From: Streptomyces sp. NBC_01750
GTDB lineage: Bacteria > Actinomycetota > Actinomycetes > Streptomycetales > Streptomycetaceae
Assembly: GCF_035918095.1 (NCBI RefSeq)
Contig: NZ_CP109137.1
Coordinates: 3,102,001-3,166,000, forward strand
Direction of reading: 5' to 3'
Length of the DNA: 64,000 bases
In this document: piece after piece, positions 1 to 64,000 of the stretch
Layout: each line of letters starts with the position of its first letter
How positions within the stretch are numbered: position 1 is the first letter of the stretch
Notes under the pieces: model-generated
Databases searched by the model: none
Told to the model about the DNA's origin: nothing
What the model saw: the letters and a program-made list of their open reading frames with translations, nothing else
Program-made: the position numbers and the translations under genes

Positions 1-1
1 G

Positions 2-58
2 GCCGCCGCATTCGCGGCCTTCGTCGCGGCCGCCGCCGACGGCGAGTTCAACAGCTAA
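2..58 (+). CDS. C-terminal end of an unidentified CDS (truncated by window edge)
   Basis: The window opens inside an open frame that reads AAAFAAFVAAAADGEFNS and stops at TAA 56-58. It is alanine-rich with strong G/C third positions, as expected for a Streptomyces protein tail. It runs convergently into the amidase gene and the two stop codons overlap by two bases. Too little is present to assign a family, and it could be a chance frame. Confidence 0.35.
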   Translation, partial: AAAFAAFVAAAADGEFNS

Positions 59-1230
59 GCAACGCCCGCCAGTTCGAGAAGCGCCCGGTCACTCCCCCGG
101 CCTGCGATCACGGCCAGCCCCACCGGCAGTCCGGCCACCGACATCCGGGGCAGCACCAGACACGGCAGCCCCGCGCCGCTCGCCAGGCAGGTGAGGCGGA
201 ACGTGGCCTGCCGGGTGGCGGCCTTCCGTTCGGGGTCCTCGTCGATCAGGGGCGCGGGGCCGCCCGCCGCGGGGAGCAGCAGCACCGCGTCCTCCGGAAG
301 GGCTGCCCGCAGGTCGCGTGCGGTGCGGTGGACCACCGCCTCCGCCGCTGCCCGCTCCCCGGGAGTCACCGCGGCCGCGCGGGCGAACCGGGCCTCGACG
401 CCTGGCCCCAGCGCCCCGGGGTGCGCGCTCACCCAGGCCCCGTCGCACTCCCACACCTCCGCGCCCTGCGCCGTGGCGAAGGCCACTGCCCTCTCCCCCG
501 GATCGCCTCCGAGAGACGGCACTTCCTCGATCCGCAGGCCCAGCCGTTCGGCCAGGTCCGCCGCTGCCTGGCCGAAGGCCTCGCGTACCCCCTCGTCGGC
601 GAGCGCGACGAGGTCCGCCGCGACCAGAGCCGTACGGAACGGGCGTTGGCCTTCATCGCCCCCGGCCGGGAGGAGTACGTCACCCAACCGCGCCAGCGTG
701 CCCGCGTCGCGGGCGAGCCAGGCGACGGTGTCGAAGGAGGGAGCCAGCGGCAGCATCCCGGTGGTGGGGACCAGGCCGTGGGTGGGCCGCAGGCCGTACA
801 ACCCGCAGTACGACGAGGGGACCCGGATCGATCCGGCGGTATCGCTGCCAAGCCCGGCGTCGGCCTCGCCGAGGGCGACCGCGGCGGCCGGGCCGCTGGA
901 GGAGCCACCGGGGACGCGGCCGGGTGCCGCCGGATTGGGCGGGGTGCCGTAGTGCGCGTTCGTCCCGTTGAGGCTGTAGGCGAATTCGTCGGTCTGCGCG
1001 ATGCCGGTGATGTCCGCCCCCGCGTCCAGCAGCGCGGCGACGGCCCAGGAGTGCGCGGTCTGTGGTTCCGCCTCTGCGAGCCAAGCCGGATTTCCGGCGC
1101 CCAGCCGGTGGCCCGCGACGGCGTGGACGTCCTTGACCGCAAGCCGTACGCCCTGCAATGGACCGCGGTCTGCGCCGCTGACCAGGGGGGTACCGTGCTC
1201 GCGCCAGACCGCGGTGTCTGTCGTGGCCAT
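55..1230 (-). CDS. Amidase-signature hydrolase, AMI1 (indole-3-acetamide hydrolase)-like
   Basis: A 391-residue amidase-signature enzyme that probably hydrolyses a small amide in the cytoplasm. The Ser-cisSer-Lys triad is visible: Lys33 in VKD, cis-Ser110 in the GGSSSG motif and nucleophile Ser134 in DTAGSIRVPSS. The N-terminal pattern (KD..AGHRLGAGNPAWL, then EFAYSLNGTNAHYGTPPNP) resembles the short plant AMI1 and bacterial relatives rather than GatA, and 391 residues fits that shorter group against the usual 450-500. The ATG at 1230 has an AGGAG about six bases upstream. The substrate is unknown; indole-3-acetamide is only one possibility. It stands alone, convergent with the truncated gene at the left edge. 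Confidence 0.85.
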   Translation of the reverse strand: MATTDTAVWREHGTPLVSGADRGPLQGVRLAVKDVHAVAGHRLGAGNPAWLAEAEPQTAHSWAVAALLDAGADITGIAQTDEFAYSLNGTNAHYGTPPNPAAPGRVPGGSSSGPAAAVALGEADAGLGSDTAGSIRVPSSYCGLYGLRPTHGLVPTTGMLPLAPSFDTVAWLARDAGTLARLGDVLLPAGGDEGQRPFRTALVAADLVALADEGVREAFGQAAADLAERLGLRIEEVPSLGGDPGERAVAFATAQGAEVWECDGAWVSAHPGALGPGVEARFARAAAVTPGERAAAEAVVHRTARDLRAALPEDAVLLLPAAGGPAPLIDEDPERKAATRQATFRLTCLASGAGLPCLVLPRMSVAGLPVGLAVIAGRGSDRALLELAGVA

Positions 1231-1311
1231 CTGTACTCCTCGGGACGCGGCCGTGGCGCCCAGCTTCTCCTGGACCTGTCCGTCGTAGACGGCGGCACGG
1301 CCTACGGCCGT

Positions 1312-1364
1312 GTCCTCAATCGCCGGACAGGCTGGTTTCTCCAGCCCGTCCGGCGATTGAGGAC
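1312..1364. terminator. Near-perfect 24-bp inverted repeat, likely terminator; member of an intergenic repeat family
   Basis: Arms 1312-1335 and 1341-1364 match at 23 of 24 positions around a 5-base TTTCT loop. It lies directly after the stop of the SpoIIE-type phosphatase gene read leftwards, a typical terminator position. The arm core CCTCAATCGCCGGAC recurs at 4060-4077 (inverted) and 12432-12446, so it is also a copy of an interspersed Streptomyces element. Confidence 0.7.
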
Positions 1365-1371
1365 AAAACGC

Positions 1372-2517
1372 TTACGCCTCGCGGCACAGAAGCAGCAGCG
1401 CCCGGTCGTCGTTGACGTCCTTGGCGACCGCCTCGATCAGATGCCAGGCCGCGCCCTCGAAGCCGGAGGCCACATACCGGTCGGCCTCGCCGGTGAGGCG
1501 GTCGATGCCCTCGCTGATGTCGCGTCCTGACGCCTCCACCAGGCCGTCCGTGAAGAGCATCAGTACGTCGCCGGGGCGCAGGGAGCCCTTGACCGGGTCG
1601 AACTGCGCAGCGTCGTAGACACCGAGCAGCGGGCCATCGGTGTCCTTCTCCTCCCAGCGGCCGCTGCCCGCGTGCAGCTGGAGCGCAGGGAGATGCCCCG
1701 CCGACAGCAGCTCGTAGTCGCCGGAGTCCAGGTCCAGGACGAGATGGATGGAGGTCGCGAAGCCCTCGTCCCAGTCCTGGCGGAGCAGATAGCCGTTGGC
1801 CGCGGGCAGGAAGCCGTGCGGCGGCAACGAGCCGAGCAGGCCGCCGAACGCGCCGGACAGGAGCAGCGCGCGAGAGCCGGCGTCCATGCCCTTGCCCGAG
1901 ACGTCGGTGAGGACGACCTCCAGGGTGCGGCCGCCGTTCGTACGGGCCGCGACCACGAAGTCGCCGGAGAAGGACTGGCCGCCCGCCGGGCGCAGCGCCA
2001 TCTCGCGGTGCCAGCCTTTCGGCAGCTGCGGCAGCGCGCTCTGCACCCGGATGCGTTCGCGCAGGTCGAAGAGCATGGTGCCGCCGCGCCGCCAGGGCAC
2101 GCCGACTCTCGCCCGGAACTGCGCGATCAGCAGGCCGAAGAAACCGCAGGCCGCGACTGTCAGGACGGTGCCCGGCGTGACTCTCGCCGGGCCTTCGGCG
2201 TACGGGCCGAGCACGACCGCTTCGATGATCAGGGCCGCTGCCGCCGCGGCGTACAGACCGAGCAGGCTCGCCGGGCGGAGGAGGAGGCCGCCGGCCACGA
2301 TCGGCAGCACCAGCGCCGCCGGGGAGACCCAGACGGGCATCACTATCGTGCCCCAGGTGAACGCCGGGATGGTCAGCAGCAGCCCGGCCAGCGCGATCCA
2401 GTCGGAGCCGTCGCCGCGGAAGTAGTCGACTCCGGATTTGCGCAGCGCGATACGTGCCCGGTGCACCGCTTGCCGCAACCGGGCCGTGTACGAGTCTGCT
2501 GCAGAGGCACGGGCCAT
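1372..2517 (-). CDS. Membrane-anchored SpoIIE-type PP2C protein phosphatase
   Basis: A 381-residue protein with an N-terminal membrane region of about four hydrophobic segments (roughly residues 35-130) followed by a SpoIIE/PP2C phosphatase domain. Domain landmarks are SFSGDFVVA (metal-binding GD), VLTDVSGKGMDA, LLSAGHLPALQL, GDVLMLFTDGLVEA and the C-terminal DRALLLL. Such phosphatases usually dephosphorylate anti-sigma-factor antagonists. I place the start at the ATG at 2517 (MARASAADSY). The frame stays open upstream to 2745, but that would run into the divergent acetyltransferase gene starting at 2624 and leave no promoter space. No anti-sigma partner lies nearby, so the target is unknown. 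Confidence 0.85.
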   Translation of the reverse strand: MARASAADSYTARLRQAVHRARIALRKSGVDYFRGDGSDWIALAGLLLTIPAFTWGTIVMPVWVSPAALVLPIVAGGLLLRPASLLGLYAAAAAALIIEAVVLGPYAEGPARVTPGTVLTVAACGFFGLLIAQFRARVGVPWRRGGTMLFDLRERIRVQSALPQLPKGWHREMALRPAGGQSFSGDFVVAARTNGGRTLEVVLTDVSGKGMDAGSRALLLSGAFGGLLGSLPPHGFLPAANGYLLRQDWDEGFATSIHLVLDLDSGDYELLSAGHLPALQLHAGSGRWEEKDTDGPLLGVYDAAQFDPVKGSLRPGDVLMLFTDGLVEASGRDISEGIDRLTGEADRYVASGFEGAAWHLIEAVAKDVNDDRALLLLCREA

Positions 2518-2623
2518 TGCCGTGGACCCTATCCACCCAGTCGCCTCCCGTGCAGGGGGACCCCTATGACAATGCGTTCGAAATCGGGTCGCCCAGACGA
2601 CGTAGCCCTGATAGGCATGGCAT

Positions 2624-3853
2624 ATGACGACAGAGCTGCGGGTGCTGCGTCCGTCCGAATGGGACGACTGGTACGGGAAGTTGATGCTCGCCTTCGGCGG
2701 AGCCGGGGAGGCTCCGGAGGAACGCGATCTGTGGGATTCGCTCACCGAGCACGAGCGCTCGATCGGGGCCTGGGACGGCGACTACTGCGTGGGGACGGCC
2801 GGAGCGTTCTCGTTCGGGGTCTCGGTCCCGGGCGGCGCGATGGTGCCGGCCGCGGGCGTGACGATGGTGAGCGTGGCGGCGACGCACCGGCGGCGAGGTG
2901 TGCTCACCTCGATGATGCGCCGCCAGCTCGACGACGTACGCGGCTGGGGCGAGCCGCTCGCCGTACTGACGGCCTCCGAGCCGGAGATCTACGGACGGTT
3001 CGGCTACGGGATCGCGACCCAGCAGATGTCCGCGCAGATCGACACGGTCCAGGCGCGGATCAACGTCCCGGAGGGCGCCGACGCGGTTCGGCTGCGATTC
3101 GCGAAGGTCGAGGATGTCGCGCAGGAGTGCGAGGCGGTGTACGTCCGCAGCATCGGTTCACGGCCGGGCATGCTCGCCCGCAAGCCGGGCTGGGAGCGAC
3201 TGCCGCTGCTCGACCCGCCCGGCGATCGTGACGGCGGCTCGGCGATGCAGTGCGTCGTCGCTGAACGGGAAGGGGAGATTGTCGGCTTCATCCGCTTCCA
3301 CAACAAGGCGGAGTGGGAGCCTCGCGGCCCGAAGGGCACCATTGTGCTGCGGCACATCGAAGCGCTCGACCCCGTGACGTACGCCGTGTTGTGGCGCTTC
3401 CTCTTCGGCATCGACCTGACCGTGCAGGTGGTGGCGCGCAACCGCCCCGTGGACGACCCGCTGCTGCATCTGGTCAACGATGTGCGACGGTGCGAAATCA
3501 GGGTGCGGGACGGGCTGTTCGTACGGCTGGTGGATCTGGGGGCCGCGCTGGAGGCGCGGACGTACCAGACGCCGCTGGATGTGGTCTTCGATGTCGAGGA
3601 CGCCTTCTGTCCGTGGAACACCGGGCGCTGGCGGCTGACCGGCGATCGCAAGGGCGCGTCGTGCAAGCGGACGGACGACGAGGCGGATCTTGCACTGACC
3701 GCAAGGGAGTTGGGGGCGGCGTATCTGGGCGGGGTCTCGCTGACGGCGCTGGCGGGGGCGGGGCGGGTGCGGGAGCTGCGGCAGGGGGCGCTGACCGAGG
3801 CGTCGACCGCGTTCGGCAACGACCTGGCGCCCTGGTTGCCGCACGGCTTCTAG
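2624..3853 (+). CDS. Eis-like GNAT N-acetyltransferase
   Basis: A 409-residue acetyltransferase of the Eis type: an N-terminal GNAT domain, a second GNAT-like domain and a C-terminal sterol-carrier-like domain. The acetyl-CoA motif THRRRGVLTSMMRRQL follows the VTMVSVA strand, and EIYGRFGYG carries the tyrosine used as general acid in mycobacterial Eis. The protein ends in Phe, as Eis does, where the C-terminal carboxylate acts as base. Length matches the family (about 400-410). Eis enzymes acetylate amines including aminoglycosides, but the native substrate here cannot be read from sequence. It is divergent from the phosphatase gene, with about 106 bases of shared promoter space. Confidence 0.88.
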   Translation: MTTELRVLRPSEWDDWYGKLMLAFGGAGEAPEERDLWDSLTEHERSIGAWDGDYCVGTAGAFSFGVSVPGGAMVPAAGVTMVSVAATHRRRGVLTSMMRRQLDDVRGWGEPLAVLTASEPEIYGRFGYGIATQQMSAQIDTVQARINVPEGADAVRLRFAKVEDVAQECEAVYVRSIGSRPGMLARKPGWERLPLLDPPGDRDGGSAMQCVVAEREGEIVGFIRFHNKAEWEPRGPKGTIVLRHIEALDPVTYAVLWRFLFGIDLTVQVVARNRPVDDPLLHLVNDVRRCEIRVRDGLFVRLVDLGAALEARTYQTPLDVVFDVEDAFCPWNTGRWRLTGDRKGASCKRTDDEADLALTARELGAAYLGGVSLTALAGAGRVRELRQGALTEASTAFGNDLAPWLPHGF

Positions 3854-3859
3854 TTCCCG

Positions 3860-4119
3860 AACCGGGGCTCCGCCCCGGACCCCCGCGCCTCAAACGCCGG
3901 CGAGGCTGGGTTTCGGGGGTTCGGCTCCCGGGCCCCCGCGCCTCAAACGCCGGCGAGGCTCCTGTTGTTGCTCCGCCCCAAGCCCCGCTCCTCAAACGCC
4001 GGAGGGGCTGGGATGTCCGCCGGAGGGGCTGGAATTCCCGTCGGCGGAGAAACCCAGCCCGTCCGGCGATTGAGGACACGCGCCGAAGGGCGTACGGGGT
4101 CTGGGGCGGAGCCCCGGTT
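3860..4119. repeat. Composite intergenic repeat with 24-bp terminal inverted repeats
   Basis: This fills the gap between the Eis-like gene and nei. Its ends, 3860-3883 and 4096-4119, are inverted copies matching at 23 of 24 positions; each also contains a small GGGGC/GCCCC hairpin. Inside are two direct copies of a CCGCGCCTCAAACGCCGGCG-type segment near 3883 and 3935, a variant near 3989, and an inverted AGCCCGTCCGGCGATTGAGG near 4056. No coding signal is visible. It may act as a bidirectional terminator and resembles a small non-autonomous mobile repeat. Confidence 0.7.
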
Positions 4120-4126
4120 GAGGGAG

Positions 4127-4936
4127 CTATCCCCGCTGGCACCCCTCGCACCAGAAGAGATTGCGTGCGGCGAGAGATGCGGTACGGATCGCGCCGCCGC
4201 AGACATGGCAGGGCAGCTGCGCCCGGCGGTAGACGTAGACCTCGCCACCGTGGTCGTCGACGCGGGGCGGGCGGCCCATCGCCTCCGGGGTGTGCTCGGG
4301 GCGGACGGTGTCGATGCGGTTGTTCCGTACGCCCTCGCCCATCAGCTCGACGAGGTCCGTCCAGATCGCCGTCCACTCGGCTCGGCGGAGCTCCCGGCCG
4401 GCGCGGTAGGGGCCGATGCCGTGCCGGAAGAGCACTTCGGCGCGGTAGACATTGCCGACGCCCGCGATGACCTTCTGGTCCATGAGCAGCGCGGCGACGC
4501 TGGTACGGGAGCGGGAGATACGGGCCCAGGACCGGTCCGGATCCGCGTCGGGGCGCAGCGGGTCGGGGCCGAGGCGGTCGTGTATCGCCTGCTTCTCGCC
4601 GTCGGTGATGAGTGCGCAGGTGGTGGGGCCGCGCAGATCGACGTACGCGGTGGGGCCGGTCAGGCGCAGCCTGACCGTGTCGGTGGGCGGCGGCGCGGGG
4701 GCGTCGCCGAAGTTGACCTTGCCGAACAGCCCGAGGTGGACATGGACCGAGCCGAGCGGGCCGAAGCCGAGGAAGAGGTGCTTGCCGTGCGCCTCGGTGG
4801 TCTCCAGGACCTGCCCGTCGACCAGCGCCGCGCTGTCGGAGAACTTTCCCTGCGGGCTGGACGCACGCACAGACCGGCCGCCGAACCTCTCGAAGTGGTC
4901 GGCGGCCAGTCGGTGGATCGTGTGCCCCTCGGGCAT
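4127..4936 (-). CDS. nei: Fpg/Nei family DNA glycosylase/AP lyase (endonuclease VIII-like)
   Basis: A 269-residue base-excision repair glycosylase/lyase for oxidised bases. It begins MPEGHT, giving Pro2 as Schiff-base nucleophile and Glu3. Lys52 in AHGKHLFLGF is the beta-hairpin lysine. The helix-two-turn-helix is DQKVIAGVGNVYRAEVLF, and the C-terminal zinc finger has two Cys-x2-Cys pairs (CHVC, CEGC) with the arginine in ARNLFW. The MPEGHT start points to a Nei-type rather than MutM-type enzyme. Its ATG overlaps the rpiB stop as TGATG, so translation is probably coupled and the two genes form an operon. No key residue is missing. Confidence 0.93.
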   Translation of the reverse strand: MPEGHTIHRLAADHFERFGGRSVRASSPQGKFSDSAALVDGQVLETTEAHGKHLFLGFGPLGSVHVHLGLFGKVNFGDAPAPPPTDTVRLRLTGPTAYVDLRGPTTCALITDGEKQAIHDRLGPDPLRPDADPDRSWARISRSRTSVAALLMDQKVIAGVGNVYRAEVLFRHGIGPYRAGRELRRAEWTAIWTDLVELMGEGVRNNRIDTVRPEHTPEAMGRPPRVDDHGGEVYVYRRAQLPCHVCGGAIRTASLAARNLFWCEGCQRG

Positions 4937-5424
4937 CAGCCCTGCTGCGGGTGGTGCGCCGGGATCGGGGGGAGCACCCGGGTGTTCTCGTACTCCGAGA
5001 GCATGTCGATACGGCGGGTGTGACGCTCCTCACCGGAGTACGGCGTGGTGAGGAAGATCTCGACGAACTTGGTCGACTCCTCCACCGTGTGCATCCGGCC
5101 GCCTACGGCGATGACGTTCGCGTTGTTGTGCTCGCGTCCGAGGGCGGCGGTCTGCTCGCTCCAGGCGAGGGCCGCGCGCACCCCCTTGACCTTGTTCGCG
5201 GCGATCTGCTCGCCGTTGCCGGAGCCGCCGATCACGATGCCGAGGCTGTCCGGGTCCGCGACCGTCTTCTCGGCGGCACGCAGGCAGAACGGCGGGTAGT
5301 CGTCCTGGGCGTCATAGATGTGGGGACCGCAGTCGACGGGCTCGTAGCCATGGGCCGTGAGCCACTCGACGAGGTGGTTCTTGAGTTCGAAGCCGGCATG
5401 GTCGGAGCCGAGGTACACGCGCAT
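4936..5424 (-). CDS. rpiB: Ribose-5-phosphate isomerase B
   Basis: A 162-residue RpiB that interconverts ribose-5-phosphate and ribulose-5-phosphate in the pentose phosphate pathway. Visible are the phosphate-binding start GSDHAGFELK, the GIVIGGSGNGEQIAANK loop and the REHNNANV segment. The loop has SGNGE rather than a catalytic cysteine, which matches the actinobacterial form using Glu as base. It is first in a two-gene unit with nei (TGATG overlap) and divergent from the amino-acid permease at 5608, sharing a gap of about 180 bases. Length is normal for actinobacterial RpiB. Confidence 0.94.
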   Translation of the reverse strand: MRVYLGSDHAGFELKNHLVEWLTAHGYEPVDCGPHIYDAQDDYPPFCLRAAEKTVADPDSLGIVIGGSGNGEQIAANKVKGVRAALAWSEQTAALGREHNNANVIAVGGRMHTVEESTKFVEIFLTTPYSGEERHTRRIDMLSEYENTRVLPPIPAHHPQQG

Positions 5425-5607
5425 GTTCCGAGTGTGGCACGCGCGCGACCGGGTAGCGGTCAGCGGGGTCAGGACTCACCGGACCCCGAGCCCCCGCCAA
5501 GGGGGCCTCACCTAACGATCCGGAGTCGGGTCTTCCGTACCGGGGAGTCACACGTTTGAATGCGGGGGCTCGTGACCCGAGTGCTCTCGAAACAAAGGAA
5601 TTCGTCC

Positions 5608-7125
5608 ATGACCTCGCAGCAGACCCTTACGAAGGAAGGCGGACAGACCGGTACACCCGGTAAGCCGCAGCCCTCAGACGGTCTCCAGGCCGGACTCAAG
5701 AACCGGCATCTGTCCATGATCGCCATCGGCGGTGTGATCGGCGCCGGCCTGTTCGTCGGATCCAGTTCCGGTATCGCCGCGGCGGGCCCGGCCATCCTTC
5801 TGTCGTACGCACTCGTGGGCGCACTGGTCGTCTTCGTCATGCGGATGCTCGGTGAGATGGCCGCTGCCAACCCGACCTCCGGCTCCTTCTCCGCCTACGC
5901 GGACCGTGCGCTCGGCCGCTGGGCCGGGTTCTCGATCGGCTGGCTGTACTGGTTCTTCTGGGTCGTCGTGCTCGCGGTCGAGGCGACGGCCGGCGCGAAG
6001 ATCCTCGAAAGCTGGATGCCCGGGGTACCGCAGTGGGCGTGGGCACTGATCGTGATGGTCGTGCTCACAGCCACCAACCTGGCGTCCGTGTCCTCGTACG
6101 GTGAGTTCGAGTTCTGGTTCGCGGGTATCAAGGTCGTCGCGATCGGCGCGTTCGTGGTGATCGGCCTGCTCGCCGTCTTCGGAGTGCTGCCGGGCTCGGA
6201 CAACCCCGGTGCGGGCTTCGCGCACCTCACCGATGCCGGCGGATTCATGCCGAACGGTGCGGGCGCGATTCTGACCGGTGTGCTGATGGTCGTCTTCTCC
6301 TTCATGGGCAGCGAGATCGTGACGCTGGCGGCGGGCGAGTCCGAGGACCCGCAGCGCGCCGTCACCAAGGCGACGAACAGCGTGATCTGGCGGATCGGCG
6401 TGTTCTACCTGGGCTCGATCCTCGTGGTGCTGACGCTGCTGCCGTGGAACGACAAGTCGATCATCGACAAGGGCTCGTACGTCGCCGCGCTCGACTCGAT
6501 CGGCATCGCGCACGCCGGCCAGATCATGAACGTGATCGTGCTGACGGCCGTGCTTTCGTGCCTCAACTCGGGGCTGTACACCGCCTCGCGGATGGCGTTC
6601 TCGCTCGGGCGGCGCGGCGACGCGCCGAAGGCCTTCGCGCGGACGAACTCCCGGGGTGTGCCGCAGGTGGCCATCCTCGGCTCCGTGGTCTTCGGCTTCC
6701 TCGCCGTCTTCTTCAACTACAAGTGGCCGGACACCGTCTTCGCGTTCCTGCTGAACTCCTCCGGCGCGGTCGCGCTGTTCGTGTGGCTGGTCATCTGTGT
6801 CACCCAGCTGAGGATGCGCGGGATCATCCAGCGCGAGATGCCGGACCGGCTTGTCGTGCGGATGTGGCTCTTCCCGTATCTGACGTGGCTGACCATCGCG
6901 ATGATCCTGTTCGTGCTTGGCTACATGGTCTACGACGGCGGCGACGCGCGTGACCAGGTGCTGCTGTCGCTGCTGGTGGCGGCGGTGGTGATCGGGATCG
7001 CGGTCGCGCGCCAGATGTTCAAGCCGAGCGTGTCGGCGGTTACGGCCGAGTCGGCTGATTCGGCCGACGATGTCGATGCCGACGACGATCAGAGTGGTGT
7101 GAAGGACGCGGTCACCCGGTCGTAA
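5608..7125 (+). CDS. APC-superfamily amino acid permease (GabP/AnsP type)
   Basis: A 505-residue permease with about 12 hydrophobic helices. The first helix carries the APC signature (LKNRHLSMIAIGGVIGAGLF), followed by GSFSAYADRALGRWAGFSIGW. The family imports amino acids or GABA with protons; the substrate is not assignable. I chose the ATG at 5608 because AAAGGA lies eight bases upstream; an upstream in-frame ATG at 5560 lacks one. The acidic C-terminal tail (ADSADDVDADDDQS) overlaps the convergent kinase gene by 37 bases. It is a clear paralogue of the permease at 10987. Confidence 0.9.
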   Translation: MTSQQTLTKEGGQTGTPGKPQPSDGLQAGLKNRHLSMIAIGGVIGAGLFVGSSSGIAAAGPAILLSYALVGALVVFVMRMLGEMAAANPTSGSFSAYADRALGRWAGFSIGWLYWFFWVVVLAVEATAGAKILESWMPGVPQWAWALIVMVVLTATNLASVSSYGEFEFWFAGIKVVAIGAFVVIGLLAVFGVLPGSDNPGAGFAHLTDAGGFMPNGAGAILTGVLMVVFSFMGSEIVTLAAGESEDPQRAVTKATNSVIWRIGVFYLGSILVVLTLLPWNDKSIIDKGSYVAALDSIGIAHAGQIMNVIVLTAVLSCLNSGLYTASRMAFSLGRRGDAPKAFARTNSRGVPQVAILGSVVFGFLAVFFNYKWPDTVFAFLLNSSGAVALFVWLVICVTQLRMRGIIQREMPDRLVVRMWLFPYLTWLTIAMILFVLGYMVYDGGDARDQVLLSLLVAAVVIGIAVARQMFKPSVSAVTAESADSADDVDADDDQSGVKDAVTRS

Positions 7126-8981
7126 ACGGTCAGCGCGGCACGCTGTGAGGCGGCGGCGTACCAGACGTTGAGCTGGTACGACTTGCCGCCCGCAGTGAAG
7201 CCGACCTGGCGGGCGCGCCATGGGGCGCCCGCCTGGGTGAAGACGTACTCCCAGATGATCGCCGGGCGGCCGCGGAAAGTGGTGCGCTCCAGGCGGAGCT
7301 TGCCGTAGCCGGGAGCGTCTCCGCTCTCGCGTTCGAACTGCTGCCATTGGGTAAGGAGATCGCCGCCTCGTGCGAGTGCGTACGAGGCGGCGATCTCTTG
7401 CTGTCCGTCGGGCGAGTGGTAATGCACGTTGGACGGGCTCTTGGCGCTGCGGGTCCAGCCGCTGGGCGGCGCCCAGGCGAATCCGGTCTCGCTGAGGGTG
7501 CCGGGAGCCGGGGTGCTGGGAGCCGGGGTGGGCGGTGCGCTCGACGGTCGCGGGTGGGAGGTGCCCGCGACGGTGGGGACATTGCTGTTCGAGGCGCCGG
7601 ATGCGGTGTCGTCCGGGTGCTGGGTGATGAGGACAAGGACGATCGCGGTGCCGATGGCGAGGGCCGCGAGGGGTGCGGCGGCGATGAGAACGCGGGTGCG
7701 GGGGCGCTTCGGCGTCACCGGGGGCAGGACCCCGGACTCCCGGCTCACGCCTGCCGCGGTGGTGGCCGCGGGCCGTGTCGGCTCGACGGCCGCGTAGGTG
7801 TGCTGCGGGCGCGGGACGGCGACCGGCCGGAGCTCGGCGGGCTCGGCCGCGGGGCCGGGCTGCGGACTCGGGCAGCCGATCGGGGTCGGGAGCGTCGGGA
7901 CGTACGGCACCGGTGCGGGGGGCTCGGGCCGCGGCGGGGGCGGACTCGCAGCGACGGGTTCCGGCTCGGGCTCGATGGCCTCCGGCTGGGGCTCCGGCTG
8001 GGACTCGGGCTCGGGCTCGGGCTCGACGGCCTCCGGCTCGGGCTTCGCCGCGCGGCTCGGCTCCGGCTGCGGTTTCGGGGGCGTGACCGAGGCCGGGAGC
8101 GTCGGAACGTACGGCACGGGTGCCGGGGGCTCGTCCCTCGGCACCGTACCCACTCGGTCCTGAGGCGGGGACGCCACCCGTTCCAAACCCGCATACAGCT
8201 CGTCCAGCGTCGGGCGCCCGTCCGGGTCCTTGAGGAGAAGGGACGACAGGAGCGGGGACAACGGGCCCGCCTCCGCCGGAAGTTCGGGCTCTTCGTAGAG
8301 CACCGCGTGCAGGGTAGCCAGAGTTGTCGGGCGGGCGAACGGAGACCGGCCCGCGACCGCGGCGCACAACGTCGCGCCGAGCGACCACAGATCGGACGGC
8401 GGGCCCTGAGGACGCCCGCCGACGCGCTCGGGCGCCATGTAGTCGGGCGAGCCGACCAGCATCCCGGCCACCGTCAGCTGCGCCGCGTCCTGGATCGCCG
8501 CGATGCCGAAGTCCGTCAGGACGACCCTCCCGCCCGCCCCGATCAGCACATTGCCCGGTTTGATGTCACGGTGGAGGACTCCCCTGGCGTGGACCTCACG
8601 CAGCGCGGCGACCAGGCCCATCCCGATCCGCGCCGCTTCCTCCGGCGGCAAGGGCCCGTTCTGTACGAGGAGTTGTTCCAGGGAGCGGGAGTCGACCAGC
8701 TCCATCACGATCCACAGCCGGTCGCTCTCCTCGACCACGTCATAGACCCGCACCACATTGGGGTGGTCGATCCGCGCGGTCGCGCGCGCCTCGCGCAGAG
8801 TGCGTTCACGGCGGATGCGGCTGTCCTCCGCGTCCGTGTCGTCCATCCGCATCTCTTTGACCGCGACGGGACGGTCGAGCATTTCGTCCGCCGCCCGCCA
8901 CACCCGCCCCATTCCCCCCTGCCCAATACTTTCGTCCAGCCGGTAACGTCCCACCACCAATAGACCTGGAATTCCCGGCAT
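7089..8981 (-). CDS. PASTA-less membrane Ser/Thr protein kinase with extracytoplasmic sensor domain
   Basis: A 630-residue Hanks-type kinase. The N-terminal kinase domain (about 11-270) has the glycine loop GQGGMGRV, Lys42 in VAVKEM, HRDIKPGN with catalytic Asp139, DFG at 157-159 and the APE motif. Next comes a Pro/Glu-rich linker (about 275-425) with two imperfect PPAPVPYVPTLP repeats, one membrane helix (about 428-453) and an external domain of about 175 residues. PASTA repeats are absent, so the external domain probably senses something other than muropeptides. A GGAAGGGA precedes the ATG very closely. It is divergent from the LPXTG-type protein at 9126, with 144 bases between them. Its 3' end overlaps the permease gene. 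Confidence 0.9.
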   Translation of the reverse strand: MPGIPGLLVVGRYRLDESIGQGGMGRVWRAADEMLDRPVAVKEMRMDDTDAEDSRIRRERTLREARATARIDHPNVVRVYDVVEESDRLWIVMELVDSRSLEQLLVQNGPLPPEEAARIGMGLVAALREVHARGVLHRDIKPGNVLIGAGGRVVLTDFGIAAIQDAAQLTVAGMLVGSPDYMAPERVGGRPQGPPSDLWSLGATLCAAVAGRSPFARPTTLATLHAVLYEEPELPAEAGPLSPLLSSLLLKDPDGRPTLDELYAGLERVASPPQDRVGTVPRDEPPAPVPYVPTLPASVTPPKPQPEPSRAAKPEPEAVEPEPEPESQPEPQPEAIEPEPEPVAASPPPPRPEPPAPVPYVPTLPTPIGCPSPQPGPAAEPAELRPVAVPRPQHTYAAVEPTRPAATTAAGVSRESGVLPPVTPKRPRTRVLIAAAPLAALAIGTAIVLVLITQHPDDTASGASNSNVPTVAGTSHPRPSSAPPTPAPSTPAPGTLSETGFAWAPPSGWTRSAKSPSNVHYHSPDGQQEIAASYALARGGDLLTQWQQFERESGDAPGYGKLRLERTTFRGRPAIIWEYVFTQAGAPWRARQVGFTAGGKSYQLNVWYAAASQRAALTVYDRVTASFTPL

Positions 8982-9125
8982 TCCCTTCCGCCCCCCTCAG
9001 CACCTTCCGCACCTACTGTGACCAGGTCAGAAGCATGAACTTTCCACCATGAGAGCATAGTTCCCCGCAATCTTGTGGAACCCTTCTGATACGCACTGCA
9101 CGACGCGCACCAAGGGGGCTGGGAA

Positions 9126-9866
9126 ATGCACGGAAAGCACTCAGGTCCAGTACCGGGATCAATCTCGGGCTCAATAGTCGCGGCTATTGCCGCCGGCGTA
9201 CTCATTCTGCCGTTCAGCGCCTACGCAGACGATCCGGTGCCCGGGAGCAGCAAGGGGGGCACGCCCGGGCCCGCCGCACCCGCCGATGTGAAGATCACGA
9301 CCGAGCTTCCGGGAAAGATCACGGTCGACAACAAGTCCGAGAAGACAACCGTCACAGCGAAGGTCGCCAACGGCGGGACCAAGGACAGCGGTCCCGTCAC
9401 CCTCTCCGTCGTCGGCTTCGACGGTATGCGGATCACCGCGGTCGAAGGGTGTGTTCCGATTCCGGCGGGCCGGCTTCCGCAAGGCTCAAACAGTGGTTAC
9501 GCCTGCGCCATCGACAACATCGCGGCCGGCAAGGACCGTTCGTACCAGGTGGCCGCCACCTTCGATCTGCAGAAAACCGGCAAGATCTGTCTGCCCGTCA
9601 CCATGGGCACCGGCGAGAAGCTGATCTGGCAGCAGGGCCCCGTCCCCTTCGGCACCTCCCAGCCCACGCCGAACGCACCGGACACTCCCCTGCTCCTGGG
9701 CACGACCAATGTGCCCTTCGGGCCCGAGAATCCACCGGCCGCCGGCGATCTGCCGCGCACCGGTCCGGCCGACAGCACACTGCCGCTCGGTCTGGCCGCC
9801 CTCGCGCTCCTCGCGGTCGGCGGTACGGGTATCTGGTGGACGACGCGCAAGGCCGGGCGCCCCTGA
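9126..9866 (+). CDS. Secreted cell-wall protein with C-terminal LPRTG sortase signal
   Basis: A 246-residue exported protein. It has an N-terminal signal peptide (hydrophobic VAAIAAGVLILPFSAYA, cleavage likely near SAYADD), a Gly/Pro-rich stretch, and a domain of about 120 residues with an Ig-like/DUF11-like look (TVDNKSEKTTVTAKVANGG, then NIAAGKDRSYQVAATF) and two cysteines (GCVPI, YACAI). The C-terminus is a complete sortase signal: LPRTG at 209-213, a hydrophobic helix and the basic tail TTRKAGRP. Sortase should therefore link it to peptidoglycan. No sortase gene lies in the window. It is divergent from the membrane kinase, which may share its promoter region. Function is unknown. Confidence 0.85.
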   Translation: MHGKHSGPVPGSISGSIVAAIAAGVLILPFSAYADDPVPGSSKGGTPGPAAPADVKITTELPGKITVDNKSEKTTVTAKVANGGTKDSGPVTLSVVGFDGMRITAVEGCVPIPAGRLPQGSNSGYACAIDNIAAGKDRSYQVAATFDLQKTGKICLPVTMGTGEKLIWQQGPVPFGTSQPTPNAPDTPLLLGTTNVPFGPENPPAAGDLPRTGPADSTLPLGLAALALLAVGGTGIWWTTRKAGRP

Positions 9867-9888
9867 ACCCAGGGACGCAGCATGCAAG

Positions 9889-9920
9889 AGGGCCCGCAGC
9901 CGTCGGTGGCTGCGGGCCCT
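9889..9920. terminator. Strong hairpin terminator
   Basis: A perfect 13-bp inverted repeat (9889-9901 with 9908-9920) around a 6-base loop lies 22 bases after the LPRTG protein stop and before the convergent bioY stop. It can serve both genes. Confidence 0.85.
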
Positions 9921-9988
9921 CCGCTTCGTGTGTCGCCGTACGACCCAGCCGCACGACCGGGCGAACCTCTTCCGGCAGAACTACGGCA

Positions 9989-10573
9989 TCAGCCCCGGCG
10001 GCCGACGAGCTTCCATGCCGTGGGCAGCGCGCCCATCGCCAGTGCGGCCTTCAGAGCGTCTCCGATGAGGAACGGCACCAGACCCGCGGCCACTGCCTGA
10101 CCCATCGTCATCCCGGTGGCGAGGGCCAGGTACGGGACGCCGACCGCGTAGATGATCACGGAGCCGACCACCATCGTGCCCGCGGTGCGCAGCACGGAAC
10201 GGTCGGCGCCGCGACGCGCGAGGGCGCCGACGACCGTGGCGGCGAGCAGCATGCCGAGGATGTAGCCGAAGGACGGCATCGCGTAGCCGGAAGCGCCCTC
10301 CGCGAACCACGGCATGCCCGCCATACCGACCACCGCGTAGAGCGCGAGGGAAAGGAAGCCGCGGCGGGCGCCGAGCGCGGTGCCGACGAGGAGCGCGGCG
10401 AACGTCTGGCCGGAGACCGGAACGGGCGAGCCCGGGACCGGGACGGTGAGCTGGGCCGCTATGCCGGTGAGCGCGGCGCCGCCGATGACGAGCGCGATGT
10501 CCCGGGTACGGGAGGCGGGCAGCAGGTCGGCGAGGACCGCTCCGGGACGGGAGGTGACGGAAGCAGTACTCAT
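9989..10573 (-). CDS. bioY: BioY family biotin uptake S-component
   Basis: A 194-residue integral membrane protein with about six helices. It carries the BioY patterns QLTVPVPGSPVPVSGQTFAA near residue 45, GARRGFLSLALYAVVG and MPSFGYILGM. BioY binds biotin and works alone or with an energy-coupling-factor (ECF) ATPase/transmembrane pair; no such partner genes lie nearby. I chose the ATG at 10573 because GCGGAG lies seven bases upstream; longer in-frame starts add an uncharged-helix-free stretch unlike the family. It shares a 413-base divergent gap with the second amino-acid permease. Confidence 0.9.
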   Translation of the reverse strand: MSTASVTSRPGAVLADLLPASRTRDIALVIGGAALTGIAAQLTVPVPGSPVPVSGQTFAALLVGTALGARRGFLSLALYAVVGMAGMPWFAEGASGYAMPSFGYILGMLLAATVVGALARRGADRSVLRTAGTMVVGSVIIYAVGVPYLALATGMTMGQAVAAGLVPFLIGDALKAALAMGALPTAWKLVGRRG

Positions 10574-10700
10574 CGGGACTCCGCGGAGGTGAGGCAGGCA
10601 GGGACACGGTGACGCTATCCCGCGGTGATTCGCTCGATCACCATCAGCCGCCGACAAAGGACGATGGAGCGGTTTGGTGAGGATCAAACAAAAGACGTCG

Positions 10701-10722
10701 ATCACACGCCAGTTGGCGTGAT
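10701..10722. promoter_or_regulatory. Palindrome in the bioY/permease divergent gap (10574-10986)
   Basis: The gap between bioY and the permease is 413 bases and contains no convincing gene. Its clearest structure is ACGCCA-GT-TGGCGT at 10706-10719, extended outward by ATCAC and GTGAT. The position suits an operator for one or both divergent genes. It does not resemble a biotin-repressor site that I know. Confidence 0.35.
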
Positions 10723-10986
10723 GCTCGTCACTGAGGTCGGGGCCGAGTGGGTCCGTTTTGCGCGGAGGGGTGGACTCCGGGAGACTGTGGGATCCCGCCA
10801 ATCCGGCTGCCGCAGCGCTCCTGGTAGCGGCGGGGCGCGAGGGACGTTCGTGACGTTGGGCGCGGTACGCAAGTGTTCACCTTGTGTGAGCATCGTGCCC
10901 GTATAGCGGACATACGTTCCTCGTAAGCGGGTCCCGTGCCCAGACTGGTCCGCTCCCCCGTCTCAGCAACTGAACAGGGCACGCCC

Positions 10987-12396
10987 ATGTCTCGGACCTC
11001 CGCGCCCGCGCCCGTCGACCAGCAGGCCGACGCTTCGCTCTCGCACGGACTCAAGCAACGCCATCTGTCGATGATCGCCCTTGGCGGTGTGATCGGCGCC
11101 GGACTCTTCGTCGGCTCCGGCGCGGGCATCGCCGCGGCCGGCCCGTCCATCGTCATCGCCTATGCGATCTCCGGCCTGCTCGTCATGCTCGTGATGCGCA
11201 TGCTCGGCGAGATGTCGGCGGCGAACCCGGCCTCCGGCTCCTTCTCCGTGCACGCCGAGCGGGCGATCGGGCCCTGGGCGGGCTTCACCGCGGGCTGGGC
11301 GTTCTGGTTCCTGCTCTGTGTGGCCGTCGGCCTCGAGGGCATCGGCGCCGCGAAGATCATGACCGGCTGGCTGCCGGGCACGCCGGAGTGGGCCTGGGTC
11401 GCCCTCTTCATGCTGGTGTTCTGCGGTACGAACCTGGCGGCCGTGAAGAACTTCGGCGAGTTCGAGTTCTGGTTCGCGGCACTCAAGGTCGGCGCGATCG
11501 CACTCTTCCTCGTCATCGGTGTGCTGGCGATCCTCGGCATCCTGCCGGGCACCGACGCGCCGGGCACCACCAACCTCACGGGCGACGGCGGCTTCATGCC
11601 GAACGGCTCCGAGGGTCTCGTCGTGGGTCTGCTCGCCTCGGTCTTCGCGTACGGCGGCCTGGAGACGGTCACGATCGCCGCGGCCGAGTCCGAGCACCCG
11701 GTCCAGGGCGTCGCCAAGGCTGTGCGTACGGCGATGTGGCGCATCGCGGTCTTCTACATCGGCTCGATGGCGGTCATCGTCACGCTGGTCCCCTGGGGCG
11801 ACCCGAAGGTCGTCGAGAAGGGCCCGTACGTCGCGACCCTCGACCACCTGGGCATCCCTGGTGCCGGCCAGATCATGAACGTGGTCGTGCTGGTCGCGCT
11901 GCTCTCGGCGATGAACGCCAATGTCTACGGCGCCTCCCGCATGGCCTGCTCGCTGGTGGCCCGCGGTCAGGGTCCGACGGCACTCGGCAAGGTCTTCAAC
12001 GGCGTGCCGCGCATCGCCGTACTGGTCTCCTCCGTCGTCGGCTTCGCGTGTGTGCTGCTCAGCTACTGGCGGCCCAACGATGTCTTCATGTGGCTGCTCA
12101 ACATGATCGGCGCGATCATCCTGGTCGTGTGGACCTTCATCGCCGTCTCCCAACTGCTGCTCCGTCGCCGGATCGAGCGCGAGGCGCCGGAGAAGCTGGT
12201 GGTGCGGATGTGGCTGTACCCGACGCTGACGTGGGTCGCGCTGGCGGGTATGGCGACGGTCTTCGTCCTGATGGCACGCGAGGCGGACACGCGTACGCAG
12301 CTGTACTACACGGGCGGGCTGACGCTGGCGCTGGCTGTTGTGGGGTACGTGCGCCAGGTGACGGCGCGGCGGGGCGGGTCGACGCGCGAGGAGTGA
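10987..12396 (+). CDS. APC-superfamily amino acid permease (GabP/AnsP type), paralogue
   Basis: A 469-residue permease with about 12 membrane helices and the same signatures as the gene at 5608: LKQRHLSMIALGGVIGAGLF, GSFSVHAERAIGPWAGFTAGW and GEFEFWFAALK. The close match throughout suggests duplication within this region. The ATG at 10987 has AGGG nine bases upstream; an earlier in-frame ATG at 10936 has no clear ribosome site. The C-terminal tail is short and basic, unlike the acidic tail of its paralogue, so regulation or targeting may differ. The substrate cannot be assigned; amino acid or GABA import with protons is the family role. Confidence 0.9.
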   Translation: MSRTSAPAPVDQQADASLSHGLKQRHLSMIALGGVIGAGLFVGSGAGIAAAGPSIVIAYAISGLLVMLVMRMLGEMSAANPASGSFSVHAERAIGPWAGFTAGWAFWFLLCVAVGLEGIGAAKIMTGWLPGTPEWAWVALFMLVFCGTNLAAVKNFGEFEFWFAALKVGAIALFLVIGVLAILGILPGTDAPGTTNLTGDGGFMPNGSEGLVVGLLASVFAYGGLETVTIAAAESEHPVQGVAKAVRTAMWRIAVFYIGSMAVIVTLVPWGDPKVVEKGPYVATLDHLGIPGAGQIMNVVVLVALLSAMNANVYGASRMACSLVARGQGPTALGKVFNGVPRIAVLVSSVVGFACVLLSYWRPNDVFMWLLNMIGAIILVVWTFIAVSQLLLRRRIEREAPEKLVVRMWLYPTLTWVALAGMATVFVLMAREADTRTQLYYTGGLTLALAVVGYVRQVTARRGGSTREE

Positions 12397-12428
12397 GGAG
12401 GGGACCGGGGGCCGTCCGGTGGCCGGGT

Positions 12429-12555
12429 CGTCCTCAATCGCCGGACGGGCTTGAGTTTCCGCCAGGACGGGTTGAGTTTCCGCCAGGCCCGGCTTGAGTA
12501 TCCGCCAGGACGGCTTGGGTTTCCGCCAGGCCCGGCTTGGGTTTCCGCCGGAGGC
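12429..12555. repeat. Tandem array of about five 21-22 bp units adjoining an interspersed-repeat half-site
   Basis: The segment starts with the CCTCAATCGCCGGACGGGCT half-element also seen at 1312 and 4060, and continues as about five copies of a unit like CTTGAGTTTCCGCCAGGACG. Alternate copies carry GGACGG or GGCCCGG, so the array also shows a roughly 43-bp higher-order period. It follows the permease stop and lies in the 566-base gap before sodF, where it may terminate transcription. Confidence 0.75.
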
Positions 12556-12757
12556 GCGCGATACGTATGGGACCCCCGGGCCGCCACGGCCCGGGGGTCC
12601 TTCGCGTTCCCCGGACGTGTGGGGGGAACGCGGGACGACACGCGCGCACACCGCCGGCGTCGCCTCGTTTTTCGCCTTGCGCGCCCTCTATCCACACCGC
12701 GCGGCATATGACAATCTCGCCTCCCCGCTCCGCTCGCCGCGCCTCCGCCTCCCCGCG

Positions 12758-12843
12758 AACGAGGCGCGCGAGCGGATCGGCGTCAGCCCGATGACCGTCC
12801 ACCGCGACCTGGACGAGTTCGAACACCAGTACATCGCCGGAGA
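12758..12843 (+). pseudogene. Remnant of a DeoR-type helix-turn-helix regulator
   Basis: One frame reads [20 protein letters not shown] followed by FEHQYIAG, which closely matches the DeoR/GlpR N-terminal helix-turn-helix (typically LGVSPMTVRRDLDxLE). Neither a normal start nor the expected downstream effector domain follows; the frame soon ends at 12916 after unrelated proline-rich sequence. It looks like a decayed fragment just upstream of sodF. The rest of the 12397-12962 gap holds only the tandem repeat and the sodF promoter. Confidence 0.5.
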
Positions 12844-12923
12844 GTTCAGCGGCGGGGTCACGACACAGCCGCCGGGCGCCTTCGAGCCTGATCACCCCCG
12901 ACCCTCCTGCTGCTAGCGTGCAT

Positions 12924-12940
12924 CTGCATAAGATGTGCAA
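12924..12940. promoter_or_regulatory. Nur-box-like operator of sodF
   Basis: The sequence CTGCATAAGATGTGCAA contains two TGCA cores whose starts are 11 bases apart, matching the TTGCAA-N5-TTGCAA layout described for Nur, the nickel-responsive Fur-family repressor of sodF in S. coelicolor. It sits 22 bases before the sodF start codon, where a bound repressor would block transcription. Nickel repression is inferred from this match. Confidence 0.65.
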
Positions 12941-12962
12941 TAAGCAGTCGGAGGGACCGGCC

Positions 12963-13604
12963 ATGGCCATGTACACGCTTCCTGAACTTCCTTATGACTA
13001 CGCGGCGCTCGAACCGGTCATCAACCCGCAGATCATCGAGCTCCACCACGACAAGCACCACGCTGCCTACGTCAAAGGTGCCAACGACACGCTCGACCAG
13101 CTCGCCGAGGCGCGTGACAAGGAGGCCTGGGGCGCGATCAACGGCCTGGAGAAGAACCTCGCGTTCCATCTCTCCGGCCACATCCTGCACTCGATCTACT
13201 GGCACAACATGACCGGCGACGGCGGCGGTGAGCCGCTGGAGAAGGACGGCGTCGGCGAGCTCGCCGACGCGATCGCCGAGTCCTTCGGCTCCTTCGCCGG
13301 CTTCAAGTCACAGCTGACCAAGGCCTCCGCGACCACACAGGGCTCGGGCTGGGGCGTCCTCGCGTACGAGCCGGTCAGCGGCCGTCTGATCGTCGAGCAG
13401 ATCTATGACCACCAGGGCAATGTCGGCCAGGGCTCGGTCCCGATCCTGGTCTTCGACGCCTGGGAGCACGCCTTCTACCTTCAGTACAAGAACCAGAAGG
13501 TGGACTTCGTCGAGGCGATGTGGAAGGTCGTCAACTGGCAGGACGTGGCCAAGCGTTACGCCTCCGCCAAGCAGCGCGCGTACAACCTCCTGCTCGCTCC
13601 GTAG
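12963..13604 (+). CDS. sodF: Iron (Fe/Mn-family) superoxide dismutase
   Basis: A 213-residue cytoplasmic superoxide dismutase converting superoxide to oxygen and peroxide. Metal ligands are visible as His28 ([12 protein letters not shown]), His76 (ILHSIYWHN), Asp165 and His169 ([10 protein letters not shown]). The sequence, for example the [17 protein letters not shown] start and [11 protein letters not shown], matches the Streptomyces iron form as I remember it. The ATG at 12963 follows GGAGG by about eight bases. A Nur-type box lies just upstream, so expression is expected to fall when nickel is present and the nickel enzyme SodN takes over. Downstream on the other strand is a redox-stress oxidoreductase gene. 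Confidence 0.95.
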
Positions 13605-13678
13605 CACCGCCGCCGCAACACCATACGGTCGTCCTGCTCGTGATCGTCTTCTCAACCTTCACCTGCAGGCGGAATGAC

Positions 13679-13717
13679 GAAGGACCCTCGCGAGAACCTG
13701 ACTCGCGGGGGTCCTTC
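13679..13717. terminator. Bidirectional hairpin terminator between sodF and the DsbA-family gene
   Basis: Arms 13679-13694 and 13702-13717 pair over 16 positions with a single G-U pair and a 7-base loop. It lies between two convergent genes and can end transcription of both. Confidence 0.85.
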
Positions 13718-13744
13718 CATGAGTGGCGCGGGGTACTCGCCGGG

Positions 13745-14389
13745 TCAGTCGAAGACGGGGCCCTGCGTGCGTGTGCGCTTGATCTCGTAGAAGCCGGGGA
13801 TGGACGCGACCATCAGCGTGCCGTCCCACAGCTTCGCCGCCTCCTCGCCCTTCGGGGCGGGCGTGACGACCGGGCCGAAGAAGGCGATCTGCTCGCCGTC
13901 GGTGCCGGGCACCGCGATGACCGGCGTGCCGACCTCCTGGCCCACCTTGTCGATGCCTTCCTTGTGCGAGGCGCGCAACTCGGTGTCGTACGTGTCGGAG
14001 TCGGCGTACTCGATCAGCTCCGCCGGCAGGCCTGCCTCCTCCAGCGCGGCCACTATCGCCTCACGGGTGGCGCCCTCACCGCGGTTGTGGAAGCGGGTGC
14101 CGAGCGCGGTGTAGAGCTTGCCGAGGACCTCGTCGCCGTACTTCTGCTGCGCGGCGATGACAACGCGGACCGGGCCCCACGCCTGCTTCATGCCCTCGCG
14201 GTACTTCTCCGGGAGCTCGTCGAGCTTGGGTTCGTTGAGGACGGCAAGACTCATCACATGCCAGCGGACCTCGACATCGCGGACCTTCTCCACCTCGAGC
14301 ATCCAGCGGGACGTCATCCAGGCCCAGGGGCACAGGGGGTCGAACCAGAAGTCGGCCGTGATCTTGCCGGGCTTGCCGTTCTCTGACAT
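13745..14389 (-). CDS. DsbA-family oxidoreductase, Rv2466c (mycothiol-dependent nitroreductase)-like
   Basis: A 214-residue thioredoxin-fold protein without a signal peptide, so cytoplasmic. The active-site region is FWFDPLCPWAWMTSRWMLEV: Cys20 is present but the resolving position of a CPxC motif is Ala23. The helical insertion and the cis-Pro loop VGTPVIAVPG fit the DsbA fold. The nearest known family is the mycothiol-dependent Rv2466c type. The ATG at 14389 has GAGGAG six bases upstream. A SigR-type promoter 40 bases upstream ties it to thiol-oxidative stress, and it sits between sodF and pepN. Confidence 0.85.
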   Translation of the reverse strand: MSENGKPGKITADFWFDPLCPWAWMTSRWMLEVEKVRDVEVRWHVMSLAVLNEPKLDELPEKYREGMKQAWGPVRVVIAAQQKYGDEVLGKLYTALGTRFHNRGEGATREAIVAALEEAGLPAELIEYADSDTYDTELRASHKEGIDKVGQEVGTPVIAVPGTDGEQIAFFGPVVTPAPKGEEAAKLWDGTLMVASIPGFYEIKRTRTQGPVFD

Positions 14390-14429
14390 GTCTCTCCTCG
14401 TTAGCACGTCGCGTGCGCCTCGAACGGGC

Positions 14430-14456
14430 AACGCCACCGTTCGCCCGGGGATTCCC
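14430..14456 (-). promoter_or_regulatory. SigR-type promoter for the DsbA-family gene
   Basis: On the minus strand GGGAAT (14451-14456) is followed after exactly 18 bases by GTT (14430-14432), the SigR consensus GGGAAT-N18-GTT. The implied leader is about 30 bases. SigR is the disulfide-stress sigma factor of Streptomyces, which suits a thiol oxidoreductase. Confidence 0.75.
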
Positions 14457-14522
14457 GTATACCGCGTGCCAGGTGCACATGGGAGGATCGGTGCTGTTCG
14501 AACGAGACACGAAGGAGTGCCC

Positions 14523-17099
14523 GTGCCCGGTGAGAATCTGTCCCGCGACGAGGCCCGTCAGCGGGCCGCGCTGCTGTCCGTCGACGGGTACGAGGTCGCG
14601 CTCGACCTGCGTTCGGCGGTCGGGGAGGCCGCGGAGGGCTCCGGGCCCCGCACCTTCCGGTCGGTGACGACGATCCGCTTCCGTAGCGCACAGCCGGGCG
14701 CCCCGACCTTCGCCGATCTGCTGGCGCCCGCCGTGACGGCCGTGACGCTGAACGGCGAGAAGCTGGACCCGGCCGCCGTCTTCGACGGCTCGCGGATCGC
14801 ACTGGACGGCCTCGCCGCGGAGAACGTGCTGATCGTGGACGCGCAGTGTGCCTACAGCCGTACGGGCGAGGGGCTGCACCGCTTCGTCGACCCGGAGGAC
14901 GGCGAGGTCTACCTCTACACCCAGTACGAGCCGGCCGACGCGCGCCGTGTCTTCGCCACATTCGAACAGCCCGACCTGAAGGCGCCGTTCCGCCTGGAGG
15001 TGACCGCGCCCGACGGCTGGACGGTCTGGAGCAACGGCTCGGGCGCGCTCGACGGGGACGGAGTGTGGCGGTTCGCGGAGACGAAGCCCATCTCGACGTA
15101 CATCACGGCGGTCGTCGCCGGTCCGTACCACTACGAGACCGACCTCTACACCCGGACATTCGACGACAACACGACGCTGGAGATCCCGCTCGGCGCGATG
15201 TGCCGCAAGGGGCTCGCCCGGCACTTCGACGCGGACGACATCTTCCTGGTGACGAAGCAGGGCCTGGACTTCTTCCACGACCACTTCGACTACCCGTACC
15301 CCTTCGGGAAGTACGACCAGGCGTTCGTGCCCGAGTACAACATCGGCGCGATGGAGAACCCCGGGTGTGTCACCTTCCGCGAGGAGTTCGTCTTCCGCGG
15401 GAAGGTGACACAGGCGTCGTACGAGCGCCGGGCCAACGTCATCCTGCACGAGATGGCGCACATGTGGTTCGGCGATCTGGTCACCATGCAGTGGTGGGAC
15501 GACCTGTGGCTGAAGGAGTCGTTCGCGGACTTCATGGGCTCGTTCTCGCTGGTGGAGGCGACCCGGTTCAGCAACGGCTGGGTGACCTTCGCCAACAACC
15601 GCAAGTCGTGGGCGTACCGGGCCGACCAACTGCCGTCCACGCATCCGGTCACGGCCGACATCCATGACCTGGAGGCCGCGAAGCTCAACTTCGACGGGAT
15701 CACGTACGCGAAGGGCGCGTCCGTACTGAAGCAGCTGGTCGCCTACGTGGGGCGCGATGCCTTCCTGGAGGGCGCCAGGCGCTACTTCAAGCGGCATGCG
15801 TACGGCAACACACGCCTGGGTGATCTGCTGTCCGTTCTGGAGGAGACGTCCGGGCGGGACATGACGTCCTGGTCCCGGTCCTGGCTGGAGACGGCAGGCG
15901 TCAACTCTCTGACACCCATGGCCACTTACGACACCGGCGACCGGATCACCCAACTCGCCGTGCTCCAGGACGGCGACGAACTGCGGCCGCACCGGGTGGC
16001 GGTCGGTCTGTACCGCAACGAGGTGGGCGCGCTGGTGCGATACGCCCGCGCCGAGGTGGACGTCACCGGTGTGCGGACGGTCGTGGACGGCCTGGCGGGC
16101 GCCGAACGGCCCGATCTGATCCTGGTCAACGACGAGGACCTGACGTACTGCAAGATCCGCTTCGACGAGGGCTCGCTGGCGACACTGCGGGCACATCTGG
16201 GCGATGTCACGGACCCGCTGGCGCGGGCGCTGTGCTGGTCGGCGCTGTGGAATCTGACCCGGGACGCCCTGATGCCGGCGCGGGACTTCATCGATCTGGT
16301 GCTGCGGTTCGCCGGCCGCGAGTCGGACATCGGTGTACTGCAGATGCTGCACGCGTGGGCGCGCTCGGCGCTCCAGCACTACGCCGCGCCCGAATGGCGC
16401 GAGCAAGGTGGGCGGCTGCTGGCGGAAGGGGCGGTGCGCGAGCTGCGGCTGGCCGAGCCGGGCAGCCAGCACCAGCTGACATGGGCGCGGTTCTTCGCGA
16501 CGACGGCGACATCGGCGGCCGATCTGCAGCTGCTGCAGGGCCTGTTGGAAGGTACGGCGAAGATCGACGGCCTGGAGGTGGACCAGGAGCTGCGCTGGGC
16601 GTTCCTGGAGCCGCTGGCCTCGCACGGGGTGGCGGACGAGTCGGCCATCGCGGACGAACTGGCCCGCGACGACACGGCCTCGGGCAAGCGCCACCAGATG
16701 CGGTGCCTGGCGGCACGCCCGTCGGCGGCGGTGAAGGACCAGGCGTGGGCGCAGGTCGTCGAGTCCGACGCGCTCTCCAACGCGCTGGTGGAGGCGACGA
16801 TTTCGGGCTTTGTGCAGGCGGGGCAGCGGGAGCTGCTGGCTCCGTACGCGTCGAAGTACTTCGAGGCGATCGAGCGGGTGTGGGCGGACCGGTCCATCCA
16901 GATCGGCATGGACGTGGTGAAGGGTCTGTTCCCGAGCCTGCAGGACGACGAGGGCACGCTGGCGGCGACCGACGCGTGGCTGGACGGCCACGCGGGTGCG
17001 CCGCCGGCGCTGCGGCGTCTGGTGCTGGAGGCACGGGACGACCTGGCGAGGGCGCTGCGGGGGCAGGCATGCGACGGGGGCGCGGGGGCGGGCGCCTGA
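14523..17099 (+). CDS. pepN: Aminopeptidase N (M1 zinc metallopeptidase), copy 1
   Basis: An 858-residue cytoplasmic aminopeptidase that removes N-terminal residues from peptides. The GAMEN motif is at 275-279, the zinc site is HEMAH (309-313) with third ligand Glu332 in LWLKES, and the C-terminal half is helical ERAP1-like. Length equals the S. lividans PepN class (about 857). I chose the GTG at 14523 because AAGGAG sits five bases upstream and the protein then starts like known Streptomyces PepN; the open frame extends much further left without a ribosome site. It is divergent from the SigR-driven gene and paralogous to the gene at 25957. Confidence 0.94.
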   Translation: MPGENLSRDEARQRAALLSVDGYEVALDLRSAVGEAAEGSGPRTFRSVTTIRFRSAQPGAPTFADLLAPAVTAVTLNGEKLDPAAVFDGSRIALDGLAAENVLIVDAQCAYSRTGEGLHRFVDPEDGEVYLYTQYEPADARRVFATFEQPDLKAPFRLEVTAPDGWTVWSNGSGALDGDGVWRFAETKPISTYITAVVAGPYHYETDLYTRTFDDNTTLEIPLGAMCRKGLARHFDADDIFLVTKQGLDFFHDHFDYPYPFGKYDQAFVPEYNIGAMENPGCVTFREEFVFRGKVTQASYERRANVILHEMAHMWFGDLVTMQWWDDLWLKESFADFMGSFSLVEATRFSNGWVTFANNRKSWAYRADQLPSTHPVTADIHDLEAAKLNFDGITYAKGASVLKQLVAYVGRDAFLEGARRYFKRHAYGNTRLGDLLSVLEETSGRDMTSWSRSWLETAGVNSLTPMATYDTGDRITQLAVLQDGDELRPHRVAVGLYRNEVGALVRYARAEVDVTGVRTVVDGLAGAERPDLILVNDEDLTYCKIRFDEGSLATLRAHLGDVTDPLARALCWSALWNLTRDALMPARDFIDLVLRFAGRESDIGVLQMLHAWARSALQHYAAPEWREQGGRLLAEGAVRELRLAEPGSQHQLTWARFFATTATSAADLQLLQGLLEGTAKIDGLEVDQELRWAFLEPLASHGVADESAIADELARDDTASGKRHQMRCLAARPSAAVKDQAWAQVVESDALSNALVEATISGFVQAGQRELLAPYASKYFEAIERVWADRSIQIGMDVVKGLFPSLQDDEGTLAATDAWLDGHAGAPPALRRLVLEARDDLARALRGQACDGGAGAGA

Positions 17100-17305
17100 G
17101 GGGGTGCGGGGGACGGGTACCCGAGGGTCTTCTTCCCTCCCCCCGCCCCTTCCTCCCGGGGCAGGCGACCGCCCGGGCCGCGCACGGCGCGAAGTGGCTC
17201 TTTTCGGCAGTCGAACGTCCGTACTTTAGGACGGGGTTGTCCTGAATTGTCGACGGGCTTGTAACAGCGGTTAGCGGGCCGTCCGACCGCGGGCATCCCC
17301 CGGAC

Positions 17306-18328
17306 ATGAACAACACCCCACTCTCCCCCCTCCCCCTGAGTCACCTCTCCGCCGTGCAGTTGCGTGTGCTGTCGGTCGCGCAACTGCACGCCCACGGTGT
17401 CTCGGCCGCCAGGGCCACCGCGCAGTGCCGCCCCGGTGGGCCCTGGCAGCTGCTGCTGCCCGGTGTGTTCCTCCTGCACCCCGGGCCGCCGACCAGCGAG
17501 GAACGGCTGCACGCCACGCTGCTGTACGCCGGCCGGCCGCCCCTGCCCGCACAGTCCGGGGCGCGGAAGACCGACGTGCTCCGGTACGGCGAGGCCATGA
17601 TCACCGGGCTCGCCGCGCTCGCCCTGCGCCGGTTCCCCTCCGCTCCTCCGCTGCTCTCCCTCGACCGGATCGACGTCCTCGTGCCCCGCACCCGGCGGCT
17701 GCGGTCGATCGGATGCGCCCGGCTGGTGCGGGCGCACGCCCTGCCGAGAGCGGAAGTGATCAGCGGTCTGCCCGTCGCGCCCGTGCCGCGCGCCCTCGCG
17801 GACGCCGTCGCGCAGCTTCCCGACGCGAATGCGGTACGGCGGCTGCTCACCGAGGCGGTACGCGGCGGACACTGCGAACCAGCCGCCGTCGTCGCGGAGC
17901 TGAACCGCGCGCGGCTGCTGAACCGGCCCCATGTGGTGGACGCCGTCGGCTCGCTGCTCGCCGAGGGGCGGGCACTCGCCGAGGCCCGGCTGTACCAGCT
18001 GGTGCGGAGCGCCGGACTGCCCGAACCCCTGTGGAACGTGGACCTGCGGCTGCCCGGCGGCCCGCATCTCGGCGGTGTGGACGCCTACTGGCCCGGGCCG
18101 GCCGTCGCCGTGGAACTCGACACCCGCGCGCCCCGCCACGACGACGCACTGTGGTCGGAGTACGCCCGCAAGCGCGAGCACCTCGAGCGGCTCGGCATCA
18201 CCGTCGTACACATCACGCCGAGGAAGCTGCGGGAGTCACTGGAGCAGCAGGCGACCGTGGTCCGTACGGCGCTGATGGCGGCGACCGACCGCGACCCGGC
18301 TGCGTATGTGGTCGTGCTGCCACGGTGA
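17306..18328 (+). CDS. AbiEi-like N-terminal plus DUF559/Vsr-like nuclease-fold protein
   Basis: A 340-residue cytoplasmic protein. The N-terminal half (SHLSAVQLRVLSVAQLHAHG, then LLLPGVFLLHPG and MITGLAALALRRF) resembles AbiEi-type antitoxin/regulator proteins. The C-terminal third (LAEARLYQLVRSAGLPEP, GGVDAYWPGPAVAVELDT, LERLGITVVHITPRKL) resembles DUF559, a relative of Vsr endonucleases; Asp in GGVDAYWP and the ExD of VELDT are kept. No AbiEii toxin gene follows: the next gene is convergent, 13 bases away. Function is not established; orphan regulator or nuclease are both possible. A promoter region of about 200 bases precedes it, with a short CGTCC/GGACG hairpin near 17220. Confidence 0.65.
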   Translation: MNNTPLSPLPLSHLSAVQLRVLSVAQLHAHGVSAARATAQCRPGGPWQLLLPGVFLLHPGPPTSEERLHATLLYAGRPPLPAQSGARKTDVLRYGEAMITGLAALALRRFPSAPPLLSLDRIDVLVPRTRRLRSIGCARLVRAHALPRAEVISGLPVAPVPRALADAVAQLPDANAVRRLLTEAVRGGHCEPAAVVAELNRARLLNRPHVVDAVGSLLAEGRALAEARLYQLVRSAGLPEPLWNVDLRLPGGPHLGGVDAYWPGPAVAVELDTRAPRHDDALWSEYARKREHLERLGITVVHITPRKLRESLEQQATVVRTALMAATDRDPAAYVVVLPR

Positions 18329-18341
18329 GCCGCAAACCTCG

Positions 18342-19502
18342 TCAGCCGCAGAACTCCGCCTCGACGACCGCCTCGCTGTCCCCCGCCCAGTCGCCGTTGA
18401 AGTTCAGCGCCAGCGAGTGGCTCCCGTCCCGCGTGGTGAGCGCCTCGGACGCGGAACCGTGAATTCCACCCCCGTGGCCCCAGACCTCGGTGCCACAGCT
18501 CGTCGTGTGCCGCATCAGGCCGAGACCGTAGCGGTTGTACGGCTCCTTCGGGTCCGTCGGGACGGTGGTGGTCATCTCCCGCAGTTGCCGCTGCGGCAGC
18601 ACATCGCCCTTCAGCAGCGCCCGGTAGAAGCGTTGCAGATCGGCGGAGTCGGAGACCATCTCGCCGGCCGCCCCGGCGGCCGACGGGTTCAGTTCGGTCA
18701 CGTCATGGATCTTCGCCTTCGGGTCCTCGGACAGCTTCGAGTAGGCCCGGCCGCTGGGGCGCGGCATCCGGGCCTCGGTCCCGGGCAGGGAGGTCGCGCG
18801 CAGATGGAGCGGGCGCAGGATCCGGCGCTCGATCTCGGTTCCGTAGGGACGTCCCGTCACCCGTTCGACGACCATTCCGGCGAGGACGAAGTTGGTGTTG
18901 GAGTACTTCCAGGCCGTGCCGGGGGCGAACTCGGGGCTGTGCCCCATCGCTAGCCCCACCAGCTGCCGCGGCGTCCACGTGTCGTAGCGGTGCTGGAAGA
19001 AGCCGTCGCCGAAGACCTTCGCCAGGAAGCCCGGGTCGTCGGTGTAGTTGTAGATCCCGCTGGTGTGGTTGAGGAGTTGCCTCAGGGTGATCCGGCGTCC
19101 GTCGTGGCCGTGGCCGCGCACCACGCCGGGGAGCCACTGCTCCACGGTGTCGTCCAGGCTCAGTCTGCCCTCGGCCTCCAGCTGGAGCACAACCGTGGCG
19201 ACGAAGGTCTTGGTGATGGACCCGACGCGGAAGCGGTCCTGCGGCAGGCGCTCGCGTCCGGTCCGCAGATTCGCCACGCCGGCCGTGCCGCTCCAGGTGC
19301 CGTCGCGGTCGTGCGCCTGGGCGACGACTCCGGGCACTCCGTCGCGGACGGCGGCCTCGATCGCCCGCTGGGTGCCGCGGTGGGTCTCACCCGTGCCGCT
19401 GTCCGCGGCGGCCGGGCTCACCAGGGCGGCGGTGGCCAGGGCTGCCATCGCCACCACTCCCGTCAACGCCGCCCGGAGCGTACGTACCGTACGTAACGAC
19501 AT
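18342..19502 (-). CDS. Secreted beta-lactamase-fold serine hydrolase / D-Ala-D-Ala carboxypeptidase
   Basis: A 386-residue exported enzyme. The signal peptide runs to about residue 34 (ALVSPAAADS). The catalytic SxxK is SITK, the second motif is YSN, and the third is HGGG, as in class C beta-lactamase/DD-peptidase (S12) proteins. It probably hydrolyses peptidoglycan peptides or a related amide/ester outside the cell. The ATG at 19502 has AGGGGA about five bases upstream. The third codon is TTA (19494-19496), so translation should depend on the bldA tRNA. The gene is convergent with the AbiEi/DUF559 gene and follows the Nudix gene on the same strand after 119 bases. Confidence 0.88.
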   Translation of the reverse strand: MSLRTVRTLRAALTGVVAMAALATAALVSPAAADSGTGETHRGTQRAIEAAVRDGVPGVVAQAHDRDGTWSGTAGVANLRTGRERLPQDRFRVGSITKTFVATVVLQLEAEGRLSLDDTVEQWLPGVVRGHGHDGRRITLRQLLNHTSGIYNYTDDPGFLAKVFGDGFFQHRYDTWTPRQLVGLAMGHSPEFAPGTAWKYSNTNFVLAGMVVERVTGRPYGTEIERRILRPLHLRATSLPGTEARMPRPSGRAYSKLSEDPKAKIHDVTELNPSAAGAAGEMVSDSADLQRFYRALLKGDVLPQRQLREMTTTVPTDPKEPYNRYGLGLMRHTTSCGTEVWGHGGGIHGSASEALTTRDGSHSLALNFNGDWAGDSEAVVEAEFCG

Positions 19503-19621
19503 ACCAGTCCCCTGTCGATTGTCTTCCACTGCTCCGCGGCTGCTGCTCCGCGGCTGCGGTCGGCTGTAGGGACTCGGGCGGCGCGTGCGGCGTTGCCTGT
19601 GGCGGAAGGGTTGAGCGGCTA

Positions 19622-20092
19622 TCAGCCGTTCCTGGCGATCCGGCCCACGGGGGGCCGGGACCGCCACAACTCCAGGCCGATGTCGACGAGTTCGACCCGC
19701 TCCAGATCTGTCACCGCGTCCAGCGAGTGCCAGGCGGCGAGGTCCGTCGACCCGTCCGTCTCGTGGCGCAGCTCGCCGCCGGCGATCCGGCCCTCGTACA
19801 CGATGCGCAGCCCCTGGAAGTCGGCGAAAGCGCCGAGCCTGCGCGGGTACTGGCGACGGATGGTGTCGAGGCCGAGCAGCGCGGTCATTTCTGACGCGTA
19901 CCCCGTCTCCTCCTCGACCTCGCGGACGACCGTATCGAGCGGGTCCTCCCCGTGGTCCATGCCGCCGCCGGGCAGCGTCCACTTCTTGACGCCGTCACGG
20001 GCCACCCAGCGGGCGAGCAGGATCTGATCCTCCCGTACGCAGACGGCGTAAGCCGCGACCCTCAACTCCCTGTTCCGCAACTGCCTGTTCAT
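19622..20092 (-). CDS. Nudix hydrolase
   Basis: A 156-residue pyrophosphohydrolase. The Nudix box is intact: GGGMDHGEDPLDTVVREVEE followed by ETGY, matching Gx5Ex7REUxEExGU. The family hydrolyses nucleoside diphosphates linked to another group; the box alone does not give the substrate. A tandem 15-bp repeat begins 28 bases upstream of the start codon, in the expected promoter region. It may be co-transcribed with the serine hydrolase downstream. Confidence 0.88.
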   Translation of the reverse strand: MNRQLRNRELRVAAYAVCVREDQILLARWVARDGVKKWTLPGGGMDHGEDPLDTVVREVEEETGYASEMTALLGLDTIRRQYPRRLGAFADFQGLRIVYEGRIAGGELRHETDGSTDLAAWHSLDAVTDLERVELVDIGLELWRSRPPVGRIARNG

Positions 20093-20120
20093 GCGGTGAG
20101 GGTAGAGGTACGAACGCCGA

Positions 20121-20194
20121 CGGACTTCGGACGGGCGGACTTCGGACGGGCGGACTTCGGACGGGGGACTTCGGACGGGCGGACTTCGGACGGG
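20121..20194. repeat. Five-copy 15-bp tandem repeat upstream of the Nudix gene
   Basis: Unit CGGACTTCGGACGGG occurs five times head to tail; the fourth copy lacks its first base. It lies in the 480-base gap 20093-20572. After it, to about 20400, there is coding-like GC-rich sequence with no recognisable gene, then the palindrome at 20426 and the leader of the subtilase gene. Confidence 0.85.
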
Positions 20195-20425
20195 CCCTCG
20201 TCCTGCTCAGCACCAGGTGGGCGCGGCACGGCGCGCGCCAGGACCCGCTGACCGGGGTCGACGGGCTGCCGACCCGGCTGACGGCCAACGGTCTCGCGAA
20301 GCGGTTCACCGCGGACGCGGCCACCCTGGAGCGGAAGGTGACCGCCCGGGACGCGCTCGCCGCCGCACCCGCGAGGACTGGGACAGGCGACCGCGGTATG
20401 TCACGAAAAGTACCCAATTGTCCAG

Positions 20426-20462
20426 CATGGCGTATCTGCCGCAGTGGCGGATCTACGCCATG
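20426..20462. promoter_or_regulatory. Inverted repeat upstream of the secreted subtilase
   Basis: A perfect 9-bp inverted repeat, CATGGCGTA (20426-20434) and TACGCCATG (20454-20462), encloses a second pair CCGC/GCGG. It lies about 110 bases before the subtilase start. It could be an operator, or a hairpin in the transcript leader if transcription starts upstream. Confidence 0.45.
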
Positions 20463-20572
20463 ATGGGTTCACGTCTCGGCCAACTCTCCACAAACCCCTG
20501 TCACTTACGAAAGGCTGAGCGGTCATCCGGCACCGAATTCCGGACCCTTACCTTTCACAAACAGGGATGCTG

Positions 20573-23500
20573 ATGACCCCCGAATCCCAGAGCTCCATTC
20601 CAGGGCGCTCCGTACCAGGTCACAGACGCGTGGCCCGTATAGCGGCCGCCGCGTCGCTCGTGACCGCGCTGATCGCCGCGGGCGCCGCGCCGGCCTTCTC
20701 GGCCTCGCCCGCCGACGATCCGGCCGGCACCTCCGGTGTCAAGGCCAAGTCCTCCTCCGACAAGCTCGGTTCGGCCGACGCCGATCTGCTCGCCCAGGCC
20801 GAGGCCAAGGGCGAGAAGAGCGTCACCGTGATGGTCGCCACCGCACCCGGCGCGACCGAGCAGGTCGCCGGGCAGCTGGACGCCGTCCAGGGTGCGGTCG
20901 TGGGCAGGACGTTCGACCAGCTCGGTTATGTAAGGGCCACCCTTCCCACCGCCAAGGCGGAGGCCGCGCTGAAGGCGGCGGCCAAGCTCTCCAGCGTCCA
21001 CGGCATCGACCTCAAGCACGAGGTCAAGCTGGACGACCCGACCCCGGCGGGAGACACCACCAAGGCCGCGGGCACCGCGGGTACGCGGGCCACGACGTAC
21101 CCGGCGCCCGGAAAGAACACCCCGGCGAAGAACCCGTACAACCCGTCCTTCGAGACCGGCGCGGTGGACTTCGTCAAGGAGCACCCCAAGGCCGACGGCC
21201 GTGGCGTGACGATCGGCATCCTGGACTCCGGCGTCGACCTCGGCCACCCCGCGCTGCAGAAGACCACCACCGGCGAGCGCAAGATCGTCGACTGGGTCAC
21301 CGCGACCGACCCGGTGGCGGACGGCGACGGCACCTGGCGCCGGATGTCGCTCGACGTCAGCGGGCCTACGTTCGCCGTCAACGGACGTACGTACTCCGCC
21401 CCGGCGGGCGCGTACAAGTTCAACCTCTTCGCCGAGGCCGCCACCAAGGGCGGCGACATGGCCGGTGACCTCAACCGGGACGGCGACACCACGGACGTCT
21501 GGGGCGTGCTGTACGACCCGGGCACCCGGACCGCCACCGTCGACCTCGACAACGACGGGAACTTCTCGAACGACACCGTCATGAAGCCGTACAAGAACGG
21601 CTTCCAGATCGGCTACTTCGGCAAGGACAACCCGGCCACCGAGGTCGTCGAGCGGATCCCGTTCGTCATCGAGGTCCGCAAGGACGTCGTCTACAACGCC
21701 GCGGGCGCCAAGGCCGACTACGTCAACATCGGCGTCATCGAGAGCGAGCACGGCACCCACGTCGCCGGCATCACCGCCGCCAACAGCCTCTTCGGCGGCA
21801 AGATGAACGGTGAGGCGCCCGGCGCCAAGCTGGTCTCCTCGCGCGCCTGCACCTGGAGCGGCGGCTGCACCAACATCGCGCTCACCGAGGGCATGGCCGA
21901 TCTGGTCATCAACCGCGGCGTGGACATCGTCAACATGTCCATCGGCGGTCTGCCCGCGCTGAACGACGGCAACAACGCCCGCGCCGAGCTCTACACCCGG
22001 CTCATCGACACCTACGGCGTCCAGATGGTGATCTCGGCAGGCAACGAGGGTCCTGGCACCAACACCATCGGCGACCCGGGCCTGGCCGACAAGGTCATCT
22101 CCGTCGGCGCCGCCATCTCCAAGGAAACCTGGGCCGCCAACTACGGCTCCGGGGTGACCAAGAAGTACGCCATGCTCCCCTTCTCCTCGCGCGGCCCGCG
22201 CGAGGACGGTGGCTTCGCGCCCATCATCACCGCGCCCGGTGCCTCCATCAACACCACCCAGACCTGGCTGCCCGGCAGCCCGGTCAAGGAGGCGGGCTAC
22301 GAGCTCCCGGCCGGCTACTCCATGCTGCAGGGCACCTCGATGTCCTCGCCGCAGGCCGCGGGCGCGAGCGCGCTGCTGCTCTCGGCCGCCAAGCAGCGGC
22401 ACATCGAGCTGACCCCGGCGAAGCTGCGCACGGCGCTGACCAGCACCGCGCACCGTATCCCCGGAGTGCAGGCGCATGAGCAGGGCTCCGGCCTGATCAA
22501 CATCGTGGACGCCTGGGACGCCATCGAGGACGGCGCCACCGCCCACGAGTACGGCGTCAAGGCTCCGGTCGACACCGCGATCGACTTCGCGCTGAAGACC
22601 CCGGGCTTCGGCACCGGCCTCTACGACCGCGAGGGCGGTCTGAAGGCCGGCCAGAAGAAGTCGTACGACGTCACCATCACGCGTACGACCGGACCGGACC
22701 GTCCCGTGCGGCACGAGCTGGACTGGAAGTACAACGACGGCACCTTCGACCTGCCCGGCTCGGGCGCGGTCACGCTGCCGCTGAACCAGCCGGTCACCGT
22801 CAAGGTCGAGGCCAAGCCCCGCACGGCAGGCGTGCACAGCGCGATCCTCGAGGTGGACGACGAGCGCACCGAGGGCGTCGACAAGCAGATCCTCGCCACC
22901 GTGATCGTCTCGAAGCCGCTGGCGAAGCCCGTGTACAGCTTCTCCGACACCGGCTCGGTACAGCGCAACAGCAGCAAGTCGTACTTCATCACCGTGCCGG
23001 AGGGCGCGAAGAACCTGGAGGTCGCCCTCGGCGGCCTGGCCAAGGACAGCCAGACCCGCTTCATCGGCATCCACCCCTACGGTGTGGCGGTCGAGGACAG
23101 CTCCACGATCTTCTGCTACCCCAACTACAACAATCCGGCGAACACCTGCCGTCCGGACTTGCGCTCGTACGCCGAGCCGACCCCGGGCGTCTGGGAGATC
23201 GAGATCGAGTCGCGGCGCACCTCTCCGCTGCTCGACAACCCATACAAGCTGGACGTGACCCTGCTGGGTGCCTCCTTCGACCCGGCCGTCAAGACCCTCC
23301 CCGAGGCGAAGGTCGGCACGCCGACCCCCGTCGAGTGGAAGGTCACCAACGGCTTCGCCGCCATCGACGGCAAGCTCGCGGGCGGCTCGCTGGGCTCGGC
23401 CAAGGTCTCGCGTCCGTCGATCAAGAACGGTGAGTCGCAGGAGTCGACGGTCACCATCGGTGAGGGCGTCGAGCGTCTCGACGTCGCCATCGGCGGCGTC

Positions 23501-23893
23501 TCCGACACCGCGGCCGACCTGGACCTGTCGGTCTTCCTGGACGGCGTCCGGGTGGGCCAGTCCGCGGACGGCGACTCCGAGGAGGCTGTGAGCCTGCTCA
23601 AGCCGGCCGCGGGCACGTACACCGTCGTGGTCGACGGTTACTCCGTCCCGGCCGGGACCACCGAGTACAACTACCGCGATGTGTTCTTCGCGGCCTCACT
23701 CGGCTCGGTCAAGGTCGACTCGACCAAGCCCGTCAAGCTCGCCAATGGGGCGTCGGCGCAGGTCAGCGCCGAGGTTCTGGTGGGCGGCCCGGCTCCCGAG
23801 GGACGTCAGTTCTTCGGCGAGGTGCAGCTGCTGAACGGTCGCGGCACGGCCGCGGGCGCCGGCAGCGTCGTGATCGAGAAGGTCACTCCGTAG
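20573..23893 (+). CDS. Large secreted subtilisin-family (S8) serine protease, tripeptidyl-peptidase-II-like
   Basis: A 1106-residue exported protease. The signal peptide ends near residue 45 (APAFSASPADD), a propeptide-like domain follows, and the catalytic triad is Asp218 (GILDSGVDLGHP), His393 (EHGTHVAGI) and Ser589 (GTSMSSPQAAG). About 175 residues separate Asp and His, against about 30 in subtilisin; a large Asp-His insertion is characteristic of tripeptidyl-peptidase II-like S8 enzymes. The C-terminal 500 residues are beta-rich with pre-peptidase-like repeats (RLDVAIGGVSDTAADLDLSV). I chose the second ATG, at 20573, because AGGG lies seven bases upstream; the ATG at 20567 abuts it. A strong terminator follows. 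Confidence 0.92.
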   Translation: MTPESQSSIPGRSVPGHRRVARIAAAASLVTALIAAGAAPAFSASPADDPAGTSGVKAKSSSDKLGSADADLLAQAEAKGEKSVTVMVATAPGATEQVAGQLDAVQGAVVGRTFDQLGYVRATLPTAKAEAALKAAAKLSSVHGIDLKHEVKLDDPTPAGDTTKAAGTAGTRATTYPAPGKNTPAKNPYNPSFETGAVDFVKEHPKADGRGVTIGILDSGVDLGHPALQKTTTGERKIVDWVTATDPVADGDGTWRRMSLDVSGPTFAVNGRTYSAPAGAYKFNLFAEAATKGGDMAGDLNRDGDTTDVWGVLYDPGTRTATVDLDNDGNFSNDTVMKPYKNGFQIGYFGKDNPATEVVERIPFVIEVRKDVVYNAAGAKADYVNIGVIESEHGTHVAGITAANSLFGGKMNGEAPGAKLVSSRACTWSGGCTNIALTEGMADLVINRGVDIVNMSIGGLPALNDGNNARAELYTRLIDTYGVQMVISAGNEGPGTNTIGDPGLADKVISVGAAISKETWAANYGSGVTKKYAMLPFSSRGPREDGGFAPIITAPGASINTTQTWLPGSPVKEAGYELPAGYSMLQGTSMSSPQAAGASALLLSAAKQRHIELTPAKLRTALTSTAHRIPGVQAHEQGSGLINIVDAWDAIEDGATAHEYGVKAPVDTAIDFALKTPGFGTGLYDREGGLKAGQKKSYDVTITRTTGPDRPVRHELDWKYNDGTFDLPGSGAVTLPLNQPVTVKVEAKPRTAGVHSAILEVDDERTEGVDKQILATVIVSKPLAKPVYSFSDTGSVQRNSSKSYFITVPEGAKNLEVALGGLAKDSQTRFIGIHPYGVAVEDSSTIFCYPNYNNPANTCRPDLRSYAEPTPGVWEIEIESRRTSPLLDNPYKLDVTLLGASFDPAVKTLPEAKVGTPTPVEWKVTNGFAAIDGKLAGGSLGSAKVSRPSIKNGESQESTVTIGEGVERLDVAIGGVSDTAADLDLSVFLDGVRVGQSADGDSEEAVSLLKPAAGTYTVVVDGYSVPAGTTEYNYRDVFFAASLGSVKVDSTKPVKLANGASAQVSAEVLVGGPAPEGRQFFGEVQLLNGRGTAAGAGSVVIEKVTP

Positions 23894-23914
23894 CGGTGTG
23901 ATGTGACGGCGTGA

Positions 23915-25105
<1,191 letters not shown>

Positions 25106-25171
25106 CCTTCGGCCCTTCCGGCTGCTCAGGCTGCTCAGGAGCGGGTGGCCCGGGCGGAGCGCCCCCGGTTG

Positions 25172-25675
25172 CTACGCCCTCCGTACCTCGAATTGGAAGC
25201 AGCCGTACTCCACGGCCCTGACGTGGACCAGGGCCACGCCGGGGTCGGCGAAGGCCTCCGCGAACGCCGCGTCGAACGCTTCGGTGGCCGCCTCCGGGAT
25301 CTCCAGGAGGCGGCCTCCCGCGATACGGCCCTCCGCGTCGTAGCGGCGCAGTGTGCGCAGCGCCCCGGGGCGGGCGAAGGGGTAGCCCTCCTGCCCGGCC
25401 GGCCCTCCGCACTCCTCGGCGTGGATGAAGACGGGGCCCTGTTCGTCGTACGCGCCGGGCTTCGCCCAGGTCTCGGTGGCCCAGCGGCGCAGCGGGGCGT
25501 ACGAGACCAGGGCGATCCGCTCGCCGGTCCCGCTCAGGCGCAGACAGCAGCGCAGCGGGGCGCCGCCCTCGGTATCGGTGTACGGGGCGCAGGCGCGGCC
25601 CGCGTCGTCGGTGTCGCGGAGCTGCTCGAGGGTGGCGGGTTCGATGGGACGCGTGGTCCAGAGTGTTCCGGTCAT
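25172..25675 (-). CDS. DUF1203 family protein
   Basis: A 167-residue cytoplasmic protein of unknown function. The DUF1203 pattern is clear: the paired cysteines in PLRCCLRLS, the central GPVFIHAEECGG, then GYPFARPGALRTLRRYDAEG and GRIAGGRLLEIP. I chose the ATG at 25675 (MTGTLWTTRP); the frame stays open further but enters low-complexity arginine/proline sequence. It is convergent with asd and divergent from the second pepN. The 281-base gap to pepN (25676-25956) holds no other gene that I can see. Confidence 0.8.
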   Translation of the reverse strand: MTGTLWTTRPIEPATLEQLRDTDDAGRACAPYTDTEGGAPLRCCLRLSGTGERIALVSYAPLRRWATETWAKPGAYDEQGPVFIHAEECGGPAGQEGYPFARPGALRTLRRYDAEGRIAGGRLLEIPEAATEAFDAAFAEAFADPGVALVHVRAVEYGCFQFEVRRA

Positions 25676-25956
25676 GGGTTCAGCGTGACGCCGACCGGGT
25701 CCTGCATCCGGCGGGAAATGGACATGGAGTTCGGCTCGCACCGGCCGGTTCGGATGTGCGGCCGCCGGTGGGGAGGCATGCGCGCTCCCCCTTGCCGCTT
25801 GCGCTTTCCGCCGGCGCGGCGACGGTGGCGGCACGGTTGGACCCCGGCAACTCCCCGCTGAACCCGGTGCCGTCGCCCGCCCCGATTAGTGCAGGCGGCC
25901 GACCCGCAGCCCATGGAAGGATGGCCCCAAACGTCACGAACCGAGGAGATGACAGC

Positions 25957-28563
25957 GTGCCTGGCACGAATCTGACCCGCGAAGAGGCACAGCAGCGGGC
26001 CCGCCTGCTGACCGTCGACTCGTACGAGATCGACCTCGACCTGAGCAATGCCGCACAGGGGAGCGGGGACACCCCGGCGGAGGGAGGGGAGGGCACCTAC
26101 CGGTCCGTGACCACCGTGCGCTTCGAGTCCGCCGAGGACGGTGCGGAGACCTTCATCGACCTGGTCGCCCCGGCCGTCCACCAGGTCGTGCTCAACGGCA
26201 AGGAGCTGGACGTCGCCGCGGTCTTCCGGGACTCGCGGATCGCGCTGCCGCATCTGCACGCGGGCCCGAACGAGCTGACGGTGGTCGCGGACTGCTCGTA
26301 CACCAACACCGGCGAGGGGCTGCACCGCTTCGTCGACCCGGTGGACCAGCAGGCGTATCTCTACACGCAGTTCGAGGTGCCGGACGCGCGCCGCGTCTTC
26401 GCCTCCTTCGAGCAGCCGGACCTGAAGGCGACGTTCCAGTTCACCGTGAAGGCCCCTGAGGGCTGGACGGTCATCTCGAACTCCCCGACCCCGGAGCCCA
26501 AGGACAGCGTCTGGCATTTCGAGCCGACGCCCCGTATCTCCACGTACATCACGGCGCTGATCGTCGGTCCGTACCACTCGGTCCACAGCAGCTACGAGAA
26601 GGACGGCCAGTCCGTCCCGCTCGGCATCTACTGCCGGCCCTCGCTCGCCGAGTTCCTGGACTCCGACGCGATCTTCGAGGTCACGCGGCAGGGCTTCGAG
26701 TGGTTCCAGGAGAAGTTCGACTACGCCTACCCCTTCGCAAAGTACGACCAGCTCTTCGTGCCGGAGTTCAACGCGGGCGCGATGGAGAACGCCGGCGCGG
26801 TGACCATCCGTGACCAGTACGTCTTCCGCTCGAAGGTGACGGACGCGGCGTACGAGGTGCGCGCGGAGACCATCCTGCACGAGCTGGCCCACATGTGGTT
26901 CGGCGACCTGGTCACCATGGAGTGGTGGAACGACCTGTGGCTGAACGAGTCGTTCGCCACGTACACCTCGATCGCCTGCCAGGCGTACGCGCCGGGCTCG
27001 AAGTGGCCCCACGCCTGGACCACGTTCGCGAACTCCATGAAGACCTGGGCGTACCGGCAGGACCAGCTGCCGTCGACGCACCCGATCATGGCCGAAATCC
27101 GCGACCTCGATGACGTTCTCGTGAACTTCGACGGCATCACGTACGCCAAGGGCGCGTCGGTGCTGAAGCAGCTCGTCGCGTACGTCGGCATGGACGAGTT
27201 CTTCCAGGGCGTGCAGGCGTACTTCAAGGCGCACGCGTACGGCAACACCCGGCTGTCCGACCTGCTGGGCGCGCTGGAGGAGACCTCCGGCCGTGATCTG
27301 CAGACCTGGTCGCAGAAGTGGCTGCAGACGGCGGGCATCAACATCCTGCGCCCGGAGATCGAGATCTCCGAGGAGGGGTACGTCACGTCCTTCGCCGTAC
27401 GCCAGGAGGCGCCGCCCCTCCCCACCGGCGCGAAGGGCGAGCCGACCCTGCGCCCGCACCGGATCGCGATCGGCTGCTACGACCTCGACGAGAACGGCAA
27501 GCTCGTCCGTACGAGCCGGATCGAGCTGGACGTGGACGGCGAGCGCACGGATGTGCCGTTCCCGCAGAACACCCGCCGTCCCGCGGTGATCCTGCTCAAC
27601 GAAGACGACCTCACCTATGCGAAGGTCCGGCTCGACGAGGAGTCGCTGCGGGTCGTCACCGAGCACCTCGGCGACTTCACCGAGTCGCTGCCGCGCGCGC
27701 TGTGCTGGGCCTCCGCCTGGGACATGACGCGCGACGGCGAGCTGGCCGCGCGGGACTATCTGTCCCTGGTCCTCTCCGGCATCGGCAAGGAGTCGGACAT
27801 CGGCGTCGTGCAGTCGCTGCACCGCCAGGTGAAGCTGGCGATCGACCTGTACTCGGCACCGCAGTGGCGCGAGACGGGTCTGACGCAGTGGACCGAGGCG
27901 ACGCTGGCGCATCTGCGCGCGGCCGAGCCGGGCAGCGACCACCAGCTGGCCTGGGCCCGTGCCTTCGCCGCGACCGCGCGGACGCCGCAGCAGCTCGACC
28001 TGCTCCAGGCGCTGCTGGACGACACGGAGTCCATCGAGGGCCTGGTCGTGGACACCGAGCTGCGGTGGGAGTTCGTGGAGCGTCTCGCGGCGGTCGGAAT
28101 GCTCGACGAGGACGACATCGCGGCGGAGTACGAGCGCGACAAGACGGCGGCGGGCGAGCGCCACGCGACCACGGCACGCGCGGCCCGGCCCACGGCGGAG
28201 GCGAAGGCGGAGGCCTGGGCCTCGGTCGTCGAGTCCGACAAGCTGCCGAACGCCGTGCAGGAGTCGGTCATCGCGGGCTTTGTCCAGACCGATCAGCGCG
28301 AGCTGCTCGCCCCGTACGCGGAGAAGTACTTCGCGGCGGTCAAGGGCGTGTGGGAGTCCCGCAGCCATGAGATCGCCCAGCAGATCGCGGTGGGGCTCTA
28401 CCCCTCGCTCCAGGTCTCGCAGGCCACGCTGGACGCCACGGATGCCTGGCTGGACTCGGCAGAGCCGAACGCAGCGCTGCGGCGGCTGATTTCGGAGTCG
28501 CGCGCGGGCGTCGAGCGGGCGCTGAAGGCGCAGGCGGCGGACGCCGCGGCTGCGCAACCGTAG
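25957..28563 (+). CDS. pepN: Aminopeptidase N (M1 zinc metallopeptidase), copy 2
   Basis: An 868-residue cytoplasmic aminopeptidase, collinear with copy 1 at 14523. It has GAMENAGAV, the zinc site HELAH (308-312) and Glu331 in LWLNES. The GTG at 25957 has GAGGAG eight bases upstream and gives a start (VPGTNLTREEAQQRARLL) parallel to copy 1 (VPGENLSRDEARQRAALL). Two full M1 enzymes within 12 kb suggests functional specialisation; copy 1 has GAMENPG where this one has GAMENAG, next to the substrate-binding loop. A strong terminator follows its stop. Confidence 0.94.
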   Translation: MPGTNLTREEAQQRARLLTVDSYEIDLDLSNAAQGSGDTPAEGGEGTYRSVTTVRFESAEDGAETFIDLVAPAVHQVVLNGKELDVAAVFRDSRIALPHLHAGPNELTVVADCSYTNTGEGLHRFVDPVDQQAYLYTQFEVPDARRVFASFEQPDLKATFQFTVKAPEGWTVISNSPTPEPKDSVWHFEPTPRISTYITALIVGPYHSVHSSYEKDGQSVPLGIYCRPSLAEFLDSDAIFEVTRQGFEWFQEKFDYAYPFAKYDQLFVPEFNAGAMENAGAVTIRDQYVFRSKVTDAAYEVRAETILHELAHMWFGDLVTMEWWNDLWLNESFATYTSIACQAYAPGSKWPHAWTTFANSMKTWAYRQDQLPSTHPIMAEIRDLDDVLVNFDGITYAKGASVLKQLVAYVGMDEFFQGVQAYFKAHAYGNTRLSDLLGALEETSGRDLQTWSQKWLQTAGINILRPEIEISEEGYVTSFAVRQEAPPLPTGAKGEPTLRPHRIAIGCYDLDENGKLVRTSRIELDVDGERTDVPFPQNTRRPAVILLNEDDLTYAKVRLDEESLRVVTEHLGDFTESLPRALCWASAWDMTRDGELAARDYLSLVLSGIGKESDIGVVQSLHRQVKLAIDLYSAPQWRETGLTQWTEATLAHLRAAEPGSDHQLAWARAFAATARTPQQLDLLQALLDDTESIEGLVVDTELRWEFVERLAAVGMLDEDDIAAEYERDKTAAGERHATTARAARPTAEAKAEAWASVVESDKLPNAVQESVIAGFVQTDQRELLAPYAEKYFAAVKGVWESRSHEIAQQIAVGLYPSLQVSQATLDATDAWLDSAEPNAALRRLISESRAGVERALKAQAADAAAAQP

Positions 28564-28579
28564 CCCTATCCGTACAGAA

Positions 28580-28612
28580 GGGGCGCCCCGGGCCGTACGG
28601 CCCGGGGCGCCC
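28580..28612. terminator. Hairpin terminator after pepN copy 2
   Basis: A nearly perfect 15-16 bp GC stem with a two-base TA centre lies about 20 bases after the pepN stop, before the conservon promoter region. Confidence 0.85.
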
Positions 28613-28736
28613 TCGCGTTTCGCGGGCACGAACTTCCCGCCAATTTTGTGACCCCTCGTCAATCTCCGTTCAGTGAGCCCGATATGCTCCGTGCCCGTCG
28701 TCATATGATCTTTCTCGTTCGATTCTGAGGATGCTG

Positions 28737-30167
28737 ATGGTTCGACAGGGAACGTCGACCGGAAATCCGCGGCCCCCGGCCAACTACGGGTGGCTGCTGC
28801 CCGTTGCCGTGACAGTTGCGGCCGTGGCCTCAGCCGCGTCCCTGGTCTCCGCGTCGGCCCGCACCCCCGTGCTCTGGATCGGTGTCGCGGCGGTCGCCGC
28901 GGTCGCCGTCGCCTGCGCCGAGGCCGCACGACGCGGCAGGGTGATCACAGAGCTCCACGGCAGGCTCGTGGAGCGGGACGCGGCGCTGTCGCGGCAGCAG
29001 GCCGAGACCGCACGCCTCGCCGGCGAGCTGCTGCCCCAGGTGGTGGAACAGCTGCGCAAGGGCGAGTTCCCCGAGGACGTACTGGACTCGCTCGACGCAC
29101 CGGCCGAGCACCAGGCGGTGCTGCGCTCGGTGCTCGAAGCCGTCGTCGCCGAGGAGGACCTGCGCGAGTCCGCGCAGCGCGCCTTCGTGAACATCGCCCG
29201 TCGAGTTCAGGCCATCGTGCACCAACAGGCCCAGGAACTCCGTGAGATGGAGGACCGGCACGGCAAGGCTCCGGACGTCTTCGGCGATCTGCTCCGCATC
29301 GACCACGGCACCGCGCTGATCGGCCGACTCGCCGACTCCATCGCCGTACTCGGCGGCGCGCGGCCCGGCCGCCAGTGGAGCAAGGCCGTACCGCTCTACA
29401 GCGTGATGCGTGGCGCGATGTCGCGGATCATCGACTACCAGCGGGTGGAGCTTCACTCGGTCTCCGAGGTCGCCGTCGTCGGCACCGCCGTCGAGCCGCT
29501 GATCCACGCGCTCGCCGAGCTGCTCGACAACGCCACCCGCTACTCGCCGCCACAGACCAGGGTCCATCTGACCGCCGTCGATGTGCAGTCGGGCATCGCC
29601 ATCGAGATCGAGGACGGCGGCGTGAGCATGAGCGAGGAGGCCCGCAAGCGGGCCGAGCGCATGCTCCGCCAGGCCCAGCAGGGCATTGACGTCAACGACC
29701 TGGGCGAGACGCCCCGCCTCGGCCTCGCCGTGGTCGGCCGACTGGCGCAGGTGTACGGCTTCCAGGTCTCGCTGCGTTCCTCGGCGTACGGCGGTGTGCG
29801 CGCCGTCCTCGTCGTACCGCAGGAACTGATCACCACGGCCGCTTCGGCGACCGGCCTCGCGCATGGCATCGGCACCGCCTCCGGTCCCCGCCCGGCCGAC
29901 CGGCTCACCCAGGAGCCGCTGCCCAGGCCGGTCACCGGCCCCATGCCGGGAGACGACGAGGTCCCGATCGTGACCGAGCGGACCATGACAGGTCTCCCGC
30001 AGCGGCGCCGCAAGGCCCGTGTCACCGCACCGGCCGCCGCCGATTCCGCCGCCGCGCCCGAGCCGGAGCACTCACCCCCGGTTCAGCCGGGCATGTGGCT
30101 TTCCGCCTTCCAGAGCGGGCTGTCCGGTGAGCCCACCCAGACGAGCAAGGGGAACACGCAGCCATGA
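28737..30167 (+). CDS. cvnA: Conservon sensor kinase-like protein CvnA
   Basis: A 476-residue membrane protein with two N-terminal helices (about 18-65), a coiled-coil stretch and an atypical histidine-kinase ATPase domain. The N-box is ALAELLDNATRYSPP and a later glycine region reads RLGLAVVGRLA. The usual phosphorylated-His box is not evident, which is typical of CvnA and the nitrate-sensor-like ATPases of conservons. The tail after about residue 370 is proline-rich and disordered. The second ATG (28737) is preferred because GAGG lies six bases upstream. Its stop overlaps the cvnB start by four bases (ATGA). CvnA-D form a membrane complex likened to eukaryotic G-protein-coupled receptor systems. 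Confidence 0.92.
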   Translation: MVRQGTSTGNPRPPANYGWLLPVAVTVAAVASAASLVSASARTPVLWIGVAAVAAVAVACAEAARRGRVITELHGRLVERDAALSRQQAETARLAGELLPQVVEQLRKGEFPEDVLDSLDAPAEHQAVLRSVLEAVVAEEDLRESAQRAFVNIARRVQAIVHQQAQELREMEDRHGKAPDVFGDLLRIDHGTALIGRLADSIAVLGGARPGRQWSKAVPLYSVMRGAMSRIIDYQRVELHSVSEVAVVGTAVEPLIHALAELLDNATRYSPPQTRVHLTAVDVQSGIAIEIEDGGVSMSEEARKRAERMLRQAQQGIDVNDLGETPRLGLAVVGRLAQVYGFQVSLRSSAYGGVRAVLVVPQELITTAASATGLAHGIGTASGPRPADRLTQEPLPRPVTGPMPGDDEVPIVTERTMTGLPQRRRKARVTAPAAADSAAAPEPEHSPPVQPGMWLSAFQSGLSGEPTQTSKGNTQP

Positions 30168-30580
30168 TTCAGCAGCAGTCCAACCAGACCAACATGGACT
30201 GGATGCTCAAGGACCTGGCCGAGGGTGTCCCGCAGACCAGGAACGTGGTCGTGCTGTCCGCGGACGGGCTGCGCATGGCCCAGTACGGCGCGGACACCGA
30301 CACCGCCGACCGGCTGGCGGCCGCGTGCGCCGGACTGCAGAGTCTGGCCGGCGCCGTCGCGAGCGAACTCCCCCACAGCGACGGGCAGATGCGTCTCGTC
30401 GTCATCGAGATGAACGGCGGCTTCTTCTATCTGATGGCGGCCGGCGCGGGTGCCTATCTCGCCGTGCTGGCCGACGAGGGCGTCGACGCCGGGCTGATGG
30501 GCCACCGGATGCGCGATCTGGTGCTGCGGATCGGAGAGCACCTGAGCACGCCGCCGCGGCACGAGGGACAGACCGCGTGA
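30164..30580 (+). CDS. cvnB: Conservon roadblock/LC7 protein CvnB
   Basis: A 138-residue roadblock/LC7-domain protein. The domain spans most of the length (MDWMLKDLAEGVPQTRNVVV, then SADGLRMAQYG and MRLVVIEMNGGFFYLMAAG). In conservons it acts with the CvnD GTPase, by analogy with MglB, which activates MglA. It overlaps cvnA by four bases at its start and cvnC by four bases at its end (GTGA), so the genes are translationally coupled. Confidence 0.92.
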   Translation: MIQQQSNQTNMDWMLKDLAEGVPQTRNVVVLSADGLRMAQYGADTDTADRLAAACAGLQSLAGAVASELPHSDGQMRLVVIEMNGGFFYLMAAGAGAYLAVLADEGVDAGLMGHRMRDLVLRIGEHLSTPPRHEGQTA

Positions 30581-30936
30581 GCAACCCGGGCGGGAACTGG
30601 GAAGAGAGCAGTCCCGAGCGGCTTTACGTCATTACCGGCGGCCGCAGCGGCTCCTCCGCGCCCACCACTCTCGACCTGGTCACGCTGATCGTCGCCAGGT
30701 CGGGCCCCCGGCCCGGTATTCAGCCCGAGCACGCCGCGATCATCCGGCTCTGCCAGGCGCCGCTCTCGGTGGCCGAGCTCTCCGCTTATCTGAGCCTTCC
30801 GGTGAGTGTCGTCACCGTGCTGCTCAGCGATCTGCTGGCCGACAACCAGGTGCTTGCCCGCGCACCTGTCCAGGCCGCCCAACTCCCCGACCGAGCTTTG
30901 ATTGAGGCAGTGATCGATGGACTTCAAAAGCTCTGA
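30577..30936 (+). CDS. cvnC: Conservon DUF742 protein CvnC
   Basis: A 119-residue DUF742 protein with a winged-helix-like core (LCQAPLSVAELSAYLSLPVS, then VVTVLLSDLLADNQVLARAP). It starts at GTG 30577 inside the end of cvnB and runs 20 bases into cvnD. The biochemical role is not settled; it is a constant member of the conservon and is thought to be part of the membrane complex. The N-terminal YVITGGRSG is a typical feature. Confidence 0.9.
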   Translation: MSNPGGNWEESSPERLYVITGGRSGSSAPTTLDLVTLIVARSGPRPGIQPEHAAIIRLCQAPLSVAELSAYLSLPVSVVTVLLSDLLADNQVLARAPVQAAQLPDRALIEAVIDGLQKL

Positions 30937-31537
30937 GCAGGCCGTCGGGCCGCGGAGCGAGGACGTACTGCCCGAGACGGCCACCGCCGCCGTCAAGGTG
31001 GTCATCGTGGGCGGCTTCGGCGTCGGCAAGACGACCCTGGTCGGCTCGGTGAGCGAGATCAGGCCACTGACGACCGAGGAGACCATGACCCAGGCCGGGG
31101 TCGGGGTCGACGACGTCCAGGGCGTGGAGCGCAAGACCTCGACGACCGTCGCCATGGACTTCGGCCGCATCAGCATCAACGAGGAGCTGGTGCTGTATCT
31201 CTTCGGCACGCCGGGCCAGGAGCGCTTCTGGTTCCTGTGGCGCGGCCTGTTCGAGGGCGCGCTGGGCGCGGTGGTACTGGTCGACACCCGAAGGCTCGAG
31301 GTCAGCTTCGATGTCATCGGGCGGCTCGAGGAACGCGGTGTGCCCTTCGTGGTCGCCGTCAACTCCTTCCCCGATGCGCCCGGTTACTCCCTCGATGAGG
31401 TACGCGGCGCCCTCGACCTGCCGGCGGAGGTCCCGGTCGTCTCCTGTGACGCACGCGGGCGCGCCTCCAGCCGCGACGTGCTGCTGACGCTGATGCGCTA
31501 TCTGCAGTCCCTCGCCGCGAAGCCGGAGGCGTCGTAA
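30917..31537 (+). CDS. cvnD: Conservon small GTPase CvnD
   Basis: A 206-residue Ras-like GTPase. The P-loop is GGFGVGKTT with Lys38, switch I contains TTVAMDFGRI, switch II is GTPGQERFWFLW, and the base-recognition region reads VAVNSFPDA in place of a clean NKxD. This fits conservon ATP/GTP-binding proteins related to MglA. It overlaps cvnC by 20 bases and ends the coupled cvnABCD unit. The next gene, a terpene synthase on the same strand, starts 217 bases later. Confidence 0.92.
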   Translation: MDFKSSEQAVGPRSEDVLPETATAAVKVVIVGGFGVGKTTLVGSVSEIRPLTTEETMTQAGVGVDDVQGVERKTSTTVAMDFGRISINEELVLYLFGTPGQERFWFLWRGLFEGALGAVVLVDTRRLEVSFDVIGRLEERGVPFVVAVNSFPDAPGYSLDEVRGALDLPAEVPVVSCDARGRASSRDVLLTLMRYLQSLAAKPEAS

Positions 31538-31754
31538 CCACGCCCGCGACCGGACTCACCCCGGCTCCTGACGGAGGTCCTTGTTCCGTTCCGGCTGATA
31601 AACGCCGGCGCGTGTCGGATAACTGAGGGATTGTCCTATTGGATCAGCCATCACGGCTCAGTACGATGCGTGATAGTTGATCACTAAGGGATGTGCGTGT
31701 CGCGTGTTGCGTCAGTGACAACGCGTCGCACCCGGCATGGAGAGGTAGGCCGAA

Positions 31755-32852
31755 GTGGAGCCTGAGCTGGCGGTTCCGCCGATCTTCTCTCCCATCCCAC
31801 CGGCGATCCATCCGCGCCATGCGGACATAGACGTACAGACAGCGGCCTGGGCGGAAACGTTTCGCATCGGGTCCGACGAACTGCGCGGCAAACTCGTCAT
31901 GCAGGACATCGGCACCTTCTCCGCCCGGATCCTGCCGGAGGGCCGCGAGGAAGTCGTCTCCCTCCTCGCCGACTTCGTGCTCTGGCTCTTCGGTGTGGAC
32001 GACGGGCACTGCGAGGAGGGTGAACTCGGCCGGCGGCCGGGCGATCTGGCGGGACTGCTGCACCGGCTGCTGCGTATCGCGCAGAACCCGGAAGCCCCCA
32101 TGCTGCTGGACGACCCGCTGGCGGCCGGGCTGCGGGACCTCCGGCTCAGAGTCAGCCGGTACGGCACAGCGGGACAGACGGCCCGCTGGGTGGACGCGCT
32201 GCGGGAGTACTTCTTCTCGGTGGTGTGGGAGGCGTCCCACCGCAGCGCAGGCACAGTGCCCGACCTGAACGACTACACCCTGATGCGGCTGTACGACGGC
32301 GCGACGTCGGTGGTGCTGCCCCTGCTGGAGATGGGGCACGGCTACGAGCTCCAGCCGCACGAGCGGGACCGCACAACGGTACGCGCCGCGGCCGAAATGG
32401 CGTCGTTCATCATCACCTGGGACAACGACATCTTCTCGTACCACAAAGAGCGGAGCGGGCCGGGCTACTTCCTCAACGTCCTGCGGGTGCTGGAGCAGGA
32501 GAGCGGGCTCGGCACCGACCAGGCACTGACCACGGCGATCGCCCAGCGGGACCGGGTGATGTGCCTCTTCATGCGCCTGAGCGACTATGTGGCGGAGCAG
32601 GGCAGCCCGCAGCTGCGCCAGTATCTGCAGAGCCTGGCCTCCTTCATACGCGGCGCCCAGGACTGGGGCATCAGCTCCGTGCGGTACACCACGCCGGACG
32701 ACCCGGCCAGCATCCCCACGGTGTTCCGCGATACGCCCACCGACGACAGCCGCGAGCCGCTGGACATCCCGGCGATCGCCTGGTGGTGGGGCCTTCTCCC
32801 GTGCGGCACCACTGCGGCCGGGCGGTACCGGCCGGTTCAGCGAACCTCATAG
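31755..32852 (+). CDS. Type I terpene synthase (sesquiterpene/monoterpene cyclase class)
   Basis: A 365-residue cyclase with a complete active site. The acidic motif is DDGHCEE (Asp82, Asp83, Glu87), the NSE triad is NDIFSYHKE (Asn224, Ser228, Glu232), the effector arginine is Arg178, 46 residues before the triad, and the C-terminal Arg310-Tyr311 pair is present. All features point to an active enzyme ionising a linear prenyl diphosphate; the product cannot be read from sequence. The start is GTG at 31755 with AGGTAGG upstream. It follows cvnD on the same strand. The gap contains two short inverted repeats (GTGAT/ATCAC at 31670-31684 and a CGCG stem near 31697) that could regulate it separately. 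Confidence 0.9.
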   Translation: MEPELAVPPIFSPIPPAIHPRHADIDVQTAAWAETFRIGSDELRGKLVMQDIGTFSARILPEGREEVVSLLADFVLWLFGVDDGHCEEGELGRRPGDLAGLLHRLLRIAQNPEAPMLLDDPLAAGLRDLRLRVSRYGTAGQTARWVDALREYFFSVVWEASHRSAGTVPDLNDYTLMRLYDGATSVVLPLLEMGHGYELQPHERDRTTVRAAAEMASFIITWDNDIFSYHKERSGPGYFLNVLRVLEQESGLGTDQALTTAIAQRDRVMCLFMRLSDYVAEQGSPQLRQYLQSLASFIRGAQDWGISSVRYTTPDDPASIPTVFRDTPTDDSREPLDIPAIAWWWGLLPCGTTAAGRYRPVQRTS

Positions 32853-32907
32853 AGCAAAGGATTCTGCTGTGTCGGCCGGAGACGCCTGACGAGGGCGCTC
32901 GGTCCGG

Positions 32908-32961
32908 CCCGGCCTGCTCTCCGGCCTGACCGACACGTCCAGCCCGGCCTGCTCTCCGGCC
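32908..32961. repeat. Pair of 19-bp direct repeats
   Basis: CCCGGCCTGCTCTCCGGCC occurs at 32908-32926 and again at 32943-32961, between the terpene synthase stop and the convergent regulator gene. It may be part of a termination region; no function is evident. Confidence 0.6.
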
Positions 32962-32974
32962 GGCTGCTCGGCGC

Positions 32975-33829
32975 TCAGCCGGAGACGGCACGCAGCCCGC
33001 CCGGCCGACGGCCGGTGAGGCGGTCGAGAGCGGCGGATGTGGCGTCGTCGGCCGGGAGGTGGACCACGAGGTGCTGGTCGTCGTCGGCCGGCAGTTCCAG
33101 GGTTTCGTACGCCAGACGAAGCTCGCCCGCCCCGGGATGGACCAGCCGTGCGACGCCGCTGGATTCGGGCAGGCCGGGCAGGGTGTCCACGCGTTCGGTG
33201 AAGGCCGTCCCCGCGGTCACGGTCAACTCATCCGCGAGCGCCCCGACATGGGGATCCGCCCGGAACGGCCCCTGCTTGAGCGCGGCGACCTGCTGGTCCG
33301 CGATGCGATCCCAATCCGGGTAAGCGGTACGCGCGCGGTCGTCGGTGAAGATGAAGCGGGCGAGGTTCGGCGGACTGCCGTCCAGCAGCCCGACCGGGCC
33401 GGCGAGCCGCTCGTACCCGTCCGTCCAGGCAAGTGCCTCGCTCAGCCGGTTCAGCAGCACGGCGGGTGCGGGCTCGAAGCGGTCGAGCAGGGCCTGGACG
33501 GTGGGGCGGACCGTGCGGTTGGGCGACGCGCCGCCCCTGCAGGTGAAGCCGCCGTCGGCCGCCTTGGTGAGGCGGTGCAGATGGATGCGCTCGCTCGCGG
33601 TCAGCCGCAGCGTGTCGGCCAGCGCGGAGAGCACCTGCACGGACGGCCGCCGGTCGCGTCCCTGCTCGAGCCGGGTCACGTACTCGACGCTGACTCCGGC
33701 GAGCGCGGCGACTTCGGCGCGCCGCAGCCCCGGCGTACGGCGGCGGGCGCCGGCGGGCAGCCCGACCTGGGCGGGGGTGAGCGTTTCCCGGCGCATGCGC
33801 AGGAAAATCCCCAGCTCGTTGTCGCTCAC
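32975..33829 (-). CDS. XRE-family transcriptional regulator with MmyB-like ligand domain
   Basis: A 284-residue regulator. The N-terminal helix-turn-helix contains RRTPGLRRAEVAALAGVSVE and YVTRLEQGRD, then RPSVQVLSALADTLRL, the standard pattern of this Streptomyces group. The C-terminal half (VQALLDRFEPAPAVLLNRLS, then WDRIADQQVAALK and LVHPGAGELRLAYETLEL) matches the MmyB-like ligand-binding domain, proposed to bind fatty-acid-like ligands. It is divergent from the FMN reductase gene at 34022, a common arrangement in which the regulator controls its oxidoreductase neighbour. Its ligand is unknown. Confidence 0.88.
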   Translation of the reverse strand: MSDNELGIFLRMRRETLTPAQVGLPAGARRRTPGLRRAEVAALAGVSVEYVTRLEQGRDRRPSVQVLSALADTLRLTASERIHLHRLTKAADGGFTCRGGASPNRTVRPTVQALLDRFEPAPAVLLNRLSEALAWTDGYERLAGPVGLLDGSPPNLARFIFTDDRARTAYPDWDRIADQQVAALKQGPFRADPHVGALADELTVTAGTAFTERVDTLPGLPESSGVARLVHPGAGELRLAYETLELPADDDQHLVVHLPADDATSAALDRLTGRRPGGLRAVSG

Positions 33830-34021
33830 ATGGTGAACGTAACAGGCGGGACGGGCGGCATGGTGGCCCTGCTGCTACCAGCCTGGGCGCGGCCTTCCTC
33901 GCCGGGTCGGCAACGGGCAGGTTGGGGCAGGTGACCGCCGCGGTCGCCCACAGCTCTCCTGCACATCCTTTTGCACATCTCTCCGCACATCTCTCCGCAT
34001 GCCTTCGGACGGAGCACAGCC

Positions 34022-34648
34022 ATGACCAGTGAGCCCCTCAACAGCAATCCCCTCAACAGTGCGCCCCTCAATCTCGCAGTGATCATCGGCAGCGTCAGGG
34101 AAGGCCGGTTCGGCCCCGTGGTCGCGAACTGGTTCGCCGAACAGGCCGAGCAGCACGGCCGGTTCGCGGTGGACGTCATCGACCTGGCGGACACGCCACT
34201 CCCGCTCGAGCTGCCGCCCGTACCGCCGGCGCTCGAGCCCGAGATGACGCGGCCGGCGGAGATGGCGGGGCTCACCCGGCGGATCGGGGCGGCCGACGCG
34301 ATCGTCGTAGTGACACCGGAGTACAACCGGAGTTTTCCGGCCTCGCTGAAGGCGGCAATCGACTGGCACTACACCGAGTGGCACGCGAAGCCGGTCGGCT
34401 TCGTCGGCTACAGCGGTGGAAGCGGCGGGCTCCTGGCGGTGGAACAACTGCGCCAGGTGTTCGGCGAGTTGCAGGCCCATACGGTCCGGGACGTCGTCTC
34501 GTTCCCCCGGTACTACGAACTCTTCGGCCCGGACGGCACCCTGAGGAACCCGGAGGGCCCCAACGGCGCGGCGAAAGTGCTGCTCGACCAGCTGCTGTGG
34601 TGGGGCTCGGTGCTCCACGACGCCCGGCGGGACCGTCCCTACGCGTAG
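34022..34648 (+). CDS. NADPH-dependent FMN reductase (flavodoxin-like)
   Basis: A 208-residue flavoprotein. FMN-binding features are IIGSVREGRFGPVVANWF, VTPEYNRSFPASLKAAIDW and GYSGGSGG. Such enzymes reduce flavin, quinones or azo compounds with NAD(P)H. I prefer the ATG at 34022, where GGAG lies about nine bases upstream. The N-terminus has a small NxxPLNS repeat before the first strand. The upstream DNA contains three near-copies of CACATCTCTCCG (33963-34000). It is divergent from the XRE regulator, which may control it. Confidence 0.88.
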   Translation: MTSEPLNSNPLNSAPLNLAVIIGSVREGRFGPVVANWFAEQAEQHGRFAVDVIDLADTPLPLELPPVPPALEPEMTRPAEMAGLTRRIGAADAIVVVTPEYNRSFPASLKAAIDWHYTEWHAKPVGFVGYSGGSGGLLAVEQLRQVFGELQAHTVRDVVSFPRYYELFGPDGTLRNPEGPNGAAKVLLDQLLWWGSVLHDARRDRPYA

Positions 34649-34666
34649 GCCTCGCCGCAGACCCGG

Positions 34667-35242
34667 CTACCGCTTCCTGTCGTACATCGTGAAGACCAGA
34701 CCGTTGTCGAAGACCCGGTTGGAGCGGAACTCGAAGTCCGTGACGGAGAAGTCCGCGGAGAACATCGGGGTGCCGGACCCGAGTACCACCGGGTAGGTCT
34801 TCACGAGCAGCTCGTCGATCTCGTCACGCAGCTGCCCCGCGAGGTTTCCGCCGCCGCAGAGGTAGATGCCGAGGCCGTCCTCCTGCTTCAGCTCGCGGAC
34901 CTTGGCGACGGCATCACCGGAGACGATCTTCACCGACGGGTCGAGCTGCTGCTTGATGCTGCGGGAGACGACGTACTGCCGCATGTGCGCGTACGGGCTG
35001 GTGATGTCGATCTCCAGCGCGGAATCGTATGTGCCGCGCCCCATCACCACGGTGTCGAAGTGCACATTCTCCGCGTCCTCGATCCCGAGCAGCGGGCGGA
35101 TGTGCGAAGGCAGGGTCTCCGGGTACTCCGCCGATGTGTACGTCGTGAACTCCTCGCTGATCGGATAGACGTTGCCGTCGCCTTCCGGGGATGCGATGAA
35201 GCCGTCGATGGAGCAGGCGATGTAGTACACGAGCTTTCGCAA
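34667..35242 (-). CDS. Dihydrofolate reductase/RibD C-terminal-fold oxidoreductase
   Basis: A 191-residue protein of the RibD-C/DHFR-like family. The start KLVYYIACSIDGFIASPEGD, the VVMGRGTYDSAL segment and YLCGGGNLAGQL are family hallmarks; VVLGSGTPMF follows. The fold binds NADPH; the substrate of these stand-alone members is generally unknown. It is unlikely to be the main folate enzyme. It converges on the FMN reductase gene with 18 bases between stops. An 8-bp inverted repeat 72 bases upstream of its start could be an operator. Confidence 0.85.
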   Translation of the reverse strand: MRKLVYYIACSIDGFIASPEGDGNVYPISEEFTTYTSAEYPETLPSHIRPLLGIEDAENVHFDTVVMGRGTYDSALEIDITSPYAHMRQYVVSRSIKQQLDPSVKIVSGDAVAKVRELKQEDGLGIYLCGGGNLAGQLRDEIDELLVKTYPVVLGSGTPMFSADFSVTDFEFRSNRVFDNGLVFTMYDRKR

Positions 35243-35313
35243 GCTGGTCCTCTTCGTCGATGAGTGCCGGGTCGGAATCCACGGGAGATGCGTCGCGGCT
35301 GTTGAGCATCTCC

Positions 35314-35355
35314 GCTAACCACGACAGTCATAGTACTTCACTTGTATTGGTTAGC
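35314..35355. promoter_or_regulatory. Inverted repeat upstream of the DHFR-family gene
   Basis: GCTAACCA (35314-35321) and TGGTTAGC (35348-35355) form perfect 8-bp arms separated by 26 relatively AT-rich bases containing AGTACT. The location upstream of a minus-strand start suits a repressor site for a dimer binding across the promoter. Confidence 0.5.
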
Positions 35356-35505
35356 GCAAGGCGACCCTCCCCACGGTCCCACTCACTCCCGCCCTCACCA
35401 CTGCCCGACGCCCCGGCGTCACTCCATCGAGGAGCGGCACCAAGCCCAGGGCCTGCGGCCGGCCGGTCGCCTCACCAACACCGTGGGCGGCCGCGGCACG
35501 ACAAA

Positions 35506-35539
35506 GGCGCCCTGGGGTGCGTACACACCCCAGGGCGCC
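35506..35539. terminator. Hairpin terminator after the small membrane protein gene
   Basis: Perfect 14-bp arms (35506-35519 and 35526-35539) with a 6-base loop lie about 33 bases past the stop of the small membrane protein gene, on its downstream side. Confidence 0.85.
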
Positions 35540-35571
35540 CTGGAAGATCGATTCGGACTGCTAGGAGCCGG

Positions 35572-35802
35572 TCAGCTCGCCTTCTTGGACTTGTCGAGGA
35601 CCATCACCAGGCCCGCGATCAACGCGAAGAGAGCGAGAGGTGCCACGACAAAGAGGCCGACCGTCTGGATCACGCTCAGGCCCGGGCCCGGGTCGTCGCC
35701 GTCGTCATGGGTCAGCGCGAGCGCCGGCGACGACAGGAGCAGCATCATCAGCGTCGTACCGGCCGCGACGGCGCCGGCGCGCAAAGCGTTCTTCTTGTCC
35801 AC
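35572..35802 (-). CDS. Small exported membrane protein of unknown function
   Basis: A 76-residue protein with a signal-like N-terminus (MDKKNALRAGAVAAGTTLMM, then LLLSSPALALT), a short acidic loop (HDDGDDPGPG) and one strong membrane helix (IQTVGLFVVAPLALFALIAG) ending in DKSKKAS. A good terminator follows it. It lies 20 bases downstream of malQ on the same strand and may be its operon partner. I recognise no family. Confidence 0.75.
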   Translation of the reverse strand: MDKKNALRAGAVAAGTTLMMLLLSSPALALTHDDGDDPGPGLSVIQTVGLFVVAPLALFALIAGLVMVLDKSKKAS

Positions 35803-35822
35803 GGTGCCAACGTAGCGAACGG

Positions 35823-38186
35823 CTATCCCGGGCGCGCGTCCGGGGGTGCCGTACGGGCACCGGGCCCGCGACCGGGCCCCGCGCCGGCTCCGGGTCCGCC
35901 CCCGGGGCCCAGGACGTCCGCGAAGACGCCCATCAGCGCATGCAGCCGCGGCGAGGCGGCCAGTTCCTCCAGCGTGAGGGGATGACCTTCGGCGTCCGCG
36001 ACGGGCAGCCGCCAGTTCGGATACTCGTCCCAGGTGCCCGGCAGATTTTGCGGGCGCCGGTCACCCACCGCGTCCGGCAGCCAGACGCCGACCATCCGGG
36101 CGGGCGTGCGCAGCAGAAAGCGGTAGACCGCGCGGATCCGGCCCTCCTCGTCCCCGCTGCCCTCGGGCAGCAGGCCGAGGTCGCCGAGCAGGCCGAGCCA
36201 CTCGGCGATATCCCCGGCGTCCTCCGTGCGCTCCTGCTCCAGGGAACGGGTCAGCAGACCGAGGCGGTGACGCAGCGCCACATGCTCGCCGGTCAGCCGC
36301 GCCGCCGTGGACGGCAGATCGTGAGTGGTCGCGGTGGCCACACAGCCCACGCGCCACTCCTCGGGCGGCAGCGGACGGCCGGTGCCGGCCCAGTCGCGCT
36401 CGAACCAGAGCACGGAGGTGCCCAGTACGCCCCGGCGCGTCAGCTCCTCGCGCACACCTGGCTCGACCGTGCCGAGGTCCTCCCCTATCACGAAGGTGCC
36501 GGCGCGGTGGGCCTCCAGGACGAGGACCGCGAGCATGGCTTCGGCGTCGTAGCGGACGTACGTGCCGTCGGTGGGCGGGCAGCCCTCCGGGACCCACCAG
36601 AGACGGAACAGGCCCATCACATGGTCGATACGGAGCGCGCCCGCGTTACGCAGCAGTGAGCGCAGCAGTCCTCGGTAGGGGGCGTATCCGGACGCGGCCA
36701 GCACGTCCGGGCGCCACGGGGGCAGGCCCCAGTCCTGGCCGCGGGCGTTGAAGGCGTCCGGCGGGGCGCCGACCGACATCCCGGCGGCGAAGACCTCCCG
36801 CTGCGCCCAGGCGTCCGCGCCGCCCGGATGCACCCCGACGGCCAGGTCGTGGACGATGCCGACGCCCATGCCGGCCTCGCGCGCCGCCTGCCCGGCGGCG
36901 GCCAGCTGCCGGTCGGTCAGCCAGGCGAGCCTGCTGTGGAAGTCGACGCGGTCCATCAGCTCGTGCCCGGCGCGGGCGGTCTCGATCGAGCGCGGGTCCT
37001 GCAGTCCCGCCGGCCAGGTGCGCCACTGGGGGCCGTACACCTCGGCGAGGGCGCACCAGGTGGCGTGGTCCTCCAGGGCCTGGCCCTGCTCGGCGAGGAA
37101 GTCACAGTACGCGGCGCGGCGTCCGGGCCCGAGCGGGATACGGTGCACGATTTCCAGGGCCTCGCGCTTCAGCTCCCAGACCGCGTCCCGGTCGATCAAC
37201 GCGCCCTTGCGCAGGACGGATTCACGCAGCCCGGCGCCCTTGTCACGGAGCTCCTCCAGCCGCTGTCCGTCCCGGGCGTCCGTGTACGCGTACTCGGGGA
37301 TGTCCTCGATGCGCAGATGGACGGGATCGGGGAAGCGGCGCGAGGAAGGCCGGTACGGGGAGGGGTCGGTGGGGGCGCCGGGCACTGCGGCGTGGAGCGG
37401 GTTCACCTGTACGAAGGAGGCCCCGAGCGACCGTCCGGACCAGGTCGCCAGCTCGGCCAGGTCGCCGAGGTCACCCATGCCCCAGGAGCGGGCGGAGAGC
37501 AGGGAGTAGAGCTGTACGAGAAGGCCGTGCGAGCGGCCGTCGGGCTGTGGCACCCGGGCGGGCGCGACAACAAGGCTGGACCGGGCGGCCCGCCCGTCCG
37601 GAGCCTCGGCCGACAACTGGTGGACGCCATACGGAAGCCGGCGCCAGGGGCGGGGGTCCTCGGGCGCAGCCCCGGCACCGCCGGAAGCGGCCGGCACTGA
37701 GGGTTCGGCAGGTACGGCGGGTTCCCCGCGCGCCGCTCCGGGCGTGTGGAACCGCTCCGTGTCGCCGCGTAAGGCGGCCTCTTTACCGTCGCCGCGTAAG
37801 GCGGCCGCTTCCACCTCGCCCCGCGGCGCGGCCTGTCCCGCGTCGCCGGGCGTCGCGGCGGCCGCAGGCCCGGGGATCAGCCACTGCAGCACCGCGCCCT
37901 GTTCCGTCTCGACCCGCAGGGTGGTGCCCGCGGGGAGCTCCGTCAGCGCCGCCGGGACCTCACCGCTCGCGCTCCAGAGCACGACCGTCGGCGGCAGCAG
38001 GCGGTCCGCGGCGGCGGACTCGGCGCGGCTCAGGGCATCACGCACCCCCGACGCGGTGGACGCGTCGACGCCGAGCGCAGCGAGGACCGCGACGACCGTC
38101 GCGTCGGGTACCGGGACGGTGACGCCCTCGGAAGGTGCGTAGGAAGTGGCGACTCCGTGCAGTGCGGCGAGCCGGGCAAGGCCCAT
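35823..38186 (-). CDS. malQ: 4-alpha-glucanotransferase (amylomaltase, GH77) with a repeat-bearing insertion
   Basis: A 787-residue amylomaltase that transfers maltosyl units in maltodextrin metabolism. The catalytic motifs are ALRIDHVMGLFRLWW (nucleophile Asp), FVIGEDLGTVEP (acid/base Glu) and TTHDLPSTA (third Asp). The N-terminal beta-domain typical of actinobacterial MalQ is interrupted at about residues 107-183 by an Ala/Pro/Glu-rich insertion containing two 9-residue repeats, AALRGDGKE and AALRGDTER. In both repeats Leu is TTA, so expression should need bldA tRNA. The ATG at 38186 has AGGAG upstream and directly follows the TGA of the small ORF at 38187, implying translational coupling. 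Confidence 0.93.
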   Translation of the reverse strand: MGLARLAALHGVATSYAPSEGVTVPVPDATVVAVLAALGVDASTASGVRDALSRAESAAADRLLPPTVVLWSASGEVPAALTELPAGTTLRVETEQGAVLQWLIPGPAAAATPGDAGQAAPRGEVEAAALRGDGKEAALRGDTERFHTPGAARGEPAVPAEPSVPAASGGAGAAPEDPRPWRRLPYGVHQLSAEAPDGRAARSSLVVAPARVPQPDGRSHGLLVQLYSLLSARSWGMGDLGDLAELATWSGRSLGASFVQVNPLHAAVPGAPTDPSPYRPSSRRFPDPVHLRIEDIPEYAYTDARDGQRLEELRDKGAGLRESVLRKGALIDRDAVWELKREALEIVHRIPLGPGRRAAYCDFLAEQGQALEDHATWCALAEVYGPQWRTWPAGLQDPRSIETARAGHELMDRVDFHSRLAWLTDRQLAAAGQAAREAGMGVGIVHDLAVGVHPGGADAWAQREVFAAGMSVGAPPDAFNARGQDWGLPPWRPDVLAASGYAPYRGLLRSLLRNAGALRIDHVMGLFRLWWVPEGCPPTDGTYVRYDAEAMLAVLVLEAHRAGTFVIGEDLGTVEPGVREELTRRGVLGTSVLWFERDWAGTGRPLPPEEWRVGCVATATTHDLPSTAARLTGEHVALRHRLGLLTRSLEQERTEDAGDIAEWLGLLGDLGLLPEGSGDEEGRIRAVYRFLLRTPARMVGVWLPDAVGDRRPQNLPGTWDEYPNWRLPVADAEGHPLTLEELAASPRLHALMGVFADVLGPGGGPGAGAGPGRGPGARTAPPDARPG
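37762..37806 (-). repeat. malQ: In-frame duplicated segment of malQ carrying two TTA codons
   Basis: TCGCCGCGTAAGGCGGCC occurs at 37762-37779 and 37789-37806, a 27-base period in the malQ insertion. On the coding strand each copy reads GCC GCC TTA CGC GGC GAC. The two TTA codons are at 37770-37772 and 37797-37799. These are the only TTA codons I found in malQ. Confidence 0.85.
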
Positions 38187-38417
38187 TCAGACTCCTGAGG
38201 ACTCCATGCCCCCGGCAGTGCCGTGGGCCGTCGGCTCACTGGTGAGAGGTGCGATGTCGGCGAGCGGGGGTTCGCTGGTCAGCGGACGGGCATCTGCGAG
38301 CGGCGGCTCGCTGGTCAGCGGACGGGCATCGGTAAGCGGGGGTTCGCTGGTCAGCGGGCCGGGCCCCGGGACCTGTTTGGACAGGGCGGACAGCAGAAGG
38401 TGTGCGGATGCGGCCAC
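38187..38417 (-). CDS. Small repeat-containing ORF coupled to malQ
   Basis: A candidate 76-residue protein starting at GTG 38417, with TTGGAG eight bases upstream, and ending TGA immediately before the malQ ATG. The N-terminus VAASAHLLLSALSKQVPGPG is followed by about four 12-residue repeats of the form PLTSEPPLADAR. The stop-start junction and ribosome site suggest real translation, at least as a coupling leader. No known domain is visible. A non-coding leader with a repeat remains possible. Confidence 0.45.
   Translation of the reverse strand: MAASAHLLLSALSKQVPGPGPLTSEPPLTDARPLTSEPPLADARPLTSEPPLADIAPLTSEPTAHGTAGGMESSGV
38231..38359. repeat. 36-bp tandem repeat within the ORF upstream of malQ
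   Basis: Two nearly identical 36-bp units (38260-38295 and 38296-38331) are flanked by a truncated copy (38332-38359) and a diverged copy (38231-38259). The unit length is a multiple of three and stays in frame with the small ORF on the minus strand. Confidence 0.85.
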
Positions 38418-38529
38418 GGTGGTCACTCCAAGCGGTCGGTAGTGGGACACAGCAGCCCTACCCAGTGGGCACGGCCGCAGACGTACACGATCAGGCAACG
38501 TGGTCCGTGTCACATTCCGTTCCCGGCGC

Positions 38530-38558
38530 GGCGGTTGAATCAAATCAATCAAACCGCC
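38530..38558. promoter_or_regulatory. Inverted repeat in the malQ/GH84 divergent region
   Basis: GGCGGTT (38530-38536) and AACCGCC (38552-38558) flank an AT-rich 15-base centre containing TCAAATCAATCA, unusual in this GC-rich DNA. It lies between the divergent malQ unit and GH84 gene and could be an operator. A TTGACA near 38599 may be the -35 of the GH84 promoter. Confidence 0.45.
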
Positions 38559-38669
38559 CCATCGCACCAGTCAAAAGGTGCACAACGGCCACTCGCATTG
38601 ACACCCTCACCGTGTGGTGGTGGGCTCAAAGCCGACCGGAGCGACTGGGGAGACCGAGGGGAGACGAGC

Positions 38670-41615
38670 GTGCGGCTCGCGCGCGGGAGGCGTACTGCGA
38701 CAGCCGTCGCGGTCGCTGTCATCGGCAGCCTGCTCGGCGGCGCGCACAGCGCGGTCGCCGCCCCGGACACCCCGGGCTCCCCAGCCACCGCGCAGGACCC
38801 CGAGGGTGCGGCCGCGCTGCCCTCCGTCTGGCCGCGGCCGCAGACAATGCGGGCGGCCGGATCGGCCGTCGTACTGGGCGAGGAAGCGACCGTCGTCGCG
38901 GACCTCGGCGCCGATCCGTACGCCGTCGAACGGCTGAAGGAGCTGCTGCACGCGTCCGGCGTACGGACCGTGCACACCGCACTGCCCGGCCGCGGCCCCG
39001 TCCTGCGCATCGGCGGCACCGGCGCGCAGGACGCGCTGCGCGCCCTGCGCGCACCCGAACGCACCGATCTCCCCTCCGGGGGCTACCGGCTCGCGGTCGG
39101 CCAGGTCCAGGGCCGGGACACCGTCGCGCTCGACGGCGTCGGCGAGGACGGTCTCTACCACGGCGTCCAGACGCTGCGGCAGCTGATCGTCCGGCAGGCC
39201 GTCGCGGGAGCCGCCCGGCAGACCATTGCCGGAGTACTTGTGCGCGACTGGCCGGGCACGGCCGTACGGGGCATGACAGAAGGTTTTTACGGACAGCCTT
39301 GGAGCCGTCAACAGCGGCTGGCGCAGCTCGACTTCATGGGACGTACCAAGCAGAACCGCTATCTGTACGCGCCCGGTGACGACCCCTTCCGGCAGGCCCG
39401 CTGGCGCGAGCCGTATCCCGCGGCCCAGCGTGCACAGTTCCGCGAACTCGCCGAGCGCGCACGCCGCAACCACGTCACGCTCGCCTGGGCCGTCGCGCCC
39501 GCGCAGGCCATGTGCCTGGCCAAGGAAGGCGACGTCAAGGCGCTGACGCGCAAGATCGACGCGATGTGGGCGCTGGGCGTACGCGCCTTCCAGCTGCAAT
39601 TCCAGGACGTCAGCTACAGCGAGTGGCACTGCGACAAGGACGCGGACGCCTTCGGCTCGGGCCCCGAGGCGGCGGCCAGGGCCCAGGCGCGCGTGGCGGG
39701 CGCGGTGGCGCAGCATCTGGCCGACCGGTACCCCGACGCCGCGCCGCTCTCGCTGATGCCGACGGAGTTCTACCAGGACGGCGCCACCGACTACCGGCGG
39801 GCGCTCGCGAGCGAGTTGGACGGCCGGGTCCAGGTGGCGTGGACGGGCGTCGGGGTGGTGCCGCGCACCATCACAGGCCGCGAACTGGCGGGTGCCCGGG
39901 AAGCGTTCGAGCATCCGCTGGTCACCATGGACAACTACCCGGTCAACGACTACGCGCAGGACCGGATGTTCCTCGGCCCGTACACGGGCCGCGAGCCCGC
40001 CGTGGCGACCGGCTCCGTCGCGCTGCTGGCCAACGCCATGGAGCAGGCCTCCGCGTCCCGCATACCGCTGTTCACCGCCGCCGACTACGCCTGGAACCCC
40101 AAGGGCTACCGCCCCGACGAGTCCTGGCAGGCCGCGATCAACGATCTCGCCGGCGGCGACACGAAGACCCGCGAGGCGCTGCGCGCACTGGCCGGCAATC
40201 ACGCCTCTTCGATACTCAACCCCACCGAGTCCGGTTATCTGCAGCCGCTGCTGAAGGAATTCTGGCGGTCGCGCACGACCACGGACGCGGCGGCCAGGGA
40301 CCGGGCGGCGGCATCTCTGCGCGCCGCGTTCACCGTGATGCGCGAGGCCCCGCAGCGGCTGACGCGGCCCGCCGACGGCCGTCTTGACGACGAAGCGGGG
40401 CCGTGGCTGCAGCAGTTGGCGCGGTACGGCCGGGCCGGCGAGCTCTCGGTCGACATGCTGCAGGCGCAGGCGCGCGGGGACGGCGAGGCGGCCTGGCGTG
40501 ACTCACTGGCGCTGGAGCCGCTGCGTACGGCCATCAGGGCGAGCAGGGCAACGGTGGGCAAGGGCGTGCTGAATCCGTTCCTGGACCGGGCCGCGAAGGA
40601 GTCGGCGACCTGGACGGGTGCGGACCGCTTCGCGGACTCGGCCGGCGAGGACACGGTCCGGCTGGACCGGCCCAGGCGCGTCGCCGCGGTGAACACGATG
40701 ACCGAACCGTCCCCCGGTGCCGCGGGCTCCGGCGGCCGGCTGGAGGCGCATGTCCCCGGCCAGGGGTGGCGCACGCTCGGCCCCCTCTCCGCCGGCGGCT
40801 GGACCGAGACCGACGCGAAGGGCTTGCGGGTGGACGCGGTGAGGGTCGCGGCGGACGGGGACGATCCCGTCGCCGTACGGTCCGTGGTGCCGTGGTTCGC
40901 CGACGAGCCGCCGGCCGGCCTCGATCTCGTACGCGGCGAGGCGGACGCCGAGATCGGCGGCGGCCCGCAGCACGCGGGTGTCCGGCTGACCGGGCGGCGC
41001 CCCGCCGAGGTGCGCGGTGAACTCACCGCGAAGGCTCCGGCCGGCATCAAGGTGCGGGTGCCGAAGCAGACGACGGTGCCGCGCGGGCAGCGTACGACCG
41101 TGCCGGTCGAGGTCAGCGTCCCGGCGGGCACACCCGCGGGTGAGTACCGGGTGCCGCTGTCCTTCGCGGGCCAGGAGCGCACGCTGACGGTGCGTGCCTA
41201 TCCGCGCACCGGCGGGCCCGACCTCGCGCGCACCGCCGACGCTGCCGCCGCCTCGTCCGGCGACGAGACGGCCGACTTCCCGGCGTCGGCGGCGATCGAC
41301 AGCGACCCGAAGACCCGCTGGTCCTCGCCCGCCGAGGACGGCGCCTGGTGGCAGCTGGAGCTGCCGCGGCCGTCCCGGGTCGGCCAGGTCGTGCTGCACT
41401 GGCAGGACGCGTACGCGACGAAGTACCGCATCCAGGTCTCCGCCGACGGCCGTACCTGGCGCACGGCGGCGACGGTGAACGACGGCGGGGGCGGGCGCGA
41501 GAGCGTCCGTATGGACAGCAGGGACACCCGCTTCATCCGTGTCCAGGGCGACGCGCGCGCCACCCGGTACGGGTACTCACTCTGGTCGGTGGAGGCATAC
41601 GCCGTCGCAGAGTGA
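38670..41615 (+). CDS. Secreted GH84-type beta-N-acetylglucosaminidase (hyaluronidase family) with F5/8C module
   Basis: A 981-residue exported glycosidase. The signal peptide ends near AHSAVAAPD, followed by a GH20b-like N-terminal domain (about 50-190), the GH84 catalytic barrel starting RGMTEGFYGQPWS near residue 200, a helical linker, a beta-rich NPCBM/Ig-like region and a C-terminal discoidin-like (F5/8C, CBM32) module (ASAAIDSDPKTRWSS to VEAYA). GH84 enzymes use an Asp-Asp pair; here the site reads LQFQDVSYSEW, with Gln312-Asp313, so the first Asp is replaced. It probably acts on GlcNAc-containing glycans, though activity is uncertain. The GTG at 38670 follows GAGGGGA. The frame is open further left but without a ribosome site. 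Confidence 0.88.
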   Translation: MRLARGRRTATAVAVAVIGSLLGGAHSAVAAPDTPGSPATAQDPEGAAALPSVWPRPQTMRAAGSAVVLGEEATVVADLGADPYAVERLKELLHASGVRTVHTALPGRGPVLRIGGTGAQDALRALRAPERTDLPSGGYRLAVGQVQGRDTVALDGVGEDGLYHGVQTLRQLIVRQAVAGAARQTIAGVLVRDWPGTAVRGMTEGFYGQPWSRQQRLAQLDFMGRTKQNRYLYAPGDDPFRQARWREPYPAAQRAQFRELAERARRNHVTLAWAVAPAQAMCLAKEGDVKALTRKIDAMWALGVRAFQLQFQDVSYSEWHCDKDADAFGSGPEAAARAQARVAGAVAQHLADRYPDAAPLSLMPTEFYQDGATDYRRALASELDGRVQVAWTGVGVVPRTITGRELAGAREAFEHPLVTMDNYPVNDYAQDRMFLGPYTGREPAVATGSVALLANAMEQASASRIPLFTAADYAWNPKGYRPDESWQAAINDLAGGDTKTREALRALAGNHASSILNPTESGYLQPLLKEFWRSRTTTDAAARDRAAASLRAAFTVMREAPQRLTRPADGRLDDEAGPWLQQLARYGRAGELSVDMLQAQARGDGEAAWRDSLALEPLRTAIRASRATVGKGVLNPFLDRAAKESATWTGADRFADSAGEDTVRLDRPRRVAAVNTMTEPSPGAAGSGGRLEAHVPGQGWRTLGPLSAGGWTETDAKGLRVDAVRVAADGDDPVAVRSVVPWFADEPPAGLDLVRGEADAEIGGGPQHAGVRLTGRRPAEVRGELTAKAPAGIKVRVPKQTTVPRGQRTTVPVEVSVPAGTPAGEYRVPLSFAGQERTLTVRAYPRTGGPDLARTADAAAASSGDETADFPASAAIDSDPKTRWSSPAEDGAWWQLELPRPSRVGQVVLHWQDAYATKYRIQVSADGRTWRTAATVNDGGGGRESVRMDSRDTRFIRVQGDARATRYGYSLWSVEAYAVAE

Positions 41616-41774
41616 GCGGCGGCCCGGCCTCCGCCCCGCGGCACCGCAGCCCTGGCGGGTGAAACCGAAGGGGCACGCGGAGGCAGCGAGGGACGAGTGG
41701 TCGAGCACGGTCGACCGCCGTCGGACGCTCAGGCGCCCCGGAGGCAAGTGAAGCCACGAAAAATGGCTCGGTCC

Positions 41775-42311
41775 TCAGGCTGAAATGCCGTCGATCCGGG
41801 CCATCGCGTCGTCCGCGCCGTACGGCTGCAAGTATGGCAGCCAGCGCGGATCCCTATGCCCGGTCCCGATGATGCGCCACGCGAGCCCGCTCGGCGGGGC
41901 GGGATGCTGGTGCAGCCGCCACCCCAGCTCCCGCAGATGCCGGTCGGCCTTGACATGGTTGCAGCGGCGGCAGGCCGCCACCACGTTGTCCCAGGCGTGC
42001 TGTCCGCCACGGCTGCGCGGAATGACATGGTCGACGCTGGTTGCGACGCCACCGCAGTACATACAGCGCCCGCCGTCGCGGGCGAAGAGTGCTTTGCGGG
42101 TGAGGGGAACGGGTCCCCGGTAGGGCACCCGGACGAACCGCTTCAGCCGTACGACGCTGGGTGCGGCGATGACACGGGTCGCGCTGTGCATGAAGGCGCC
42201 GGATTCCTCGAGGCAGAGGGCCTTGTTCTCCAGTACGAGGATGAGCGCGCGGCGAAGCGGTACGACGCCGAGCGGCTCGTACGACGCATTGAGGACCAGA
42301 ACGTGCGGCAC
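41775..42311 (-). CDS. HNH endonuclease family protein
   Basis: A 178-residue protein with a clear HNH site: the zinc-binding CMYCGG, the catalytic SVDHVIPRSRGG, the Asn in HAWDNVVAACRRCNHVKADR, and the second Cys pair CRRC. The N-terminal part (VLVLNASYEPLGVVPLRRAL) is the conserved arm of the widespread actinobacterial single-gene HNH family. It is a chromosomal gene with no restriction or phage neighbours, so the role is unknown. It is divergent from the MscS-family gene. Confidence 0.88.
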   Translation of the reverse strand: MPHVLVLNASYEPLGVVPLRRALILVLENKALCLEESGAFMHSATRVIAAPSVVRLKRFVRVPYRGPVPLTRKALFARDGGRCMYCGGVATSVDHVIPRSRGGQHAWDNVVAACRRCNHVKADRHLRELGWRLHQHPAPPSGLAWRIIGTGHRDPRWLPYLQPYGADDAMARIDGISA

Positions 42312-42552
42312 GGTGGATGCCTCCTTGTACGCCGGCGGCGCGTGGCTCGCGCCGGGACGATCTGCTCTTCAGTGTCTCCTCATGCCAGGTCCGAGCGCCA
42401 CCACGTGCGGGTAACGGGCTCGAAGTGTTTTGCAGCACACCCGCTTCATCCCCAGGTGAGCCTCGTCTCTCCCTCGAACACTGCGAGAGAGCACGCCGGA
42501 TGCCCCGTTAGGGTGGTTTCTCTGCCACCCGCAATGCCTGGAGGTTCCGCTC

Positions 42553-43617
42553 GTGTCCTGGTCCGTCCTACTGGCCGCCGACCCGTCACCCGAGCCCGTC
42601 TCGATCGACGAGGCCGCCAAGCAGGCAGGAGACGCCGCAGGCTGGGTGGAGGAGAACTGGTCCACCTGGCTGAACACCAGCCTGCGCATCGCGCTGATCC
42701 TGGTGGTCGCGCTGGTATTGCGCATGGTGCTGCGCCGCGCTCTCACCAGGCTGATCGCGCGGATGAACCGCTCCGCACAGGTCATGGAGGGCACGGCGCT
42801 CGGCGGCCTGCTGGTCAACGCCGAGCGGCGCCGCCAGCGCTCGGAGGCGATCGGTTCCGTACTCCGCTCGGTCTCGTCCTTTGTGATTCTTGGCACTGCG
42901 GGCCTGATGATCCTCGGCGCCTTCAAGATCGACCTGGCACCGCTGCTGGCATCCGCCGGTGTCGCGGGCGTCGCGATCGGCTTCGGCGCGCGCAACCTGG
43001 TCACCGACTTCCTCTCGGGCGTCTTCATGATCATGGAGGACCAGTACGGAGTCGGGGACAGCATCGACGCGGGCGTCGCCTCGGGCGAGGTGATCGAGGT
43101 GGGCCTGCGCGTCACCAAGCTGCGCGGCGACAACGGTGAGATCTGGTACGTCCGCAACGGCGAGATCAAGCGCATCGGCAACCTCAGCCAGGGCTGGGCC
43201 ACCGCCACGGTCGACGTCGTGGTCCGCTCCTCGGAGAACCTGAACCGCGTCAGCTCGGTGATCGGCGAGGTCGCGGAGGACCTGGCGAAGGCCGAGCCGT
43301 GGAACGAGCGGCTGTGGGGCCCGGTGGAGATGCTGGGCCTGAACGAGGTGCTGCTGGACTCGATGACGGTGCGGGTCGCGGCGAAGACGATGCCGGGCAA
43401 GGCGCTCGGCGTGGAGCGCGAACTCCGCCTGCGGATCAAGAAGGCCTTCGACGCTGCGGACATCCGCATCGTGGGCGGCCTGCCGCCGGTGACGGACCAG
43501 GCCTCGGCGGCAGACCCGACGGCGGGCATGGCGGCACCTTCGGCGTATGCGTCGACGACCTCGCCGCAGTCGGTGGCGGCGACGCCGATAGCGCCTCCGA
43601 CGGCCGTGGCGAAGTAG
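42553..43617 (+). CDS. MscS-family mechanosensitive ion channel
   Basis: A 354-residue membrane channel that opens under membrane tension during osmotic downshock. A short periplasmic N-terminus leads to three helices. The pore helix and following segment read ASAGVAGVAIGFGARNLVTD then FLSGVFMIMEDQYGVGD, the MscS signature, followed by the beta domain (GEVIEVGLRVTKLRGDNGEI) and the alpha/beta domain. The C-terminal 45 residues are low-complexity Ala/Thr/Pro. The GTG at 42553 has GGAGG eight bases upstream. A 19-bp perfect hairpin terminator follows. Confidence 0.9.
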   Translation: MSWSVLLAADPSPEPVSIDEAAKQAGDAAGWVEENWSTWLNTSLRIALILVVALVLRMVLRRALTRLIARMNRSAQVMEGTALGGLLVNAERRRQRSEAIGSVLRSVSSFVILGTAGLMILGAFKIDLAPLLASAGVAGVAIGFGARNLVTDFLSGVFMIMEDQYGVGDSIDAGVASGEVIEVGLRVTKLRGDNGEIWYVRNGEIKRIGNLSQGWATATVDVVVRSSENLNRVSSVIGEVAEDLAKAEPWNERLWGPVEMLGLNEVLLDSMTVRVAAKTMPGKALGVERELRLRIKKAFDAADIRIVGGLPPVTDQASAADPTAGMAAPSAYASTTSPQSVAATPIAPPTAVAK

Positions 43618-43620
43618 GAC

Positions 43621-43677
43621 TACGCACAGGAACGGGCGCTCAGGCCGCTACGGCCGGGGCGCCCGTTCCTGTGCGTA
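43621..43677. terminator. Long perfect hairpin terminator after the MscS gene
   Basis: Perfect 19-bp arms (43621-43639 and 43659-43677) enclose a second GGCCG-type stem. It starts just after the MscS stop and lies 97 bases from the stop of the convergent FG-GAP gene. Confidence 0.9.
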
Positions 43678-43773
43678 TCGCTGTCAGTCGGTCTCCGCCT
43701 GCTCAGCGAACCCAGCTCTTGAGCGGCTCGGTATCCAGAGTGATCCCGATCCGCCCGGACACGTGGCCGGAAC

Positions 43774-45171
43774 TCACGACGGCTGGAAGCCGCCGACCTG
43801 GGGCATGTCCCCGACCACTGCGAGCTTCCCGGCGGTCAGCTCTACGCTGCCTGTTCCGGTGGGGCCGGTTGCGCTGCCAGGCAGGACCCACACCGCGCCG
43901 CGGTAGCTGTCCTCGCCCTCCGCGCCGATGATCACATCAGGACGACCGTCGGCCCTGACGTCGCCGACCGCGAGCGTGAGACCGAACCCGTCGCCCGGTT
44001 CCGACACCCCGGGAACCGACGCGGTCTCCTGCGAGAGCTGGTACGAGCCGGCGCCGGGCGTGCCGGTCCTCGTACCGGGGATGATGACGACGGCTCCGGC
44101 ACGCCCCTTGCCGTTCTGCGTCTGTCCGGGCACGCCGACGACGATGTCGCCGACACCGTCCTTGTTCAGATCTGCGACGGCCAGGGCGGTGCCGAAACGG
44201 TTGTACTTCACCGACGTGCCGACGACGCCGGCAGTGTCCTGGCTGATCCGCACCGGTGTTGCCGCCAGACCGCTCTCACCGCCGTACCAGACAGTGATCT
44301 GACCGCCCTTGTGGCCGTAGGTGCCACTGATCGGTTCGTCGGGGTCGCCGACAACCAGGTCGTTGTAGCCGTCGCCGTTGACATCCCCGGTGGCGGTGGT
44401 CGTGCCGTCAATGGGCAGCGGGGTGCTGGGGCTTGTGGGCTCGACATACACGAGGCCGCCGCTGTGGCCACCGACCCGGACGGAGGTGATGACCCGCGCC
44501 GCCCGTCCGTCGTCGCGCACCAGGTAGTCGGTGACGGCGACCGAGGGTGTGCCCCAGTGTGGCGTCTTCGTGCTGACGGAGCCGTCGCGTGCGAAGGCGC
44601 CGCTGAACTCGATCGATCCGGCGTAGCCGCCGACCAGGACACGCGCGCCACCGCTGTCGCGCACTGCGGCGACATCCAGGCCGTACCGGCCGCCCTTGGT
44701 CAACGTCACCGGCAGCGCGCTTGCCGCGGCCAAGCCGTTCTTGCCACCCCACAGGATGGTGACTGCGCCGGCGTCCAGGGCGCTGCCGAGGTCCTCGTCG
44801 GGCGCTCCGACGACCAGGTCGCTGTAGCCGTCCTGGTCGAGATCGGCGAACGCCGTCGAGGCGCCGAAGAGGTCTTGGGCCTCCGCGGCGTCCGGCACAC
44901 CGGCGGTGTTCTGTGTGATGACGGCCTTGCGCAGGGTGGACACCCCGGTCCTGGAGCCGTAGAGGACGACGACCGCCCCCGCGCCGTCCATGCCTCCCAC
45001 CTTGGCCGTGGGCGCCGGGACAACCAGGTCCTGGTAGCCGTCCCCGTTGAAATCCGCCGGCGCGGCAATGGGCTTCGCCACGGCCACGGCAGGCATGACG
45101 ACCGAGCCCGTCACAGCGGCGCAAGCCACGGCAACTGCGGTCGCCAACCTGGTTCTTCCTGTCTTCCCCAC
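43774..45171 (-). CDS. Secreted FG-GAP (integrin-alpha-like) beta-propeller protein
   Basis: A 465-residue exported protein. After a signal peptide (TRLATAVAVACAAVTGSVVM, cleavage near AVAKPIA) come about seven propeller blades. At least five carry DxDxDGxxD-like calcium loops: DFNGDGYQDLVV, DLDQDGYSDLVVGAP, DVNGDGYNDLVVGDP, DLNKDGVGDIVVGVP and DVRADGRPDVIIGAE. The fold suggests extracellular calcium-dependent binding, not a known reaction. The start is GTG at 45171, because AGGAGGGG lies seven bases upstream; an upstream ATG-like start lacks one. It lies at the left of a block of large exported proteins. Confidence 0.87.
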   Translation of the reverse strand: MGKTGRTRLATAVAVACAAVTGSVVMPAVAVAKPIAAPADFNGDGYQDLVVPAPTAKVGGMDGAGAVVVLYGSRTGVSTLRKAVITQNTAGVPDAAEAQDLFGASTAFADLDQDGYSDLVVGAPDEDLGSALDAGAVTILWGGKNGLAAASALPVTLTKGGRYGLDVAAVRDSGGARVLVGGYAGSIEFSGAFARDGSVSTKTPHWGTPSVAVTDYLVRDDGRAARVITSVRVGGHSGGLVYVEPTSPSTPLPIDGTTTATGDVNGDGYNDLVVGDPDEPISGTYGHKGGQITVWYGGESGLAATPVRISQDTAGVVGTSVKYNRFGTALAVADLNKDGVGDIVVGVPGQTQNGKGRAGAVVIIPGTRTGTPGAGSYQLSQETASVPGVSEPGDGFGLTLAVGDVRADGRPDVIIGAEGEDSYRGAVWVLPGSATGPTGTGSVELTAGKLAVVGDMPQVGGFQPS

Positions 45172-46104
45172 CCTGTTTCCCCTCCTGATGCGCAGTGAGA
45201 CAGCAGGAGCGTACGACTCCACCCGCCGCTGCTGCAGCACGAGGTCCGGCGGATTCGCCTCACCGGTTCCGGACGCCGACAGTCACACTCAGCGCGGCTT
45301 CTGTCGCGCCGACCCACCCCCTTCTCGGGCACGAGCGGCACTGAACCCAGACGGCAGACGAACGCGAGCTGAGCCATCGCCTGCAGACCAACGGCTCGGC
45401 GTCCCCGAAGGACTCTCCTTCCCGCGGGTACAGCACGGCGATGAGCACCCATGTTGTGGTGCAGAGGAGCAGATGGGTCATAACGCATCGCCCTGTCCGC
45501 CCCCACACCCGTCGCCCCCCAGGAGCCGTCAGCTGTTGCGTTTCCTGCTCAGCATCCCTTCACGCATCGGCCGTCCGGCCACGTCTTGTCGATCTTCCCC
45601 GGCCGACCTGGGATGGAGTCCAGCCACCTCCGGCGAGCCTGAAGCGCCGCTCGGCCGCCATCTCGGATTGCCGCACGCCGAGCTGTGCGTCACGGATCAA
45701 GTCGGGCAGCAGAGATCCAACGACCTCTCGGTGGTTCGGCGATGAGTGCCGAGCCCTCCAGGCCGCCCGAGGCGAGCCTCCAAGTGGGCAGCGGGCGGAA
45801 CCTCGACGTCCGCCGTGAACGGTTACGCATCGATGGCCGCACGCACCTGCGGAAGTCGCGCATGGCCAGGACCGGGAACACTGCTCTCTCACCTCGTTGA
45901 AGCTGTTGGCTAGTCCCATCAAACGGGCCGGGAGAAGAGCCCTCCAGCTTCCTCGTCTGCCTGGTCGGCACGATCTCGTGCCGCGGCAGGAAAGCTGGTC
46001 GGCCTGCAAGGCCTTCGGGGCCCTCGTGGAGCCGCGCCCCCGGCAGCGATACTGCAGGGGCGCGGACGGATTCGCCAAGTCACGGCCGGGTGACACGCAT
46101 GTCC
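45172..46104. other. Gene-poor stretch of 933 bases, possibly degraded coding DNA
   Basis: I find no supportable gene here. Only short overlapping open frames occur on both strands, without ribosome sites, signal sequences or recognisable motifs, and G/C bias at third positions is weak. It lies downstream of the Rhs/small-membrane-protein pair, where displaced toxin or immunity fragments often accumulate, but I could not recognise any. Confidence 0.5.
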
Positions 46105-46386
46105 TCAGTCACCGAACATAACGACTGTCTCGACGATGAGTCCGACGGAGCACAGCACTGCGACGACCGCTCCGACGAATCTGATCGTCCTCGGCCCAGC
46201 ACTGCCTGTGCCACCGAACATCACTCGGGTGATGAGGCGGAAGAATCCTTCTGCCGCTCCTCGGAAGTTGATCGCGAGCAAGACTCCCGCCAACCCGAAG
46301 AATACGTAGAAGACGATTGAGAGCACACTTCCATCGGATGAAACCCGGCCTTCTGCCAGGACATGGTCAGATATCGCGTTCAGCAA
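46105..46386 (-). CDS. Small two-helix membrane protein downstream of the Rhs gene (candidate immunity protein)
   Basis: A protein of about 93 residues if started at TTG 46386, or about 75 from a GTG further in (VLSIVFYVFF) that has GGAA just before it. Two strong membrane helices are visible: LSIVFYVFFGLAGVLLAINF and IRFVGAVVAVLCSVGLIVET. It begins 67 bases after the Rhs stop on the same strand and has no other neighbour. That position and its membrane nature fit an immunity protein for the Rhs C-terminal domain, but I recognise no family and the role is inferred only. Confidence 0.6.
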   Translation of the reverse strand: MLNAISDHVLAEGRVSSDGSVLSIVFYVFFGLAGVLLAINFRGAAEGFFRLITRVMFGGTGSAGPRTIRFVGAVVAVLCSVGLIVETVVMFGD

Positions 46387-46453
46387 GTCAGTGCCGCCAG
46401 ATCAGAGGTTTGTTTGGGATATTCGGGGACCTGCCAAGGCCGGCCCTCTCGAC

Positions 46454-49400
46454 CTACCAGGTGAACATCTTCCCGATGCGAGTGCCGTAGCTGCTCGTGA
46501 GGCCCGCTTCAAGGCCTGCCGCCGCACCGACGCTCACGGTTGTCGACCGTACCGCTTCTCCACGGTGGTTGGTCGCGCCGATGGACCTCTCATGACTGAG
46601 GTAGGCGCCCGGGCCCAACCCGGCCCCGAGGGTTCCTCCCCAGCCATCGCCCCGGAGTTGCTCGAAGTCCGTGGCGTTGCTGCCCATGAGACCGATGGTG
46701 GCGTTCGCGCCCACGGAGGGGGCTTCAAACCCCTTGGAGAAACTCACACCGTAGTCCGTCTTCCCATCCTGCCTCGTCGTACTCAGGAGGCAGACGCTCG
46801 CAGTAGCTCCCGCTCCGATGCCAAGCGAGCCACTCACGCAAATTCCCGTCGTATCGCCGGCCAGATAGGAGCCGACGACCTTGTCGACCTTGTCGCCGAC
46901 CCAGGTTTCCTTCGCATTCCCCCAGGCGTCGCTGAAGTTGCCCTGGAAGAGGTTGTCGAAGAATCCGGCCTTGTGAGTGTTCTTCTTTTCCTGCTTCTGC
47001 TTCTTGGTGCTGTGGGGCGGATCGATCTTGCCGGACGGCGGCGTCACCGTTTTGGTGACCGGGTCATAGCCGACCTCCTTCTGCACCTTGGAGGAGCAGT
47101 TGGCGAGATCGTATTCGCAGGAGTTCGGCTTCGATCCGATCTCAGTTCCGGTGGGGTCGGAGAACGTGACGGGGTTGTTGTTCCCGTAAACGTAGGGGTT
47201 GTATTGGCGCGGATCGTCCATGACAAGCAGCGGGTCGACCGAGATGAAACGGCCCAGCGCCAGGTCGTATTCACGTGCGCCGATGTGGACGAGGTCCGTC
47301 TCGGCATCGTTTGTGCCGCCAACGAACCCCTTCTCACCGACCCAGCCCGTGGGCTGGGTGCCGCGGGATCCGCCGAAGATGGTGCTCTTGCGGTGGGTGA
47401 CCGACTGGGTTGCGTCCGCGGTCACCTGGGTGGTGTTCGTGCCGTGGTGGTCGGCGAAGAGGAAGGTCAGCGCACCGCCGGTGCGCATGGCGATCACCTC
47501 ATCGCCTGCGCTGTAGTAGCGGGTTCCGGTGAGGGTTCCGCTCTTGCTCAGGCGCAGTTCATTGCCACCGGGGAGGTACAGGGTGGTGCCGGTGGAGTCT
47601 TTGCGGATCAGGCGCTTGCCCTCGGTGTCGTACAGGTAGCTGCTGACCTCGGCGCCTCCCTGGGTGACGGACTTGAGGTGCCCCTCGTCGTCCCAGGCAA
47701 GGGTCTGTTTAGCACCTGAACCGATCGTGCGAGTCGCGGTGTTGCCGCTCTGGTCGTAGGTGTAGGTCTCGTCGTGCCCGTCGGTGCCGGTCTGGGTGAC
47801 CTTGGTCAGATCGTGCTTTCCCGCGGTGGGCGCGGCGTAGGTGCGGACCGTGTCGGCGGAGGGTCCGGATGCGGTCTTGTGCTGGGTTTCGGTCTTGCGG
47901 TTGCCGAGCGTGTCGTAGGTGTACGTCGTCCAGTAGGCGTCCGGGCCGCCGACGCTGGTCTCCGAGGGTTGAGCAGCGCAATCTGCCTTCGCGGTCCATG
48001 CTTCGGTGATCCGGCGCAGGGTGTCCAGCGTGAAGCACTGGGTATCGGTGGTGCGGGCAGCATCCTGGCCGTACGAGGTGGAGACCGAGGTGATGTTGCC
48101 GACCGCGTCGTAGCCGTAGTGCGCGTCCTCGATGCGCTGCGGTGCGGTGTCCCGGTCGAGGTAAGTGTCGGTCAGCGCGTTGGTGTGTTCGTCATAGGTG
48201 TTCGAGACCGTCAGGCTCTGACCGAAGGCCCCGTATTTCTGGATGGTGTTACGGCCGTAGTGGTCGTACGTGCTCTCGGAGACGAGCGGGTCGGTTCCGG
48301 CGCCGACCGTCTTCAGCAGGCCTATGACAGGGCTGTAGGTGTTGGTGACCTTCTCCGCCGGCAGTCCTCCCATGGCCGGATGCTGGGTCCATAGCACCTG
48401 GCCGGTGTTGAGGTTGTAAGAGGTCGTCCACTTGTACGTGTTGGCCAGCGCCCCCTCCGAGTCGGGGATGGTGATCTGGGTGCCGACCGGCTGGTAGAGG
48501 CTGTTGTACGACGTGATGGCGGATACGTAGGCCTTGCCGCCGATAAAGCGAGTGGACTTTGACAGTTGGCCCTTGGACACGGTGTCGTACTCCCACGACG
48601 ACAAGGTCGTGGTGCCCTTCTTCAGAGCGATACGGCGGCCGAGCGCGTCGTAGTCGGTGTGCAGGGTGACGCCCGCGTTGGTGGTGTCGGTGGCCCGGTC
48701 GCCGTTGTCATAGGTGGTCTTCGAGGTGCCCTTGTCCGGGTCATCGGCCTGGATTTGGCGACCGCGGACGTCATACGTATAGGTCCACTTCGCACCGGAG
48801 GGATCAGTGACCTGGTCCAGGCGGCCGTGCTTGTTGTAGCGGTACAGCGTGGACTGCGAGGAGCTGCGGGCCGAGTCGGTGTATTCCATCAGCTCGGTCT
48901 TACGGCCGAGCGCGTCGCTGACGGTCATGGTTGCGGTGCCGCCCGTCGGCGGGATCACGGTGGTGGTGTCGCCGGTATAGCTGGTGGTGGTGCGTTTGGT
49001 CTCGTCGCCGAACTTCTTGGAGATCACCGCCGTGGTGCGACCGGCTCCGTCGAATTCTGTGTCTGTGGAGGCGGGGTACTTCAGCTCCTGGCCGGTGACC
49101 AGCACCGGCTCTGCCGCGCCCGAGGCGTAGTACGTGCCTGACGTACGCCAGACCTGACCGCGGGTGTCGTAGAAGTTCTCCGACACCAGGCGTCCGGAGC
49201 GGTCGGGTGACTCCTCCTGGGTCTGACGTGCACGCAGCAGACCGTCGTAGAAGGCGTAGCTGGCCTTGTACTTCGCATCGTGGGTCAGGGTCTGAGTGGT
49301 GACGACGATCGGTCCGTTGTTGCGGACGAGGTAGTCGAAGACGTAGTTCGGCGAGTCGGGATAGGTGACGGCCGAACGGGTCGGCAGCCAGACCTTGATC

Positions 49401-52400
49401 ACCCGGCCGAGCGGATCATAGGCGGTGGCGGTGACCTTTGTGTTGGAGTCGGAGACCTGGACCGGCTGGCTGCGCAGCGGATCCAGCGTGGTCTTCACGG
49501 CAAGGCCCAGGGGTTTGGTGACCAGCGTCTGGGTGGGCACCTCACCGGTGACGGGCGTATAGGCGGTGGTGGTCACCTGGCCGTACGCGTCCGCCGTGGA
49601 CAGGGCGCGGCCGTAGACGTCGAAGTCGGCGACCGGCGTGGAAGAGACGACGTCGTAGCCGTCCCCGCTGCCGTTGATCCTGTCGGTTTTGGTGACATTG
49701 CCCTTCGACGGTGCAGCCCCGAGGACTCCGCCGTCGTAGTACGTGCGCACATCGTCGATCACATCGCCGGGACGGCTCACCGCACTGCCGCACGGAACCG
49801 CAACCGTCTCGGTACGGGAGACCTTGTCCAGCAGCCAGCTCGTAGTGTCGCGGGCGTAGCTGGTGGTGGTGCACTTCTCGTCGCCGCTCTTGCTGGTATC
49901 ACCGGTGTCGGTTTCGCCGGTGATCATGCCGTATGCGTCGAAGCTGCGCGTCACTCGAGTCGTACGCACCCCGCCGGTCACGGCAGTCCGCTTCTCTTCC
50001 TGCCCGGTGCCGGTCTGATACGCCTCCAGGTCTGGCAGTCCGGTGCGGGAGCGCGTCGCGGTGACTGCGGAGCGCCAAGGGGTGTACGAGGTGGCGGATA
50101 CCAGCTTGGAGGTGTCGTCGCCGTTGTACGTCGCCTCCTCACGCACCTTGCCTGCGAACTCCTCGCGATCGGTGACCACGGCCCCGGTGGAGTCCTTGAC
50201 GTCCTGGCCGTCGATGCCGCGGAAGTAGCGGGTCTCGGACAGCGTCTTGGGATCGGAGGCCGCACCGGTGCGGGTCTGGACTCGCTCGTAGCCACGGGCG
50301 ACTGAGTAGGTTCGGTCCTCCGCCTTGGTGAACTCATCCGTGTTCTTTATCCAGGCTGCCCCACCCGGGTAGGAGTAGGAACTCACCTTGTCCGGGGACT
50401 CCACCAGGTTGTCGCCCTCGGTGACCTCGGTGACCACATAGGAGTTGAACCAGTCCTGCTTGGCCGTCTCACCCTCGAAGGCCCACTTCACCGGGTAGCA
50501 GCGGGTGGTGTTCGTAACGTCCGCCGGCGGCAGCGTGGTGGCGGTGCAATCCGGTTGTGAGTATTTGACCCCGATGGTACCGCCGGTCTCCGTAGTGATC
50601 TGATACACCCGCAGCCGGACGAATGGCGCCAACCCGTCACCGAGCGCATCAACCCGGTTGGCCTTCTGCTCACCGGCGAAGGTCACCGGCGGCAGGGCCG
50701 CGGTGCCGTCCGCCTTGCCCGTCCGGGTAATCGACTTCAGCCACATCGGAGTGGAAATGCCGTCGCCCGAGGCCGGGAAGTCCTGGGCCAGCGACCAGGT
50801 ATCAACGTCCTTGTACGCGCCACCAGTCAGCACCTTCGTCGTGATGGCGGTCAGGCGCTTACGCGACCAGAAGCTGGGCGAGTACTTGTCCTTGCACTCC
50901 GCTCCGTCCTTGCACAGCAGGTCGTACGGAGTGTCCGGCCAGTTCTTGGCGTTGGTCTCGTCGAACGTGCCACAGGTGGTCAGGCATCGCTCGTCCACGC
51001 CGAAATGGACCTGGCCCATCGCCTTGACCGAGTAGACCGAGTCGGAACGCAGCCCGTAGTCGATGTGGTCGAGCCAGCCGCCGCGGATGTAGGGGGTTGC
51101 CGTGGAGTTGCCGGTGGTCTCCGACACGTTGCGGCCGTAGTTGTTCCCTTCTGTCTTCCAGTAGTACGACATGGCATCGCCATGTACATCGACGACGTAG
51201 TCCAGTTGCCAGCGCCAGGCCTGCTGGCACCAGCCGGAGGCGAACGAGGCGTCGTAGCACGGCTCACCGGACTGGTTGCCGAACACCGGCACCGTCCAGG
51301 CCGAGTTGGTGGTCGGGGTGGTGGAGTCCTTCCACCCAGGCAGCCGGTTCAGACCGAAGAAGTACTGCGTGCCATCAGTCGTGGTGATCTTCCAATGCTC
51401 ACCGTTGTTGTCCCCATTGGTCGCACCGGTCAGCTTCTCGACCTTCTCGCCTGAATCAGTGGCCGGGTGCCAGCCCTTTGCCGCGTCGTGAACCAGTTCG
51501 GTGTTCTTGCCACCGAGGGAGAGGGTGGCATTGTCGTTGTACCAGCACAGGTCACCCACCTTGGTGGTGTTCGTACCGCCGGTCTTGTCGTCGTTGCACC
51601 CCTTGTAGCGGCGCTCGATGTAGCCCGGCTCCCACGACCAGCCATCACCCAGCCACGACGGCTGATTGTTCGACGCCGCCGTACGACCGTCCACCGCCTG
51701 CGAGGAGTAGCCCAGTGACACTGTTGGCTGAAGATCGCCCGGGACCGTGGGAACGGCGACGGGATACGACCAGTTGAAAGAGCCGTTCGCGCCGCCCGCG
51801 GTCCACGATCCGGATGGCTGAAGTGAGGTGGCCTTGTAGTCGCCCGTCGGGCCTGCGGCCCCCGCTGTGGCCGCCAGCACCGTTGCACCTGCAGGTGCCG
51901 CGCTGCGCCCCGTTGCAGCCGGGGCACCGGCCACGCTGACGGCTGCCGACAGCTTGCCCTTCTTGATGTCGTTCTTCGTGGCCAACGGCTTACCGATACG
52001 GCACTTGGCCTGCTCCGGCGTCGTCAACGCACATGCCGGAAGTTGCACCAGCCGCGACCGGGACGCCCAGTCACCGCCGTACGCTCCCCGGAACGACGAG
52101 TAATCCACCTCGACGCGGGCAGAACCGGCCTTCGCCACACCGTCCGCACGGCCCACCGACAGCAGCAGCCCCTCAACCCCTGCCTTGCGCGCCGCATCCC
52201 GGCCCGCCACCGACACCTTCACCTTGCCCAGGGCCTCCCCCGCTGCACGGGTCTTGCCGGGCACCACCGCGACAGCCACCGGCAGCTTTCCCGCGCGCGT
52301 GGCAGCCCCGGCACCGGCCGGAGCAACCTCGGCAGCCCCGGGCGCAGGCCAGCCGACCTTCGGCGCGGCCTTCCAGGAGTGGGCCGCCGCCGCGTCGGGT

Positions 52401-52573
52401 CTCCTGGTGCCACCCACCTTCACCCTTTCGACCGGCACCGCTTTCGGTTGTTTCAACTTTGGAAGCGGAATTCTTCCATCCGAATTGACGGCCACAGCCG
52501 TCGCCGGCAGCACCCCCACCATGACCGCTGCAGCCAAAGCTGCCGCCAGTCCACGCATGCCGAAACGACTCAC
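46454..52573 (-). CDS. Giant secreted Rhs/YD-repeat protein with variable C-terminal (putative toxin) domain
   Basis: A 2039-residue exported protein. A signal peptide (MRGLAAALAAAVMVGVLPAT) is followed by an N-terminal region typical of secreted actinobacterial Rhs proteins (PGDLQPTVSLGYSSQAVDGR, then SWLGDGWSWEPGYIERRYKG), many YD repeats, and the hallmark core end GRFISVDPLL..DDPRQYNPYVYG with NNPVTFSDPTG ending near residue 1809. The last 230 residues are unlike the core: a Lys-rich linker, then Gly-rich sequence (SVGANATIGLMGSNATDFEQ). In Rhs systems this tip is the toxin released from the YD shell. The GTG at 52573 has AAGGGG six bases upstream. The adjacent small membrane protein may be immunity. 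Export is by Sec, not VgrG/type VI. Confidence 0.88.
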   Translation of the reverse strand: MSRFGMRGLAAALAAAVMVGVLPATAVAVNSDGRIPLPKLKQPKAVPVERVKVGGTRRPDAAAAHSWKAAPKVGWPAPGAAEVAPAGAGAATRAGKLPVAVAVVPGKTRAAGEALGKVKVSVAGRDAARKAGVEGLLLSVGRADGVAKAGSARVEVDYSSFRGAYGGDWASRSRLVQLPACALTTPEQAKCRIGKPLATKNDIKKGKLSAAVSVAGAPAATGRSAAPAGATVLAATAGAAGPTGDYKATSLQPSGSWTAGGANGSFNWSYPVAVPTVPGDLQPTVSLGYSSQAVDGRTAASNNQPSWLGDGWSWEPGYIERRYKGCNDDKTGGTNTTKVGDLCWYNDNATLSLGGKNTELVHDAAKGWHPATDSGEKVEKLTGATNGDNNGEHWKITTTDGTQYFFGLNRLPGWKDSTTPTTNSAWTVPVFGNQSGEPCYDASFASGWCQQAWRWQLDYVVDVHGDAMSYYWKTEGNNYGRNVSETTGNSTATPYIRGGWLDHIDYGLRSDSVYSVKAMGQVHFGVDERCLTTCGTFDETNAKNWPDTPYDLLCKDGAECKDKYSPSFWSRKRLTAITTKVLTGGAYKDVDTWSLAQDFPASGDGISTPMWLKSITRTGKADGTAALPPVTFAGEQKANRVDALGDGLAPFVRLRVYQITTETGGTIGVKYSQPDCTATTLPPADVTNTTRCYPVKWAFEGETAKQDWFNSYVVTEVTEGDNLVESPDKVSSYSYPGGAAWIKNTDEFTKAEDRTYSVARGYERVQTRTGAASDPKTLSETRYFRGIDGQDVKDSTGAVVTDREEFAGKVREEATYNGDDTSKLVSATSYTPWRSAVTATRSRTGLPDLEAYQTGTGQEEKRTAVTGGVRTTRVTRSFDAYGMITGETDTGDTSKSGDEKCTTTSYARDTTSWLLDKVSRTETVAVPCGSAVSRPGDVIDDVRTYYDGGVLGAAPSKGNVTKTDRINGSGDGYDVVSSTPVADFDVYGRALSTADAYGQVTTTAYTPVTGEVPTQTLVTKPLGLAVKTTLDPLRSQPVQVSDSNTKVTATAYDPLGRVIKVWLPTRSAVTYPDSPNYVFDYLVRNNGPIVVTTQTLTHDAKYKASYAFYDGLLRARQTQEESPDRSGRLVSENFYDTRGQVWRTSGTYYASGAAEPVLVTGQELKYPASTDTEFDGAGRTTAVISKKFGDETKRTTTSYTGDTTTVIPPTGGTATMTVSDALGRKTELMEYTDSARSSSQSTLYRYNKHGRLDQVTDPSGAKWTYTYDVRGRQIQADDPDKGTSKTTYDNGDRATDTTNAGVTLHTDYDALGRRIALKKGTTTLSSWEYDTVSKGQLSKSTRFIGGKAYVSAITSYNSLYQPVGTQITIPDSEGALANTYKWTTSYNLNTGQVLWTQHPAMGGLPAEKVTNTYSPVIGLLKTVGAGTDPLVSESTYDHYGRNTIQKYGAFGQSLTVSNTYDEHTNALTDTYLDRDTAPQRIEDAHYGYDAVGNITSVSTSYGQDAARTTDTQCFTLDTLRRITEAWTAKADCAAQPSETSVGGPDAYWTTYTYDTLGNRKTETQHKTASGPSADTVRTYAAPTAGKHDLTKVTQTGTDGHDETYTYDQSGNTATRTIGSGAKQTLAWDDEGHLKSVTQGGAEVSSYLYDTEGKRLIRKDSTGTTLYLPGGNELRLSKSGTLTGTRYYSAGDEVIAMRTGGALTFLFADHHGTNTTQVTADATQSVTHRKSTIFGGSRGTQPTGWVGEKGFVGGTNDAETDLVHIGAREYDLALGRFISVDPLLVMDDPRQYNPYVYGNNNPVTFSDPTGTEIGSKPNSCEYDLANCSSKVQKEVGYDPVTKTVTPPSGKIDPPHSTKKQKQEKKNTHKAGFFDNLFQGNFSDAWGNAKETWVGDKVDKVVGSYLAGDTTGICVSGSLGIGAGATASVCLLSTTRQDGKTDYGVSFSKGFEAPSVGANATIGLMGSNATDFEQLRGDGWGGTLGAGLGPGAYLSHERSIGATNHRGEAVRSTTVSVGAAAGLEAGLTSSYGTRIGKMFTW

Positions 52574-52900
52574 GCCCCACCCCTTGAGCAAATCCAAAAA
52601 GACCGCCGAAGGCTAGCAGGGGGAAACTATGAAGGGGGCAACTTTCTTCAGGAGCCCCGCGAACCACAGAAAGGGCTTGGATAGGGCACGCTCGACAACT
52701 GTCCAGCATCACGCCTGGGTCACCACAGAGTGGCAGGTCACGGCCGTCCCGCAAATCGGCATGAACACCCCACTCACGGCAAGATCACCTAGATACCGAA
52801 ATGCGGGGCAACCGCCACGCCGGACTCCAAATGGATTCCCCTTGCCCCCCTGCACATATATAGAGTCGCCGCGAATACCTGACACACAAAGGATGGTGCG
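52574..52900. promoter_or_regulatory. Divergent promoter region between the Rhs and lectin/FG-GAP genes
   Basis: These 327 bases separate two divergent giant secreted-protein genes and contain no supportable gene. The DNA is more AT-rich than its surroundings. Near 52855-52863 a CATATATAGAG segment, with TTGCCC about 13 bases upstream, could be a promoter for the rightward gene. Confidence 0.4.
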
Positions 52901-55900
52901 GTGCATACGTCAACAAGTGACGGCTTGCCCGGAAGACCGTGGCTGACGCGCGCGATATCAGTTGCTTTGGTGGGCGGAATTGCAGCTTCCGTATTGGTGG
53001 TATCGCCTGCCTCCGCTGCGCCTGTTCGGGCCACTTCGGCCGTATCCGCGGATCCAGTGGCGGACGGCTCGAAGAGCGAGGAGGACTACGCACTCGAACA
53101 GGCCGCAGCCACCAGCCAGCCCTTCGAGCTGACCTCGGCCCGCACCGAGTCCACCGACACGTGGGCCCTGCCCGACGGAACGTGGTCGGTCAAGCGGTAC
53201 GGCACGCCGGTGCGGATGCTGCGGGGCGGAGCGTGGATCGCCACCGACCCGACGCTGGCGTTCGCCACCGACGGCACCGTGGTGCCGAAGGCGTCCACCG
53301 TGTCGGTGGCGTTCTCCGGTGGTGGAAGCGGGCCGTTGCTGTCCGGCGTCAAGGACGGCCGGACGCTTTCCCTTTCGTGGCCGAAGCCGCTTCCCAAGCC
53401 CACGCTGAGCGAGAACGTGGCCACCTATGCCGACGTGCTGCCCGGGGTGGACCTGCAGCTGAAGGCCGAGGTCGAGGGCTTCTCCCAGCTGCTGGTGGTC
53501 AAGACCGCCCAGGCCGCCGCGAACCCCGAACTCACCTCGCTGAAGTACAAGTTGGACACCGTCGGCGTGTCCGTGTCCACGGATGCGGAGACCGGCAGTG
53601 TCACCGCCGTCAACCCGGCTGGCGAGACCGTGTTCACCAGCCCCTCCCCGCTGATGTGGGACTCCACCTCCATTACCTCAGGTGGTGCCGCTCCGGCGGC
53701 ACGGACCGCTCTGACCGCGGGCGAGGGGGAGACGCCCACGGACGCCTTCGAGCCCGCGCCGGGTGCGCAGGACGCCCAGATGCCCACCACCGTTTCCGGT
53801 GACACGCTGGAGATCAAGCCCGACCAGGCGCTGCTCACCGGTGCAGACACCAAGTACCCGGTCTTCATCGACCCCTCCTGGGCCTGGGGCAAGCGGCAGA
53901 ACTGGACCCGCGTCTACAAGAAGTACCCCAACACCTCCTTCTGGAACACCAAGGAGGTCGTCCGGGTCGGCTACGAGAACGAGACCAACGGCCTGTCCCG
54001 GTCCTTCTTCCAGCTGGACACGTCCAACATCAAGGGCGCCCAGGTCAAGACCTCTACCTTCCGGATCAAGAACACCTGGTCCTGGTCGTGCCAGGACCGG
54101 CCCGTGGAGCTGTGGCACGTCGGCGCAATTTCCTCCAAGACCACCTGGAACAAGCAGCCCGCCAAGTACTCCAGGCTCTACACCGTCGACGACGCCAAGG
54201 GCTGGAGCAAGGACTGCGCCGCAGGCAATCTCGAGTTCGACGCCACCGCCAAGGTCCGCGAGGCCGCGTCGAAGAACTGGTCCAGCCTCAACCTCGGCCT
54301 GTACGCCTCCGATGAGACCGACACGTTCGGCTGGAAGAAGTTCGACGCCAAGACCGCGGTCCTGGAGACCACATACAACAACCCGCCCAAGACGCCCAGC
54401 GGCCTGGGCACCAACCCGAAGAGCGACTGCAAGACCGGCGGGGCAATCGGCAACACCCGCGTGAGCGTCTACGCGAAGATCGATGACAAGGACGCCGGCA
54501 ATCTGAGTGCCGAATTCCAGATCTTCAAGACCGGCGCCACCACGCCAACGGTGACAAAGTCCATCCCGGCCGCCAAGGGCAAGGTCGCCACGTACGTGGT
54601 CCCCGACAGCGACCTGCCCACCGACAGCTATACCTGGAAGGTCCGCGCGAAGGACCAGGACGGCGCCTACTCCGCGTGGTCCGCCACATGCAAGTTCTCT
54701 GTCGACCGGACCCGGCCCAGCCAGCCCCCGGTCATCAGTTCCGTGGAGTTCCCCAACGGTGAGAACGGCTGGCCGGCCACCACCGGCAAGGCCCGCACTC
54801 CCGGCAGTTTCACCTTCACTCCCAACGGCGTCACCGACGCCGTCGAATACGGCTGGTACACGGACTTCAACCCCCAGGTGAACCACATCACCGTCGCTGC
54901 AGGGGGTACCGCCACTGACACCTTCAAGCCACCGAGTTACGGTCCGCACTTCGTCTATGCCTTCAGCGTCGACAAGGCGGGCAACCGGTCGGATACCGCC
55001 ACCTACATCTACTACGCCGGCCGCTCACTGGACCGTGACGGACCGACCGACCTCAACGGCGACACCATCAGTGACATCTGGAGCGTCGACTCCAACGGCA
55101 CTCTGCTGACTTACGCCGGCCAGGGCAACGGTGACTTTGCCTCAGCCACCAACGGCGGCAAGTCCTTCGAAGGAAATCAGGTCGACTCCCGCGGCGACTG
55201 GGGCCAGGACGGCTACAACGACCTCGTCTCCCTCGAGTACGACGGCATCGACAAGACCAAGAAGCTCTGGACGTACCCCAACAACGGCACCGGAGTCATC
55301 CGCGACGAATACACCCAGCTCACCGTCGCCTGCCCCGTGAAGGACCCGGAGACCGGCTGCGACTACGGCGACGAATGGACCGGCGACGACCACTGGCACA
55401 ACGCCGAACAGATCGTCACCCCCGGCGACCTCAATGGCGATACCCAGCCCGACGTGCTGGTCAAGCAGGGGAAGCAGTTGTGGGCGTACTACGGCAACCG
55501 CGCCGGCTACACCCTCGACACCATTCGCGAACCCGTCCTCGTGGGCGGCGGAGACTGGGACAAGTTCAGCGTCATCGCCCCTGGCGACCTCAACGGCGAC
55601 ACCATCGCCGACCTGTGGCTGCGCGACAACGCCACCGGCGACATCCTGCGCTCGTACGGCAAGAAGGGCCCCGACGGCCGGCTCGACCCCACCACCTGGG
55701 GCAACACGAGCAGTCGGGTGAAGATCGGCTCCGGATACCCCGCCGCCGTGTTCCCGGCCATGGGCTCCGTGGGCGACGTCACCGGCGACGGCATCGCAGA
55801 CCTGTGGGCCCGTAAGACCGACAACACCATGATCGGTTGGCCCGGCAAGGTCACCGACACGGTCTTCTCGTTCGGCCCCTACTTCGCGGTCGACGGCGCT

Positions 55901-57298
55901 TCGGGCGGCGCCCGAATCCCGGCCGGAACCACGCTGACCGCTGGCCAGTCGTACACCTCCCGCTCGGCCAAGCTCACCATGAAGGACGACGGCAACCTGG
56001 AAGTCACCTCCAACGCCGGCAAGCCGCTGTGGTCCACCGGAACCTCCGGCAACACCGGGGCGAAGGCCGTCATGCAGTCCAACGGCAACCTCGTGGTCTA
56101 CAAGGCCGACGGCAGCACTGTGCTGTGGGAGTCCAAGACCAGCGCAGCCGACGGCTACGCCCTCCTCCAGGACCGCGGCAACCTGATCGTCTACAACGCC
56201 AAGGGCCAGTCCCTGTGGTCCAGCGGGACCGTAACCCGGCACGATTACAACGCCGACGGCCGCAGCGACATGGGGCTCTGGTACGACTTCAGCGCGGGAA
56301 GCGACGCCACCTACACGCTGCTCACCAACTCGGACGGGTCGTTCAAGGACCCGTTGAAATCCTTCACGGCGGCGATCGGGGCGTGGGACGCGAACAGCAT
56401 GAAGTTCGTGACCGGCGACTTCAACGGCGACGGCCGCGGTGACCTGGCGGCGCTGTACGGGTACAGCGACACCAGCATCAAGCTGTGGACCGCCTTCGGT
56501 AAGGCCGACGGCGGCTTCAACACGCCCTTCGAATCCTGGAGTTCCCCGCCCGGCCGGATGCACACCAGCTATATGACGCCGCAGGCGGGTGACTTCAACG
56601 GCGACGGCCGCGACGACATCGCGGTCTGGTACGCCTACCCGGACGGCACCACCAAGCTGTGGACATTCACCGCCGCCGTCACGGGCAAGTTCAATGCGCC
56701 CTTCGACACCTGGTCCGCTCCCAGCGGCACTTGGTCCCGGGCCCGCACCAAGTTCGTGACCGGCGACTTCAACGCCGACGGCCGCGACGACCTCGGCGTC
56801 TTCTACGGCCAGGGAGACAACTCGGTGAAGACCTACGCCTTCCGCACCACGCCGGCTGGAGGCTTTGCGGCACCGGAGGTGTGGTGGGAGAGCGCTGCCC
56901 TCGACTGGAATCGCTCCACGCCGCACGCCGGAGACTTCAACGGCGACGGCCGCGATGACGCCATGATCTGGTACGACTACCCCGACGGCAGCGACAAGGT
57001 CTCCACCATTCTCTCCACCACGGTGGACGGCAAGAACCAGTTCGGCTCCGCCTTTGTCACCCTTGCCAGCGCTGCCGGCAACTGGGACATCAAACGCAGC
57101 CAGCTCGTCATCGGTGACTACAACGGTGACGGCCGCGACGACATCGGCGCCATGCACCATCTGTCGGACGGGTCCGTGAAGACATGGACCTGGACCGCCA
57201 GGCCCGACGCCCTGTTCAACGGTGGGCTGGCCGGCTACACCGCCCTCGCCACCCAGTGGGTGTACGCCTCCACCAGGTTCTTCAAGCCCTACAACTGA
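52901..57298 (+). CDS. Giant secreted DNRLRE / FG-GAP / bulb-type lectin protein
   Basis: A 1465-residue exported protein. The signal peptide ends near VVSPASAAPV (about residue 40). A beta-rich N-terminal region of the type that accompanies Rhs genes leads to a DNRLRE-like domain (about 326-496), an Ig-like region, FG-GAP/VCBS repeats (about 716-976), a bulb-type mannose-lectin domain (about 1003-1111, with QSNGNLVVYKADG and QDRGNLIVYNAKG) and more FG-GAP repeats with DFNGDGRDDI loops (about 1113-1426). It looks like a calcium-stabilised adhesin or carbohydrate-binding shell protein. The start is GTG at 52901 with AAGGA upstream. It is divergent from the Rhs gene. No catalytic motif was found. 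Confidence 0.88.
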   Translation: MHTSTSDGLPGRPWLTRAISVALVGGIAASVLVVSPASAAPVRATSAVSADPVADGSKSEEDYALEQAAATSQPFELTSARTESTDTWALPDGTWSVKRYGTPVRMLRGGAWIATDPTLAFATDGTVVPKASTVSVAFSGGGSGPLLSGVKDGRTLSLSWPKPLPKPTLSENVATYADVLPGVDLQLKAEVEGFSQLLVVKTAQAAANPELTSLKYKLDTVGVSVSTDAETGSVTAVNPAGETVFTSPSPLMWDSTSITSGGAAPAARTALTAGEGETPTDAFEPAPGAQDAQMPTTVSGDTLEIKPDQALLTGADTKYPVFIDPSWAWGKRQNWTRVYKKYPNTSFWNTKEVVRVGYENETNGLSRSFFQLDTSNIKGAQVKTSTFRIKNTWSWSCQDRPVELWHVGAISSKTTWNKQPAKYSRLYTVDDAKGWSKDCAAGNLEFDATAKVREAASKNWSSLNLGLYASDETDTFGWKKFDAKTAVLETTYNNPPKTPSGLGTNPKSDCKTGGAIGNTRVSVYAKIDDKDAGNLSAEFQIFKTGATTPTVTKSIPAAKGKVATYVVPDSDLPTDSYTWKVRAKDQDGAYSAWSATCKFSVDRTRPSQPPVISSVEFPNGENGWPATTGKARTPGSFTFTPNGVTDAVEYGWYTDFNPQVNHITVAAGGTATDTFKPPSYGPHFVYAFSVDKAGNRSDTATYIYYAGRSLDRDGPTDLNGDTISDIWSVDSNGTLLTYAGQGNGDFASATNGGKSFEGNQVDSRGDWGQDGYNDLVSLEYDGIDKTKKLWTYPNNGTGVIRDEYTQLTVACPVKDPETGCDYGDEWTGDDHWHNAEQIVTPGDLNGDTQPDVLVKQGKQLWAYYGNRAGYTLDTIREPVLVGGGDWDKFSVIAPGDLNGDTIADLWLRDNATGDILRSYGKKGPDGRLDPTTWGNTSSRVKIGSGYPAAVFPAMGSVGDVTGDGIADLWARKTDNTMIGWPGKVTDTVFSFGPYFAVDGASGGARIPAGTTLTAGQSYTSRSAKLTMKDDGNLEVTSNAGKPLWSTGTSGNTGAKAVMQSNGNLVVYKADGSTVLWESKTSAADGYALLQDRGNLIVYNAKGQSLWSSGTVTRHDYNADGRSDMGLWYDFSAGSDATYTLLTNSDGSFKDPLKSFTAAIGAWDANSMKFVTGDFNGDGRGDLAALYGYSDTSIKLWTAFGKADGGFNTPFESWSSPPGRMHTSYMTPQAGDFNGDGRDDIAVWYAYPDGTTKLWTFTAAVTGKFNAPFDTWSAPSGTWSRARTKFVTGDFNADGRDDLGVFYGQGDNSVKTYAFRTTPAGGFAAPEVWWESAALDWNRSTPHAGDFNGDGRDDAMIWYDYPDGSDKVSTILSTTVDGKNQFGSAFVTLASAAGNWDIKRSQLVIGDYNGDGRDDIGAMHHLSDGSVKTWTWTARPDALFNGGLAGYTALATQWVYASTRFFKPYN

Positions 57299-57310
57299 CA
57301 CCAACGCGCC

Positions 57311-57344
57311 CTGATTCCGGCAGCCAGGCGGCTGCCGGAATCAG
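57311..57344. terminator. Hairpin terminator after the lectin/FG-GAP gene
   Basis: Perfect 15-bp arms (57311-57325 and 57330-57344) with a 4-base loop start 12 bases after the stop codon. Confidence 0.88.
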
Positions 57345-57447
57345 GCGCGCTCGGGGCCCGTCGGCCCCTGACGTTGACTATTCAGCCAGCACGAATCACA
57401 TGCGACCCGTCGTTCTTGGCATGTTCTACCTTTGGGGGATATCAGTC

Positions 57448-59211
57448 ATGGCTGGAAAGAGGCGTGCCGAACTCGGCCGCAGACGCTTCATCCTTGTGGC
57501 CGGCGGAACCGTCGCCGGTGTTGCCGCCGCGGGTGGAGGGACCTTCACCGCGGCAGCCGCCGAAAGCTTCGCCCCGGCCGGGCCCGACCCGTACATGGGC
57601 ATGCCGCGCTCACTCGTACTGAGTCTGCCCGAGATGCCGGGCGGCGCCGAGATGCCGGTGCCGCCGTTGCCGGAACAGCTCGCCGAGGGCACGCTCAGCC
57701 CCCCGAGTGCCCGGATGCGAATCCCGTACGCCGATGAGCCGGTGAACCCGAAGGCCGTCGAGGACTCCGTACCGACAACCCTGCCGTTCGAGTTCAAGAC
57801 GTCTCAGTTCACGATGGCCTCCGATCTGCCCGAAGCCATGCGGCCCTGGCGCGACCGGCCCACGACCTGGGTCAACGTCACTCCGGACTCAGAGCACACC
57901 TACCTCGACGCACAGGGCGTCATCATGTACCGGCCCAGTCGGGCCGAGGCCGGGTACAACCAGCCAGTGACGCAATGCCAGTTCGGGCTCGGCTGCGTTG
58001 CCGGCTACCGCACCGAGAAGGACGCCGCCCGCAAGGCGCTCTTCCTCGAGCGCGCCAAGGCGCAGGCCCAGCGCCTGATCGACACTCGCGTGGAGGCTCG
58101 GGGGGCCTGGTACTTCCCGTACCCCTTCGACTACAAGCACGACACCCACAGCGGTATCACGTACACGGCCCCCTGGTACTCAGGCATGGCGCAGGGTGAG
58201 GCCATCAGCCTCTTCACGCAACTCTCCGAGTTGGACGGGATCAGCGAGGAAGAGCGCACGCTCTACAAGGCGGCCGCCGACGGAGCCTTCGCCTCGCTGC
58301 TGCGCGCCGACGACGCCAAGCCGTGGGCGGTGAACAAGGACAAGAACGGGTACCTGTGGATACAGGAGTATCCGATCAACGCCCCGGGCACCTCGGACTA
58401 CACCTACAACGGCATGATCTTCGCCATGTTCGGCATCTGGGACTACTTCCAGGCAACCGGCAATCCGCTGGCGGAGCAGCTGTACGACGGTTCGCTCACC
58501 ACGATCCGTGACCACTTCCCCCGGCTGCGGAACACCCGCTGGTTCTCGTACTACTGCGACACCCACCGGATACCCGCGCCGACCTACCACCAGCACCACA
58601 TCAACCTGCTGCGGCAGCTGCACTGGCAGACCGGCAGCCCCACCATCGCCAACCGGCACGACCAGCTGATCGACGACTTCCCGGCGTACGGCCTGCGCTC
58701 GGGCTCCGTCGCGGCCATCGCCGCCGGCACGCACACCCTCTACAAGCTCGACACCCTCGGCGCGGCGGACAGCTTCGGCTGGTCCTCCTCGAAGGCAGAC
58801 AAGCAGCTGGCCACGAAGAAGGTGACCTTCTCCAAGGCCACCCAGGCGCCGGTCAACGTACGCCGCCGCATCATGGGCCGCGGCATCTACTACCGCATCA
58901 ACGCCGGTGCGTACGCGGGCTGGTGGATCGGCGAGGCGTTCCCGAAGGCCTTCCTGCGCGGTGAGTACGTCTCCACCACCTACCTCCCGCAGCGCACCGC
59001 GACCTTCCCCGCCAATGTGGAAGTCACCTGCGTCGAGTTCGGCACCGACGGGACGACCGGCTCCACCAAGACGGTGAAGTTCGCCAAGGAGTCCAACGCC
59101 CCCTTCGACCGCAGGGCCGTCGTGAACGGCAGGCCCATGGTCCGGATCACCGCCGGCGGACTGAACGGGTACTGGGCACCCACCGCCCAGGTGCTCACCG
59201 ACGGGCGCTGA
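57448..59211 (+). CDS. Tat-exported D-glucuronyl C5-epimerase-domain protein
   Basis: A 587-residue protein. The N-terminus has a twin-arginine signal (GRRRFILVAGGTVAGVAAAG) and Ala-rich cleavage site. The central part (about 215-430) matches the C5-epimerase C-terminal domain: ITYTAPWYSGMAQGEAISLF, the YTYNGMIFAMFGIWDYF segment, and RNTRWFSYYCDTHRIPAPTY followed by HQHHINLLRQLH. Such enzymes epimerise uronic acids in sulfated glycans or alginate-like polymers; the bacterial substrate is unknown. The C-terminal 140 residues contain two similar beta-rich repeats (starting KKVTFSKATQAP and KTVKFAKESNAP), perhaps for binding. The ATG at 57448 has GGGGGA upstream; the open frame continues back into the lectin gene and is not used. 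Confidence 0.82.
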   Translation: MAGKRRAELGRRRFILVAGGTVAGVAAAGGGTFTAAAAESFAPAGPDPYMGMPRSLVLSLPEMPGGAEMPVPPLPEQLAEGTLSPPSARMRIPYADEPVNPKAVEDSVPTTLPFEFKTSQFTMASDLPEAMRPWRDRPTTWVNVTPDSEHTYLDAQGVIMYRPSRAEAGYNQPVTQCQFGLGCVAGYRTEKDAARKALFLERAKAQAQRLIDTRVEARGAWYFPYPFDYKHDTHSGITYTAPWYSGMAQGEAISLFTQLSELDGISEEERTLYKAAADGAFASLLRADDAKPWAVNKDKNGYLWIQEYPINAPGTSDYTYNGMIFAMFGIWDYFQATGNPLAEQLYDGSLTTIRDHFPRLRNTRWFSYYCDTHRIPAPTYHQHHINLLRQLHWQTGSPTIANRHDQLIDDFPAYGLRSGSVAAIAAGTHTLYKLDTLGAADSFGWSSSKADKQLATKKVTFSKATQAPVNVRRRIMGRGIYYRINAGAYAGWWIGEAFPKAFLRGEYVSTTYLPQRTATFPANVEVTCVEFGTDGTTGSTKTVKFAKESNAPFDRRAVVNGRPMVRITAGGLNGYWAPTAQVLTDGR

Positions 59212-59223
59212 CGCAGCGCAGCA

Positions 59224-59254
59224 GCGGACCTGCTGCAGGCTGTGGCAGGTCCGC
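59224..59254. terminator. Hairpin terminator after the epimerase-like gene
   Basis: Perfect 10-bp arms (GCGGACCTGC 59224-59233 and GCAGGTCCGC 59245-59254) with an 11-base loop lie 12 bases after the stop. Confidence 0.8.
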
Positions 59255-59349
59255 AGCAGGTCCGAACCGAGAAGGTGACGAGTTCGAACAACTGCACACG
59301 CCCGGCGCCTTGGCAGGTAACACTTTGGTTGCCTCAGAGGCGCCGGCCA

Positions 59350-59379
59350 TTGACGCCCGGCTGACGTGCGGCTTACTTT
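59350..59379 (+). promoter_or_regulatory. Promoter of the csnR operon
   Basis: TTGACG (59350-59355) and TACTTT (59374-59379) are separated by 18 bases. The predicted start site near 59386 places the operator palindrome just downstream, where a bound repressor would block transcription. Confidence 0.6.
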
Positions 59380-59389
59380 CCTCTCACTG

Positions 59390-59408
59390 GTTAGGAAACT
59401 TTCCTAAC
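59390..59408. promoter_or_regulatory. CsnR-type operator palindrome
   Basis: GTTAGGAAACTTTCCTAAC is a perfect inverted repeat with 9-bp arms and a single central base. As I recall, near-identical palindromes are the operators bound by CsnR upstream of chitosanase and csnR-operon genes in S. lividans/S. coelicolor. It lies 45 bases before the csnR start codon, implying autorepression. Confidence 0.85.
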
Positions 59409-59452
59409 AGTGCAGCCGAGAAGTCGGCAGTCGAAAGGCAGGTGCATCCGTC

Positions 59453-60655
59453 GTGGCCGGAACCACACCCGGTACGCCGCGCGTACTCCGCGCCATGAAC
59501 GACCGGGCCGCACTCGACCTGCTGCTCGAGCACGGACCCCTGTCACGTACGAAGATAGGCAAACTTACCGGCCTCTCCAAGCCCACCGCATCCCAGCTTC
59601 TGGCGCGCCTCGAGGCCGCCGGGCTCGTCGTCGCCACCGGGACCACCGAAGGGCGGCCCGGGCCCAACGCTCAGCTGTACGCCGTCAACGCGCGGGCCGC
59701 CTTCGCCGGCGGGCTCGATGTGACCCCGCACCGGATCCGCGCCGCCGTCGCCGACATCACCGGCGCCACCGTCGGCGAGTTCGAGCTGCCGACCCCGGGA
59801 CGGCGCGCCGAGAGCGTCGTACGCCAGGTCACCGAGGCGCTCGACGGGGCCGTGAAGGCCGCCGGGGTCACCCGCTCCGACGTGCACCGGCTGGTCATCG
59901 GCACACCCGGCGCCTTCGACCCGTCCACCGGGCGGCTGCGGTACGCCTCCCATCTGCCCGGCTGGCACTCCCCCACCCTCCTCGACGAGCTGGCCGCGGT
60001 GCTGCCGATGCCCGTCGAGTACGAGAACGACGTCAACCTCGTCGCGGTCGCCGAGCAGCGCCTCGGCGCCGCGCACGGTCATCAGAACTTTGTGCTGCTG
60101 TGGAACGAGGAGGGCCTCGGCGCCGCCGTCGTCATCGGCGGCCGGCTGCACCGCGGCTTCACCGGTGGGGCCGGTGAGGTCGGGTTCCTGCCGGTGCCTG
60201 GAACCCCTCTGGTGCGGCAGGTGACCAAGGCGAACAGCGGCGGCTTCCAGGAGTTGGCCGGTGCGCAGGCGCTGCCCCGGCTGGCGCGCCAGCTCGGTGT
60301 GGACGGCGTCCCGCACGGTCCGCACGCCGAGGTCGCCACCGAGCTGGTCTCCCGGGCCGCGGGTGCCGAGTCGGGGCCGTACCGCGAGCTCGTCGACGCC
60401 TATGCGACCGGTCTCGCCACCGGTCTCGCCTCCATGGTCGCCGTGCTCGACCCCGAACTTGTCGTCCTGTCCGGCGAGGTGATCGCCGCCGGCGGAGAAC
60501 CTCTGCGCGAACGTGTGCAGGCAGAGCTCACCGAACTGGCCGCTTCCCGGCCCCGTCTCGTACTCGGTTCCGTACGGGAACACCCTGTCCTGCGAGGGGC
60601 GCTGGAGAGCGCCCTGGCCACCACGCGGGACGAAGTCTTCGACACCTCCCGCTGA
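59453..60655 (+). CDS. csnR: ROK-family repressor of the chitosan-oligosaccharide operon
   Basis: A 400-residue ROK regulator. The N-terminal winged helix is ALDLLLEHGPLSRTKIGKLT followed by GLSKPTASQLLARLEAAGLV; the ROK domain follows, with VIGTPGAFDPSTG and ENDVNLVAVAEQRLGA. I see no CxCGxxGC zinc motif where many ROK proteins have it. Position, operator and downstream ABC genes match csnR, which represses chitosanase and chitosan-sugar uptake until glucosamine oligosaccharides are present. The GTG at 59453 lies 45 bases after the operator. It is the first gene of the operon. Confidence 0.87.
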   Translation: MAGTTPGTPRVLRAMNDRAALDLLLEHGPLSRTKIGKLTGLSKPTASQLLARLEAAGLVVATGTTEGRPGPNAQLYAVNARAAFAGGLDVTPHRIRAAVADITGATVGEFELPTPGRRAESVVRQVTEALDGAVKAAGVTRSDVHRLVIGTPGAFDPSTGRLRYASHLPGWHSPTLLDELAAVLPMPVEYENDVNLVAVAEQRLGAAHGHQNFVLLWNEEGLGAAVVIGGRLHRGFTGGAGEVGFLPVPGTPLVRQVTKANSGGFQELAGAQALPRLARQLGVDGVPHGPHAEVATELVSRAAGAESGPYRELVDAYATGLATGLASMVAVLDPELVVLSGEVIAAGGEPLRERVQAELTELAASRPRLVLGSVREHPVLRGALESALATTRDEVFDTSR

Positions 60656-60734
60656 CCACCGCACCTCCCGCTGAAACCACCACACCCACCCGTTCGACCT
60701 CAGGCCCCTCTACCCGCCACAGGGAGACACAGCC

Positions 60735-62072
60735 ATGCCCACACGCACCCGGAGGACAGCCGCCGCGCTCGCCGCGACCGCCGCGATATCCCTGTTGGCC
60801 TCGGCCTGTACGGGGTCGAACGAGAGCGCGGCGAACGACGACCCCGAGAAAGACGTCACGATCAACTTCTGGCACGGCTGGAGCGCGCCCGGCGAGGTGA
60901 AGGCGATCCAGGACAACGTCGCCCGGTTCGAGAAGGCGCACCCGAACATCAAGGTGAAGGTCACCGCCAACATCACCGACGCCAAGATCCAGCAGGCGCT
61001 GCGGGCCGGCGGCTCCAAGGCGCCCGACGTGGTGTCCTCGTTCACCACCGACAGTGTCGGCAAGTTCTGCACCTCCGGCTCTTTCGTCGACCTCAAGCCG
61101 TTCCTGGACAAGTCGAAGATCGACCCGGCGAAGGTCTTCCCGAAGACGCTGCTCGACTACACGCAGTTCGACGGCAACCAGTGCACGCTGCCGCTGCTCA
61201 ACGACGCGTACGGGCTCTACTACAACAAGGACGCCTTCAAGGCCGCCGGGATCACCGCCCCGCCGAAGACGTGGAGCGAGTTCGGGAAGGCCGCCGAGAA
61301 GCTGACCAGGCCCAAGGGCGACAGCTACTCGCAGGTCGGCTTCATGCCGACCTACCACGGCTACGAGACGACCCCGATGCACTACGTCTCCCAGTGGGGC
61401 CCGACGTACTTCGGCGCCGACGGCAGGTCCAACGTCGCCAAGGACCCGGCCTTCTCGAAGATGCTCACCTTCCAGAAGGGCCTGATCGACAAGCTCGGCG
61501 GCTTCCAGAAACTGGAGAAGTACCGCAACACCTTCGGTGACGAGTGGGGCGCCAAGCACCCCTTCCACACCGGACAGGTCGCCATGCAGCTCGACGGCGA
61601 GTGGCGCCTCGGTATGGCCAAGGAGGCGGGCGCCACGTTCGAGATCGGCACGGCTCCGCTGCCCGTCGCCGACGACCAGGTCGCCGACTACGGCAAGGGC
61701 TACCTCTCCGGCACCATCATGGGCATCGCGGCCACCAGCCAGAAGCAGAACGCGGCCTGGGAACTGCTGAAGTACATGACCACGGACACCGACGCGGTCG
61801 TGGCCTTCGCCAACGCGATCCACAACGTGCCGTCCACGCTGGAGGCGCTCAAGTCGCCGAAGCTGAAGATCGAGCCCGGGTTCGAGACCTTCATCGAGAT
61901 CGCGCAGCACCCGAAGTCGAACACCACCCCGGCGCAGGCCGACGGCGGCGCGTACCAGGTGACGTTCCAGGACTTCGGCTACCAGTACGAGAAGGGCTCC
62001 GTGAAGGATCTCAAGGCCGGTCTGGAGAAGACCGCCCAGCAGATCGACACGGACATCGCGAAGGCGAAGTAG
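60735..62072 (+). CDS. csnE: ABC transporter sugar-binding lipoprotein
   Basis: A 445-residue extracellular solute-binding protein. The N-terminus ends in a lipobox-like LLASAC with Cys25 for lipid attachment. The mature part is a family 1 binding protein: INFWHGWSAPGEVKAIQDNV, then FHTGQVAMQLDGEW and GTIMGIAATSQKQNAAWELL. By operon position it should capture glucosamine oligosaccharides outside the membrane. GGGAG lies upstream of the ATG. It is followed by two permease genes with gaps of six and five bases. The ATPase is not encoded here and is probably the shared MsiK type. Confidence 0.88.
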   Translation: MPTRTRRTAAALAATAAISLLASACTGSNESAANDDPEKDVTINFWHGWSAPGEVKAIQDNVARFEKAHPNIKVKVTANITDAKIQQALRAGGSKAPDVVSSFTTDSVGKFCTSGSFVDLKPFLDKSKIDPAKVFPKTLLDYTQFDGNQCTLPLLNDAYGLYYNKDAFKAAGITAPPKTWSEFGKAAEKLTRPKGDSYSQVGFMPTYHGYETTPMHYVSQWGPTYFGADGRSNVAKDPAFSKMLTFQKGLIDKLGGFQKLEKYRNTFGDEWGAKHPFHTGQVAMQLDGEWRLGMAKEAGATFEIGTAPLPVADDQVADYGKGYLSGTIMGIAATSQKQNAAWELLKYMTTDTDAVVAFANAIHNVPSTLEALKSPKLKIEPGFETFIEIAQHPKSNTTPAQADGGAYQVTFQDFGYQYEKGSVKDLKAGLEKTAQQIDTDIAKAK

Positions 62073-62078
62073 CCCTCC

Positions 62079-63080
62079 ATGAGCACGAGCACGAGCACGA
62101 GGACGGGCAGGAGCACGGGCAGGAGCGGGAGCGGCAGCACCGGCCGGCACACCCTGCGTTCGAAGCGCCGCCGGTCGGCGCTTCGGACGGCGGCCTTCAT
62201 GTCGCCCTGGCTGATCGGCTTCAGCGTCTTCTTCGCCTACCCGCTGATCTCCACCGTCTACTTCTCCTTCACGAAGTACGACGGCATCCGGCCGCCCACC
62301 TTCAACGGCCTGGACAACTGGTCCTACGTCTTCAACGATTACCGGCTGTTCTGGCCGGCCATGCAGAACACCCTCTGGCTCGTCGTGGTCATGGTCACCT
62401 GCCGGGTCGTGTTCGGTCTCGGCATCGGACTGCTGATCACCAGGATCAAGACCGGTGCCGGGGTCTTCCGGACGCTGTTCTATCTGCCGTACCTGGCCCC
62501 GCCGGTCGCGGCGACGCTCGCCTTCGTCTTCCTCCTCAACCCGGGTACGGGACCGGTCAATTCGGTCCTCGACTCGATCGGGCTGCCGACTCCCGGCTGG
62601 TTCACCGACCCCGCCTGGTCGAAGCCCGCCCTCACCTCGCTCGCTCTGTGGGGCATCGGCGATCTGATGGTGATCTTCATGGCCGCGCTGCTCGACGTAC
62701 CGAAGGAGCAGTACGAGGCGGCGGAGCTGGACGGTGCCTCGGCCCGGCAGCGGTTCCGCTTCGTGACCCTGCCCAACATCATGCCCATCGTGATGTTCGC
62801 CGTGGTCACCGGCGTGATCCAGACGATGCAGTACTACACACAGCCCCTCGTCGCGGGAAAGGTCGCCTCCGGCATCATCGGCGGCTCCGGCCAGCAGTTC
62901 GAACCCGGCTACCCCGACAAGTCCACGCTGACCCTCCCGCAGCTCGTCTACGACCTCGGCTTCCAGCGCTTCGACTACGGCTCCGCCTGTGTGATCGCGC
63001 TTGTGCTGTTCGCTCTCGCCATGGCCTTCACCGCGCTGCTGATGCGCCGCCGTGGCGGCCTGATCCAGGCAGGTGACTGA
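62079..63080 (+). CDS. csnF: ABC transporter sugar permease, MalF-type
   Basis: A 333-residue permease with six main helices. The EAA loop that contacts the ATPase reads EQYEAAELDGASARQRFRFV. The first 25 residues are an unusual Ser/Thr/Gly/Arg repeat (MSTSTSTRTGRSTGRSGSGS) before the helix starting MSPWLIGFSVFFAYPLIS; the DNA shows a matching short GAGCACGAGCACG repeat. The start is six bases after the csnE stop and lacks a strong ribosome site, so coupling is likely, or a later start may be used. It pairs with the next gene. Confidence 0.88.
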   Translation: MSTSTSTRTGRSTGRSGSGSTGRHTLRSKRRRSALRTAAFMSPWLIGFSVFFAYPLISTVYFSFTKYDGIRPPTFNGLDNWSYVFNDYRLFWPAMQNTLWLVVVMVTCRVVFGLGIGLLITRIKTGAGVFRTLFYLPYLAPPVAATLAFVFLLNPGTGPVNSVLDSIGLPTPGWFTDPAWSKPALTSLALWGIGDLMVIFMAALLDVPKEQYEAAELDGASARQRFRFVTLPNIMPIVMFAVVTGVIQTMQYYTQPLVAGKVASGIIGGSGQQFEPGYPDKSTLTLPQLVYDLGFQRFDYGSACVIALVLFALAMAFTALLMRRRGGLIQAGD

Positions 63081-63085
63081 CCGTC

Positions 63086-63982
63086 ATGACCCAAGTCCTG
63101 AGCGCCCGCACGGCCCCCGAGGCGATCTCCCGGTCCCCCGCGGCCCGCTCCGCGCGCCGCAAGGCCCTGCTCCAGTGGGTCGCGGTGCACTCGCTGGGGA
63201 TCGCGGCCGCGCTCTTCTTCGTCCTGCCGTTCGTCTTCCTCTTCCTGACATCGGTGATGAGCGACCAGCAGGCGCTCACCCGCGATCTCTGGCCGCAGAA
63301 CTGGGAGTGGAGCAACTACGCGGACGTCTGGAACACCCCGGGATTCCTGACCTGGTGGAAGAACACGCTGCTGTACGCGGGTCTTGGCACCGTCCTCACG
63401 GTCGCCTCCTCGGTCCCGGTGGCGTACGCCCTGGCCAAGTTCCGCTTCCGCGGCCGCCAGCTGTCGCTGATGCTCGTCATCTCGATGATGATGCTGCCGC
63501 AGCAGGTGACCATCATCCCGATGTACCTGTTCTGGGCGAAGCAGTTCGACTTCTCCGGAACGCTCTGGCCGCTGATCATCCCCATGGCGTTCGGCGACGC
63601 GTTCTCCATCTTCCTGCTGCGCCAGTTCCTGCTGACCATCCCGAACGAGTATCTCGACTCGGCGAAGGTCGACGGCTGCGGTGAGTTCCGCACACTGATC
63701 AAGGTGGTGCTGCCGATGGCCAGACCGGGCATCGCCGCCGTCGCCCTCTTCCAGTTCTTCTACGCCTGGAACGACTACTTCGGCCCGCAGATCTACGCCT
63801 CGGAGAACCCGGCCGCGTGGACCCTGTCGTACGGCCTGGAGTCCTTCAAGGGCGCACACCACACCGACTGGAATCTGACCATGGCCGCGACCGTACTGGT
63901 CATGGCCCCCGTGATCCTCGTCTTCTTCTTCGCCCAGAAGGCATTCGTCGAGGGCGTCACACTGACCGGAGTGAAGGGCTAG
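63086..63982 (+). CDS. csnG: ABC transporter sugar permease, MalG-type
   Basis: A 298-residue permease with six helices and the EAA-type loop NEYLDSAKVDGCGEFRTLIK. It begins five bases after the csnF stop and forms the heteromeric channel with it. The C-terminus (FVEGVTLTGVKG) is typical of the MalG side of carbohydrate transporters. A further gene follows within seven bases. Confidence 0.9.
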   Translation: MTQVLSARTAPEAISRSPAARSARRKALLQWVAVHSLGIAAALFFVLPFVFLFLTSVMSDQQALTRDLWPQNWEWSNYADVWNTPGFLTWWKNTLLYAGLGTVLTVASSVPVAYALAKFRFRGRQLSLMLVISMMMLPQQVTIIPMYLFWAKQFDFSGTLWPLIIPMAFGDAFSIFLLRQFLLTIPNEYLDSAKVDGCGEFRTLIKVVLPMARPGIAAVALFQFFYAWNDYFGPQIYASENPAAWTLSYGLESFKGAHHTDWNLTMAATVLVMAPVILVFFFAQKAFVEGVTLTGVKG

Positions 63983-63988
63983 GAACTG

Positions 63989-64000
63989 ATGAAGCTCGCA
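63989..64000 (+). CDS. Start of the next csn operon gene (truncated by window edge)
   Basis: ATG at 63989 with AGGA seven bases upstream begins MKLA and runs off the window. In the csnR operon, as I recall, the next gene encodes a GH4 6-phospho-glycosidase-like enzyme, whose members often start MKL; four residues do not prove it. Confidence 0.5.

Follow-up and report, generated by a model that had tools for sequence, protein, structure and literature searches.

Within the window, a 64,000-nucleotide stretch of the Streptomyces sp. NBC_01750 genome, a large open reading frame (ORF) encoding an Rhs (YD-repeat) protein is followed by a small gene (Table 1). Profile searches of this ORF detected RHS repeats (Pfam PF05593, E 1.4e-10) and an Rhs-associated core at residues 1752–1817 (NCBIfam TIGR03696, E 2.8e-16), both above cut-off, indicating a YD/Rhs shell that ends in the conserved core ahead of a C-terminal tip. 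The GTG at 52573, taken as the start in an earlier sequence-only reading, lies in frame, eight codons downstream of the first TTG; counted from this GTG, the last residue of SDPTG is residue 1809, where that reading had placed the end of the core, and 230 residues remain behind it. The N-terminus resembles a Sec signal by eye, which, together with the repeats and the core, agrees with the shell having been described as Sec-exported. A database protein identical to the product, P0004, is annotated 47 residues shorter at its N-terminus; the region 52457–52597 is omitted and the apparent signal peptide is thereby lost. The same genome contains at least seven further Rhs/YD loci (L061–L067), whose C-termini are different from this tip. 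Both flanking large ORFs, 43774–45240 (−) and 52901–57298 (+), encode FG-GAP-repeat proteins, and the 1465-aa flanking protein additionally matches B_lectin.

Table 1 Features of the Rhs locus in the window, and loci with short carriers of the tip
Feature	Position	Strand	Remarks
Rhs (YD-repeat) protein ORF	46454..52597	−	2047 aa from first TTG; 2039 aa from GTG 52573
Apparent Sec signal peptide	52490..52597	−	residues 1-36, ends ATAVA; judged by eye
SDPTG, end of Rhs core	47147..47161	−	residues 1813-1817 from TTG; Rhs_assc_core ends at 1817
Variable junction, core to tip	46856..47146	−	residues 1818-1914, ~97 residues
Tip domain	46457..46855	−	residues 1915-2047, 133 aa; Gly-rich predicted barrel, proposed toxin
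SNATDFEQL motif	46655..46681	−	most conserved tip motif; short helix between second and third strand blocks
Gap, Rhs stop to small gene	46387..46453	−	67 bases
Small protein, proposed membrane immunity protein	46105..46386	−	93 aa, two hydrophobic segments
WXG100/PPE-like carrier loci	L017/L037, L019/L038, L020/L039, L048
Short carriers with tip	L037:1661-2863, L038:678-1895, L048:679-1989

The end of the Rhs protein had been described as Gly-rich, different from the core and unrecognised, and this is borne out: the 233-aa C-terminal piece had no Pfam or NCBIfam match at E ≤ 1, and Pfam, NCBIfam, PADLOC and PHROGs gave no usable match for either the tip or the small protein. A search with residues 1800–2047 retrieved 23 proteins, of which one is identical, 17 share the last ~133 residues (at least 15 of them from Streptomyces) and five share the junction but have other C-termini. 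Aligned with one another, the relatives show conservation in a Gly-rich block that starts at DTTGIC and runs to MFTW. The distinct C-terminal end therefore stands, but not as one domain of 230 residues, for the conserved tip is only 133 aa long and the preceding ~97 residues form a variable junction. Compared with the 17 same-tip relatives, identity is 47–67% in the core and 49–73% in the tip. The junction is recognisable in only two of these 17 but in all five relatives with other C-termini (51–76% identity), so that the junction of the window belongs with carriers of other tips. Because the same tip sits on diverged cores, and its relatives mostly do not have the junction in common, the tip has moved among cores. 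The C-terminus is thus not simply conserved along with the core, and how similar two cores are is no guide to the similarity of their tips (17 loci; rho 0.17, a value attained in 286 of 2000 permutations). GC at third codon positions falls from 0.842 in the core to 0.759 in the tip and 0.670 in the small gene, in line with a separately derived module.

The sequence-only reading also pointed to a small membrane protein 67 bases behind the Rhs gene on the same strand, and the 93-aa ORF with its two hydrophobic segments matches that description. It had been called the only gene there, which holds for the adjoining gene and needs refinement further on, where the FG-GAP-repeat ORF 43774–45240 is the next same-strand ORF with a Pfam match. 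The 93-aa protein had no Pfam or NCBIfam match at E ≤ 1, and a protein database search with its sequence returned no relative; relatives were reached through the tip loci. In the 9-Mb genome of the strain, its family has a single clear member, located next to the tip (E 5.2e-24; next-best 0.35). Since relatives follow other tips and this is the sole clear member in the genome, 46105–46386 seems to be a genuine gene.

Tip and membrane gene are linked. Of the 30 distinct tips that a motif pattern picked out of the collected loci, 27 have a 55–130-aa ORF with two hydrophobic segments (2-TM) within 300 nt; the tip of L049, missed by the pattern, has one as well. The same criterion was satisfied at 106 of 4000 random window positions and at none of the seven other Rhs loci of the genome, one of which is a fragment; ORFs within 300 nt behind these loci (L061–L067) lack hydrophobic segments. 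Three tips have no small membrane ORF (L025, L036 and L054), and the next ORF behind that of L025 encodes a protein of 253 aa that includes a strongly hydrophobic segment. Within 1.5 kb behind the tips, phmmer connected 37 of 41 two-segment ORFs to a relative in the set at E ≤ 1e-3, which is a lenient threshold for a set of this small size; the nearest partner of the L021 tip is among the four for which no relative was detected. Tip and partner also vary together, as the earlier reading had suggested checking across strains: their similarity matrices correlate with a Spearman coefficient of 0.58 across 28 loci (reached by 0 of 2000 permutations) and of 0.59 in the 17 loci with a core segment. 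Shared ancestry is still included in such a correlation, and the core comparison serves as its control: core and partner give 0.15, a value reached by 312 of 2000 permutations (17 loci), and neither this nor the core–tip value above stands out.

The region behind the tips, scanned for up to 1.5 kb at 34 loci, some with less DNA, contains arrays of membrane genes. Two or three related 2-TM genes occur at seven loci (L015, L016, L018, L028, L044, L050 and L072), and some of the additional genes are nearest to the partner of another tip type: the second gene of L028 to the L043 partner (E 1.4e-37) and the third of L044 to the L014 partner (about 1e-20). For the second gene of L018, the nearest is the L016 tip's partner (about 1e-24). 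In genome G204, a second tip–partner cassette, which includes a core fragment, lies behind an Rhs frame open for 1198 aa that already has a tip and a partner. Moreover, a 2-TM ORF is retained beside broken tips at L033/L055, L052/L056 and L053/L057. Judging by arrangement, we infer that the arrays, the second cassettes and the membrane ORFs beside broken tips are marks of immunity genes.

The tip–partner family occurs in many genomes of Streptomyces. In overlapping genome samples (G000 and G516 occur in several), matches to a 12-tip profile were present in 17 of 392 genomes from the genus Streptomyces. At family level, a 22-tip profile matched 13 of 394 genomes, and at class level 3 of 394. 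A divergent profile built from 21 tips matched 2 of 60 genomes at order level and, at E ≤ 0.01, 9 of 386 at phylum level. Two of these nine were already known to contain the tip. Six loci were inspected, of which those in G437 (itself a profile row), G1240 and G1269 are tip-like, and those in G511, G1402 and G540 were rejected as tips. Outside the family, L076 (G1240; E 1.4e-7) and L079 (G1269; E 0.0024) have distant tip-like C-termini without a 2-TM gene; the C-terminus of L079 is Gly-rich and contains Trp, like the Vap proteins discussed below, and its next ORF encodes a soluble-looking protein of 126 aa. At least nine short proteins contain the tip domain, and the carriers comprise, besides Rhs proteins, shorter proteins with a WXG100/PPE-type N-terminus in four distinct loci. 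Two of these four have Pfam matches below the cut-offs (WXG100, E 0.0073; PPE, E 9e-4), and the other two were assigned by eye; in L039, the tip is not in the same frame as the N-terminal part. Such carriers suggest that the tip is probably also delivered by an ESX/T7SS-type route, besides the Sec-exported Rhs shell.

Structural models of the window tip and of a divergent tip resemble the Vap fold of the foal pathogen Rhodococcus equi in Foldseek searches, with best E-values of only 2.6e-3 and 1.6e-2. At the level of strand blocks and helix, the layout in the models fits Vap proteins, for which the strand order 1-2-3-8-5-6-7-4 and a Gly-rich C-terminal strand followed by Trp are typical. This C-terminal Trp is kept only in part of the tips: 25 of the 30 tips have a W within the last 30 residues, and 13 have TW. 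On these models, the tip very probably adopts the Vap fold. We do not claim membership of the Vap family (PF05526, R_equi_Vir), and the 6–13% identity in the structure alignments does not imply common descent. PF05526 exceeded its cut-off in none of 150 Streptomyces genomes (three sub-cut-off fragments were dropped), had no match at E ≤ 0.1 in the genome of the strain and did not appear in the E ≤ 10 family listing of 22 tips. Sequence searches of the PDB with three tip profiles found no Vap chain and no relative, apart from one chance row (E 0.17), and a viral structure library held no match for the tip. Other low-scoring names were also discarded: Glyco_hydro_42C, TMEM43, Ysc84 and DUF3925 each appeared on a single tip or small-protein member, and ser_rich_anae_1 on 6 of 22 tips (best E 0.08).

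The tips differ from Vap proteins in several respects. VapA, VapB, VapD and VapG are small stand-alone secreted proteins of 150–206 aa, whereas the tip is the end of a 2047-aa Rhs protein and, unlike them, has a dedicated membrane partner. Two cysteines in the first strand block of 27 of the 30 tips are a further difference; the three tips without the pair (L019, L020 and L048) are all on WXG100/PPE-like carriers, although that of L017, on a similar carrier, has it. The topology of the Vap barrel has been called unusual or even unique (PMC4089522 and PMC4118825, excerpts), and as of 2014 no function had been determined for Vap-like genes outside R. equi (PMC4118825). Liposomes are made permeable by VapA, which also collapses proton gradients, by a mechanism described as still open (PMC10100859), and the permeabilising activity is retained by core-VapA (PMC11703076, excerpt).

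The exchange of tips, their linkage to a membrane gene, the covariation and the arrays collectively support the toxin–immunity pair proposed at the outset, and on this sequence-based evidence the tip and the 2-TM protein almost certainly form a polymorphic toxin–immunity pair. That the pair is new holds in that no library model covers it; many Streptomyces genomes have it, however, and its predicted fold was already known. From the membrane partner and the predicted Vap fold, we infer a membrane-acting toxin, and by analogy the tip probably permeabilises membranes. Based on these findings, we propose a plausible mechanism. A Sec-exported Rhs/YD shell would carry the exchangeable tip, predicted to be an eight-stranded Gly-rich β-barrel of the Vap fold. 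Delivered to a target cell, the barrel would be toxic by acting on the cytoplasmic membrane, most likely by collapsing the proton or ion gradient in the way that VapA acts on membranes. In the producer's own membrane, the two-helix protein would confer immunity by blocking the cognate barrel. As a whole, an exported Rhs shell with a membrane toxin tip of Vap fold and a 2-TM immunity protein is the best explanation of the locus and, in our judgement, a likely one.

Three other explanations were considered. The barrel might bind a lipid, an envelope component or a membrane enzyme without permeabilisation, with the 2-TM protein shielding the target. The flat Gly-rich surface of VapD binds detergent, leading its authors to propose lipid binding (PMC4118825), and the conserved loop motifs of the tips sit at one end of the predicted barrel; the permeabilisation of liposomes by VapA, which has the same fold (PMC10100859, excerpt), speaks against this explanation, and we regard it as unlikely. 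Alternatively, tip and partner could be a membrane toxin with membrane immunity of the 'tapered β-barrel' ionophore type of Ntox25 and Tse4, the likeness to Vap reflecting shared architecture or all three forming one superfamily. Ntox25 domains (CdiA type 14) disrupt membrane potential and have been modelled as a tapered β-barrel, and Tse4, likewise a membrane-depolarising tip, is said to resemble them (PMC11630599, excerpt). However, Ntox25 (PF15530) was listed for none of 22 tips at E ≤ 10, and FGPY, the motif given for it in an excerpt of PMC3482391, occurs in none of the 30 tips, setting them apart at the level of sequence; PF15530 matched 0 of 199 Streptomyces genomes, and the control genomes were likewise without a match. 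This alternative seems decidedly improbable. In its action the tip may be akin to a Vap or to an Ntox25 ionophore, and we place it in neither family. That tip and small protein are no toxin pair but serve the Rhs protein in adhesion or anchoring at the cell surface, as the flanking FG-GAP-repeat genes might hint, is highly implausible: the exchange of tips among carriers, the several membrane paralogues similar to foreign partners and the membrane ORFs that persist next to broken tips would all be expected of immunity and not of an anchor.

The preferred reading, a membrane toxin of predicted Vap fold with its 2-TM immunity protein, has counterparts among known systems. WapA-type Gram-positive YD-repeat toxins have a variable C-terminal toxin and an adjacent immunity gene. 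Well-known WapA tips are nucleases with soluble immunity proteins, whereas here the partner is a membrane protein. They share the secreted YD shell with the present system (WapA is named in PMC12169545, excerpt). Membrane-depolarising tips are carried by Rhs and CDI systems (PMC9637101 and PMC11630599, excerpts). Among them, Tse5/Tsi5 of Pseudomonas aeruginosa combines an Rhs shell, whose C-terminal toxin acts on the membrane, with an immunity protein for which two transmembrane regions are predicted (PMC9637101, excerpt). The likeness is one of architecture; Tse5 is a T6SS-delivered protein of a Gram-negative, and the present tip is a predicted β-barrel. What is added here is the Vap fold, predicted in two models, for a mobile tip with a dedicated membrane-partner family. 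No earlier report linking the Vap fold to polymorphic or antibacterial toxins or to Streptomyces Rhs proteins was found in the open-access literature, most subscription papers being outside the scope of the search.

Tentatively, we further suggest, as an idea that is plausible rather than probable, that the Vap fold belongs to a large family of membrane toxins used between bacteria, unmodelled to date and paired with membrane immunity. The Vaps of R. equi and the scattered Vap-like genes of other phyla would then descend from such tips, released from the carrier and redirected against the phagosome membrane, and Ntox25/Tse4 may be a further branch. If interbacterial toxins of Vap fold, each with its specific membrane immunity protein, do occur across many Streptomyces genomes, they would be a diverse natural set for mechanistic work in harmless bacteria and a possible evolutionary source of a virulence family. 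Among the tips of polymorphic toxins of the Gram-positive Rhs and WXG types, they would represent an additional, membrane-acting class.
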